A DNA stretch of 64,000 bases from Burhinus oedicnemus. Taxonomy: Eukaryota > Chordata > Aves > Charadriiformes > Burhinidae. Each line of letters begins with the position of its first letter. The stretch's first letter is position 1. Both the position numbers and the translations under genes were made by a program. The stretch is taken from NCBI GenBank assembly GCA_008921705.1, contig VFFE01008914.1, positions 475,673-539,672 of the forward strand. The letters run 5' to 3'. The notes beneath the pieces are model-generated. The model made no database searches. It saw nothing but the letters and a program-made list of their open reading frames with translations, and was not told the origin of the DNA. Shown piece after piece: positions 1-64,000 of this stretch.

Positions 1-1038
1 AGAAAGCTTTCTCCTTGCTTAGCTTCATTGTATTAACTTGAATAGGTGACAGTAAAAACATTTTCTATCAAGCCCATGATGGCAAAGAAAGACAAAATTT
101 TAAAAAAGGACGATTTATTTACCCCATGATGCTCTCGCAGTGAAATGCTAAACAGCGGTTACTGATTATCATCCATGCAGTTTTCTGACTTTATTACAAA
201 ATGAAAACAACTTCAGTTACTTCTATAGAAGTAACTTTCTCCCATATCTACATAAAAAAACCCTTCCTGTCATACATTCAAAAGAGCTAGACTTTTAAAT
301 AATCATGAATACATGCCTGAGAACAAAAGGTTCTTTAATATATTAGGCAATTAGCCTTATACTGTTAAATATCAATTTTCTCATAATAGATATTTAGAAA
401 AATAGGCTTATGGCCATGTGTAAGGTTTAATTGATAAAGAAATAATCATTGGGAATTGGTACTGTACATTAACTTACATAGGCAGAGTCTTCACTCTTTT
501 CTTAATTGCTCTAAATAATTTTGGAGAGGTTTTCTCTAGTTCCTTGTTTTTTGCCCTGTTTTCAAAATTGATATAAAACAAAAACTTCCCTGCTCTGAAA
601 TATGGTAAGCCAACTAGGAGCACATTCAGCCTAATAGTTATGGACAGAATTTTCTTAAGAAATCTCCAGCATCATTACACAATGTTTAAAAAATATTTCG
701 TACTTCATTAGTTTGGTGCTGATAAAGAATCTTTTTTATTTCAATTGAAAGTTATCTTACATGATGACATTTTACAATGTGAACTTACAATAAACTGCAA
801 ACTTGGGAACCAGTGACATATAAAAGATGAGGTAGAATTATGAAACCAGAAAACAAAATAATCAATCATAACATAGGTTTATTAAATAGCAGTGACTACA
901 TATTTACACTTATGAAATCACAGTTTTCTTATTTTGCCTTTTCTGCATCCATAACTGCAGATATTTTGTGCATTATAGCCCAGATGCTAAGCTTATCAAC
1001 TATGTTTTGTAACATTATGTAAGTTTTAGAACCTGGAG
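1..1038. other. AT-rich non-coding flank
   Basis: No splice-flanked open segment, repeat signature or RNA gene is visible. The short open frame near 840-1,022 is AT-rich, has no recognisable motif, and reads into the sequence before the assembly gap. Confidence 0.6.
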
Positions 1039-1058
1039 NNNNNNNNNNNNNNNNNNNN
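1039..1058. other. Assembly gap (20 N)
   Basis: A run of 20 N. The round length suggests a placeholder of unknown true size. It coincides with the lower end of an antisense CR1 fragment, so the CR1 may continue into missing sequence. Confidence 0.97.
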
Positions 1059-1435
1059 ACAGTGGGCAGTTCTTCATTGTCCCAGGCCCTGTCTTTGCCT
1101 TCTACGATGAGCCATGTGGCTAGAACACTCCCCAGTGAAGACTGAGGCAAAAAGTTGTTGAGTACCTCAGCCTTCTCTGTATCCTGGGTGGCCAGGCCTA
1201 CTGTGTCCTTCTGGAGAGGGCCCATATTTTCCCTAGTCTTCCTTTTATCATGAACACACCTATAGTAGCTTTTCTTGTTGCCCTTGATGTCCCTGGCCAG
1301 ATTTAATTGTGTCAGGGCTTTAGCTTTGCTAACCTGGTCCCTGGCTGCTTGGACAATTTCTCTGTATTCTTCCTGGTTACCTGTCCTTGCTTCCAACCTC
1401 TGTAGGCTTCCTTTTTGTGTTTGAAGATGTTGTCC
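1059..1435 (-). mobile_element. CR1 retrotransposon fragment, ORF2 linker region
   Basis: Read on the minus strand this is the stretch of CR1 ORF2 between the endonuclease and reverse transcriptase domains. Recognisable pieces are YRGWK-like residues followed by AKALTQLNLARDIKGNKKSY (residues of a minus-strand frame covering about 929-1,396) and the LPQSSLGSVLATW stretch. Neither the EN nor the RT catalytic core is present. The fragment is cut by the N gap on its 3' side. On its 5' side it passes directly into a GC-rich repeat at about 1,440, where the expected EN-side sequence is missing. Confidence 0.85.
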
Positions 1436-1440
1436 TCAGC

Positions 1441-1612
1441 CTGGCCTCATCCCAAGGAAAGTTCACAGCGCCTGGTGCTGGGGCTGTCCTGGTGGTCCCT
1501 GCTGCCCTGTTCCCTGGCTGGGACAGTGGAACAGGTCCTGGCTACCAGGCCCTGACCTGACGGCCCCTGGGGAGCCCCTGATGTCCACAGGGAGCCACAT
1601 GCTGCACCTTCA
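1441..1612 (-). repeat. GC-rich, CpG-poor dispersed repeat, copy A
   Basis: A G+C-rich block in AT-rich surroundings. Its reverse complement aligns through most of its length with 24,121-24,310. Shared words in the same order include CTCCCTGTGG, TCCCCAGGGG, CAGGGCCTGG, CCCAGCCAGG, CACCAGGACA and CCTTGGGA. It abuts the 5' side of the CR1 linker fragment in the same orientation, so it could be a chimeric 5' addition to that CR1 or CR1 leader sequence joined by deletion. Family not identified. Confidence 0.6.
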
Positions 1613-4600
1613 CATTTATATTAGCAGTCAGCCATATGTATGGTTGTCCAGCTTGGTCCTGGAAAATGGTTAGAAACTCATATTACTAAATTTCTTAATT
1701 CTTGCCACTGTTCTGTCAGAGGTGTTCAAAATTACTCCAGTCAACAGAAAAGCTCCATACTGGCAGGGATCATATATGCAAAAAGGATTTAAAAGTTAGC
1801 AGTAAAACAAAGGAGCCATTGAGGATGTTTGGAAGGAGCAAGTGTAGGAAATGAGTCCTTAGAAGCAATATTGCAATGTCTGGGAAATATCTGTAGAACC
1901 AAATGATCTCCACAGTGTAACTATTCTTTTATTTCCACTGATCAGGATTAAGTAATAAAAACATACCTAAGTGCAAAACCTCCACCTATGTACTGATATG
2001 AATTTGTGAGACCTGTGGCATAGAACTCAGAGAGATGAAAAACAAAACATGGTTGGTGTGGGAGTTGCCTGCCTGGGGAATTTCTGGGAAAGGCTTGTAG
2101 AGCCTATGGCTGTTGACATCATCCAAAGTCATGGTAAATAAACCTTCTGCTGACGGGAAAACTAGATTACTTGAGAGGATGGCTGCGGTATAGTATGAGT
2201 GAATGGAATTCTATGCAAAGAGGGAGCAGGCAGCTGGATACTTCTCATAGCTGAGAGGACTGTCTTGATAAACCATCTTATTATAATGAAAATTAGTACC
2301 ATGTCTTTTCAAGGATGAAGGAAGAACATGGCCCAATATCTGGGAGATTCAAACTGATTTAGCAAAGACAGTCATAAGGATGTGTAAAGCTAGAATTTGT
2401 CTTTTTAGGAAAATGAACATCTTTATCTGTCAGAATGACACACCTTAAGAAATGTGCTGCTTGTCTTCTAATATTCAGAATGCTGAATATTAATACTCCA
2501 GACTGATGAGAATTTCCTGACCTTCTTACCGGAATATAATGACAGTTGTATAGTATCACTTTAATTAATAATACTGCCATACAGGATTTTAAGAATACTA
2601 GGAGAATGACAATATTGGTCTGTGAGAGAGAGCTCAAGAGATGAAATTGTAGTGGGTATTCTCAAAAATCCTCTGATCTAACAGTAAAGGGATGAGTTAT
2701 TCATCCTTGACACAAATGTTCAACGATGGATGATCTCTCAAAGAGGTGTACATATTGTGCAGACATTTAGGTTTTGGTCTTTTGAACATCTTTGGACTTG
2801 CAAGTACATAGGAAAACAGAATAAAACTCAAGTGCATTTTGAAAATGAAATAAATGAAATAAAATAGGTAAAATTCAAATTCAAGGAGAGTCTAGAGTGT
2901 TGTAACTTGGAAGACTGAATTAGCTATAGAAATACAAAAATAAACAAAACTAATGGGGAAAAGAAGGAGGAATAAAAACTGTCTTCATAGTCTTGAGAAA
3001 CTCTCGCTTGCTGGTCTTAATGAAAGTAAGTGTTTCATTAGATAGCTGAAGGGGGTTTTTTTGTTTTGTTTTGGGTTTTTTTTAGCTAACGTCTGAAGTC
3101 AAGTACAGCCCTGAAAATTTCAAGTCCTCTCCCCATTAACCTCTAAAAAATATTACAGGAGGAAAGTCCAGAAGAAAAAGACAGGCAGGTCTAGGAAACA
3201 CCGCTGTTCCAGGCTGTATATTCTGTGGAAAAGAAATCTGAAATACAAGTCCTCAAATGCTTAAAAGACAACTGCAAAATGGAAGAGGAGGTTACTGAAA
3301 ATATTTGGATAGGACAAGAAATAATGAGCTTAAGACAGACTGAGCATTTCTGTATGGTGCTTTCAGAAGTTTAAACATGTCCTAGTTAAACACTAGAATA
3401 GATTGTATAAATTATTCTGTGTAGAAAGTGATCTAAACTCTGCATTCCCTTTTGGCAACATTTGTCTAGCATTGCTTGTGAATAGTATATTTTGCTGTAG
3501 GGCTGGGAGTAGACTTGCTGACCTCTTCAAGTCTTTTACAGACTTGTTTTTTATGATATCTCAGAGGTAATCCCTGAAGCAACTCAGCTGCTTCTCTTTT
3601 TTTCACCTTCCTTAATAATGCATAGTTTAAAAACATATTTTGTGCTTGATCTAATCAGCTTCTCTCTTTTTCTCCCTGAGACAAATTCATGTGTTTAGTT
3701 TTACTTTTTCCATAAACTGCCACACATAAAATGTTAATCTTGAAGCAAGAAAGTTGTTACTCTGAAGGTTACATACTGTTTCAGCAAGATGATTGGTTAC
3801 TGTAATTAAAAAGGTTAATTGTTCAACACTTAAAATATTGCTGTGCTAGTATTCCTTTCCAAATTCAATGTAGAAAATTATTCTTGAAAACAGAACATAG
3901 AATCTTATATTTGTTGTTTTGCCCATTTCCAGTCTTTCAGTTTACTTAATGGATGTTTTTCTGCAGGTGGCGGATGGATGTGTGTGCTGAAGTAATTTCT
4001 TAAATCAACAGAGTTCTGTTGAATTGGATGGCATTTACATTATCTGAATATCTGAATTACTACTTTCCTTCTTTTTTTTTTTTCCCCACAACAAGTATTT
4101 TGTGACACTCTATCATCAGGATAACAAAATTCTGTGAAATTAAAATTCATAAATTGTTCCTGAGGAAAAAGAAATCTAGGAAGGGAAAACCCTGGCAAAG
4201 AGGTAGAGATGGGTGTCAAGAGTTTCTGCTGCTGTTAATGATTTACAAAATCCTTTTGTCTCTAATGGCTCTTTGTTGTTAATTTGCCCTTCAAGTGGAA
4301 CCCCCACTCCAAATTTTCCTCATGGAAAATGGAATTAAGTCATGATCTGCATGCAGGCAAGAAGTGAAAAAGAAAATTTATTCAGGTAAGCCAAATGGAA
4401 ACACTTATGGAAGCATTCTTTAAAAGAAAAAAAATCCACTAAGAAAAAAATACACTAGTAAAGAGGACATTAATTGCCATTTCTCCTTTATGAAAGTAGA
4501 AATTAAATTTCAATTGGCTTCATATGGATGCTTTTTAAAACAAAACAAAACAGTCAAACCCATTTTCCTATATTTGGATATAACATTACAAGCATAAATA

Positions 4601-5880
4601 CCTTTTGAGAGCAAACCTTCTCAGCATCAGAATCAGAATATTTGTGTTAAATAATGAAGAAGGAACAACTCAAGGGAATTAGTACTATAATAGAAATGGA
4701 ATGAAAACAAATTATTCTTTAGATAAAAAAAAAGAGAAAAATATAAATGCATTTTGAGATTATAGATTTACTGGCATTTATAGATGCTAAGGAAATATTA
4801 CATGATTAAATTAATATGAAAGCCCATTTGCTTCTCATTACAGAAACAACTCCAAAACAAAGCTACATGTGAATTCTTTAAACTTGCAAAAGTCAACACT
4901 GGACGGTATAGAGACTCACTTCTAACTGCTGTTTTAAAGGATACATTGTTTTCAATGCTTTTGTGGATATTTTCTTTATGTTATAGAATAGCTGTGTTAA
5001 TGAAGGCAGCAAATACATTTAAAAAGACAGTATCACTAGAGAGTTGAAGCACATAGCAAAAAAAGTCTGAAAATAACAGCAGCTTAGTTTTACCTGAAAA
5101 CATTAGTATAGAATAGAATAGTATAGAATAAATTCTATACCAATGTTTTTATTTACTTTAATTAATTGAACACTAACACATAGCACTAGCTAACACTAGG
5201 GAAACACAGATGTTCTCCTCCTCTACCTTGACTTGTAAAATACATTTAGCAGAAAGATTAATAAGTAAATGTCTCAGGGATTTCCATGCAGCAGAAACAC
5301 CTCTGTATTTCAGGAGAGATTGGATGACCAATGCAAAGCTCCAGAGCAAAATGTTGACCTTTTGAATCTAGAAATAAAACCAAAACTACGCAACTTCTCT
5401 TTCCTAAAAAATAGCAATACCTGTTTTACAACATAAGGTAATTTCGGTATATTTTTGGAAGGATCTGACCTGAGACAATGTGTCGCTCATTCTGCCCCAC
5501 ATATCAGCTTAATGTGTCCTGACTGTTATGCCTTTTCTCTTACATGAGACACACTACTTGTGTATAGAGGTATTTTCTCGCTGTGGGATTGTGCTATCCT
5601 TGTAGTAAAAAGTACAACAATCTAGACCGTAAAATGTACATAATCACATTCACAATTGTTTCCTCATTGTTAGTTATTTAGTATCTAGACAATTAGATAA
5701 TTATCTAAACATCAAAAAACCTTTGATGATGTAACTTGAGAAGGGGAGCCCACTGAAAAATCAAGTCTGGTCAGCCGTTATGCTATTTAATACTATGTGA
5801 CTGCTATTCATGAAGCAGTATTAAAGAACAGTTACAGAAGTAAATGGGATATTCCTGACACCCACAACTTAATATAGTTG
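1613..5880. other. Non-coding, no clear element
   Basis: AT-rich sequence with simple tracts: a T/G-rich tract at about 3,053-3,084, poly-T at about 4,069-4,083, and a short TAGAA-rich patch at 5,106-5,130. I see no CR1 signature, no convincing exon and no RNA gene. Confidence 0.5.
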
Positions 5881-7520
5881 TATCACAGTATCAAATGATA
5901 ATTCAGGCTGGAAGGGACCTTGGAAGGTCCTGCTTAATGCAAGATCAACTCTGAGGTCAGAGAGGGCTGCTCAGGGCTTTGTCCAGTTGGGTCTTAAAAC
6001 CTCCAAGGTGGCACAATCTCTCTGGGCAACCTGCTTGACTACCTGACTGTTTGCATGGAGAAAAAATGTGTGTGCTGTCTGAACAACTTTTGTTTCGTTT
6101 CCTCCTTTGCCTCTCTTTCTTCTGCCACATACCGCTGCGAAGAACCTACTTCTACTTCCTTTCTGACCTTCCCCTAGGTGCTGGGGGCTGCTGTCATGTC
6201 CTCCACAGCCATCTCTTCTCCAGAATGAACAAGACCTGGTCCCTCAGTCTCTCTTCACAGAATAAGTGGTCCAGCTCCAACCATCCTGGTGGCCTTCCAC
6301 AGAACTTCCTCCAACTTATCTACCACTTTCTTTTATTGGGAGGGTGTGTGTGTATAAATGTAAACAGGTGCATTATCCAGATGTGGTCCCATAGTAGATG
6401 AGTAGAGGTGGGTAATTACTCCCCTTGACCTTCTGACTGTGCTTCTGTTCATACAGCCCCATATGCTGCCTATCATCTTTTTTTGCCAGGGTGCCTTGCT
6501 GGATCACATTCAACTAGCTGTCCTCCAGGGCCCCCAGAGTCTTCTCCCCAGAGCTGCTACTCTCTAGCTCATCAGTCACCAGTCTGTATTGCTGCCAGGA
6601 GATTTTTCTTTACAGAGGACAGGCTTTGCACTTGTCCTTGTCGAATTTCAGGAGGTTCTGTCAACACATTTCTCTACACAGAGAATGTCAGCACTGACCT
6701 TCAGCGTATTTACTGGTCCCTCCCAACTTGGTGTCATATGCAAATTTAATAAAAGTGCATTGCATTACCTCCTCCATATCATTGATAAAGATGTTAAACA
6801 GGACATGTTCCCATACAGACTCCTGTGGTACTTGTTACCAACATTCAACCCGTTAACCACCATCCTCTGAGCCCTAACATCTGAATGCTTTTTTACCTAT
6901 CGATTTTTCCACCCATCCAGGCCAAAAACATCCCAACTTCTGTACAGGAACATTATTTGAGATAATGTCAAATCCTTGCTAAAGTAGAGATAAATTGCAT
7001 CCACGGCTCTCCTTTTGTCCACAAATCCAGTTATCACAGAAGGTGATCAGGTGTGTCAGGAATGATTTGTTCTTGGTAAAAATCCATGCTGACTGTTCCC
7101 AGAGGACTCTAAGATTTTTCCAGGGACTCCAGGAAGGCTGACCACACTATAGTTTCTCAGGTTGACCTTTTGGACTATATTTAAGATAAGTGCAACATTT
7201 GCCTTTCTCTAGTCATTGTGGATAGTATTTGATTTCCATGACCTTTTGAAGATGACAGACAGGAGACTTGGAAGGACATTGACAAGCTTGTTCAGCACTC
7301 ACAGATGCAGCCTGACAGGTGTCATGGACTAGTATGGGTTGAGTCCTGAACCAATCCTCATCCACAGCTGGTAATTCCTCTCCTCCTTAAACCCTGTGTC
7401 TAAGCGCAGAGGATCCAGAGATCTTGTTGATGAAGACCGAGGCAAAGGAGGTGTTGAGTACCACAGCCTCATCTGTATCTTCTGACACTGACTTGCTCAT
7501 TGCTGAGTTTCTATTTTTCA
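5881..7520 (-). mobile_element. Old CR1 retrotransposon, 3' end through RT
   Basis: The segment opens with a decayed reverse complement of the CR1 3' end (TTCAGGCTGGAAGGGACC) and proceeds in antisense order. It runs through the 3' UTR-side sequence, the 'asymmetric hydrophobic' tail of ORF2, the RT region around 6,700-7,150 (in reverse: ATTGATAAAGATGTTAAACA, FADD-side sequence and GTGTCAGGAATGATTTGTTC), and ends near the pre-RT stretch at 7,430-7,500 (GAAGACCGAGGCAAAGGAGG). Many frameshifts are present and divergence is higher than in the copies at 19-21 and 48-50 kb. Confidence 0.85.
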
Positions 7521-10500
7521 TAGGACAATCTGGCAGAGACTTGGTTTGTGAATTGTGACTGTGTGAAACTGATGTCCAAATATTTGCATGTATTCAGAAG
7601 ATTTTCCCTAACTGGGTAAATAATCATGGATCAGCCACAACTCTTTCCTCTACATTCACAAAATGCTTTAGAAATCTTTGCTGCAGCTTTAAGTCTTATA
7701 TTAGAATCACCAAAGTTATTACTCTCTTAACTTTAACCAAACCAAATTTAAGACAGCTATTTGGCAGTTTACCATCAATTTGTTTTCAGTATCTTCAAAG
7801 TTAAAATATGCTAGTATCATGTAGTATGCTCATCAGCATAACTATCTTGTCAGTAAGACCTAAAATGATAAGAAATAGCTACACTACAGTAGTAAATTCA
7901 CAATTTCTCCTCATAGACTGTATCAAAATTCATGAGCAAGATCCCACAGAGAGTCTGTAAAGAGACGATTTGGACTTGACAAACACAAAAGCAGAATATC
8001 ATGTGTTACCTGTGAATATTTAAGACTGTCTCTGAAAGAAAAAAAAAACAAACAAACAAACCACAAAGTTTTTCCTTTGTTCTTAAATTCAAGCATATTG
8101 GATAGCTTAGAAGTATTCAGCATATTACAGTTACTCATCCAAACAAACAAATGGATACAACTGTAATCAAAAGTGAATGAGATCATTAGCCTAGCAAGTT
8201 AACTTGCTTTCCTGTATGCCTGATTTCAGATCACTTCGGTTCTTAATCCCACAAAAGGAATTGCAGTGAAATGCATTTTCTTGCCTTACATCCATCAAAA
8301 TATCTGTTAAAGGAACCATAAAAAGATCAATTCCATAATCAGATCCTTCCTCTTTAGTATTTTTTATGTCAGATGATATGCAGAATATCCTATCAGCTTG
8401 TTAAGTCTTTTACAAATTCTGTCTTTTCTAAGAAACATCAGTCCTGAGTGAATTAAAAAAGAAAAAACAAGTACTTTACTATAACAAAGACTGAAAACAA
8501 CAAAGCACAACACCACACTGTGACAAGAAAATTCATGATCACACTCAGTCTCAATGCAGACTGCTTTTCCAAACCAGATTGGTTCTTTGAGACTTCAGAT
8601 AAATTAGCTGGTTCACCACCATATAAGCATGCTTATGAAGAAGCCCATTCAAAATATCTTAAATACTATCAGATTTTTATTTAGTTCTTTTAATTGACCA
8701 TGACCATTTACTTTGACTGCAAACTTCCAACATTCTGAAAACAGGTCTTGTCTGTATTAAATATGATTTTTTTCTGTCTTTGAATTTTCATTTAGGCTGA
8801 TAGGTTAAGCAAATTTGGGAATTTCTACACCCTACAAAAGACCACAGAGTAGAAATCCCTCAACTGACTGAGCAACATACAGAACAAGGACAGCCTTTCC
8901 TATTCAAACACAGGCACGGTGCTAAGGGTCTCTGCAGAATACTGCATGGATGTTATTGCTCGATAAATTCCTTAACAGACTATTGTCTTGATCACCATAG
9001 ACATAAGCTTTGCCACTCTCAAGAACACACTTTCAGGCCTTAGGTACTGATGAGTGCTATTAATATATCATATGAGCACTGCCCAATCATTTTAATGTCT
9101 TTATCATCACAATATACTGAGAAGTAGGGAAGGCATATAACCATTTTGTACTAATTTCTCCAATACAATCATTAAAAAAAAGTATTAAAAAGTCAAATCT
9201 CAAAGCAACTAAAGGTCACTTGTTAGGGGCAGACTGTATGCAAATGAATACCAGGTTTTTAAAACTTCCTAGATACTTAACTGCCATTCCTTTCAATAAA
9301 TTTGAAATATTTCATTATAAGCAGCTTCCAAGAGGAATCCATATAGTCTGAAAGATGGTGTGGAATAAAGAAACAACTTTTCTATGCTATGTGATGAGTA
9401 ATGGCATCTGCATAAGGGGAAAAAAGCAAAAAGTAATATTTGTAGCTCACATAGTCCATGCCAGATGGTCTGCTGAACACACTAATTCCTTGCCTGCTAG
9501 GAAATCCTAATTACTGCATTAAAGGAAGCAATTTCAGTAATTTCGTAATGGTTTCATCTGATGTAACACTAAAAAATAAATAAAAATAAGAGGAATGAAA
9601 ATATTTATATGAGACATAAAATTTCATCATTTAGTTTTCATCTGAAAATCTGTGGTACAACATTGATTATTCCAGACCTCGGCATAAACAAGATCTCTTT
9701 ATTACATGCTAGTGAAAAATTGTTGTATTGTACTAAATTCTGTAATTTCATTCCTGTGTTTCCCTCACTCATAAAGTCTTTATCTCTGTGCTAGCTATTC
9801 TTTTTACATTGAGTTCCATATGGACATCACAGAATAAAATTGCAAATTTAGCCACCTTATTAAAAAGAGAAAAAAAGGAAGATTTTTTCACCAGAAAGCA
9901 TAAAAACCTGAAATCATTTTGTGGAAGGGTACTGTAGAGTTATGAGGCAATTTCAGAGGGAATAAAATTAATTTAAAGGGATAATCAAACTTTTTTAAGC
10001 ACTGTTTGTATACTTCACAATTTGTTATATCGTGTCAGCTAAAAAGAATGCTCATGCTAATTATACTTCCTGTATCCATAACTGAGTAATAACCATCTTA
10101 GCTCTCATTTATTTTTGTTTGTACATCACTAATATGTAATGCAAACCTTTAATGTTTGCAATCATACAAATGTACTGAATGCTAAACCTCATAGGATGAG
10201 AATAACTGTGGCATCTTACAATTATTATATTTGTTGGAGTTAAAGAAACTATATGTCCACATCTATAATATTAGAAAAATGCAAACAGGTTACACGGACT
10301 TGTTAATTGCTTGCTTGCTGCAAATAACAGGTAGAATTAGAACACTCAGATACATGAAAATGAATTGTTAGAATTATTTTAGTTTTTTTGTTAGCATCTG
10401 AGGAGGATGGAGTCATAAAACCTTTAAGACAAACCACATACGTTAAGACAAAGAATATTCTTTATCAATTTGTAGTTTGATAAATAGAACAAAGCGTTAG

Positions 10501-11337
10501 ATACTATGACTTGAAGTAGATGATTACATCTCAGTAATTACACTGCAACCAAAGTGAAAATCAGGATGAATTCTTTATACTGTACTGTACTTCAAGCAGC
10601 CAAAATGAGGAAGCATGAAAAGGATAATAAGGGGGAGGAGGGTGGGGGAAGGGGACAGGGACTGGGACAGCGGATGGACAGACTAGGTATGGCACAGAAA
10701 TTTCTGTCCAAAACGATGAGAAAGGAGTTATACAGACATTAAAAGGATTGGACCTGGGGACATTTCATATTTCAGATGAAACAATAACTGTGCTTATACA
10801 GTAGTAAAGGACAGAGCACGAAAGGACCAATAATTAAAACAGTTCTTCAAGTAACAGCCTAATCTCCTCTATATACATACTATGTCATTGATTGGCTTTA
10901 TTGCCTAAAAGATGAGAATTTCAGCTAATGCTTTTCCTTTCTCCTGTGAAGTATATAAAAAGAGATTACTCTGCAGTTTTTCCCACTCTAGCAGGTATGC
11001 AGCTTTTAAATCAAATGCTGAAACACCATTAAGGTTGTAAACCCAAATGCTCTGAACTCCAAAAATTCAAATTACAACAGCTTCCTCTGACATGTTCACC
11101 AGCATATTTTTCTGGAACTTAATTCAGTCTTTAGGGAGAGTCTAAAGGATAGCATGCTTTGTTCAGTCTGTATGTTGGCTTCATTCTTTCATACATGGCT
11201 ACTTCTTAGGCATAAAAACATTAGCCAACTAGTTATATTTCCAGGATCAGGAAAACGGTTCTGTCATTTGCTTTGTACTAAAGGCTGGGGAGGCCAAGTT
11301 GGCAGCTACCGTTGCTTGCACTAGAGAAGGGAATATG
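7521..11337. other. Non-coding, no clear element
   Basis: AT-rich. A (CAAA)n-like patch lies near 8,050-8,066 and an octamer-like ATGCAAAT at about 9,239. A weak resemblance to a very old CR1 3' region at about 9,863-9,960 (GGAAGATTTTTTCACC, then TGTGGAAGG) is too poor to call. No supported gene. Confidence 0.5.
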
Positions 11338-11519
11338 GACCATGTCCAGACCTTTTTTTTAATATCTCCAAGGAGGGAGTTACCACATCCCCTCTAGGCA
11401 ACCTTTTCCAGTGCTTAGTCACCCTCACAGTAAAAAAAGTGTTTCCTGATGTTCAGAGGGAATTTCCTGTGTTTCAGTTTGTGCCCATTGCTTCTCGGCA
11501 CCACTCTAAGCTAAATAGT
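11338..11519 (-). mobile_element. CR1 3'-region block, duplicate A
   Basis: An antisense CR1 segment (CATGTCCAGACC through GTTTGTGCCCATTGCTTCT). It is nearly identical to 11,957-12,138 at an offset of 619 bases. Both share deviations from usual CR1, including a T-run before AATATCTCC, GTTACCACATCC, and the same deletion after CCCATTGCTTCT that joins straight to GGCACCACTCTA. Confidence 0.8.
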
Positions 11520-11867
11520 AGCTACTGTTGGGTGATGGCTCCTCTGAACAGCAACAGCTCATGTCCCCATCACTCTTGGTTTCGTTCCATCTCATTTCCT
11601 CCAGAAGCAGCAGGAAGGGATACACCAAGTTCCCAGCTCTTCCACTTCCATTGATGTGTCTTCCACTATCTTGGAAGGTATGGCAAAGATCTCCTGCTTT
11701 TCTGAGAAGCCTTGAGCCAAGTTGTATACCTCTACATTTGGCTCTATAGCTTAAAAATTCTAGAGGCAGTATCCCTGCAAGCAGTCACCTGAGATAATAC
11801 TATATACAAAGTATAAGAAAGCACATGGTAATGCTAAGTATACAAACTACTGAAGTTTTAAAGCATT
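11520..11867. other. Unassigned spacer between CR1 duplicates
   Basis: About 350 bases with no recognisable CR1 content. Several short frames are open, none with a recognised motif. If the flanking CR1 blocks arose by local duplication, this spacer is part of the duplicated or inserted unit. Confidence 0.4.
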
Positions 11868-12180
11868 ACAGAATGGTTGAGGTTGGAAGGGACCTCTGGA
11901 TGTCATCTGGTCCAAATCTCCTGCTCAAGCAAAGCCATCTAGAGCCAGCTGCCCAGGACCACATCCAGACCTTTTTTTAATATCTCCAAGGAGGGAGTTA
12001 CCACATCCTCTCTAGGCAACCTTTTCCAGTGCTTAGTCACCTTCACAGTAAAAAAAAGTGTTTCCTGATGTTCAGAGGGAATTTCCTGTGTTTCAGTTTG
12101 TGCCCATTGCTTCTGGGCACCACTCTAGACTAAACAGTCCCAGCTCGCACAGCCTTTCCTCACAAAAGAGATACTCCACT
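11868..12180 (-). mobile_element. CR1 3' end, antisense, containing duplicate B
   Basis: Starts with the reverse complement of a CR1 3' end (GAATGGTTGAGGTTGGAAGG), then TCTGGTCCAAATCTCCTGCT and the block 11,957-12,138 shared with 11,338-11,519. It continues to TTTCCTCACAAAAGAGATAC. A 5'-truncated, 3'-complete CR1, as target-primed reverse transcription normally leaves. Confidence 0.85.
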
Positions 12181-13720
12181 CCCTTCTGAATGATGGTTAA
12201 CTCGAACAAACGGAAAGTGTTCATAATGGAAGCCGAAGAATATTGCAATTGGAACTTAAAATTAAATGGTAAGGGTTTTTTTCTTTTATATGAAAACATG
12301 AACATTTAAATGGCCTTTGAAAAAAAGATCAGCCGCACTTGCTCACCTCTGCTTTAAAAGGGCACATCATAAGGAACTCACGTTTATATATAATGGGTGA
12401 ACTCAGAACTGAAAGTAACATTATTGCTGCTGTACTGTAATCTCATGTTATCTATTGCAAAATAAATACAACCCCAACTGTAGCTTTCTTAAAGAGAAGA
12501 GAAGATAAGGCTGTGCAAGGAGTATTGAACTGGAACTCCATTTTGGTAGCTGTAGCTCCTCTTGTAGGAATTATTCACTGCATTTTATAAATATTTGCTT
12601 GACAGTAAACATATTCATCTTGATGCAAATATGCCTGGAGAATAAGAATTTGCTTTCTTTACTGAAGTCCCCTGACTTTTATTCCTTGTAATATTGTATT
12701 TGTATGAGAATGCATTTGTGTAGTAATAAAATACTTCTTAAGTAGTGGAAGAAGATACAAGGTAGAATCAATCTGAAATGGTATTGCAGATGTTGTGGTA
12801 AAATCAGAATGTTTTAATATCCAGCATCATTATTTGATTTGTCATATGAGTCATTCGAGTTAACCATCATTCAGTTCTTCCCTTGAGACAAGAAAAATTA
12901 ATATAATCTTTACCTCTCATGTAAGTATTTTAAACCACGTTGAGTTTACCCGAGGATGCAATAAGTAATAGTGGCAAAGTAGTTGCCAAAATGGAACAGA
13001 TTGTCTTTCTGAATGGATTAATCTATAATAAATTTCCACCTGGTTGAAAGACCAATAAGTCAAACGAGAGAGCCTCTTAAGTTTTATTAACTTGTTTGAG
13101 AATGAACTCTTGCTGTAGTAATAGAGTGGGACATACTGGCAGACAACAATGTATCCTGTTTGCTAAGCTATTTTTTCAGGACTGGAAGTTTTGGCTCAAT
13201 AAAGCATGAGGAGCGGAAAGAGGCAGGACTGCAAATCATCACAGACAGATGATAATAGGAAGCATGTTACCAGTGAAGATATATACAAAATATGGGTGGT
13301 TTCATCCCAAGCCAGCATTTGCTAGGATTTTTATTTATATATTCATTTATTTATTGGTGGTGGGAAAACATTGAAAAGAAGTCTTCATTAATTGTGTTCT
13401 CTTTTAGGCTACCTGAAAGACATTTTTTCCTCTCTCTCTCTCTTTCTTAGCAATCAGATGAAAGCATAGACTGCTGGAGTGTAATCCAAAGTTAGAAATA
13501 AAAGATGTTCAAAATGTCATGTTTCATTAAAACTGGTTGTATAGGATATTTGTGCTTTAGAGAGACTTTACAAGAAAAAGTAGCCGGAAGTCATACTGCT
13601 GTTTTACAATCAGTTATTCTAAGATGCATACGAAGAAAGCAACTACAGCAAAAAAAAAAAAAAAAAAGCACCCCTCAGTTACTTTAGTCACCAAATGAGG
13701 AATGAAGACCTAAAATCTTC
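12181..13720. other. Non-coding, simple-sequence patches
   Basis: AT-rich. A pyrimidine run of CT repeats ending in CTTTCTTAG at about 13,428-13,449 looks like a splice acceptor, but no open, donor-bounded exon follows. A poly-A run sits at about 13,651-13,668. Confidence 0.45.
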
Positions 13721-13724
13721 AATC

Positions 13725-14935
13725 CTTATGACTGAAGAGGGCAGGCAGAGAAAGAGCAGCAGAAATGCATCGATGGATGCCTTGAGACAGATGATGAAGT
13801 AGTTCAGAGTTTATGGGTCAGGATTAGAGCAGACCAATGCTTGCAATGTTGTGGTGGGTGTCTGTTATAGATTGCCTGATCAGGAAGAAGTGAATGAGGT
13901 CTTCTTCAGAAAACTGGAAGAAGCTTCACATTTGCAGTTTCTCATGGAGAACTTGAACAACCTGATATTGGCCTCCGGGAATACCTGGCCCCTGAGACCC
14001 ACGGGAAAGTCTGGACTAAGGAAGACTGACCCTCAGCAGAGAAGGATCAAGCTAGCAAACACTCAAAGAAGTTGGACATACACAAGTCCGTGGGAACTGA
14101 GGGGCTGTACCTACAAGCGCTGAGAGAGCTTACTGATGTCATTGCAAGGCCATCTTGATTATGTTTGAAAGATCATGGGCAGATTTCTGAGGACTGGAAG
14201 ACAGCAAATATCACTCCAATATTCAAAGAGGACTCAGGGAACTACCCACCAGTCAGCCTCACCGCAGTCCCTGGGAAAGTGGTGGAGGAAATCTTCCTGG
14301 AAGCCATTTTCGTATACATAGAGGACAAGAAAGTGAGCCGCAGAAGTCAGTGAAGGGTAAATCATGCCTAACCAACCTGATAGCCTTGTATGAAAAATGT
14401 CTGGCTTGGCGGATGAGTGGAGAACCGTGAACATTATCTTGACTTTAGTACATCCACACTGACAACCTGAATAAATACAAGTGGACAAGTGAAGTGGAGC
14501 AAGTCCAGCAATGGACCACAAAGATGATTAAGGGATTGGAGCAACTGTCATGTGGGGAGACACTGAGGAAGCTGGGACTTTTCAACCTGTAGATGACAAG
14601 GTTCAAGGGGAACTTATTATTGTATAGAAATACCTGATGAGGGAGATTAAGAAAGATGGAAGACAGAAGATGGACTAAAGAAGTGGTATCCAGTGACAGA
14701 ATTAGAGGTAATGGGCACAAATTCTACTTACGTATAAGAAAAACCTCTTTTTACTCTGGTGATCGTGAAATGTTGGAAACAGTTGCTCAGAGAGGTTGTG
14801 AAGTCCTCATCCTTGGACATATTCAGAAGCTGAGTGGACATGATGCTGAACAACCTGCTCTAGTTGATCTTGGTCTGAGCAGGCGTGTTAGACTAGGTGA
14901 TCTCCAGTGATTTGGTGATTCTGAGAAAGCTATCA
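13725..14935 (+). mobile_element. Decayed CR1 with EN, RT and 3' pieces
   Basis: Three separated parts of one sense CR1 occur in correct order. About 13,725-13,990 encodes endonuclease-domain sequence (VVGVCYRLPDQEEVNEVFFR, a CR1 EN signature). About 14,020-14,450 covers the start of RT (DWKTANITPIFK, NYPPVSLTAVPGK). About 14,455-14,930 covers the C-terminal part and 3' UTR (GTCCAGCAATGGACCACAAAG through TGATTCTGAG). RT motifs A to C, with the FADD box, are missing. Large internal deletions and multiple stops make this a dead copy. Retaining EN sequence is unusual here, since the other copies are truncated further downstream. Confidence 0.8.
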
Positions 14936-16849
14936 TATCCTTAACAGGTAGAAGGCTAAGTAAAAATTCTGTGAAAAACAATCAAAATAACATTATTGTT
15001 CAGATGAGATTACTTCAAAGGATTTAAATCACTCCATCCAGAAGAAAGGAACCAATATTAATGTGCAAATATTTCAACTGGAGAAAGTTGATGGCTTAAA
15101 AATTAGTTTACTGATCCACACCATGTTTATTCAAATTGTTCTCCTTCAATTTAAAGAAAAGTACTACTTTATACAGGAGAAAAGGAATCCACCATTTTCC
15201 CTAAGGCTTTTAGAAGGTATATTTAAAATACTGGAGAAAGCACAGGATTTGAAGACTGTAAAATACCGATGCTGGCTGTGATCCAGTCTGCTTAACTTAG
15301 AAGTCTCAGTTATGCCAAAATTTTGATGTGAGTGAACTAGCTTGATAAAATTCCCAGTGGAATCAATTGAGAGAGACAGATGCCTTTAAAGGTCTGTAAA
15401 GCAAGCTTCAGTTGTATAGTGAGAGTTATTTCTGTATTTGGAAGAGACATGAGACAGTTTTTTCCTGACTGGAAGAAAAATTTTGGCCATGAAATATACT
15501 GTTCTGAATGTTCATTTTTAAGTCAAAACCCAACTTTAACCATGGGTAGATGTCCTGGTTTGAGGACATAATTAACACCTTTCTTTCCAAAATTTTACAA
15601 TAACAAATACTGCTTTTTGACTGCATAATTATCTGTCCAACAAATGAGACAGAATAAGATGTCCAGTGTCCTGGAAATGAGTTCCCAGGTTCGTAATTTA
15701 TCACTGAAGAATAGGAATAGGAACTTGTAAAATGAATTTTGTTTTGAATTGCAAAATTTTTTTTATCAAAAAGGTATTAAAATCAAGAACTAAGAAGCAT
15801 TTAATGTCTCAATTACCTTAAAAAGAGATTAAAATATTCATTATAGCTTGGAAATCTGACTACAGGGTTAGTTTCTACATACAGTAAGTATATATGTTAT
15901 GTAAGTCACTATCTTATAGCATACACATGTGGGAAGAGAAACAGAGTTTGAGAAACAAAAGCAGAAAATCCTATACAGAAAAACAGTAATCATGAAATGT
16001 AGAAGCACGTACAAGATGTTCAGGGGAAAGATAACACAAAGTGCCATGATCAAGGTGAAAAGCAATTCCAGAGGAGCACGAAAGCCCTTGGTTTAAGAAA
16101 AAGACCTGTTGACCACAGGGATTTCAATTTCTTTGACAATTCAACCAAGGATATCCATTCTACAATCATTAAAGCAGCATTTCGGCATTTCAAGGTGGAA
16201 TAAGACTACTTCTTTACTGTTCGATGAACAACAGGATCAGTGGCAAATGAAGAAATCGCCTTAGGAAACAGACCCAGTGTAATAAAATGCTAGGAGATGG
16301 TGAACATTTAAGGCCTGCTGATCTCATAAAGTCTAAAATACTCTGGAGAGTATGGGGCATATAAAAAGCCAGAGCTTGCTAAGTACGCTGGACTCCATAA
16401 AGCAGTCTAAAGAAAATGCAGCTTTACTCTTAAATGGTTAAATTAGAACCCATTACTATCAAAATCAAATTTAGGAAATTTTATTACCAAAGAAATAGTT
16501 TAAAGAGATTGTAGTCAGTGTTTGCAATAAAAATCTATCCTGGATGGAATGCTGAATGAATACAGATTGCAAGACTTGGAACAGAAGAGCAGACAGAGAA
16601 GTTGAAACATATAAATTGTTGTAGTTTGATGCTTTTTTCCCCCATGCACACATTCAGCGCATACTATTCCAGATGTGCTGAAAACAGACTAGTTGGTTCT
16701 AAATACACTAATATAATTTTATTTCTCCCTTAAAGGAAGGGCCATGTTGAAACTGTCAGGTTATGTGATTAAAGGTTCAAGGAAGATCCACAAACAAGAA
16801 GAACTGAAGAGGAAAAATAGCATTAATCTAATAAAAGAGACAAGTCACT
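14936..16849. other. Non-coding, no firm element
   Basis: AT-rich. At 15,548 a TGTCCTGGTTTGAGG word resembles the start of some avian LTRs, but no matching end or other LTR landmark is visible. No gene supported. Confidence 0.45.
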
Positions 16850-17640
16850 TCCCTGGCCCCTCTCCCAGCTGTCCCAGGAGAGCCTCAGCCTCATGGGCTG
16901 GGTGGGACACCTACCACCATGAGTCAGCAGGAGAGGGTCTCCAGATCGCCTTGCAGATTGAGGGGTATTACTGTCTAGTGTTATGGGGCTAATGTTGGGA
17001 TGAAAGGGAGCAGCATTTTTGGGTTTCACAAGACTGAGTATGGAATGTCAGGGGAGGAATCAAAGGCAGGAAAAGGAGGGATCAAGGTGGTTTGGAGGGA
17101 AATAAACATAGGAAAATAGAGGAATAAGGGGATAAAAGAGGTCAGTCATGTAAACAGATGCTGGTCATTGCGCTTGTGTGGCCATGCCTTGTACCTGATC
17201 CCCGCACTGTCTTCTGTCTCCTCATTAAACTCCGTTTCTATTTTCTAACTGCTCTACAGAGCCTGTGAGATCTAGTGGGGTCAATTGAAAAACATGTTTG
17301 CATATGTGTGGGGGTGCGTGTGTCTGTACATGAGGTAACTGAAAACCAGGGGATCCAGGAGCCAGCTACTGGGTAGGCTGAGTGTCTAACGCCAGTTCCT
17401 GGCCTTCATCTTGATCATCCAGAGAGGGGAAGATGATGAGGCCATTGGTGTCATTCATGTTTGTGTGAGTGTGATTTCTGTCTGTGTTGATCCTTGTGGC
17501 CAGGTGTGTGTATTCTATTGGTGTGTTTGCATGTGTGCCTATTGGGCAGGTGTGCCCACCTTCACTTCTAGCTGGACCTGGGAAGAGACAGCTGCAGCAG
17601 GCTTGTCTCCATCAGGCTACTGAACTCAGCAACTCCTAAC
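16850..17640 (+). mobile_element. Probable LTR-type element (LTR plus leader-like part)
   Basis: A G+C-richer island in AT-rich DNA. About 17,090-17,260 has an LTR-like order: a TATA-like GGGATAAAAG near 17,128, then about 95 bases downstream an ATTAAA polyadenylation-type hexamer in CTCCTCATTAAACTCCG, followed by a T-rich stretch. The downstream part (17,340-17,640) is GT-rich, with GGGGATCCAGGAGCC and GGGAAGAGACAGCTGCAGC, before a poly-A run at 17,641. I see no gag or pol sequence and no clear target duplication, so the ends are approximate. A non-LTR origin is possible. Confidence 0.4.
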
Positions 17641-18293
17641 CAAAAAAAAAAAAAAATTCCTCTTTCACACATATTCAGTCTTTCATGACCCTGGTCTTCC
17701 TACCTCAAGAGTTCAATTTGGCCTTGCTGTCTTCATCCTGTGTTACAGTTTATCCAGTCACTTCCCCACTGTGTTGAAGAATCCTCCCAGTATGAGTGGA
17801 TTGTGCTTCACATGAGCGCTTCCAATACCACTGGCTGTTATCTGTAACACATACTGAACTTGACTGCATAATAATCACTCAGTTATGATCTTAGCCATTT
17901 GACAGCAACGATATAACTACATAATTTAAATGGTAAAATGTTAAACAGTAGTAATTTGGGCTTCAATACTTATGAGAAAACAAAACCTTACCTTTAGATG
18001 TACTAGGAAAGCAAATAATCATCTTGATTTAAAAGACAGCTAATAAATTAAAATCAATTTACTAGCTCTTCATTTTGTAGCATAGAATTACAAAATGATG
18101 GAACATAATTTAAGGAGTTCAGAAATACAATAGAATGCATCTTCAATGTAGCTTAATTAGAAGGATTTCATGTTTGTTTTTTACATGTAATTTTTACATA
18201 ACAGTAAACTAATGAAGTCTAAACGGGCCAATACTAATAATTTGACAAAGAAATCTTTGGTATTCCTGCAGCAACAGAATGTAGGATTCTTAC
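17641..18293. other. Non-coding
   Basis: Poly-A at the left edge, then AT-rich sequence. A minus-strand donor-like CTAAAGGTAAGG at about 17,990 has no open exon upstream of it. Nothing else recognised. Confidence 0.4.
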
Positions 18294-18364
18294 CTCACTG
18301 AGTTCAGTGACACTGTCTCAATACTAAAGCGGTACAGAGTTACAGTGATTCTGCATCTGTATAT
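18294..18364 (-). other. Candidate exon (open, splice-bounded), unidentified
   Basis: On the minus strand a 71-base segment lies between an acceptor-like TTAATTTTATACAG and a strong donor GTGAG|GTAAGAATC. One frame is open throughout (ITVTLYRFSIETVSLNSV). No family is recognised. The acceptor has a weak pyrimidine tract, and chance pseudo-exons of this quality are common. Confidence 0.15.
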
Positions 18365-18552
18365 CTGTATAAAATTAAGCAATAGTGAGAGCTCCATGGT
18401 TTCTACGTCTGATTCATTAATGGTTGGTTATATTATGGGCGCCTATCTTCTTTCTGCTACTCTAAGTCATTAAAACCCGGGTATTTATCACAGAAGTTAT
18501 CATACAAGCCTAGTTACATGGTGTAAAAACTGTCTATTTTGAAGCACAGCGT

Positions 18553-18564
18553 GCCATCTAGTGG
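18553..18564 (-). promoter_or_regulatory. Exact CTCF core motif
   Basis: The plus strand reads GCCATCTAGTGG; the minus strand reads CCACTAGATGGC and matches the CTCF core CCASYAGRKGGC at every position, followed by AC. The flank on either side is unique sequence, not CR1. A sequence match alone does not show occupancy. Confidence 0.5.
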
Positions 18565-18600
18565 AAATACCTTGCAAGCAGCACAGCAGTTCGAACTAGA

Positions 18601-18632
18601 AAAGGTGGTGAAAGACACTAATCATCACCTTT
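18601..18632. other. Short hairpin, 11-bp stem
   Basis: AAAGGTGGTGA, a 10-base loop, then TCATCACCTTT. The arms pair over 11 positions with one G-U wobble in RNA (G/T mismatch in DNA). It lies 36 bases from the CTCF core word. No terminator or known RNA family is implied. Confidence 0.4.
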
Positions 18633-19030
18633 CCTGAGCTGAGCAGCTTTTACCCACTAGCCATTCGTGCTTTGATTAATGAACACCTGACATAAGTGTG
18701 AATCTCCGTTTCCAACTAACTCTAGCCAAATATTTGAGATGGTATTTGAGTATTTGTTATAAATTATTCAAATGAATGGGAATTGACCAGAACTATTTTG
18801 AAAGCTATGCATAAAATATAAGGGCCTCTTTAATGAAAGCTAACTTTCAACAGCAGAAGCCAAAGAGCTTAACTGATCACAGAGACACTGCAGAGTAACT
18901 CACCCTCAACAAACAATTCCCATGGCTTCAGGCTTTTCTTTTTCTTCATATTGGGACATAAAAGAAAATACTGGCGGTACTCTCTGTTCTTGCACTGATG
19001 TACAATAGCAAATTTTGAAAAAGAAATTTC

Positions 19031-19147
19031 ATAGAATCACAGCATCATAGAACCACAGAATGGCTGATGTTGGAAGGGATCTCTGGAGGTCATCTGGTCC
19101 ACTTCCCCTACTCCAGTACGGCCATCTAGAGCCAGTTGCCCAGGACC
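19031..19147 (-). mobile_element. Host CR1, left (3'-end) piece
   Basis: The reverse complement of a CR1 3' end (CATAGAATCACAGCATCATA, then TGTTGGAAGGGATCTCTGG and GAGCCAGTTGCCCAGGACC). In an intact antisense CR1 the next bases would be CATGTCCAGACG. Those occur at 20,872, after the inserted element, so this piece and 20,869-21,490 were one CR1. Confidence 0.88.
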
Positions 19148-20868
19148 TGGTTACCTGGGATATAGAGAAGGCCAAGCTGCTCAACAAATTTTTGCCTCAT
19201 TCTTCACTGGTGAGTGTTCTAGCCACACTGCCCAAGTCACAGAAGGCAAAGACAGGGCCTGGGACAATGAAGAACTGTCCACTGTAGGAGAAGACCAGGT
19301 TGAAGACCAGCTGAGAAACCTGAAGGTGCACAAATCCATGGGACCTGATGACATGCATCTGTGGGACCCGAGGGAACCGGCAGATAAAGTTGCTAAGCCA
19401 CTATCCATCATAGTTGAGAAGGCAGTCTGGTAAAGTTCCCAGCGACTGGAAAAGGGGGAACATAACCCCCATTTTTAAAAAGGAAAAAAAAGAAGACCCT
19501 GGGAACTAGAGGCTAGTCAGTCTCACCTCTGTGCCTGGCAAGATCATGGAGCAGATCCTCCTGGAAACTCTGCTAAGGCACATGGAAAATAAGGAGGTGA
19601 TTGGTGACAACCAACATGGCTTTACTAAGGGCAAATCGTGTCCGACTAACTTGGTGGCCTTCTACAACAGCATTACAGCACTGGTGAATAAGGGTAGAGC
19701 AACAGACATCATCTACCTGGACTCGTGCAAAGCATTTCACACTGTCCCACACCACCTCCTTCTCTCTCAACTGGGGAGACATGGATTTGGCAGATGGACC
19801 ACTTGGTGGACAAGGAATTGGCTGGATGGTCACACTGAAAGAGTTGTGGTCAACGGCTTGATGTACAAATGGAGACCAGTGATGAGTGATGTTCCTCAGG
19901 GCTCAGTATTGGGACCGGTAGTGTTTAACATCTTTGTTGGCAACATGGACAGTGGGATTGAGTGCACCCTTAACAAGTTTGCCGATGACACCAAGCTGTG
20001 TGGTGCAGTCAACACAGTGGAGGGAAGGGATGCCATCCAGAGGGACCTGGACAGGCTTGAGAGGTGGGCCCGTGCAAAGCTCATGAAGTTCAACAAGGCC
20101 AGGAGCAAGGTCTTGCACGTGGGCTGGGACAATCCCAAGCAGAAATACAGGCTGGGTGGAGAAGGGATTGAGAGCAGCCCTGAGGAGAAGGACTTGGGTG
20201 TGTTGGTGGATGAGAAGCTCAGCGTGACCCGACAATGTGTGCTTGCAGCCCTGAGAGCCAAGCACATCCTGGGCTGCACCAAGAGAAGCATGACCAGCAG
20301 GTCGAGGGAGGTGATTGTGCTCCTCTACCCAACTCTGGTGAGACCCCAGCTGGAGTACTACATCCAGCTCTGGGGCCTCCAACTTAAAAGAAGGTCATGT
20401 ATCCATTGGAGCGGGTCCACAGGAGGGCCACAAAGATGATCAGAGGGCTGCCCTATAAGGAGAGGCTGAGAGTTGTGGTTGTTCAGCCTGAAGAAGAGAA
20501 GGCTGGAGGGATACCTTCTAGCAGCCTTCCAGTACTTAAAGGGGGCCTACAGGAAAGGTGGAGAGGGACTTTTTATCAGGCAGCGTAGTGACAGGATGTG
20601 GGGTAATAGTTTTAAACTGAAAGGGGGTAGATTTAGATTAGCTATTAGGAAGAAATTCTTTACTGTGAGGGTGGTGAGACACTGGAACAGGTTGTCCAGG
20701 GAAGTTGTGGCTCCCCCATCCCTGGAAGTGTTGAAGGCCAGGTTAGATTGGGTGTTGAGTAACCTGTTTAGTGGAAGGTGTCCCTGCCCATGGCAGGGAT
20801 GTTGGAAGTAGATGATCTTTAAGGTCCCTTCCAACCCAAACCATCCTATGATTCTATGATTCTATGAT
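19144..20868 (+). mobile_element. CR1 inserted into an older antisense CR1
   Basis: A sense, 5'-truncated CR1 begins in the linker just before RT (GACCTGGTTACCTGGGATAT). It runs through RT, the ORF2 C-terminus and 3' UTR, and ends in the canonical tail ATTCTATGATTCTATGATGA. It interrupts an antisense CR1 between CCCAGGACC and GAGCATGTCCAG. The junction leaves only 2-4 bases of possible target duplication (GA or GACC/GAGC), which fits CR1's short or absent duplications. Confidence 0.92.
19531..20439 (+). pseudogene. CR1 ORF2 reverse transcriptase relic
   Basis: A 302-codon open frame of CR1 reverse transcriptase, the longest in the window. Visible RT features from the frame's first Met are the entry region with HGFTKGKSC (residues 29-37), motif [12 protein letters not shown] (62-72, catalytic Asp64 retained, the second Asp of the usual AFD replaced by His), motif [14 protein letters not shown] (121-133) and catalytic FADD (150-153). 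The N-terminal EN is absent through 5' truncation. The frame is lost near residue 283, where the usual HKKDMDLLE stretch is scrambled, and the C-terminal part continues in another frame to about 20,800. A full CR1 ORF2 is roughly three times longer, so the product would be inactive. Confidence 0.88.
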
Positions 20869-21490
20869 GAGCATGTCCAGACGACTTTTGAAGACCTCCA
20901 GGGATGGAGTCTCCACAACCTGTCTGGGCAACCTGTGCCAGTGATTGATCACCCTCACAGTAAAATGGTGTTTCCTGATATGCAGATGGAACCTCGTGCA
21001 GTTTATTTGTGCCCATTGCCTGTTTTCCTGTCACTGGAAAACACTGAGAAGAGCCTGGCTGTGTCTTCTTTAGACCCTCCCTTCAGGTATTTACATATAT
21101 TGAGAAGATTCCCCTCGACGCTTCCCCTCTGTAGGCTAAATAGTCCCAGGTCTTTCAGCCTTTTCTCACAGGATAGATACTCCATCCCTTCTTCATCTTT
21201 GTGGCCCTTCATTGGACTCTTTCTGCTCTCTTTTCCCTATGAACCCAGAACTGGACACAGTACTCCAGGTGTGGGCTTACCAGAGCTGAGTAGAGGGGAA
21301 GGATCCCCTCCCTTGACCTGCTGGCAGTCCTTTGCCTAATGCAGCCCTGAATACCGCTAGTTGCCTTTGCTGCAAGGGTACACTGCTGGTTCGTTTTCAA
21401 TTTGGTGTCCAACAGGTCTCCCTTGTCCTTTTCTGCAAATCTACTTTCCAGCTGAGTGGGCTCAGTATATTCTGGTGCATTCATTTCAAA
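20869..21490 (-). mobile_element. Host CR1, right (upstream) piece
   Basis: Resumes the antisense CR1 interrupted at 19,147 (GCATGTCCAGACGACTTTTG, CCTGTCTGGGCAACCTGT, AACCCAGAACTGGACACAG). It proceeds into ORF2 C-terminal sequence as far as the equivalent of [10 protein letters not shown] and [20 protein letters not shown] on the minus strand. It fades out near 21,490. Confidence 0.88.
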
Positions 21491-23199
21491 GAGGAGAAAT
21501 ATATCGGCCATGTTACCACATATTCTGATGTTATCATGTATTCTGTTACATATTTAAAGGAATTATTAATTTATCTTTGCTTTTTCTTCCCACAAATCCA
21601 TACTGGACATGGGTTTCATCACCCTTCAGATGCACACATCACCGTGTAAATCACTTCATAGATTAAACACCTAATAAATTCAATCTGTTAACTAGAGTGG
21701 TCATTCTCTGATTTTGGTGGGACAACTAAGTCATGACCTCCACGTCTAGTAGCTATTGTTATTTCATCTTCAGAAAGCTTTCTGTTGACATGAGTACACC
21801 AGCCATCTTCACACTGCTGAGTTAATAACTGAGCACGCAGCTGCCTGTCTTACCAGCGCCTAAGAGGAAGGGAGAAGGGGAGATGGCTGCATTCAACATT
21901 TCTAGAGGAGCTCAGCAAGAATAATTTCACCTGTCATTACAGCAGAAAATACTGATTTGAGAGTCTCACATACTTAATTTTTGGTTTAGTCAGTTCAAGT
22001 CAATCTATGACCATACTTAAAAGAGAGGTCCCGCTCTTGCTCCCAAAAGACACACAAGGGCAGGGCTGAGTTATCTTTTTTCACATCAGTGTGGTTTAAA
22101 CGGACTGAAGCTAATTGTGAAACTGCACCCTAGAGGCAAGCTGGCTGATGAGCAGTACCATTCATCTCAGATGCTCCCAGTGCTGGCTCACAGCTCCCAC
22201 TGGATTGTGAATTCAGAGACCTCAAGTTTCCCATGCCTCTTGTGTGCTCGCTGAAGAAGGAAAGCTCTTCTGAGGCTGCAAAATCTCATCTTGGTTCCCA
22301 GCTCCAGTTAAGATTCAAGATTATCCAAGAGCTATGCAAAATATTTAAATGAGGTGTGAAGGCATTCCTCGCCCCCCCCCCTCCTTTTAACACTGGTGTT
22401 CATATGCTAATGACTGGATCGCTTCAAACTACTAAATCTAATTAAATTCACCTGGAGGAAGAAAGAATTTATCAAAGGTATCTCAGCGATTTGGTGTTCC
22501 CTTTGAGAACTCTTTGAGGACAGCTGGGGTTTTCAGAGCAGAAGAGGAAGACCATTGTATGCAGCTTTAAAGAATGGGGGAGGGGAAGGACAGAGAGAGG
22601 GAAGAAGTTTTGTGATCTTGTAGTCTAATCTCAGTTCCCAGAAGTGTACTGGAAAAAAATCAACTGGTCTATTTATAGCCTTTGGAAAATGAAAGACAGT
22701 GTTAAGAACAAATCACTTCAGAGTAATACAATTAAAAACAAAACAAAATGAAACAAAATGAAACAAAAAAACCCAGGTCCTATGGGTAAAGAGAAATGTA
22801 AGTCACTGTCTCTTTCTAACTTTTACCATTGGCTCAGATGACCTTACAATAACACTTAGGACACATGGTACAAAGCAAAGAAGAAATGATAGAGTGGGAG
22901 TAAAACTTGCTGGAAAACTACACGAGGACTAAATCAGAGGTTAACCATCAAAACGACAGACAGTTTTGAGCAGGGCTCTTCCATCTGTCTTTGACAGTTT
23001 CTAATCTTAACACAAATCAGTAAATGTCAAGTTGCAGCAAAAAGGGAGCCAAGTGCTGAGATGTATAAACATGACTGTTGCTTGTGAGACTGAAGTAAAA
23101 AAAAAAAGAAGAAAAAAAAAATGTCTGCTTCACTCATAAACCAGAGAGCATGTAACAAGAACATGCAGAAGTGCAGGAAACATGACCTACAAAGAATGA
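21491..23199. other. Unique non-coding sequence
   Basis: No repeat recognised. Contains a C10 run at 22,372-22,381. Homeobox-type TCTAATTAAATTCA lies near 22,437-22,450 and ATGCTAAT near 22,404, both ordinary words at this composition. A/G-rich patches sit around 23,099-23,120. No supported gene. Confidence 0.45.
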
Positions 23200-23462
23200 C
23201 TGTAGGTATGAGGACTGTTTAGTCTGTAGAAGACTAAGGGCATAGTCTTTGTATGAATAAGTGTTGTTGTTGCAAAGAAGAAGGGAATAATTTGTTCTTA
23301 GTGTCCACGGGGAATAAGAAAAACATTTCCATTACAGGAGGTTCTTAAGGACAGATTTGACAAATATTTGGTACAAACGGTTTGGACATAGTTAATTTGA
23401 AAGTGAAGGAATCACTTATATGACTCTCAAGGTTAATTCCAGTTACAATTTCTGTGATTGTA
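23200..23462 (+). mobile_element. Ancient CR1 fragment
   Basis: Weak but ordered similarity to the 3' part of an old amniote CR1: TTTAGTCTGTAGAAGACTAAGGG, then GTGTCCACGGGGAATAAGA, GAGGTTCTTAAGGACAGATTTGACAAA, and a decayed CTCTCAAGGTTAATTCCAGT near the end. Several internal blocks are missing. Much more diverged than the avian-type copies. Confidence 0.6.
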
Positions 23463-24120
23463 GATGACAAACATATTGGCCAAACTATTACACATATTTC
23501 CTGTGTCCAGAACTAAAATTCTCAGAAGTCACTGGTATAAATCAAAGCCATTTCTGTTCCTGGATAAGTCTGAAATTTAAGGAAGGAATCAAGGCTCTCT
23601 AAACTACCTTTTTTTTCTTTGTCAGAGGAAATATTGGAAAAGAAATGGGAAACCTTTGAATTGTACAATGGCTGCCTCTTTATGTCTTGAAGCTAAAGAC
23701 ATTTATAATGTTCTCATAAATACTTTTAATTCTCAGCGTAAATTCTGAGCAATGAGTAGCTTTAATGTAATTTAAAACTTATTGGTTTAGAATAAAGTAA
23801 TCTGCCTATTCTTGTAATTCCTCTCCCATTCCAAGCCCTTTTATCCATATGTGTAATATAACACATGAGTTTGACTAAATGACACAACCGAGCATTTTAG
23901 AGAAGAGGAGGGGAACTTGAGAAAGATAAAAGAAAATAAGGTAAGACTTCAGATAGGGCGACTAAGATCTCAGAATTTCTGAGTAGATATTTTCATGACA
24001 GGACTTTGGGCATTACACGCCAATTTTCCTGCAAAAATGACAATCTCAAAATTATATCAAGGTCTGGTTTAATTCATTTCCTGTGGATACGATGGCCCAG
24101 CAGTGACTGTCTGGGTGCCA
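23463..24120. other. Non-coding
   Basis: AT-rich with nothing recognised. Confidence 0.4.
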
Positions 24121-24540
24121 TTCAGGACAGCAGCTCCCTGTGGGCCAGGGGCCAGGAGTGGCGGGGTGTCCCCAGGGGGTCCATCACGGCAGGGCCTGGC
24201 AGCAGGGTCCCGTCCCACCACCCCAGCCAGGACCAGAGCAGCCAGGGAGCACCAGGACACCCCAACTCCAGGGCACCAGGCATCTCCCTTGGGACAGGGA
24301 TAGGGACCAGGCTGGAACATGGGCCTGCAGGTGGGCCCAGCTCAGCAGGACCCATGGCTGGGCAGGGCAGGGCTATGGGGAGTTGGAGACTGGTCCTGCT
24401 GTGGCGGTGTCACTGAGGCAGGGGCTGATGGCCCCAGGGGACTGAAATGGGGTCCTGGGCTGTGGGTAGGGTGGGGGGAGCTGGACAGGAGCAGTCAAGG
24501 CTTTTGGTGCCTGCAGAGCCTTGAAAATGACCTTGAAAAT
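24121..24540 (+). repeat. GC-rich, CpG-poor dispersed repeat, copy B
   Basis: A sharply bounded G+C-rich island. All frames are open only because A/T-rich stop codons are rare in it. Bases 24,121-24,310 align with the reverse complement of 1,441-1,612. The rest (GGGCAGGGCAGGGC, GGGTAGGGTGGGGGGAGC) is similar in character but has no partner in the window. CpG dinucleotides are few for this composition, which argues against a CpG-island promoter and for an old methylated repeat. Confidence 0.6.
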
Positions 24541-27516
24541 GTTAAGATATTGCATTCCTAATGATGTGCTGACTTGGGAATCATGACTGTCAGGTATTCC
24601 CAAGGCAATATTATAAACATTCTCTCATTATTAAAAATGAAAAAAAAAAAAATTATCAAGTAGTAGCAAAAATAATAAAAAAACACTCAACCTCCAAAAC
24701 CCCTAAATTATGTCCTTCCTACAAAAAAATGGCTTGTTTAAGTAAGCAGCGTTCTTCAAACTTTAACCCTCTCTAACTCAAGACCATCCAAAATCTTCAC
24801 GTGCACTTCAGGTGAGAGTTACAGTCAGCCTACCATGTGCGGCAGCATTCAAGGACATGTTTTATTAGCAAAAAGTGACTTTCTATTGCTTTACCTCACC
24901 TATAATGTTGAAAGATATCCCTAGATCAGTCCTTTCATTCTCATAAAAAGTTCTGGGTTTCATTTTTTATCAACAATGTCAACTGAGTAGAACCTTCCAC
25001 TTACTTTTACAGGAAGAACAACTATCCCTTATGCTTTGCCCTGTGACGACATTGCGTAGTTCTGCTTTCTGTGCACAAGAAATTTGCACATTTATGCCTT
25101 ATAACCAACTTCAGCATTAAAAGCCTATTAAAATCAGATCTGTGTATGAATTTCACATGGTTTGTTTTGTCAGATTGTTTCCAGTTAAAGGTTCTATCCT
25201 AGCTGAGGTTCACTGGTTGTCGTACTTGTATCTACAAAATCACACCCATGTAGAAACAGCACAGTATGGGGGTACAGCTTTGCATTCAGAAGCAGGTGAC
25301 AGAGGTTCTCTGGCTGTTTTCTGATGCCCTAAATGTAACCACAGAATACCTGTGAAGTGGTACCTTCCCATACAAAGGATCACCACCACACAAATATTTG
25401 CTCCTACAAATTGGGATATAAGAAGACACTTGCCTGCTGTGTTTTTATTTGGAAGAATGCACAGATACTCAGAATAGAAATTTTGGGTCAAATCATGTGG
25501 CCTGTGCTCAACAATACTAGAATTAGACCCATACAAATTACATACCACATTGATTCAAGTAATATGGAAAAGGGTGCAAAGACTTTCATAACATAAAATA
25601 TTAAGAAAACTATGATTGATTGCACCAAACAAATGAGAGAATTATAAGAGTTCATTCTGTTTGATTCTGTTTCTGCTGTCCTATCATATCACTCTTCTAC
25701 AGGGCTAGCCACACTGTACATAGGAGAAAAACTCCTAGCTTCATTCAAACAAGCAGGACTTAGAAGTCTACAAAAAACTTGCCAAAAGCTGTATCACCTC
25801 AGGATAACTGTTTCACTCCTTTTTTCTAATTTCTCTCAAAGGCCAGACCTATCAAACAGAGGAGTCTTCCAGCATCTCTGTAGGTCAGTAGGTTGAGATT
25901 AATTTGCATAGGAGTGAGGAACAAATTCCAGAGAGAAGCATCATTATGAGCTCCAACAATTTCCTTTTTGCTTTTATCTCTCTGATGGCCCATCAGTTCT
26001 GTTGTTCATACATTGGCTGCTAATGCACATTTTTGTCTTCTAGCTCTCTGCCTTTCCCAGGGAACCTTTGTAAGTGGGAAAAACTTTCATGTGCAGTTAG
26101 TGTTTGAGCTGATAGAGCTAACAAAAAAATTAGCAAACAAAACAAATTGCCACAAGCCATCACAGCTGAGCATGCAAGTGACTGGTACTTGATGTATCTT
26201 ACAGGGTTACTGTGGTTAAAGCTGGCAATAGCTTCTGGTATTTGAATGGGGGTCAAATGGAGGAAGAGTTTAAAAAAATTCACTCTAATTAATTTAAATT
26301 CTTTAAATGTACCTTTCATTTAAAGACAGCTTTGGAAGCCTCCCAATAACTAAATAATTTGAAAAGGTGGTAGGAAATGAAGGAGAGGGAAGTAAGAGAA
26401 TTGTAGAACTGGCAGTATCATTAACATTATGTTATCATTGAAAATTATATACTCACATTATCCTGATGGGCCCCAAATTGATGAGTTAAGCACATTTGTG
26501 AGCTTCTGAATGAAATGACTGTAACCAGGGAAAAAAGTCAACATCCAAAGGTTATGTTGTTACAAGAATTTTGACATATCTTATTATTTGCCATGATTAC
26601 ATTTGTTAGGGCACGTATTCACATGCACTTTTTATGAAACATGGAAATATTTTTATTCACTGACCATCTGAAGGTAGAAAGAGGAAAGAGAAGAGACTGA
26701 TCAAAGCACAAAATGTCGTAGCTTTTGTAAATAATTATGAAGTTAGGTAAATTTTTCATTTATATCTTTGTTTCCCATTAAATCTTCCCCCTTTTTCCAT
26801 CCCATATACACATTTCTTACCCTTGTATAAATTTGGACTAGCTATTCACCAGTGGCTGTATTTACGCAATGAACTAGAGATTCATTCCTTTATATGCCAT
26901 CTTTTTCTGACACCAAATCACCCTCATATGAATTGCCTGCAGGCTGCACACTTGTACCGCATTTATTATGGAACTTCTGACGACATGATGACTTTTCCAG
27001 ACTCCAGCTGTAATGCATCTGGTGTTTATGGAGGTCAAAAGAGCCAGAAAACTGTGCTTTTGCTTTTTTTTTGCCAGCTTGTGTCTTTTTTTCAGCACAA
27101 AAGTTTCAACAGGTGTTATCCATTGTCAAAAAAAAAAAAAAGAAAACTTTACAGATGTGACCTCTTAGGGAAGGAAACTTGCTGCAAAAACTGTATCTTT
27201 TACAGTGTTCTGCATTCTGCTCCTGTAAACCTTTTCTCGTGAAACAAATATTGTCACAGTGCAGTCATATAGCCCCCTGATGTATATGAAAAGATAGTTA
27301 CAAATTAAAAAAGAACATATGCTTCAGAGTACAGATATATTTTCAGGTGAAGGTGAAAAGGAGTGTGCACATCTGTCTTTCTAACTTAGAGGGAATGTGA
27401 TAATTAAACTTGAAATTACAGGGCTATAAAAGAAGACAAATTATTTCCAGGATGGAAGTCTGTTCACTTCCACTCAACAAGAGTTTTTTCACAGCAGAAG
27501 AAAGATAGCTTCTTAC
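24541..27516. other. Non-coding
   Basis: AT-rich. Poly-A tracts lie near 24,638-24,652 and 27,127-27,141. A good acceptor-like CACTCTTCTACAG at about 25,690-25,702 has no paired donor. A 139-codon plus-strand frame at 26,823-27,242 has no recognised motif, includes a poly-A run and is probably chance. Confidence 0.4.
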
Positions 27517-27587
27517 CAGCTTCTCCCGTTTCTTTTGTCTTGCAGTCCTATTCTTCTGAGCCAAAATGTCCAATAGCCTTTGCCTGA
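27517..27587 (-). other. Candidate coding exon, basic helix-like segment
   Basis: On the minus strand 71 bases lie between the acceptor TTGCTTACCTCTTTAG and the donor CTG|GTAAGAAG. With a 2-base carry-in the exon is open and ends on a codon boundary. It reads RQRLLDILAQKNRTA followed by the basic run RQKKREKL, which looks like real protein but matches no family I recognise. The complementary strand has an even better acceptor (pyrimidine tract ending TTTTGTCTTGCAG) and a donor AAAGAG|GTAAGC, but the plus-strand segment contains stops in all frames. Could be an exon, or a purine-rich sequence that mimics splice signals on both strands. Confidence 0.25.
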
Positions 27588-29484
27588 CTAAAGAGGTAAG
27601 CAAAACCATGTTCATGAGCTGAGGAATGTGCACAGACAGAACTGCATCGTTTTCTCTGAAGAGTTCTCTGTGATGGGTGTTCGTTAAACCATCATGTCAC
27701 TATGTCTCATAAAGATTGTGTTGAAAGGTAAGTTTACAAATTGCTTTGTGATTTGCTTGTCAAACAAAGTTATGTAAAAAGAGGAATTTTAAGAGTCTGG
27801 TCATTCCAAAAAATTAGTATGCAGCATAAAATACGCTACACATTTCCACTGGCAGAAGAAAGATGAGCTGCCTTTGCTTTTCAACTGTTTTCTGCTTAAC
27901 ACATCTTGTTTAACATACAGTATCTAGCACCACTTTTAATGTATTAGGTAAAAAATAAGCCCTTTGTAAACTCACTGGAACTGCAGCAGAAGCAGTTACT
28001 TCAGGACATAGTTCCAAACTGCCAGCCTGACAAAATTAAAGATAATTTTGCTGTGTACACTGGACCAAAAGAATTACTTTCAAGCTCTCTGATAAAGTCT
28101 CACCAAATCCAAACTAAGTTTCCAAAGAAAGCATTTCCTGGGTTGTTGGTTTGTCTGTCCCAGAGTTGTGAACACTTCTTACCCTGGGTGATGCCTGCCA
28201 CCTAGATCTAGCAATTCCAGAATCTGTGATTCAGGAGCAACAAAAATGCCAGTTTTCATATTCCCTACTATGGAATAAAGAAACTGCAAAACTCTGGGGT
28301 CTAAATGAAGTCCAGCTCTTGAGTTCTCGGTAATTACCTTGGATATCATGGCTCTGGGTAACCTTCTGAAGGTTTTGAATTTTGAGACGGTGTCTTAAAG
28401 AGTTGGGGCATGGAGGCTACATTTCTTGAAAAAATCTTTCAAGACTTGTAGTGCCGGGGCAGTGTGAATCATACTTTGGCTGCCACAGAGCCTAGCAGTC
28501 CTCCTGCAGATGTTCAGTGAAATAGGAATTAGACAATCCATTGCAGCTGCAGAGGCCTAGAAGCTTCCAGCCAAATTTGAGCTGAAAGCAAATTCTAAGG
28601 AAACAACATTCTCCACAAACTGGAAGTTCCCCTAACTCTGCAGTTGATCAACAGAGTAATGAGAAAGCTGTTAAAACATAGCATCAGACTATTTTGCAAA
28701 TAAAAAAAATAAATCCTAGAAAAAGATACATACACTTATTTTATCTGCCATAACATCTTACCATCAGTACAATCTGTAAAATATTTCCTTTCCTCATTTG
28801 CTATAGTTAACCAGGGGTGTGAACTACAGATTTAAACAGAGAGACTAGATACTCAGCTTTTCCCCTCATGTTGTCACACGTAACTTGTTTTATGGGTCAA
28901 TTTTCCTGAAGAAGGTAGTTTTTGACCTTTCTCCTCTCTTTGCATGCAATATCTTGCAGCTACCTTAGCAGCTGCTATAAACTGCTTTTTCCATGTTTTC
29001 AGTATTCTGCTGGTTGCAAGAACATTACCATTTTCTTTCCAAACATAGCTGTCTTCCTGACAACTGGATTATCTGCCACATATAATAATTACTTGATTTC
29101 ACATAGGAGTTCACTTTTATCTTCTTTCCTTTCATACCTCTGCAGTCCCTTAGATCAGCTCCAGCAATACTTTTAGATCTTACTGGAGTTCTTATTGCAG
29201 TGAAATCCTCTGTGGTGGGATGGCATTTGTTACTGCTTTCAGAAAAAGTCTCAGGAACAGCTTAGAAATCTGTTGTTGTTACTGAAATGAACTTATGATT
29301 GCATGATCATTTAGGATAAGTGTTTTCTGGTGGCTTAGTTGCCATTCTGCCATCACTGTCACTACAACTGGGGGTGGGTATCAGCAATAGCTAAAGATTA
29401 GAGATTAACTGATGAAGTTTAGAAAAGCCAGCAACTTTCACTTTCTCTTTTTGTCTTGAATGGATTTCATGCAGAACAGGATCT
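27588..29484. other. Non-coding
   Basis: AT-rich unique sequence. I see no repeat signature, RNA gene or convincing exon. Confidence 0.4.
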
Positions 29485-29996
29485 TTTCAGGACCCCGGTT
29501 GACAGAGTCCCTTGGAAAGCAGTCCTGAAGGGCAAAGGCATCCAGGAAGGCTGGACATTTTTCAAGAAGGATGCAGGAGCAGGCTGTCTCCATGTGCCGA
29601 AAAATGAACTGTCAGGGAAAAAGCCCAGCCTGGCTGAGCAGAGAGCTACAGTTGCAACTCAGGGAAAAATGGAAAATTTATGGTCTTTGGAAGAAGGGGC
29701 AGGCCACTCAGGATGTTGATAGGACGAGAGGAAATGTCCTCAAGTTGAGCCAGGGGAGGTTTAGCTTGGATATGAGAAAAAATTTCTTCACAAAAAGAGT
29801 TATCAAACATTGGAACAGGCTGCCCAGGGAAGTGATGGAGTCACCATCCCTGGAGGTATTTAAAAGATAGGTAGACGTGGTTGTGAGGGACGTGGTTTAG
29901 TGGTTGTTTTGGCAGTGTTAGGTTGATGGTTGGACTCGATGATCTTAAAGGTCTCTTCCAACCAAGGTGATTCTATGATTCTTTTCTATGATTCTA
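29485..29996 (+). mobile_element. Internally deleted CR1
   Basis: Two distant CR1 parts are fused. About 29,485-29,716 is the ORF2 linker between EN and RT (CCAGGAAGGCTGGACATTTT, TTATGGTCTTTGGAAGAAGG). From about 29,720 the sequence is the 3' region (ATAGGACGAGAGGAAATG, AACATTGGAACAGGCTGCCC) ending in GGTGATTCTATGATTC. All of RT is missing, and the junction is in the GATGTTGATAGGAC area. The fusion creates a short open frame at 29,571-29,870 that mimics a gene. Confidence 0.88.
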
Positions 29997-30559
29997 AAAC
30001 TGCTCATTTTCACTGCAGAGTCATTTCTTTTTTATTTAAGTTAGTTACTTTTAATTGAGACCCAAATAGGCTGAGATGCACGGGCAGAGATGACACAGGT
30101 AAATGAGACACCATGCCTAGAAGACTACAACTTTGCATTGATTAAAACCAAAAAATTCATAAAAGGACAACATGAGGATGTATATAATGTGACTACAAAC
30201 ACTAAAATTAAGATATCTAGCTGTATGTGTTCATGTGTGAACTAGATGTCAAAACTTCAAATAGGGCAAAGTCAAAGAGATCCATGAAGAAATTCAGTTG
30301 CAAAAACACAATTACAAAACTTGTCTATTGGAAATGCTTTAGATAACCCTTGTGGACTCCATCTGTCCTTCCCAAAGGGCACATGTCTCTCTTACTTCTG
30401 TGTCATATCTGCCAGCATTGGGATGTTTTGACTTTTTTGACCGTTATTAGGCATAGATAAAGCTATCATGAATCAGCCTAACTTAAACATTTATTTTCTG
30501 CTTATGATCATCTCAGAACTCTTTTCATGTGTGGAACCAGGAAACATAGATGATTTTCT
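29997..30559. other. Non-coding
   Basis: AT-rich with nothing recognised. Confidence 0.4.
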
Positions 30560-31350
30560 TTTTTTATACCACTTTATATTTGTCTGTTTAAATTTTATCT
30601 GATTTATTGATTCACGTGTCTTGTAAAATTCTGGCACAATTCTTCATGTTCTGCCATCATCCTCAGTATGATGAATAATTTTGTATACGCAAACTTTGCC
30701 ATTTCACTGATCACTCTTTTTTTTCAATACGTATATGATATGTTCAACAGCCTACCTCCCAGAGCACAGCTCTGGGCAGAGCTCCAGTTATAAGCTCCAT
30801 CCATGGAAAGACAAGATTATTTACCTATACTCTTCATTTCCTACTTTTGAAATTACTATTCAATTTAGCTTTTATCTCATGACTGCAAAGTTTCCTTACA
30901 GTCATTTAGTGGATTTTGCCAAAAACATTTTGAAGTCCAATTATATCAGTGGGATCATTCTGACCTGTATCCTTCTAAAGAACTCCAATGGGTTTGTAAG
31001 ATGACATTTCTTTTACAGAACCCCTGTAGACTCACATCTAAGTGGATCATATTCACCTCAGTGTCCACCAATTCTATCTTTTATTGGAGTGATAGAATTC
31101 TTCTACTAACTGGTTTTGATTATCTTGCCCTGTACAAGTGTCAGGCTCAGTGCCCTATAATTTCCTGCATTCCTCCTGGAAAGCTTTCCAAAGATTGACA
31201 TCATATTTTTCCTTCCCACACACACTGTCTTTTGGTACAGAGGAAGTTCTCAAAAGAAAATTATACACTGCCACTAATACCTCAGCTACTTAATCTCCAA
31301 ATTTTCTTATACTCCCTAGTGATAACCAACTAGAATACTGGTTTTTTAGC
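30560..31350 (-). mobile_element. Very old CR1 fragment, RT region
   Basis: Antisense, highly diverged but collinear with an ancient amniote CR1 RT region: GCAAACTTTGCCATTTCACTG (reverse of the KFAD-side sequence), ATGATATGTTCAACAGC, TTTTGAAGTCCAATTATATC, AAAGAACTCCAATGGGTTTG, CAGTGCCCTATAATTTCC and TTTTGGTACAGAGGAAG. Multiple indels; no usable frame. Older than the avian-type copies. Confidence 0.6.
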
Positions 31351-34022
31351 AAAATATTTGCAACTGAAAAAGAAAAACAAGGCTGCCTTTTTAATGATGG
31401 TTACATCACACTTTTACAAACTTCTACACAAAACTTTCTAGAATCTTCTCCCTCCTTTCCTTCATTTTCATTAAAAATCTGTGGTCAGATATTCCTATTC
31501 TAACAAACAAACAGACAGAATTAATTTTATTGGGGAAAAAAAGAAAAAAATTAAGAACAGAAGTGGTTACTGTACGTTAACCTCAGACTTCTAGATTCAT
31601 GAGGGGTTGTCTTGACTTGAATTAAGACTAAATATTTAAATGACAGCAAACAAGTTTCTTCTATAAATAAAATTATCTATCAAATTAGGAAAAATATTCA
31701 CATTTGCTAAAGCAAAAAGATATGCATTTAAGTAGTAAGTATTTCTCATTTTCTGGTAACAAACAGTAAGATCTAATAAAATTTAAAAGTTCTGAAAACA
31801 ATGCTACTACAAGACATGCTAAAGCAGGAGGACTTCATAAAAAGACACATTTGAGAGAAGCTCACACTGACAACCCCATCGCTACAAAAATATTTCAGAC
31901 TAAATTAGATGATAACAAAATGGTTTAGATGTATTTCAGTAAATATGAGTCAGATTTACCATATGTAAGTGGTTTAATTTACCGGTTGAGAAAATTCAAT
32001 GCTAGAAGTCATAGGACTTTTAAATTAGAGTGTTTAGAACTATGAACCCTGAGAATAGGTGTTCTGTATAAGGAACTGTTACCATATCCTATAGAACATC
32101 TGTTTTTAAAAATGGAAAATATTATTGTAATTGCAATTTTGTCATACTTTCTTTATTCATCACTAAATTTCTTGAATATTCTCATTTGTGCTCTAGGGTA
32201 TAAATCAGTACTGAAACTTTATCTCTAAGCGTAAGTAGATAGAAAAATCCTGTAGTTATCTGGTCTGCTTAAGGCTGCTGAGATCACATAGTTAAATTAG
32301 TATTTTAAGTTAGTCTAAATCCTCACTGACTCCTTCTAATTTATTTGGAGCCTAAGTCTATTTTTCTAGAAGAATTTAGAAGGCAGACACTGAAGTTGAA
32401 AAGAGCCTTCCTATTTTCAGGGTTCTTGCACTTTCTGCTACAAGGATGAAATTTTCTCTAGACCTGTTCTTACACTTAACTTGGGCTCCTGTAGGTTTCT
32501 TCCCACCAGAAGCATCTAATTCTGGTTGAGTTTCTATGCAGGACAGGGAATTCCTGCCGTAGGACTCTGCTGCTTTTTACCTGTCCCAGTTTCCTGGAGT
32601 GAATGTTTTTTTTGTGAGACTGATGTTGTTTCTGCATCTTCTTCCTATTCCTGTTCTCTATTTTAAGAAAGATTCTTAAAGAATTCTTCCTCCCTGCACA
32701 TTAAGCAAGCTTATACTCTTACCTATCCAGGACTGGTGTACAAGTGCAGATAACTCTATGAGTGTTCACAAATCTAAACAAGTGCTTGTAGAATCAGATT
32801 AGTGTGCATTTCTGAGGACTTTCTGAGGACTTTCTTTATGTTTCATAATAACTACGCAATTTCTTTTTGGAGTGGAATATTTTCTCTTTGCCTCATCAAA
32901 ACATATAAATGTTGTTTACGGGTCATCTATCAGGCAGAAGACATTATCAAGGTGAAGAAAAATCTGGGCAAGACAGCAGAATCAGCAAGTGCACCACATT
33001 CAGAACCTACAGTGAGAAAGCTTAAAAGCCAAAACAGAAAATGTTTTATTTCTTTCCATCAGATGCCTAAAACTCAGTAGAAGCCTGAAGTTAATTCATT
33101 TGAAACACACAACGCTCACCACACTCAGATGCATGCTGTCCTTACCTGTGCTAAGCCTCTGTTCCCTACAAGTAATGCCTAGCCACAGAAAATGAGCAAA
33201 GCTCTATGCAATAGTCTTCTGAGGCCAACCTGTTAAGTCTCCTCTAAGTGCCTAACACAGAAGACTGGCCCATTTACAAAATGAAAGAACAGCTTCTTTT
33301 CATAGACATGTACCTAAAAATGAAGATCAAGGTACTATGAAAAAGGCGACAGTCTTCATTATACAGAAAGCAGGAGATCGTGCTAAAAACAATCTTCAGC
33401 GTGAATTTAAACACACATCTTCTTCCAGCAATTGCAAGTGAGAACGGCAGAGACAGGTCTCTTCCTGAGGTTTCAATATGAGGACTAGACTGTTCACAAA
33501 GGACTTCAAGATCCATGTGGTCTCAGAGCATTAGAGAAGTTAGGTTTGCACCTATCTATAAGTATACCTAAAGAGATGTTACTTCTTCCTTCCCATGCTT
33601 AAGCTGAGTGGAATTCAGCCAATTCTGCCCTGGAAGTCAGTAGACAAACAAGCCAAACATTATGCCCAATTTGTTAAGCTGTATGAAAAAATGTCTTTCC
33701 TGTGCCGTGAATCTCATGTTTGTTATCATCTGTGTCAACAGACCGTATATTTACAAATCAGCTGGTATATTGGGGCATGCATGGGAACTATAGGTTTGAA
33801 ACTCCTTAGGTCAGGAAAAGCACAGGATGCACAGTTCCTTTATTTCTCGAAAAACACCCTAATTACTAGGCTCAAATATTAACTGTGTCTCTCTCAGGCA
33901 ACTTTTGTCTTTCATAAAAGAAAGAGTGAAGCATGCTTAATTCTTTAAAGGACATTTGTAACCACCTTTAAGGACCCAAAGTAAATGGAAAGCTTGAAAC
34001 AACTCCTCAAACAGTATATATA
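31351..34022. other. Non-coding
   Basis: AT-rich. A tandem 11-bp duplication (TTTCTGAGGAC twice) lies near 32,809-32,830. Open frames at 32,802-33,080 and 33,595-33,882 lack recognised motifs. Confidence 0.4.
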
Positions 34023-34122
34023 AGAATAGAATAGAATAGAATAGAATAGAATAGAATAGAATAGAATAGAATAGAATAGAATAGAATAGAATAGAATAGA
34101 ATAGAATAGAATAGAATAGAAT
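34023..34122 (+). repeat. Perfect (AGAAT)20 microsatellite
   Basis: Twenty uninterrupted copies of AGAAT over exactly 100 bases; on the minus strand (ATTCT)20. It directly abuts the 3' end of the antisense CR1 that follows, so it occupies the place of that element's ATTCTATG-type tail and probably grew from it. Confidence 0.97.
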
Positions 34123-34810
34123 TACTTCAGTTGGAAGTGGCTTACAAAGGTCATCTAGTCTAACTGCCTGACCATTTCAGGGCTGATCAAAAGTTAAAAT
34201 ACGTTATTAAGGACATTGTCCAAATGCCTCTTAAACACTGACATGCATGGGGCATTGACCACCTCTCTAGGAAGCTTGTGCCTGTGTTTGACCATCTTCT
34301 TGATAAATAAATGTTTCCTGATGCCAAGTCTGAACCTCCCCTGACGTAGCTTCAAACCATACCCACATGTCCCATCACTGGACATCAGGAGAACAGCACC
34401 TCCCTCTCCACTTTCCCTCCTCTTGAAGCTGTAGAGAGTATTGAGGTTGCCCCTCAGTCTACTCTCTCCAAACAAGACAAACATGGTGTTCTCAACTGTT
34501 CCTTACATGATACGCCTTCCAGCACCTTCACCAGCTTTTTTGCCCTCTTCTCAATGCATTCAAGTACCTTAACATTCTTTTTAAGTTGCGTGGCCCAGAA
34601 CTGCACAAGGTGAGGCTGCAACAACATTAAATACAGCAGGATAAACACTTCTTTTGACTAGCTGGTTATGCTGTGTTTTATGCACTGCAGAATGTGGTTT
34701 GCCCTCATGGCTTTGAGAGCACAATAGGATGGCTAGATGAGAAATAACTGTATTTTCCTTTATTTTAAAGTGATTCATTACCAGTGTTCCCTACTGAACA
34801 CGAAGGCTTT
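34123..34810 (-). mobile_element. Antisense CR1, 3' end to ORF2 C-terminus
   Basis: Starts with CAGTTGGAAGTGGCTTACAA (reverse complement of a CR1 3' end). It continues through AAATGCCTCTTAAACACTG, the ORF2 C-terminal part (minus-strand reading FGESRLRGNLNTLYSFKR) and CCCAGAACTGCACAAGG, ending with a decayed stretch near 34,800. A diverged subfamily compared with the 19-21 kb copies. Confidence 0.82.
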
Positions 34811-37432
34811 CTGTATTGTCCTTAGACGATACACAAGTATGTATGGAGTCCTGGCACATAGTACTACTAGACACCACACATGCCACATCCATAGTGACTG
34901 GGTTCTGTAGTTTTTACATTAGCGTATGTTCAAATGTTCAGTCAAAATGGTCACCTGGGCCTAGGTTAAGTAAAAACTTGAAATTCTGACTGCATCTAAG
35001 AAAAGCGTAGCTCTTTACTGTCTAGAAGTAGGAAAAAATCTTTATCTTGAAAATTCTCTATGCTTTGAAATGGAATGTTATACAAATATAATTTTCATTT
35101 ATTCTTTAAAACAGTCCCACTAATCCCACAGCATCAGCAATACAGGCCAAGTGACACCAAAATTCTGACGACTGACACATCTTGCTGTGGCAACTGGACA
35201 TCATGTAAAAAACTGTATCCTCACACAAGATTTATTTTAAATACCTCCTCTTTAACAGTGGCCTGTTTCAGTGAATTCTCATATATCCTTCAGGTGCTTT
35301 TTACTTTCCAGTCATTTTGTCTGATGTAAAAACTTTTCCCTTTCAGTGAAAAGAGAATTTTAGTTAAAATGGAAAAGGTCGTCCTAGTCTTTCTTATGCT
35401 TTGAATCATCAATTAGTTCTGCTCAGTAGCACCCCCTCAAGCTCAGTATTTTCTCCTGAGAGATTGTGCCCGGAGGTAAATGTTCAATAGTATTTTATAC
35501 TTCTGTGCCAAATTCAGAATGTTCTTCATACTCGGATGCCAAAGGTTTTCCCCAAAACATCTCACTCAGTAAGCCCTCTCTGGATATTCGTGGTTTTTTT
35601 ATTGCAGGCTGTATACTCTCAGTTTTCAAAACTGCGCTACTGCCCAGGGCGTTCTTCCCAGTAATTTTCTCCCCAGACTCACCTAAACCCCTGTTAAACA
35701 GCAGGGAAGCAAATCAACAAGGAACTCAACTCTTGTAGAGATTTTCTAGATGTGTTTCAGTCAGCTGTCAGCTTTTTCTGTTGCATACTGTTTGGTATCT
35801 TTTTCCTTTCAAAGCAGTATCTTTTTTTTTTTTTTTCCCCCTTCAACCAAGCATCTCCACCCAGTTTACCCTCAGAGATTGCATCTTCCAGATTCCTTAG
35901 CATTAAATAAGCCAGGGGAGTTGGAGTGGAGGTATTTTTAAAGAAACAGACTCTGGTATTATGCCCTGAAACACAAAACTGGAAGTCCAATAATTCTTTG
36001 AATTCAGTTTATGAGCGTCTGAGGTACAAATACTGACAACTCCGAGCTTATTGAATAAACAAATATTAGATATGTAATAGGAGAATGAAGTGTGAGTAAA
36101 ATATGGCACAACATAAAGCAGAAAAGAGAAATGAAATACAGCTTGTTAGAGATTCCGTAGCACAACAGGATAAGGTGGTAACAGAAAAGAGGATATTTTT
36201 TATGTAAAGTGGCAATCAATACACCCATAATATGAGAAAGTTTCTCCAAAAGCTGCTGAGCTGCTAATGGAAAAATTAGTAAGAAAACAAAAGTCCCCAA
36301 AGAATATAATAAATCAGGGCTTCAGGATCCTAAAGTACGTTTCATGCACAGAACGTAATGACATTTCATTTCCTACTTTTCTGCCAGGAATACCAGACCA
36401 GTAGGATGATATAGAGTCTTATAAGCCTTTCTGCTTCATTTCTGTACTGGATATTTAGTAATGTGTATTAAAACAGACTACAGACACAGAAGAAAATAAT
36501 GTGTTTTCATTCAGTATCCCTATTTTCTGTTCATAAACACTTCAAGACTCCTCGTAGTGATGTGCCATTTTCTACAAATAATTAGCTAAGGGTCATGCAT
36601 GGTTGTCTCTTTATTTAAAAATTGAGCAGTGTATTTAGTTCTGATTTGATACATAGAGTGAATTTACATGGCATAATGCAGTTAAATATCTAGGTGCCAT
36701 GATATTGCTGATGGCACAATAGAAAAATAAAAAGGAATCATTTGTATGAAAGGAAGTTGCCTAACAGTCTGTAAAACATGTTTAATGCTGCTGTCTGAAG
36801 CCTGTGGCCCCAAACTGTTTTTCTAGCATGTTGATTGTTTTGGATCTGTTTCTGAGGCATCTAATTCTCCCTCTACATTGTAAAAGCAGCTTATGTACCT
36901 AATTTAAAATACGGATGTGGCTATGGGACAGAAACCAGAAAGTTAGATTTTGCAATATTCAGTATTGCAGTAATTGTATCCTTTCTTGGTTTAGATATTT
37001 GTCTAATGTGTAAAGGAAATCTGTCTGCGAAGAACTTGAAACCAGTTTTCTTAGAAATCAATCTATTTTGAACTATGATTACAGCAAAGTCATTCCAGCT
37101 ATCCCAGTCTCCAGCCTTTAGCCTTCAGTGCATGCCCCACCGATTGAGGGTTTTTTCAACAAACAGAGCATCATGAGGCCCATTTCAAATGTAAAATCTG
37201 TGAAACACAAGAGCTGACTGCAAATAGTCCTTGCCTCCAAATAATGTTTTAACTGTGCATTCTTCCATATAACAACACACAGCTTTGACTGATCTTATGT
37301 ATTTTTTTCTCTTAATTTGATCATTCTTAAAATACGTGTGTTTCATGTGAAATAACATTTCATATAGATCAACATAAACAATAGTTGGTAAACGCATATG
37401 GAACATTCACCCCAGACTGTTTTGCAAGGTCA
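34811..37432. other. Non-coding
   Basis: AT-rich with a poly-T/C tract at about 35,821-35,841. Nothing recognised. Confidence 0.4.
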
Positions 37433-39020
37433 TATAGAACCATAGAATGGTTTGGGTTGGAAGGCACCTTAAATATCATCTTGTTCCAACACCCCTGCCA
37501 TGGGCAGGGACACCTTCCACTACATCAGGTTGCTCAAAGCCCCATCCAGCCTGGCCTTGAACAACTCCAGGGATGGGGCATTGACTTCTCTGGCCAACCT
37601 GTTCCAGTGTCTCACCACCCTCACAGTAAAGAATTCCTTCCTAATAGTTAATCTAAATGTACCCTCTTTCAGTTTAAAACCGTTAGCCCTCCTGCTATCA
37701 CAACACTCCCTGATAAAGAGTCGCTTCCCATCTTTCCTGTAAGCCCCTTTAAGTACTGGAAGCCTAATAAGGTCTTCCCAGAGTCTTTTCTTCTCTAGGC
37801 TAAACAACTCCAACTTTCTCAGCCTGTCTTCATCAAGAAGTGCTCCAGCCCCCTGATCCTCTTTGTGGCCCTCTTCTGGACCTGCTCAAGCAGGTCCATG
37901 TCTTTGTTGTACTGGGGACCCCAGAGCTGTATGCAGTACTCCAGGTGGGGTCTCAAGGGAGCAGAGTAGAAGGGCAGAATCACTTCCCTCGACCTGCTGG
38001 CCACACTTCTTTTGATGCAGCCCAAGATACAACTGGCTTTCTGGGCTGTTAGTGCACATTGCTGGGTCATATCCTGGTTTTGAATCACCAATACCCCCAA
38101 GTCCTTCCCTGCAGGGCTGCTCTCAATCCACTCATCATCCATCCTGTATCCATGTTTGGGATTGCCCTGACTCAGGTGCAGGACCTTGCACTTTGCCCTG
38201 TTGAACTTCATGAGGTTCACACGGGCCCACCTCTCAAGCATGTCCAGGTCCCCCTGGATGGCATCCCTTCCCTCCAGAGTATCAACCACACAACTCAGCT
38301 TGATGTCATCAGCAAACTTGCTGAGGGTGCACACAATCCCACATCCTTGACAAAGATGTTAAATAATATTGGTCCCAGTATGCACCCCTGAGGGACTGGT
38401 CTCCACCCAGACATCAAGCTGTTGACCACCACACTTTGAGTGCAACCAGTTTGTTATCCACCAAGTGGTCCACCCATCAAATCCATGGCTCTCCATTTTA
38501 GAGACAAGGATGTTGAGCAGGACAGTATCAAATATTTTGCACAAGTCCAGGCAGATGATGTTAGTCATTCTTCCCTTATCCACCAGTGCTGTAACCCTGT
38601 CATAGAAGGCCACCAAATTTGTCAGGTACGATTTGCCCTTAATGAAGCCATGCTGACTGTCACCCATCACCTCCTCATTTTCCATGTGCCTTAGCAGAGT
38701 TTCCAGGATGATCTGCTCAGTGATCTTGTCAGGCACAGAGAAGAGACTGACTGGCCTGTAGTTCCCAGGGTCTTCCTCTTTTTCCTCTTTAAAAATGTGG
38801 GCTATGTTTCCCCTTTTCCAGTCAGTGGGAACTTCACTAGTCTGCCATGACTTTCCAAATATGATGGATAGTGGCTTAGCAGCTTCATCTACCAGTTCCC
38901 CCAGGACCCTTAGAGGCACCTCATCAGGTCCCATGGATTTGTGTACCTTCAGGTTCTTTAGACAGTCTTGAATGTGATCTTCTCCTACAGTGGGCAGCAC
39001 TTCATTCTCAGTATTCCAGG
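37433..39020 (-). mobile_element. Long antisense CR1, 5'-truncated
   Basis: Begins with the reverse-complement 3' end (AACCATAGAATGGTTTGGGT) and runs through 3' UTR, the complete RT portion and into the pre-RT linker (minus strand [19 protein letters not shown]). It is truncated near 39,020. Similar subfamily to the 19,144-20,868 copy. Confidence 0.93.
37819..39000 (-). pseudogene. CR1 reverse transcriptase relic in two frames
   Basis: The upstream frame (about 39,000-38,359) holds [10 protein letters not shown], the [12 protein letters not shown] entry motif, HGFIKGKSY and motif [12 protein letters not shown]. It then goes out of frame in the motif B region. The second frame (38,334-37,819) resumes with KFADDIKLS, keeping the catalytic Asp pair, then the C-terminal RCSREV-type stretch (CIKRSVASRSREVILPFYS). 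The break lies around 38,334-38,359. There is no EN domain, so this is a dead 5'-truncated copy. Confidence 0.88.
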
Positions 39021-39651
39021 TGAAGTAAAAATACATTGATATTTTGCCTCGGATTACTCTTGCAATAATGTATATGCATGTTAGACAGCGTAAATACATT
39101 TGCAGGTACCTAAGAATAGCCACACAAACTTGAAGTATTAAAAATTAATGACAATATCAACAACAACCCATAAATAAACAATGGCCTAAATGTTAGGTCA
39201 CAAAACACAGTCACTAGTTCTGGTACCTGAAGTTTTGCTTCATTCATGATACTTTCTGTACATGAGCTAATACTAACCACTCAAGAAATGCTATTTAATG
39301 ACAGCTATAAAATGAATTTACAATGACAGTTGCATTTTACTATTTGACCCAAAGGTATATTGGTTTTACTAAAATAAAAATTAATAAATTGAAATCAAGG
39401 GAGTTGTTTCATTTAAAACTTCCAGTGGAAATACTTATATAGTTTTATTTTGTGTAACAAAAAGGGCTAGGTATAATATCTAAGAACCTATTCAAAATAT
39501 AAGGGAGAAAATTATTGTTTAAAGACTATTTCAATGAAATCTTGAAAAAAAAAGTCAGAGATCAAAACAAACATATCATATTAGTCAAACTAATACTGTT
39601 AATTGTGGCTAATTCGTAACATTGTCTGAAGCATTAATATATTCATATGTG
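39021..39651. other. Spacer between opposed CR1 copies
   Basis: AT-rich, unique. It separates an antisense CR1 on the left from a sense CR1 on the right. Confidence 0.45.
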
Positions 39652-40220
39652 TGACGAGCAGGACTAGGGAAGCGATTGCCCCCCTGTACTCAGCACTGGT
39701 GAGGCCCCATCTTGAATACTGTGTTCAGTATTGGGTCCCTCACTAAAAGAAAGACATTGAGATACTGGAGCATGTCCAGACAAGGGCAACAAAGCTGACG
39801 AAGGGCCTAGAGAACAAATCTTTAAGGAGCAGCTGAGGGAACTGGGGTTGTTTAGCCTGGAGAAGAGAAGGCTGAGGGGAGACCTTATTGCTCCCTACAG
39901 CTACCTGAAAGGAGGTTGTAGTGAGGTGGGGGTCAATCTCTTCTCCCAAGTAACAAGAGATAGGACAAGAGGAAATGGCCTCAAGTGACACCAGGAGACG
40001 TTTAGATTGGATATTAGGAAAAATTTCTTCACAGAAAGGGTTCTCAAACATTGGAACAGGCTGCCCAGGAAAGTGGTGGAGTCACCATCTCTGGAGGTAT
40101 TTAAAAGCCAGGTAGATGTGGTGCTCAGGGACATGGTTTAGTGTTGATTTTGGCAGTATTAGGTTAACAGTTGGACTCGATGGTCTTAAAGGCCCTTTTC
40201 AACATAGACGATTCTATGAT
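39652..40220 (+). mobile_element. Sense CR1, 3' end
   Basis: 5'-truncated in the ORF2 C-terminal region (TACTCAGCACTGGTGAGGCC). It continues through GGTTGTTTAGCCTGGAGAAG and AACATTGGAACAGGCTGCCC to the 3' end AACATAGACGATTCTATGAT. Same orientation and 3' type as the 29.5 kb copy. Confidence 0.92.
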
Positions 40221-41290
40221 TACTAACATATTAACAATTCTATTATATTATTTGTACATGTATTTATATTTAAATAAGCAGAACATGTGCACATAGTATA
40301 AAAATTAACAATGTGGTAGCTGGTTTTACTGTATCTGTCGAGGTTTTGCTTTTCCATTAAAAGCTTTTTATGAAGAAATCTGAAGTTTTTTAACTTGCCT
40401 TGTATTAAAAATTATACATAGTCTTTTGGATGCCTAATTTTCACTTCCTGATTGCCATCTCCATGGGTGTGACCATGGAACACACTATATTCTCCCCTGT
40501 TTGAAATGTGGAGGTTGCTTTATAAGTTCTATTGGGAATAAAAGATGTAAATGTCTTGAGACCAATTACTAAGTAATTCATTAAACAATGTGGGTAACAA
40601 CAGTTCTTTGAAATTCCCTCAAAGTTGTCCCTGATGTGTATGCACAGTTGACTCCATATTTCCCCTGCATTCCACCCGCTGGTTCCTAACTGCAGTAAGC
40701 CGCTTCCACTCCCGAATAATCTCTAAGGATTCCTATTTTCCAGTTTCCTGTACAGGGTGGTAACACAGCTGGATTAGACACTTATTTGAAGAATAATATA
40801 AAATTATTGGTTTTGTTAACCACGCTTGTTCATGATTTGGCAGGTGAATGCCCCGAGTTCTGGTTCACTTCTATTTTGGATAGCTTCCTTGCAAAATAAG
40901 TTCCTGTACACTTTTCAGTCCCTCTCCTACACTCAGCCACCTGAATAATTAAGGTATTACTACTGCATCACTACAGTGCTATGAAAAAGCAGGTTCTCTA
41001 CAGTGTATTGACTTGGATTGAATTAATAGCAAGGGATTACATTTAGGCATTTGGATTCATTTATTCTCTTGAGCTTCTCTAACTAATTGCCAAAGAGATC
41101 ATCCAGCATATCTTTCTCTCTTGGTTCATCTATTATAGCTTATATAAGCTAGTTTACATAAAGTGAGCAAAGATCAGATTGTGATCACTCCACTTACCCA
41201 ATCAAATGCAATTTCATTCAGTAAATAGCTTCAAAGAAAGGCAAAGCAAATAAAAAAGAATACGAAATGGCTTCCGTGTGTGGAATACTC
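40221..41290. other. Non-coding
   Basis: AT-rich; no repeat or exon recognised. Confidence 0.4.
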
Positions 41291-41796
41291 AAATAGGCTG
41301 GGATACTTCAGCACAGGAAAGACACAGCTTGAGAAAAGGGGGATATAGGAGTGGTGTACATACTCATGAGTATGAGGAAGAGAAGGGATAGGAGCTGGCA
41401 GTTCCTTATCTCTTCCAGTGAAAAAAGAAGGGACCATCAGCAGAGGCAAGTTCAGAGCAAAGAAAGGGAAGTGTTTTCTCATACAGTGGGTAGCAGAGCT
41501 GTGGAACTCCTTGCCAAAGGACATTGCAGTTGCAAAGGGCTGACAAGGTTCATGAGAAGCATGGATGGCCACCTGGAAGAGTTGTGTGCACTGAGGGTGA
41601 TTAAGGAGAGAAGCCACGTGGGGCTCCACAAATCCCCTGAGCTGAAATCGGTTGGACTCTGAGAGCATACTAGGAAGCCATATGACTGTCCTATCCATCC
41701 TTTTCCCTGAGTACCTGCTTATGACCAGTGCTGGAGACAGGCTTGGATCTAGATGGACAAATGGACTGAACCAGTATTTCTGTTCTTATGTTTCAA
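41291..41796 (+). mobile_element. Ancient amniote-type CR1 3' end
   Basis: Follows the order of an old CR1/L3-like 3' end known in non-avian sauropsids: AATAGGCTGGGATACTTCAG, AGAAAAGGGGGATATAGGAG, CTGTGGAACTCCTTGCCAAAGG, GGTTCATGAGAAGCATGGATG, and a terminal CTAGATGGACAAATGGACTG followed by CAGTATTTCTGTTCTTATG. That ending (GGACCxxTGGTCTGACCCAGTxTGGCxxTTCTTATG type) differs from the avian ATTCTATG tail. Fragments of open frame lie on both strands but none is intact. Confidence 0.7.
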
Positions 41797-42923
41797 CCCC
41801 ATAAACTTCAGGAAAGCATTTGTTGTTCTGTAAAAAGAGAGATGTTTGTACACATCTCCACTCTCATTTTCTCACTCGTCATTGCCTCACCAAACTTGAT
41901 TCTTTCCAGTAGCCACCTGGGAATGGATTTCCTGCTGGTTAATTACTCTAAAAGCTGACAAACCTGTCGACTGCTCTCACCACAGCAGCTGTTCAGACAT
42001 TCCATTATATATAACCCATGTAATTCTCCCCTGTTAACTTGCCAAACAGCATGCAGTTGGCTGAGAAAACAAGTCATGGCAATTGTTCCTTTATGACTGG
42101 CATGCATCACCTCCTTGGTAACTGAGATCACAAAAATAGTGTGTGTTTAACTATATTGCCTGTGCATTCCTGCCCACATCAATACAGATAATAATGGTGC
42201 AGTCTTCTGGTAATGGAACAGGTAATTACACAGCTCCCACAAACATTCTTATGTTACTCATGAATTCATATAACAAAATATGCTAAACATTGTTATTCTG
42301 ACCTAATTTTGACTCTGCAAGTAGATTGTGTACATTGTCAAGACAATCACTATGCAATGGTTACAGACAAAAGCTAGACTAAGCTGGAGCCAAGTTTAGG
42401 ATTAAATAACTACAATGACACAGTACCTTTTAGAAAACCAGTTAAAAGAAATTAAAATATGCGTAGGCATCAAAATAGTCATTTAGAGCATGCAAACAAT
42501 CCTACCTCTGCCATAAAATGAGGTCATTAAATAATTATGTTGTTATAAGATTATATTTGTATCTATTTTCAAAAATTGAATTACATTTAAAAAAAACAAT
42601 AATTTTTCCCCTTGAGATTCTCCCTACTAAAATGTGAAACAAAAGTCACTCTCATTTCCATCCATGCTTCCACTGCATGTCTTTTCATATTACATAGGTT
42701 CTGATATTTTACATTCATCACTGAAAACAATCTACACATGAAATTGCTAAAATCCCGGTGGGGCTGACCAGCACTGATGCGTCAACATTTTCTTGCCATT
42801 TTGAAAGAATCTTACTCTTCTACCCAGTTTAACAAAATCAGTTGGGAATAATCCTTTTCTTCTTAAACACTGATTCCAAACAAGAAAAACATCTTCAGCA
42901 GCAAAAAGAAAATATTTACTTAC
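41797..42923. other. Non-coding
   Basis: AT-rich unique sequence with nothing recognised. Confidence 0.4.
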
Positions 42924-43066
42924 AGTATCTTAGAGGGTGTTAGCATTTGCATGTCTTCCTGCAGTCCATGCGTCGAGGGAAAGTGTCTAGGGAAATAAAC
43001 CTTGTCCATAGAATGATGTTCCATTAGTATTACATAAAGCCTTAGAATATCTCTGATAAGCAGAAC
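42924..43066 (-). other. Candidate 143-base exon, unidentified
   Basis: On the minus strand the segment lies between the acceptor TTCTCATGTTTTGCAG and the donor ATACT|GTAAGTAAA. It is open in frame 0 for its full length (47 codons plus 2 bases) and ends with STHGLQEDMQMLTPSKI. A second frame is open for its first 27 codons (contains CNTNGTSFYGQGLFP). I do not recognise a family. Good signals at both ends make it the best-bounded exon candidate, but it is not phase-compatible directly with the 27.5 kb candidate, so a single transcript would need further exons. Confidence 0.25.
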
Positions 43067-43758
43067 CTGCAAAACATGAGAATTAATTCTCTTACTTTTG
43101 TATATACATTGCTATCGCGTAAAAGTTCTTTTTCTGCTGATATTGTATCCATGGGGTGTTTTATTACAGCAAGACTTCTTATATTACCACAGGCTGTGAA
43201 AATGTTATTTTAACTTCTTTCAGAATAATGTCACAACCTGTCCATTAAAATTAACCATTAGCATGTGAACTGCAAGCTGCTTAGCTGCACAATCTCTTCA
43301 GCTAATAAAGACCATTCCTCCCTCCCCAACCCCCCAAATGGTGAAGTGGGCCATTGTAAGGCTGCACTCCTTATTAGAACTGTTTGCCCCATTTACAACT
43401 GTCACTGAGGGTCATTCAGAAGGCAACCTGCCTGAACTTTACCTTCACCCAGTAACCCTCAAAACTATCCATTATAACACTCATCAACCTTAGGAGGAAC
43501 GAAGCAGAAGAGAAAGCTATTGGGCCAGAACAAAAGTTTCAATGAAAGAAGAGTTTGCAACAACGCTCTCGGTAGAATGATATTTTTTTACTTCTTTGAA
43601 AAAGCAAAAGCAAATAAGGCCCCAAAAAAGAATAATGAGTCTAAAAACCATCGTAGTGGAAACAGTGCTAAATACAGATAGGAAATCAACTATAAAAGGG
43701 CCTTGGGCACAAACAGAAAGGAGGTAATTATTTTATGAGTCCCTTTCCTCTCTTTTAG
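43067..43758. other. Non-coding
   Basis: AT-rich to mixed, with a C/T patch at about 43,317-43,336. No repeat signature recognised. Confidence 0.4.
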
Positions 43759-43832
43759 TTACTGAGATTACAACTGTATTTTATTGCACTGGCCAAACAG
43801 TCACAGAAGTCAAGATGTCTGTTTGTGCTTGT
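43759..43832 (+). other. Candidate 74-base exon, unidentified
   Basis: Plus strand: strong acceptor CCCTTTCCTCTCTTTTAG and strong donor CTTGT|GTAAGTATA. Two frames are open across it. One reads TEITTVFYCTGQTVTEVKMS then VCAC and ends on a codon boundary; the other begins LLRLQLYFIALAKQSQ. It lies on the strand opposite the 43.0 kb candidate, so they cannot share one transcript. Unidentified; could be chance. Confidence 0.2.
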
Positions 43833-46800
43833 GTAAGTATAGCCAGAAGAAATTTGTCCTGGCAAGGGAGTCTATCAACTTTGATTAATGGCATCCAGCA
43901 GGTCTTATTTCCTAAGGAAAGGATTAATTTCTCCTTAATGACAATTGTAAAGATGGTATCACAATTCACTACCCAGTTCACTGCTCAGGAAAAGACTTAA
44001 GGAGGTCAGTGTTCTGCCTTAGCATTCAAATTTTTTAATTTTTTTTTCTCACTTTGGATGTGTGAAATCAGAATTCTTATGCTGTTGAGTGGATGAAAGT
44101 AGCTGTATCAAAATCTAATCTCACAACACAACATATGCAAATGTTACCTCTTGGACTCATCAAAAGGACTCCAAATCCCTTGCCTGTCCCAAAGAGAAGT
44201 TCATCAAGTCCAATGAGAGCCAAAATAGAAGTCCTGTTGCCAGAAGGTCATACAAGTGCATTGAATATGTTCCTTTCCCTGCCCTCCACACAACCATTGC
44301 AGCAGGAACTCTGGGAAGGTTTTACCTTTACAACCTTTGCCACGTAAAACTTCCTTTTGGCAACTCCAAGCAATTTATTTGACCCAGGCTCTTGGATATA
44401 CCATCTTTCACACCAAAGACTCACAAACTACTTCAGAATAAGCAGCTGTTTGACAACATAAAGCAAGGTTACTTGGCAATTTAGGACAGGAAGTACAGAG
44501 AGTTACCATATGCAGCTTTAAAAAATTGGGGCAATATCCAAGCTGGAATGTTGCCAAGACACTAGATCTAACAATTCTATTCCCACAGGCTCTGAGACAT
44601 TTATTTCTTAATCCCCCAAATCTACTTTAATTGTGTGTAAGGAAATGTCTGTGTTAAAAGACAAAAAAAAAAAAAACCCGACAGAAACCAAGGGTTGCTG
44701 TAGTTCTTTTACAGCTCCTTGTCTGCACATAGCACTCAAGTTCCCTCCCCACTATTACACTTTCCATTTACTGATCTCTTCTAATCTGTTCCTGTTTCCT
44801 ATCATTTTCTCAGTTACTCTGCTTCTCTTGACTCTACTTCATTAATTTACTGTTAGCTCTCCCTGACTGCTGCTCCCTGTTCTAACCCTTTAATTAGTAC
44901 CTTCTGAAGTTGATTAAGGTACCAGAGAAATTTGGATTCTTACTGCCAGTTTACTGATAAAAATGTGGAATAGATAGATGTGACTGAACAGCTGTCTTGT
45001 CCTACCACTTAATTCATTATTTTTTCCTGCATTTATCCTTACAACTTTTGCAGTTTCACATAGTTCCATAACTTGTGCATTAAACCAGCTGCTCTGCTTT
45101 GTGATTACTTGGCAGGCAACATGTTTTTAGAGGTCTCTGGATCATAGATTTTGAATTACAAAGGAGTCCTTTCTTTGGGATGTTATATTTTTCACCACAC
45201 TCAGCAACAATACAAACAATCATTCAATTTTCTGGGAGTCATGGGAGATCATATATATTAAATATTTGCTCATGTCAGGTTTTGTTCTGTTTTTGGAAGG
45301 TCATTTGAAGAAGTAGTTTGTATCATTTTATTCAGAGATAGCATTGTGGTGCTGTGTATGAAGATATTGATACTTATTTTGCTGGGTACTTTAAACACCA
45401 TAAATTAATTTCACTGATCAAAAGGCTTATATATAGAATCTGTACAATAGCAAAAAATAAAAACCTAAAGCAGTTCAGTTTTTCGAAGTGAAACTTAAGA
45501 AATGGACAAGCATTAACAGATTGGGGTTGTTGATTTTTTCAGAAGTGTTCATATTTAGAATCTCTTTTACATTCATAGGCAGATTTTTAAAAGTTTCAAT
45601 GATTTAGAATAGCACATCCAAGAAATGTGTTGTAATCTCCACTGCAATAACCACGTATCAACATTTTAGAGAGGTTTATATGTTATTACATCAACACAAA
45701 CTATTCTTCTGCAGTGTCCATATAAACAGCTCTTCCAAGACACTCTGAAGTACACACTCTGTTGGGTGGAGTTCTGATTTCACTTCTGGCAATGGTGCGT
45801 GCTTCAAAGGCTGTAGAGTATAATGTCAATTCAACACTACACGGCTGCTTCTGAAGAGGAAGTAACTCCTTAGAAGAGGGTGTAGTGTCCACAGATGTTT
45901 AGCCTGGAGGCTGTGAGAGTGCCCGGAAAATAAATGAGCTATGGCTGGACAAATCCTAATTCTTCATTTGCAACCGTATTGTTTGGAATAAAAAAAGAAG
46001 CTCAGAATAGTTTACAAGTTAGCCCCAGAACAGAACTCTTGAATTACATGATAAATTAGAATAAATGGCACCAAAAGATGGATCTTCCTAAAAAAAAATT
46101 AAAAAATAAAATATAAACAAGCAGATAAAAAGGAAGATCATGCAAATTGTACCAAATAAACTAAACAGATCCACTATTTCCATTTTATTCCAAAGTAGAC
46201 CTTTAATCCAAATACAGTCCCTCTTTTTCATTATATAAAAAGGGTAGGTGAAAATTTCTTAAATTGAATTTTCAAATGGAAAATTGTTGTGAATCATCAC
46301 TCTCATGCTCTGACTCCCTTCAGGCTGCTTCATGTGACTGAGCCTTTGTTTAGAGAAAGTGAGCATGGCTTGATTAGATGAGATTAAGTTTGACTAGATT
46401 CACCTGCCCCCTGTTTTTCATCTATTCTCTTTTCTCGTAATGAACCGGTCACTTACTTACAGCAGGATAAAAAGGGGAAGAAAAAGCTTAAAGAAAAAAA
46501 GGACAAGAGAGCAAGATAATACTTTTAACACCTTATTTCATTTTACCTAATAACTTAATTGCTCACTCAGAACAGTTGGTTCCCGTGCAACAGGAATGAT
46601 GATTCCTGCAGCAAAACTAAGCAAACGTAGAAAACTTAGGGTATTTTGCAAGATCATGCAATCTGCAGGTAATGATTTTCTATGTCAAACAATTTCAGTT
46701 GCTGTTTCTTTAATAGCTGTAAGAGACCGAGAAGATAATTTAACACTGAGAGATTTCCAGAGGCCAATCTGTCACAGAGATGCCCAACTTCTGTATACCA

Positions 46801-48320
46801 ACTTTCCTAACAGGACTTTGATGCCAACTTGCCTTTAGGATCTATGACAGCCTGAGCCTAGAGATTTGTTCCTTTTGTAATGATCTCATTTTTATAAGAA
46901 TACATTAGTGAGTAAAGGTGAATTGATTAAAGAATTAAATCTCAGTGGAAGTAGGTGGGTGCTGATCACTTGGCAAGCATTGAGTTGAATTACGTCAATT
47001 CATCCTGCTTGCCAAGAAATCTAACTGTATGCTTTACCTTTTTTAATCCTACTTTTGAAAACACTTAAGCAACTAGGATTTTAGTAAATGTTGCTGGTTT
47101 TTTATTCTTTTTTATAATTCAGAAATATACAGAGAGAAATAATTTCAGACTTAAGAATTGCAATTTGATGACAATATTATTACTTCTCATTCTTCACTAA
47201 GAGGAAGGAACAAGAATTACTCGCGTACAAACTTTGCCTTACAAGGTCAGTATTCTGACATACATATGCCATAAATCCAGTGGTTTTCAACTAGGCAGTC
47301 ACCTCAGGTGGGATGCATTTCACTTAGTGTCAAGTGTCTAAAAATGAGAGGTCTAGGCTATGTTTGTCATCTTGATTCCCCAATTATCAATGGAAGTAGG
47401 CATCTCCCAAGAGCAATTCATATCTTCTTTAGATAAATGTTCAACACAGATGAGATTAATCTTTCTCTGTAGATTCCTGTTTCCTTCCAGTTGCTGTACA
47501 GACAAGAAGTTCAGACTTCAGGCATACACTTCTGATAGTAATAATAGTAAATAAGGTCTTATTATTGAAATCACTGGACACTTCCATTTGTAGGAAGTGT
47601 TACGGTCACAGTTTGCTGGCAGATAGTGTTATCCATTTTTATCTGTACTTTTTTCCATATTCGTATTTCATTTTTAGATCCTGTGAATTAGTAATTGCAG
47701 ATTATATTGGCCAAAGCACTAAAATCCCTAAAGGTTATTGTGATGACTGTCATTTTCCTGTCTGACTCGAAGCAAGGAGTCTTCATGTAGTACTACATAA
47801 CAAATTAGAGTTTTCTGAAAGAGAACAATGCAAGTATGTGCCTGTCCCGGGCAGGTCATTAAGATTAAGTTTTATAAGACATTTATACCTATGTTGAGAC
47901 TTCACATCTCAGTGCTGACAGTCTGGAACATCCTCTGGAGTGACAGGTTGACTAGACTCGAACGTGCACAGTGAGGCATTGTGATTTTATCTGCATACTT
48001 TAAAGCACATCTGAGGCATGCCTCCTTTAATACAGTAGATTCCTTGACTTGAGGATGTCCCAACCTACAGTGCCCACAGAGTGCCCTTTCCACTAGGCTG
48101 GATGTCTCTGTAAGAAACTGAGTCTTTCATTGGCTCTCTAGACTGGTTAGGATTTTATTTCCATTTCTAAATACGTAACTTAGATTTTATCAGCAGCAAA
48201 ATGGGTAGAAAAAGAAATATTTCAAATAATTTTTAACACTTTAATTTCACTAAGAAAACACTATATTTATAATGTATAGAAAATCTAATTTATAACCAAA
48301 TAATGCTTGCTTTTTATAGG
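43833..48320. other. Non-coding; one C-terminal-like frame
   Basis: AT-rich. A minus-strand frame at about 45,842-45,701 follows an acceptor-like TTACTTCCTCTTCAG and reads through SEIRTPPNRVCTSECLGRAV to a stop, resembling a terminal exon but with no recognised family. An A-run lies at about 44,665-44,679. Around 47,280-47,345 GTCTAGGCTATG-type words recall an old DNA-transposon-like repeat but cannot be assigned. Confidence 0.35.
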
Positions 48321-48578
48321 TGCTGTGGTTTAACCCTGTTAGGCAGCTAAGCCTCACACAGCTGCTCGCTCATTCCCTCACAGCAGGATGGGAAAGAGTT
48401 GGAAGGGTGAAAGTCAGGAAACTCATGGGTTAAGATAAAGACAGTTTAATAGGTAAAGCAAAGCTGCATGCGCAAGCAAAGCAAAAGAAGGAATTCATTT
48501 ACCCGCTATCAGCGGGCTGATGTTTAGCCATTTCCAGGAAGGTAGGGCTTCATCTCATGTAACAGTTACTTAGGAAGA
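48321..48578 (+). mobile_element. Solo LTR, left part (avian endogenous retrovirus)
   Basis: Starts TGCTGTGGTTTAACCCTG, the conserved start of an avian ERV LTR family common in songbird and other neoavian genomes. It continues through CTCACAGCAGGATGGGAAAG, AAGATAAAGACAGTTTAATA and CAGTTACTTAGGAAGA. It stops at 48,578, where a CR1 begins, and resumes at 50,288. No gag, pol or env sequence is attached, so it is a solo LTR, presumably left by recombination between two LTRs. Confidence 0.88.
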
Positions 48579-50287
48579 TGGACAAGAAGGCGGCTGAGGT
48601 ACTTAACAACATTTTGCCTCAGTCTTCACTGGCAACCTCTCTTCCCACACTTCTCGAGAGGATGGACTGCAAGGCAGGGACTGGGGGAGAAACTCCCTCC
48701 CACTGTAAGAGAAGATCAGGTTCGTAACCACCTGAGGAACCTAGATGTACAGAAGTCTACGGGACCTGACGAGATGCATTCCAGAGTTCTGAGGGAATTG
48801 GCTGATGTAGTTGCCAAGCCACTCTCTATGATATTTGAAAAGTCATGGCAGTCAGGTGAAGTCCCTGGTGACTGGAAAAAGGGAAACATTGCACCCATTT
48901 TTAAAAAGGGTAGAAAGGAAGACCCTGGAAACTACTGACCTGTCAGCCTCACCTCTGTGCATGGGAAGATCATGGAACAGATCCTCCTAGAAGCTATGCT
49001 AAGGCACATGGAGGACAGGGAGGTGATTCAAGACAGCTGGTGCGGCTTCATCAAGGGCAAGTCCTGTTTGACCAACCTAGTGGCCTCCTATGATGGAGAG
49101 ACTACATCAGTGGACAAGGGAAGAGCTACGGATGTCATCTATTTGGACCACTCTAAGGCCTTTGACACAATCCCCCACAACATCCTTCTCTGTAAGTTGG
49201 AGAGGTATGGATTTGTTGGGTGGACTGTTCGGTGGATGAGGAATTGCTTGCATGGTCACATCCAGAAGGTAGTAGTCAACAGCTTAATGTCCAGGTGGAG
49301 ATCAGTGACAAGTGGTGTCCCTCGGCGGTCCATATTGGGACCAGTACTGTTCAATGTCTTCATCAATGACATAGACAGTGGGATCGACTGCACCCTCAGC
49401 AAGTTGGTGGATGACACCAAGTGAGTGGTGCAGTTGAAAAGCCTGAGAGATGGGATGCTGGGATGCCATCCAGAGGGACCTGGACAAGCTCCAGAAGTGG
49501 GCCCATGTGATCATCATGAGGCTCAACAAGGCCAAGTGTAAGGTCCTGTACCTGGGTTGGGGCAACCCCCAGTATCAATAAAGGCTGTGGGATGAAGGGA
49601 TTGAGAGCAGCCCTGCCAAGAACAGCTTGGGGGTACTGGTGGATGAAAAGCTGGACATGTGTGCTCGCAGTCCAGAATGCCAACCGTATCTTGGGCTGCA
49701 TCAAAAGAAGCATGGCCAGCAGATCGAGGGAGGTGATTCTGCCCCTCTGCTCCACTCTGGTGAGACCCCAAGTGGAGTACTGCATCCAGCTCTGGAGCCC
49801 TCAGCACAAGAAAGACATGGACCTGTTGGAGCGGATCCAGAGGAGGGCCACAAAAATGATCAGAGGGAAGGAACACTTCTCCTATAAGGAAAGACTGAGA
49901 GAGTTGGGGTTGTTCAGCCTGGAGAAAAGAACACTCCAGGGAAACCTTCTTGCGGCCTTTCAGTACTCAAAGGGGGCTTATAAGAAAGATGAGGAAAAAC
50001 TTTTTAGTAGGTCCTGTTGCGATAGGACAAGGGGCAATGGCTTTAAACTAAAAGAAGGAAGATTTAGACTAGATATAAGGAATAAATTTTTTACAATAAG
50101 GGTGGTGAAACACTGGAGCAGGTTGCCTAGAGATGTGGTAGCTGCCCCATCCCTGGAAACATTCAAGGTCAGGTTGGATGGGGCGCTGAGCAACCTGTTC
50201 TAGTTGAAGATGTCCCTGCTTATTGAGGGGAGGTTGCACTAGATGACCTTTAAAGGTCCCTTCCAGCCCAAGCTATTCTATGATTCT
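48579..50287 (+). mobile_element. CR1 inserted into the LTR
   Basis: Sense, 5'-truncated CR1 starting in the pre-RT linker (TGGACAAGAAGGCGGCTGAG). It runs through RT and the ORF2 C-terminus to the tail AGCTATTCTATGATTCT. The four bases before it (AAGA, 48,575-48,578) recur just after it (AAGA, 50,288-50,291), giving a 4-bp target duplication. The LTR reads continuously across when the CR1 is removed. Confidence 0.93.
48957..50203 (+). pseudogene. CR1 reverse transcriptase relic in two frames
   Basis: The first frame (48,957-49,424) has the RT entry region ([15 protein letters not shown]), motif [12 protein letters not shown] with its Asp retained, and motif B as [13 protein letters not shown], where the usual PQG is PRR. 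The catalytic box reads LVDD instead of FADD, and the frame stops right after it through loss of one base in the CCAAGCTGAGTGG context. A small GGGATGCT duplication follows near 49,453-49,468. The second frame (49,592-50,203) encodes the C-terminal domain (CIKRSMASRSREVILPLCST) to a stop at the natural ORF2 end. No EN. Confidence 0.88.
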
Positions 50288-50624
50288 AAGACAAATGCCA
50301 TAACTCTGAACATCTCCCCTTCCTTCTTCTTCCCACAGCTTTTATGCTCAGCATGACATCATATGGTATGGGATATCCCTTTAGTCAGTTGGGGTCAGCT
50401 GTCCTGGCTGTGCCCCCTCCCAAATTCGTGTACACCCCCAGCCTACTCGCTCATGGAACAATGCAAGAAGTAGAAAAGATCTTAACGCTGTTTAAGCACT
50501 GTTCAACAATATCTAAAACATCTATGTCTTATCAATGCTGTTTTGGTCACAATTCTAAAACATAGTATCACGCACAAGCTGTTATGAAGAAAATTAATTC
50601 TATCCCAGCCAAAACCAGTATGAC
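50288..50624 (+). mobile_element. Solo LTR, right part
   Basis: Continues the LTR from 48,578 (AAGACAAATGCCATAACTC) through AGCATGACATCATATGGTAT, TTTAGTCAGTTGGGGTCAGC and AATTAATTCTATCCCAGCC, ending AACCAGTATGACA. Flanking bases show no clear 5-bp duplication, probably through decay. Together the two LTR parts are about 595 bases. Confidence 0.88.
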
Positions 50625-52769
50625 AGGGAAGAGAATGCTCCTTCAGGAGTTCAAGACTTTGAATAAGTAATTTGATAGGTACGGTGCAGGAGTACACAGG
50701 TAGTATACTGTGGTGCTAAGAACAAAACCTAAATGTCTTAAGTCTCTTTAGAGTCTCAGTATTTGGAATCTCAATATTTTATAGTTTGTCAGCAAATACT
50801 TTTTATCAGAAACAAAGGTCAGTGTTTAATTTACTGGTAAATTAAATACCTTGAAAATTATATCAAATTTTATTAAATATTATACTAAACAAAAAATGGA
50901 AAATTAGGAAATTATAATCTGTTCTAATTTGTGAAAATAGTCCTATTGATATGCACTCATCTGCACATGACTAAAAATGTAGAAGTTACAGTTTATACTG
51001 TGTAACTCATACACTGCACGAATGTATGAAGTTTTGTTGTAATCTTTTACATTGTTTGTTTTATATATAATTGAACTAAACTTATTTTTAAAAAACAGAG
51101 GCAGAAAAGTCTTCTTGCTTTACCATTGTGAAAGGATATCCATCTGTTTACATATATACCCCCTTACACAGATCTCCAAGAACCAGCTATTATCCACTGA
51201 ATTCAATGTTGTACATTTATGTGTGTAGTGCATATATGTGCACACATACATACATATTTGTGTATTTCCATTATGTTAAATATCAAGATTCTGTCACAGT
51301 TTTAATTTTTTTGTGTACAGATAAGTTACTGGAAAGCATAATAATTTTCAGCTTCATCCTTTCTTTATTTTCTTCTTAAGGAAATGAAGCTGATGCTTCC
51401 AAGGTTTAAAATATCGGGGGGTTGTTTGTTTATTTTCTCTGTGTTAAAAGGTTGGAAGACAAAATCAGTCAATAGTCTCAGGAGGTTTGCAGATGTTCAT
51501 TTAAAGGCTTTATTAAGAAAAGCAGCAGATGTATTCTCTGGCAAACGGCTCAAGTTGCTCTGACCCTGTGTTTGTCCCTCAGAAAGTTAATTTACTAAAC
51601 AATGAGGTGAATAAGACCTGTTATAAAAAAGTGGTTACATTTCTCTGCAAAAGAAGGTTAATGCAATCAGTACGCTGTAATGTAAATATAAAATCAGCTG
51701 CAATGAGAAACAAAGCAAAATACTTTTCCTGTAAGGCCATATCCTATATGGAACTAAACAACCGCAATCCCCAAGGCTCTCTTAGCACCATGCAAGCAAA
51801 GATAATAGGTATCTCACAGGGTCAATCATTCCACAGACAAAGGAGAAAATTGCACTTTATTTTAGGCCAGGCGGACCTGTGGTAACCGGTATTGGTACTA
51901 ATGGTTTTATGGGTGGCATAATCTTTACCATGACAAAGACAGAAGGAAAGGGGGAAGACACAGGTTCTTCTAGGAGCAACATTAAGGTGCTAGATGACAA
52001 TATCCACATAAAATGTAGATATATAATCTCAGAGGATTACTTTTGGCTCCTTTTGTCAGTGGAGAATGAACTGACGTTTCTTGGATGCAGTCATCTTGAA
52101 AAGGACATTTACATTTCACCTTTGGTGTTGGGAAGTAAAGGTGCCAATTTGTCTTTACTGACTATGAAGAGGGTGGAAGATCACTAGCTCAAATGTAGGC
52201 ATTGAGAGTCTAGGCATCTGGGGTCTGATTTAGTTAGCTAAACATAGGCATCTACTGCACAGTTGGTTTGAGACATTTGTGTGAGGCTGGAAGAAATAAC
52301 ATAGGATCCACAGGAGATCCAGGCCTTTCTGAAGTGGCAGCTTGAAGCCAGGGTGATTCACAAAGGAGTCCTAAATGTCTTTAAGCACCTATGACTAGAT
52401 AAATGAATCAAGTCCCTGAAGTTATGTGATATTAGTACCACCCGTTCTGGTTGTTAAACATTGATTTAGATTGAAAATCTAAAACTTTTCAACATTGCAT
52501 TTCACCGCTGTCAGGGCCAGAGAATGTATTGCTATGAAATAGCCATTAATTTACACCTTTAGTAATCAGCTTTAGTAATTCATAATGCACATTAACCAAG
52601 CACCCTGTAAATGATTGTTCACGCATGCTAAAAATGCAATGTTTCCTTATAATGTGGTTACATTAGTGAGTTCTTACGACATTCTTTTCTCTATTGCTAC
52701 CCCATGAGCACTCAGCTTAATGGTAATAAAACAAATAAATTAATTTTGTATTTTGAGAGCTAGAATTTC
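50625..52769. other. Non-coding
   Basis: AT-rich. Two overlapping open frames (51,529-51,885 and 51,879-52,187) have no recognised motif. TAGGCATCTGG- and GTCTAGGCATC-type words at 52,190-52,260 may belong to an unassigned old repeat. Confidence 0.4.
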
Positions 52770-52850
52770 AGCTGGCTTATATAAATATAATTTCATTGGA
52801 GTTAATGGAGTTTTCGAAGTTTACACCAATTGAGACTTGACACAGAATGA
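52770..52850 (+). repeat. Old amniote near-palindromic repeat, copy 1
   Basis: Contains TCATTGGAGTTAATGGAG followed by AAGTTTACACCAATTGAGAC and CACAGAATGA. This matches a widespread old sauropsid repeat whose core is a near-palindrome around TCCATTGAAGTCAATGGA followed by TTTACACCAG. Family name not recalled. Confidence 0.45.
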
Positions 52851-55800
52851 GGTTGTGCAATACATTTGACCAGTACAGCTTGATACTTTTGGTATGAGTA
52901 CTTAATTTGGTCAAGTGAGCATAGTGAAAGTCAAACTTTCCAATACTGATGAGGTTTTTATTTTCTTTGGACTGTGGTTACAGAATGACTTATGAGGTTC
53001 AGTGTTCTACACCTGTCTGTCTTTCCTTCTTGTTGGGCTCCTGATGAGTGCTAAGATCCCACAGTCAAGCTTTCCCACAGGAATTGCTTAACTCATGGCT
53101 TCTGGCTGGATGCTCAGGCTTTCCTTTAAGTTCTCCAGCTCCCTGGCTGGCCTCCTCCACCACTGGGTTGTCTTGGCCATCTGCCCTCGGTATTTTTTCC
53201 TCTCGATTTCACCTCTGCTCTCTGCTCTGTGATGTTCTTTTCTCTAACTGCTGAGTGGACAGGAGACCAATTTCTAAAACTTCCTCCTAGTTCTATTTCC
53301 CCAAACTGATGACTGAGTATAATTATTTATTTCAGCTCCTTCTCAGCATGTCCCTTGACAGGGAGCAGCCAAAGGGCAGAGTGAACATAGTGAGAGAGGG
53401 ATGCATTCTTCTCAACACTAAAATGTGGCAGCAGCAATATTTACTCTCAATCTTCCTGGTTTTTGAAAAGTTTGAGGAGAGAGTAGAGTGACTGGTAGAA
53501 GTCTGAAAGAAGTAGAGGTGAAATAAAAACAGAGATATCCAAAGAAAGAGGCTCAGACACAGAAAAACAGCATAGTGTCTATCAACATATAGATGAAGAG
53601 CAATCTAAAGATGAAACCATCTAAGAAAAGCTGATATATATTAAAATTAAAAAAATCCCTGAAGAAATGTGTATCCTTTAATATTTTCCCTTGTTAGGAT
53701 ACACACTAATTTATACCATAGCTTCCAGTTTAGTTAAACTCATCTTTACAAATGGCAAAACTGATCCTGAATTTGAGATCGGTGAAAATAAAAAAACGTG
53801 AGTCTATAAATGATCTAAAAGTCAATACAATGAGGTAGGTTGTGAACTAGACTATACCAGTGAAGCCTTTGAAATGTCCTATCAGCAATCTGGGAAACAA
53901 ACAGAATGCAGCTGCACCCTTGGAAAGCAGAATGGATTGGGTTGTGTTTGGTTTTGCCATGTATCTAAAACAGCTAGAAACACAGAAGCTAATTTACATA
54001 AACTCACAAACTCTGTTGGGACCAGATATAACTTCATTAAAGTCAGTAAAAAAAGTCCTGGTTGGTAATACAAAGTAGTCTAAAAGCTTTAATGAAAACA
54101 CATGATTCTTCAGTGCTGGAGTCTAGTACTGTCTTTGACAACTCTCCGTGATGAATGTGAATTGAGTATACCTCAGCTACCAAATTAGAAATCTCCACTT
54201 CTTCGTGAGGGCATGTTTGTGTTAGATAATGATTCCAGCAAGTGATTAGCTAGAAGTTTTTGGTACATCTGTACTTCTCCTATAGCTGAATGTTTATCAG
54301 AAAGAAGATAGATCAGAGAAAAGCAGAAAAGTATTACTAAAGGGATCAAAGAGCATGAGGAATGAAGAAAACATTTGAAATAGGAACATGCTAGGGTGAA
54401 CATGCAAAGGTAAGGGTTCACAACTGAGCTCACAGTCATTCAAGACTCATATTCAGCAAATATGAGAAACATAAAGAGATGTTCATTAGAAACTTATAAC
54501 TGAAGCTTTCATACTGCATTTGCTCAATATTTGAAATTCCCATAGAGATCATTTTGATGCCTTTTTCAGAGGAATAGAGTACTCACACAGGGCAAAATAT
54601 CACAACAGTGACTTTCTAGATATGATTAATTTAAAATATTTTCATGACAACAAAAGATAGCATGCTCCATGTAACTTACATGACTTCAGAGTTCATGCTG
54701 AATCCAATAACTAATATTTTTAAGCTTGATGACAATTTCTAATAGATAGTAAAACTCAAATACATATATATTGTTGGTTCCAAAGGACAGATAGAATATA
54801 ATCACCATTAATGTTTCTAATCTTGATGTTTTGAGCTTGTGCCGAAATCAAAATATGTTTTAAGTAAGAAACATATATATGTGATTTAATTTTTTTAATT
54901 TATAAAATCCTTCTTGAATACTATCTTGTACACCTTTAATGGATAAAACTTCAGGTAACATCAATGTTTAATTCTTACTTCATGCACTAGGGGGTTCCCT
55001 TTCCCTCCTATTATGTAGAATTTCCTAAATAGTTTAGCATATATATTTAGGATAGCAGGAAAAAACATCAAGTGTGTTTTTGATTTGATGCTATTTTAGG
55101 TAGAGGAATTTATTCAGCACACTAAGCTTTCACTATATGAAGAATTCAGACTATAATCCTGTCTCTAATAGAAGGATATGTAATATTATCCTGTATTTTG
55201 AATCTGTACATTTGCAGATATAAGTATATTTCAAAATTCTTGAGCTGTATGTGAATGATATTTACTAAAATAAATCATATTTTTATACACTTATTTGTGG
55301 ATAAAATCTTATTTTTGCACAAAACACAAAGACATTATAGAGTTATAATAAAGTCATAATAAAGTAAAATACATAGGGATAAAAAATATGACAGAGCAAT
55401 TTTTTAATGTAAATTTTAAAATAGTGTGCCATTGTGTTTTCTTTTTCAAATATGAAAAACTTAATCCATCAAACTATATGTGCTATGGTATTACATTTAT
55501 TCACATTTATACAATACATCAGAGATGTTGGTTGGTTGGTTGGTTGGTTAGGTAATAGTGTTATCAGGTTCTGAGACACCTATTAAGGCCGAGACTAACT
55601 TCTGTTCAATGATTGACTTTACCCTCTCAGAAGTTTCTCTTACATTCAGAACAAATTTGGTAGTAAAGGGAATGTTTTTGAGAAGGGTTTGGGGAAATGG
55701 TAAACTCTAAAAACATACTACATTTGTCCAGTATCTTACACTCTTCTAATAATAACAATAGCAAGTTCTGTTCAAAACTTCTGTTGAATCAAAACTCCTC

Positions 55801-58800
55801 AAATATTCATACATTAATTATAGTAGGAAAATAGGCTGTAGTGTAACAATCCTTTAAATTAAACTTACTCTTCTTTCTAGTTGTTTCTGTCTGCATCTTA
55901 TTCCATGCACCCAAGTCTAGGGTAATCTAAGTAGGACTCAATGACAGACTGAAGACATATATTAGATATCTATGTATAAATATCAACTCAGTGGAGACCT
56001 AACTAATACAGTAGATGATGCAGACAGCTTTTCAGCTGACAAAATCTAGGTGTCTTTGTTAGGGTGAGCTGAATATTTCTCCAGAAAATCTCTACTGGCT
56101 TCTTTAATTAGATTTCCATTTTGACCATAGTGGAGCTAGACATCCCAGACTACACAGACACATACAGTCATGTATCTACAGTCAGGACCTGAACCATCTT
56201 CCTAAAGTGTTTAAAGAGAAAATATTATCTTTTCCTGTCGAATTTCAGATAGGAAATAATATTATGGGCTTAATTCAGTTACTCACACATGATACATACA
56301 GTACCACTTACAAAGGTCTAGGTATCTAAGACACGTGCACAAACCTTGCAGATATGATACAGGACATACAAAGAGTCCCATGCCCCTCTAAAGCGGAAGC
56401 TGGACCCCATATGCTAAGGCATCTGAAAAAGCACCGGTTGTCTAAGTGTAAGCAACTGAGTAAAACCCTAAGTTTCTTGTAAGTGCTAAAAGAAAATGCA
56501 TTTATTTCAATGAAACAAGGAGTAGCTCCATCTAGACTTACCTATTGGGATGTGATACAGCATGCCCTGCAGTAAGAGTGTCTTTCATCCATCCTCTACT
56601 GGAATACATAAATCCTGACATTCAGAGAACACAAAAAAGTCCCTTTGCATACAAACCATGATGTACTGGAAGAAGTTTGCTGTCCTCAAAGTCTTCATCC
56701 TAATAAAGTCTCTGGCAGCATAATGTCCAGATCTGGGAACTGATAAGCATGTCTGAATATTGTAATGTTATCATAGCCAAAATCATTCTGATGACATCGT
56801 AACTATGAAACATAACTTCTCTTTAGTGTTTGTATAAGTATATGGCAAATGAAATCACAAAGCATTCAAGTAGGAACAAGTTTTCTTAAACATCGTGCAT
56901 AGCTACAGCTGAGCATAGTTATTGTTCATATCTGCATTCATAGACTGAAAACTAGCAGTACAACCCAATGTAGCTTTCCATCATTGCTAAGTCTGGTTAA
57001 CTTGCCTTTGCATTTACAATTGCTCCAGCTAAACTGACATAGTAATTTGCTAAGCTAATGCCAGATGCTTGTGTTTGTCTGTTCTATCTTACCATTTAAA
57101 AATTGACTTTGCTAGTTTAGTTTCTGCATAACTTCTTAATCTTAACTCCTATCTTATTACTTTAAATGTACATTCACATGATTACAATCACTACATTTAT
57201 TGCAATTTAACAAGTTACCATTTGTCAATAGATCAGCTTAATCATGATTTCAACTTTCAAAATGGTTAATGTGCTTAGCTCCACTTAAAGGTATCTCATT
57301 TCACTTGCAAAGAGGCATGATATGTTAGAGAAAGGAAGGTACGCATATGTTAATTACCTTGGCTCAATTCACAACAGATAATTTGATAAGCAGCAGTAAC
57401 CTGATCAGCTGAAGCAATCTGAACATATTCTGAAACCCTGTAGCCATAGACATAAATATTTCTGGGAATGTGGTTTGTGGAATAAATATCCCCAGCTGTA
57501 CGTTTGGTCCCTCTCCTGAAGGTTACTACCACCAGAGCAGAGCCAGTTATACATACATTGTCCGTACTCCCCTCTTGCCTCAGTACAAAGTCAAAGGACT
57601 TTGTTCAAAAACGTATCTACATCATCAGATTTTCTGGTGGGTTTTACCTGGTGTTTTATTTAGAAAAAGTGAGAAAGGTAGCTTCAGAACACCTATGTAG
57701 CACTGGTAATAGTAAGTCATTTGGAGCAGTATGTTTTCTAAAAAAATGAGAGCCATATACAAGTAATTTGTTAAAGCAAGAGTAAAGAAAAGACAAGGTA
57801 TGAACTGACCAGGACATCATCTGGAAGGTGTGATTCCCTGCATATGTAGTATTGCACTGCTGACAAAGTAGCTTGTGAGAGATTTTAATTTTTGCCTGAA
57901 AATACTCATCAAAGCTTGAGGAATCATATTTGATGTGATAGATAACAGAATGGCACAGCAGAAGATATCTTATTTTCTCATTTGTTAATATAAACAGGAT
58001 GGTGTCAAATTTCAGGCATTACCTAACGAGTCAGAATTTAGGTTATCAACCCACTGGTGACTGGGTAGCCCTGCATTCACATGCATGCCAGATTCACACT
58101 GCAAGCATGTATTATTAATTTGTTTGTTTGTGTGCGTGTGCATATTAACATTAATGAATCCACCAATATCCATGTATATATTCAACTATCCATGGGTATG
58201 GATTTCACTATATGAATGGATTTATTTCATCATTATGCTTTTCCCATTCACCTAACATCCACCTGACATTTAACAAACAGAATACCATTAAAAACCTAAC
58301 ACTTGAAGGATTGTGATTACATTAAAATTGCATATTTATACAGCAGGCATTATTTCATTACAAATTTCATTAACTTTTTTTTAAGGAAACACATAATATA
58401 AGCATTTTGTGCACTGTACATGGAGATAAATTCCTATGAACAGAATGAAAGAACTGGAAGAACAGAAAAGAAAAAAAATCATATTATTACATTCCATTAC
58501 CATATCTATTATAAAACATATTTAGCAACAGTGAATACTTTTTCAATGTTTCAAATATTAGCCTGTGTAAAAGTGATGAAAGTTTTGAACCATAAAATCT
58601 TTTGTTATGCCAAAATTTATAAAGGTGTACTTAAAGAACATGTCCTGGTTTTCTAGCTGTAAAAGACTATACTTTCACTGCTACTGATATGCAGACTGAA
58701 GTGCTCTGAATTAATCCATTTGGAAGTCATCAAGTTTCTGAGCATGACCAGTTTTACAGTAAGAGTGCCCAAAAATTATTAGAGTGCTTCAGATATTTTA

Positions 58801-59010
58801 AGTGCTTCAGCTTAGAAGCAATAAAGCTATCCAACCTGCCCCCTACAACACATTTTTAAGAGTCAGTTTTTAAAAGGCAGCATAAACTTAGCCTGTGATG
58901 CCTGTTATATGATCATGTGTCTGACTGTTTGTGTGTGCCCATCCTTGATTTGACAATCACCTGTAACATTTTTAGTATACATTATGATTGGTTTCTATTA
59001 TAAACACAAC
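52851..59010. other. Non-coding
   Basis: Long AT-rich stretch. A (TTGG)5 microsatellite lies at 55,528-55,547. At 55,920-56,470 scattered GGTCTAGGTATCTAAG- and CTAAGGCATCTG-type words suggest an unassigned old repeat. A small pyrimidine-rich patch sits near 53,090-53,250. No gene supported. Confidence 0.4.
55528..55547 (+). repeat. (TTGG)5 microsatellite
   Basis: Five perfect tandem copies of TTGG followed by TTA. Confidence 0.9.
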
Positions 59011-59014
59011 AATC

Positions 59015-59115
59015 TAGGTTCTCAGCTGGTTTAAATTGGTATTGTTCTACTGGAGCCAGTGAACAAATATTGACTTCAATGGGGCTATGTTGATTTATAT
59101 TTCCAGAAGACTTAT
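59015..59115 (+). repeat. Old amniote near-palindromic repeat, copy 2
   Basis: GGTTCTCAGCTGGTTTAAAT, then TTGGTATTGTTCTACTGGAG, a short insertion, then TTGACTTCAATGGGGCTATG and TTGATTTATATTTCCAG. The two halves are degenerate inverted copies, as in copy 1. It retains both arms of the palindrome (CAGCTGGTTTAAAT... and ...GATTTATATTTCCAG). Confidence 0.5.
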
Positions 59116-60944
59116 CCCACTGTGTGGAAATACACTTTATTACAATAAATTGTGTTTGCACTTCATTTGGTCCCAAGAACCCTCACTGATCATGGCAAAT
59201 ACTTTTCCTTATTGATGTCTCTTCCTAAATTTTAATCAAACACTCTGCACCTCAGTGTACATCACAAGTGTATGGTAATTGAAGAGATGTGCATGAGGTT
59301 ATGTTACTTTCAATTATGTCATTTAAAATTTTCTCAGTTCTTTAGGCTTAAGAAGCACTTTATATATAACTGCAAGGTTATACACTAAAGCACACCACTG
59401 TCAATATCTCAACTTAGATAAAAATGATTCCATCTAACTAATTGTTTTCCAAGATTTTGTGAATCACGTGAAGTTTTACTTAAGTAAATAGCGCAGTCAC
59501 ACAGTATCATTTGACTTGACCATTGTAGCAGATCTTAAATATTTCAAAAAGCTTTGCAAGTCACTATTCAGAAAGTTTTGGCCCAGGGAAACAATGTCCA
59601 ACAAGTCCTCTAAGCCCTACATCAAAATATCTATACAATAAGGAGATATTTCAGATAACTAAGGGAAAAGGCAGATCTGGGAATGATTCACAGGAAAGAA
59701 AGTGTATCTCCCTGTGCTCCACTCTTACGCCCTTCAGTGAGTTCAGTGCATTGGCCCGGCTGCTCTCTCCTCACCATCTTCTCTCAAAGGCATGTCTTTT
59801 CCTTCCACAGCAATGCTCGTGTATACACATCCTCACAAAGTCAATAGCACGCAGTTTTAGCATAGGGCCGCACAGGAAGTGCCCATGGTACAAGCATACC
59901 TCAATGTAGATCGCCCATCACAATGCACTTCGCAAACTAGGCGAACACAAAGGAGGGTGTCTTAGGCAAGAAACCATTAGAAGTGGTAAACATTTACACC
60001 AAATAGCTCTGGTTTAATAACAGAGTAGCAGATCAGGATAGCTGGCTCAGTTTGTTTGCAAGGAAGAAAAATCAATATATATCCATTTTCCATTGTTTTA
60101 TTCATGTCGTTTCATATTACTTAAAAGGTAACAAGAGGAAGACTTTGCTCTAGAACTGCATTCTTCTGAAAATGAACTCTTGTCTGTGCTGAAATTCGCA
60201 ATTACAGGTGTAATCAGATATTGCGTTGTAGAAACATATCCTCAGAAGCTTAAGGAACACTTGTTTCAAACAGGCCAGATAACAGTTAGTACTGTATTGG
60301 ACTTCAGAACTTAGAAATGTTACTGTTATGTAATTTTTCCAAAATTTCTAAAGCAGACAATAGTAAAGACACAGCTAAATACTATCATGATGTTAAGAAC
60401 TAGTACAAAGCAAAGCAGAAAGCAAATATAGCTGCACCAGTAACCCTTTCAGTTATATGAAAATTAAAGAACGTGATAAATATATGTATCTAAGGGTAAG
60501 CACTAAAGAAAAGCATGAGAACTGAAGGATGAAACTAAAAAAGGACTAAGGCCAAAAGCAAGTTACAAACAAGTTACTTAGTAGGGAAAGAATGGCTCAT
60601 AGAGTATTTTGAAAACTTGGTTCATTGTCAGTAAGTAATATCTGATGAAATCCATCCTCTGGCATTAAAGAATCCACTAAACACAACCTCCAGAATGTTA
60701 GTGTTCTTTTCTGGATACTAAGGAAGAAATAATGATATTTAAAAGAACATAAGGAAAGCAATATAAATGAAAAAGATAATCAAAAGCAGACAAAGTCAGC
60801 CCAATTCTAGCACCCACAGAAACAACAGAATAACTTAATGGAACAATTACTTTGTTAACACCTCTGTAATAATAAGATGACCAGAAATAGATACCATGGA
60901 CACTAATCAACAGCTGTCTCTCACGTGTGTCATTTCCTTTCTGG
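59116..60944. other. Non-coding with a CpG-enriched patch
   Basis: Mostly AT-rich. About 59,725-59,945 holds eight CpGs, many for this window, and a strong acceptor-like CTTTTCCTTCCACAG at about 59,797-59,811. The sequence after it is open for 32 codons in one frame, but no strong donor follows. Confidence 0.4.
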
Positions 60945-61290
60945 ATACTGTAACAGGTCTATTGTATATAGGTGATTCAGTAGACCTGGTATATCTACTA
61001 AAACTTTGTTTAGGATTCTGTATCAGATGAAACAATGATGGATTTGCATCTAGTTGAAAAACTACATGAATAGTAGCTATTAACAGTAAAATTGTGAAGA
61101 TATATCAAGGAAGCTCCTAGGGGTACCCTTCAGAGTATTGTGTTACGTAAAGGTTTTATTAACACTTTGTGCAATAGATCAAAGAGCACACCTATAAAAA
61201 TACATTTGATAAAAAACTCAGGAGTAGTTGTAATCATTTTTCAAACAAGATGAATTCAGAATGATATTGATCAACAAGTAAGAGCACCTG
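60945..61290 (+). mobile_element. Ancient CR1 fragment, RT palm region
   Basis: Collinear with an old amniote CR1 RT: GGTGATTCAGTAGACCTGGTATATCTAC (motif A surroundings, SVDLVYL), GTTGAAAAACTACATGAATAG, GTAGCTATTAACAG, GATATATCAAGGAAGCTC with GGGTACCCTTCAGAG (motif B surroundings), GTTTTATTAACACTTTG and TAAAAATACATTTGATAAAA (decayed KFAD region). Heavily indel-ridden, no frame. Confidence 0.6.
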
Positions 61291-62538
61291 TTTTAAGCTC
61301 AATTTCAGATTTTTTTTTAAATAATTTTCATACAATATCTCTGGTAAGAAGTTGTGATATGTTATTATAGGTCTCTGACACGACTGCTTTGTTTAATGCT
61401 TTTTTGTCTCTGACTGGAAGAGTAGGGAGGAAGGGACAGAGACTTGAAATGAATTTAAGTTCTGTCTTTGTTTGACTAGATGTTATGTTCGGTTTTCCAA
61501 TAAAGTTAAGAGATTTCTGAGTGGAAATTAAGACAATTCTCTTTTTCTATTACGACTTCCCCAGTCGTAGAAGAGTCTACTTGTCAGTAAAAGACTTGTT
61601 GAGATGCAGTTCTCAGATCAACATTATACAGATTGCATCTGCATCTGGCCCTGAAATCCTACTGTTGTCATGGGTATTACAGCAGATGGAAGAAACTTCA
61701 AGATGGCAAGAGCATCTTTACTTGAGTCAAAAACTACGAGTTGCAGAGATAATTAGATTTTGTGTTCATTTGATAGATTTTGCGTTATGGAAGGTATAGA
61801 CCATAAGAAAATCAAATCTAACTTTGGTAGATTTTTGTAGGTGCTGTAAGTTTTCCCTAGTCATGAGTGTCATTGTTGAGCTGCCAAGGTATGAACTTCC
61901 CCGTACGAAAATACCTCATACACAAAGTCTGGTGGGGTAAGTTCATAACCGTTGTTCCCCAAACTAATAAGCAGTTAGAAGTGTGGAAGCAAGAACCTTG
62001 ACTTTAAGAATATCAGCTGTTAATTCCTGTGGGCTGTAGTTTTCTATTAGATTTACCACATCAGGAGCTGTTTGATAGTGAAGACACTAACTGGAAGATA
62101 TTTAATTATACAATATTCACACGCTTCTCATAGGTCCCATGAGGTAAATTATTTCATGAATGAGACGTTTCGTGATTGGTCTGATAAATTTTGTAGCTGA
62201 TATGAGAACAAAGGTTATTGAAAATGGAACTTCCAGACAATATGATGTCACATAAGAAGAACTAGAAATTCTTTATACATAAGATTAACCATCAGTAACT
62301 TTTAAGATAAATAATGCAAAGAAGTGCATCAGTATCTGTACTTGCACTCAGGTTGTGGAATTTGAATTCTTTTGATATATCAGACAGCACTGAAAACAGA
62401 TTAAACTACATGCTACAGGATGTTCCGATTAACTAATTTTCATTGCCTTGAAAATACCCATTTATAATTATAAAAAAGTCCAACAATCTTAAGTACTGAC
62501 CTAAAAAAAACCAGAATGCATAGACAGGGCAGTATTGT
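61291..62538. other. Region upstream of the gypsy RT, unassigned
   Basis: This is where gag and protease of a Ty3/gypsy element would lie. I see no CCHC zinc knuckle, no D-T/S-G protease motif and no clear LTR or primer-binding site. An open frame at 61,521-61,799 has no recognised motif. Confidence 0.35.
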
Positions 62539-63230
62539 TACCGGCTTCCTTCCATGCCAGACTCCATGTCAAGAGCAAAATATTTTACTGGTTTTGACTG
62601 AGAATCTGGATACCATCAAATTAGGAAAGAAAAGGAAAAAAAAAAAAAAAAAACAGTAGGTGAAGATTAAGGGGGAAAAACCCCACATTTATGACACCCT
62701 GTCAATTACTTCAGTCCTCTAGAATGCCTTTCAAACTGCAAGTGTATGAGGGACTGTTCAGAAGGCACTAAATGATCTAAACCACATTTTGAGAATTTAA
62801 GACATCCTCACATATTTAGATGACTTCATTTGTTTCCATAAAACATCGGAAGAACATCTGGCAGGAGCGGAAAAGCTTCTAAAGCTTTTTAAGGAGTAAT
62901 GGTTTAAACTTGAGAAAAACAAATGTCAATTTGTGAGGGATTGCATTACCTTTTAAGGATATGCATGTTCTGAAGATGGGTGGAAGCCTCAGTCACAGAA
63001 ACTGGATATTAAGAAATATTGGATAGTTCCTGGAAACATGGATGCAAAATCTTGTGCAGATTCTTGAGGACACTTACACAGAGTTTTCCAAAACAGCCAA
63101 CTAAAAGCAGCTTTGTCATGATAGAAAAACATGAGAAAGCTTTTGATTTCCTGAAAAGGTTTAAAGCCATACATTGTTTAAATTCCTGAAAATATACAAG
63201 CAGCTTATAGCAACTTGTGATTTCTCAGAA
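62539..63230 (+). pseudogene. Ty3/gypsy-type reverse transcriptase fossil
   Basis: The RT domain of a Ty3/gypsy LTR retrotransposon, split over three frames. 62,539-62,625 reads YRLPSMPDS, then AKYFTGFD, a stop, and ESGYHQIR: the block around the first catalytic Asp (62,596-62,598). An 18-A run follows (62,636-62,653), with a frame change. 62,721-62,732 reads RMPF, the start of the RMPFGL block. After a further frame change, YLDD, the catalytic box, is at 62,813-62,824, followed by KTSEEHLAGAEKLLKLFKE, a stop, LEKNKCQF, a stop after CITF, and GYACSEDG. Next come the thumb-like IVPGNM and QNSQLKAAL, and HEKAFDFLKRF at the expected start of the connection to RNase H. Order and spacing match gypsy RT and differ from CR1 (FADD) and from retroviral RT. 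It is clearly inactive. RNase H and integrase cannot be followed beyond about 63,230. Confidence 0.82.
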
Positions 63231-63920
63231 GTTAATGTCAGCGTTAGGTAAATAAATCAGTAAGATGCTGAATAGCAGTTTTTAAGATATTAAAAATTGT
63301 AGCAAAATTAAATACTCAAATTTATAATCTGAACTATGAGGAGGCCTCAAAGAGATATTCAATAAGAATGAAATGCATCAGATACATGAACTATAATTCC
63401 TTGTAGTCTTTACCTACAAACCAGAGAGTCTTCTGGAACTGGGCACACAAACTGCCTAAAAAGAGTGGCAGTTATGCATTTGCTTGAAAAACAAAGTGCC
63501 AGCATACGTGTTTCAAGCTGACTAATGGCAATGAGATTAGAGACACTGAGGTTCAGTGGATGTATTCAAGAAAAACAGTCTTTGGAGGTTAAATTGCAAG
63601 ATTATTCCAGTACTAATTTGCATAGTTATGCATGTAACAGAATTGTTGCATTGCTGCTGTTGTCAGCAGTATACACAGAGGAGACCTGAAATGTCCTCAA
63701 AGTCTATGGTGGCTGGCCAGCTGGAGGTAAAAAGATACTAGGTCCTCAGTCTGACTAGGTGTTTTTAGTTTTCCTTTTTTTTACACGGCCTGTTTGATGG
63801 CTGGGTATTTTCCTATCTTATTTGTTAAGAGACCTTGATTCTGGAGAACAAAGACTGATTTCCAGAAACACTACGAAATTTTATAGTAGAGAAGCCTGGG
63901 AGATGTCTGAGGAAGCATTG
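63231..63920. other. Possible continuation of gypsy pol, undecidable
   Basis: RNase H and integrase would be expected here, but no HHCC zinc-binding or D,D35E pattern can be read by eye. AT-rich, with stops in all frames. Confidence 0.3.
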
Positions 63921-64000
63921 CTATATTCTTCTTTCTTTTTTTTTTCTTTTTTTGTTTTCCTTTTCCCCCCCCCCCCCCCCCCCCCCCCCTCTCTCCTTCT
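63921..64000 (+). repeat. Poly-pyrimidine tract with C25
   Basis: T-rich tract followed by an uninterrupted run of 25 C (63,965-63,989) and CT-rich sequence to the window edge. Length is likely unreliable, because homopolymers of this size are error-prone in sequencing. Confidence 0.9.

What the first reader, a model, noticed from the sequence alone, without database searches (positions are those of the whole stretch)
62539..63230. Ty3/gypsy reverse transcriptase fossil in a bird genome
The blocks YRLP, AKYF, FD-stop-ESGYHQIR, RMPF, YLDD, KTSEEHLAGAEKLLKLFKE, KCQF, GYACSEDG and the downstream thumb-like stretch occur in the order and spacing of a Ty3/gypsy RT. They sit in three frames, with stops and an 18-A expansion inside the domain. 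Ty3/gypsy elements are scarce in birds, where CR1 and ERVs dominate. The copy may be a pre-avian relic shared by all birds and reptiles, or a rare lineage-specific invasion.
Basis: partly seen in the sequence, partly recalled or inferred. Interest (0 to 1): 0.8.

Follow-up and report, generated by a model that had tools for sequence, protein, structure and literature searches.

The report
Decayed Ty3/gypsy reverse transcriptase fragment
A broken remnant of a reverse-transcriptase gene from a Ty3/gypsy retrotransposon sits in what looks like bird DNA; such relics are seldom described in birds, but the kind of fossil is well known.

Summary
From 62539 to about 63040 (faintly 63156), six to seven stop-bounded pieces in three + frames match a Ty3/gypsy reverse transcriptase in order and spacing. 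The frame-2 stretch 62765-63067, X at stops, scores 34.4 bits, E 2.3e-8, against Pfam RVT_1, above its cut-off. RVT_1 is the only Pfam match (E<=10) when 54010-64000 is scanned in six whole frames. The collinear chain scores 39.3 bits; the best of 60 simulated 64-kb sequences gave 13.2. Among solved structures yeast Ty3 RT is joint best for one block and best for another. LINE (CR1-type) origin is rejected. No gag, protease, RNase H, integrase or LTR was recognised. Four in-frame stops, about three frame changes and an 18-A run: a dead fossil.

The bird host is plausible but unproven: the own-genome search did not complete. Age and orthology were not tested; decay suggests roughly 0.1 to over 0.5 substitutions per site. 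Gypsy fossils in amniotes are known (PMC9004415); one review calls Gypsy absent from birds (PMC7397244). New member of a known kind, modest interest.

The parts
62539..62598 (+). RT block, YRLP..AKYF..FD (up to an in-frame TGA at 62599-62601)
   Evidence: positions 68-85 of the six-RT profile, 3.6 bits; with the next block and X at the stop it aligns to Ty3 RT 4ol8 138-169, E 0.13 and to RVT_1 64-93, 13.2 bits, E 0.073, below the cut-off
62602..62652 (+). RT block ESGYHQIR, running into the A-rich stretch
   Evidence: piece 62602-62667, 5.7 bits, positions 88-104; second profile 9.6 bits
62636..62653 (+). run of 18 A inside the former domain; between this side and the YLDD block the DNA is about 31 nt longer than the profile
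   Evidence: (offset -31)
62679..62762 (+). RT block with RMPF, in another frame
   Evidence: piece 62664-62768, 8.0 bits, positions 102-123; nothing on its own in Pfam or PDB
62765..63040 (+). RT palm with YLDD, KTSEEHL..LLKLFKE, KCQF, GYACSEDG; three in-frame TAA stops (62798-62800, 62897-62899, 62954-62956)
   Evidence: RVT_1 147-204/205, 34.4 bits, E 2.3e-8; Ty3 RT 4ol8 E 1.6e-4; 49.0 bits to a relative of the Ty3/gypsy kind
63064..63156 (+). possible thumb/connection remnant (KAFDFLKRF) back in the first frame, about 46 nt nearer than the profile expects
   Evidence: 0.5 bits only, collinear; weak. The longer piece 63013-63189 matches 6PGD by chance and no RT in Pfam

Best explanation
A decayed, non-coding fragment of the pol gene (RT domain only) of a Ty3/gypsy LTR retrotransposon that inserted in the germ line of an ancestor of the host, stopped moving, and decayed without protein constraint. 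RT identity, collinearity, stops and frame changes are shown. Insertion through RNA copying and integrase, and neutral decay, are inferred from the family. The rest of the element was lost, has decayed past recognition, or lies beyond the window end at 64000.
For: Pfam RVT_1 34.4 bits; sole Pfam match when 54010-64000 is scanned in six whole frames; Ty3 RT joint best and best solved structure for two blocks in two frames, in order (4ol8 210-267 and 138-169); collinear chain far above null; 49.0 bits to a relative with RT, RNase H and integrase domains (P0026).
Against: The 32-aa YLDD piece alone finds only ferritin by chance in PDB. Two searches of 5.8 billion proteins gave nothing at E<=10 (candidates were limited to 183-583 aa and shared words). 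No other pol part, gag or LTR was recognised. A caulimovirus RT (8r0s, virus group recalled) ties with Ty3 for the main block. The RMPF piece has no Pfam or PDB match alone and at best 7.4 bits to a relative. Chance-level Pfam matches to unrelated families occur next to it: 6PGD 0.0089 and 0.013, vRNAP_dom 0.15.
Confidence: 0.93

Rival explanations
1. Relic of an endogenous retrovirus (ERV) rather than a Ty3/gypsy element.
For: Pr125Pol (foamy virus, recalled) matches the main block at E 0.0025, and a POL protein (5ovn) at 0.13.
Against: Ty3 is higher (1.6e-4), and the AKYF..GYHQIR block finds Ty3 and no retrovirus. No ERV profile was tested, only PDB entries.
Confidence: 0.04
2. Decayed LINE (CR1-type) RT, the common bird element.
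For: CR1-type copies fill about 11% of the window by blastn and encode RVT_1 domains.
Against: Three of these ORFs give no match starting in 62400-63300 better than E 13 among 3470 pieces; 5 weak ones were listed at E<=100.
Confidence: 0.01
3. Pseudogene of a host gene domesticated from a Ty3/gypsy element (RTL1-like), or an exapted conserved non-coding element.
For: Such genes exist in mammals and two keep parts such as protease, RT or RNase H (PMC11011659, passage).
Against: No long open frame. Constraint could not be tested. Recalled: no RT-bearing member is known to me in birds.
Confidence: 0.04
4. The host is not a bird but a crocodile or turtle, so a Gypsy relic is commonplace. This does not compete with the RT identity.
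For: Host unnamed; a review gives 3% Gypsy for crocodilians (PMC7397244, passage).
Against: CR1-type LINEs are the only interspersed repeats I recognised here, with ATTCTATG-type 3' ends (bird-likeness recalled); no repeat library was at hand.
Confidence: 0.15

Closest known systems
Ty3/gypsy (Metaviridae) reverse transcriptase, e.g. yeast Ty3 (PDB 4ol8, 7q5b)
   Same: Block order and spacing, YLDD motif, GYHQI block
   Different: Stops, frame changes, A-run; no other pol or gag part recognised; non-coding
Pre-amniote Gypsy protein fossils (Frith 2022, PMC9004415)
   Same: Short frame-shifted Gypsy protein remnants in amniote genomes
   Different: Those were dated by comparing genomes; the genomes named are human, alligator, turtle, frog, coelacanth and chimera, no bird; this copy is undated
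MamGyp-int / MamGypLTR relics of mammals (PMC5753468)
   Same: Ancient Gypsy relics in an amniote lineage with only traces of Gypsy
   Different: A repeat family with LTRs; here one fragment, copy number unknown

Membership tests
Ty3/gypsy (Metaviridae) | RT sequence closest to Ty3/gypsy RTs | tested here: met
   a caulimovirus entry ties for one block; BEL not compared
Ty3/gypsy (Metaviridae) | pol order PR-RT-RH-IN | tested here: inconclusive
   only RT recognised; no PR, RH or IN; window ends at 64000
Ty3/gypsy (Metaviridae) | flanking LTRs and target-site duplication | tested here: inconclusive
   no direct repeat of 25 nt or more in 56000-64000; decay, indels or the window end could hide them; target-site duplication not looked for
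Ty3/gypsy (Metaviridae) | gag with capsid domain | tested here: inconclusive
   no gag match in 54010-64000; a truncated or decayed gag could escape Pfam
Retroviridae (ERV) | RT closest to retroviral RT | tested here: not met
   (PDB entries only)
CR1-type LINE | RT like the LINE copies of the window | tested here: not met

The most novel reading that the evidence does not exclude
The fragment is the remnant of a Ty3/gypsy insertion made before crown birds (or before archosaurs), kept at the same site across birds and perhaps crocodiles and turtles, possibly as a regulatory element, which would show that the bird lineage inherited live Gypsy elements and then lost them.
Probability: 0.15. Interest if true: 0.5.

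Novelty: new member of a known kind. Interest (0 to 1): 0.3.

Why it matters
If the host is a bird and the site is shared with other birds or crocodiles, the copy would help date when Ty3/gypsy elements last moved in that lineage; it is also a case that ordinary repeat annotation could miss. As a single undated fragment it changes little.

Tried and rejected
Protein search of the frame-2 and frame-1 stretches in 5.8 billion proteins: 72 and 5 candidates, none at E<=10. PDB search of the 32-aa YLDD piece alone: ferritin by chance; of the RMPF piece: nothing. Viral contigs with an RT motif pattern: 0. Longer pol profile (40 relatives) for PR, RH and IN: 9 pieces listed at E<=20, 3 here in RT; the other 6, among them two - strand pieces at 60600 and 61331 (E 8.4 and 13), are weak and taken as chance; in 58000-64000, + strand, nothing near the expected diagonal beyond 63159. 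LTR search: none. Rfam gathering scan: 0; tRNA: 0. RNA fold of 62539-63067: z -2.02, 4 of 100 shuffles as good; not taken as meaningful. Pfam scan of 60 long frames outside the LINE copies in 1-54065 (60 of the 110 that one search listed): 2 weak matches (Spo7 0.0065, DUF6787 0.0086), taken as chance. Placement among Ty3/gypsy clades: not attempted by tree, because the 120 listed relatives (of 6855) were chosen by likeness to L002, many being plant, microsporidian or unnamed and few animal; the best single match is a green alga's protein (P0026, 49.0 bits), a toad's scores 38.2 (P0075), so likeness here says nothing of origin.

In one search the tblastn half had no query file and returned nothing, so the LINE share (7285 of 64000 bases) rests on blastn alone.

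Full report
Observation. They lie in three + strand frames: 62539-62652, then 62664-62768, then 62765-63067; a faint last block at 63064-63156 returns to the first frame. Four in-frame stops interrupt them (TGA at 62599-62601; TAA at 62798-62800, 62897-62899 and 62954-62956), and an 18-A run sits at 62636-62653.

More than chance. I scored all 3470 stop-to-stop pieces of 12 aa or longer, six frames, whole window, against a profile of six Ty3/gypsy RTs. 35 pieces were listed at E<=50; 6 of the 35 lie here, at ranks 1, 2, 3, 5, 8 and 35, collinear over profile positions 68-220. Only the first is significant alone (E 0.00035). Chaining collinear pieces gives 39.3 bits; 60 first-order Markov sequences of the same length gave mean 5.6, sd 1.7, max 13.2; window 1-62400 gave 5.2. 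A profile from 95 of the 120 listed relatives (the 25 without a near-full RT were dropped) gave 36.7 against a null max of 9.5, and 5.0 for window 1-62400. In one search that profile listed 14 pieces at E<=20, 5 of them here (ranks 1, 2, 3, 11, 13). The references are contaminant contigs in bacterial assemblies and database neighbours of one of them, so clade sampling is uneven.

Independent libraries. The frame-2 stretch 62765-63067, X at stops, matches Pfam RVT_1 over 147-204 of 205 with 34.4 bits, E 2.3e-8, above the 29.6-bit cut-off; the frame-1 stretch matches 64-93 with 13.2 bits, E 0.073, below the cut-off but collinear; the RMPF piece matches nothing. Scanning 54010-64000 as six whole frames, RVT_1 at this place (29.7 bits, E 6.5e-7) is the only family at E<=10 on either strand; shorter pieces scanned alone also drew 6PGD (0.0089; 0.013) and vRNAP_dom (0.15), which I take as chance. 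Against solved structures, the frame-2 stretch finds Ty3 RT (4ol8) and 8r0s (Enzymatic polyprotein; caulimovirus by recall) both at 1.6e-4, Ty3 again (7q5b) at 1.7e-4, Pr125Pol (foamy virus by recall) at 0.0025 to 0.0032, an unrelated PCNA chain at 0.031, two protease/RT entries at 0.075 and a POL protein (5ovn) at 0.13 and 0.16. The frame-1 stretch finds Ty3 (0.13 and 0.48), then an unrelated DNA-repair chain at 1.7, and no retrovirus. The best single match among the fetched relatives is 49.0 bits (P0026, i-Evalue 4.6e-15 in a set of 126). The 32-aa YLDD piece alone finds only ferritin by chance in PDB, and two searches of 5.8 billion proteins found nothing at E<=10.

What was not recognised. 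No gag, protease, RNase H or integrase match and no direct repeat of 25 nt or more in 56000-64000. The window stops at 64000, so the 3' part may lie outside it. Relative to the profile the DNA has about 31 extra bases around the A-run and about 46 fewer before the last block.

Rivals. Three LINE ORFs of the window (RVT_1 domains with 53.5 to 88.1 bits; CR1 by recall) give no match starting in 62400-63300 better than E 13. Retroviral RTs in PDB score below Ty3. BEL was not compared.

What it is and how it works. It is the dead remnant of the RT domain of a Ty3/gypsy retrotransposon. Shown: RT identity, order, stops, frame changes. Inferred: insertion by the element's integrase after RNA copying, then neutral decay. 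It has no long open frame now.

Age. Random decay of RT coding DNA from five of the six contigs (200 runs each per setting), with a transition and CpG bias chosen by me, gives about 4 stops in 187 codons at 0.3 to 0.4 substitutions per site; 4 or more stops occur in 3 to 14% of runs at 0.1, and 4 or fewer in 29 to 39% at 0.5, the largest value tried. With a recalled bird rate near 2e-9 per site per year this is of the order of 50 to more than 250 million years, middle about 150. It is a rough bound, not a date: one locus, chosen rates, and only recognisable blocks counted.

Host. The window holds several CR1-type copies (7285 of 64000 bases by blastn) with ATTCTATGATTCT at three 3' ends. The name CR1 and the bird-likeness of such ends are recalled. 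No tool named the host.

Against what is known. Frith 2022 (PMC9004415; first of eight parts of the text and passages seen) reports Gypsy protein fossils older than the amniote/amphibian split in human, 4 in table 4, and 83 pre-amniote ones in table 5; no bird is among the genomes named. A review (PMC7397244, passages) speaks of the absence of Gypsy in avian and mammalian genomes and of 3% Gypsy in crocodilians. A capsid survey (PMC11011659, passages) lists one metaviral capsid-like ORF in chicken against 13 in alligator and 32 in turtle. The gyrfalcon paper (PMC9997569, passage) tabulates 15,529 Gypsy copies, which contradicts absence; misassigned ERVs are my guess. Repbase review (PMC5753468, passages): MamGyp relics in human. 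Passages of PMC5006616, PMC5486457, PMC9025612, PMC8310711 and PMC4299795 added nothing on Gypsy copies in birds. I saw no paper describing this copy in the listings (one search listed none), which cover open-licence papers only.

Verdict. Interest rests on the unproven bird host and the untested orthology.

Noticed in passing
19045-21020, 37434-39144, 48546-50300, 29718-29992, 39649-40143: CR1-type LINE copies with long open stretches (up to 309 aa at 19510-20436, RVT_1 88.1 bits), 74-79% alike among the three long copies; blastn share 7285 of 64000 bases.
   Followed up: partly
11337-11519 and 11956-12138: A pair of direct copies of 183 bases, 94.6% alike, overlapping CR1-type stretches; perhaps a fairly recent local duplication.
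   Followed up: no
34023-34122: Perfect AGAAT pentamer array, 20 copies.
   Followed up: no
63965-63989: Run of 25 C next to a T-rich stretch near the window end; possible sequencing or assembly artefact.
   Followed up: no
L001-L006: Ty3/gypsy-type retrotransposon ORFs in contigs filed under bacterial metagenome-assembled genomes: probably eukaryotic contamination in species genomes of the collection.
   Followed up: partly
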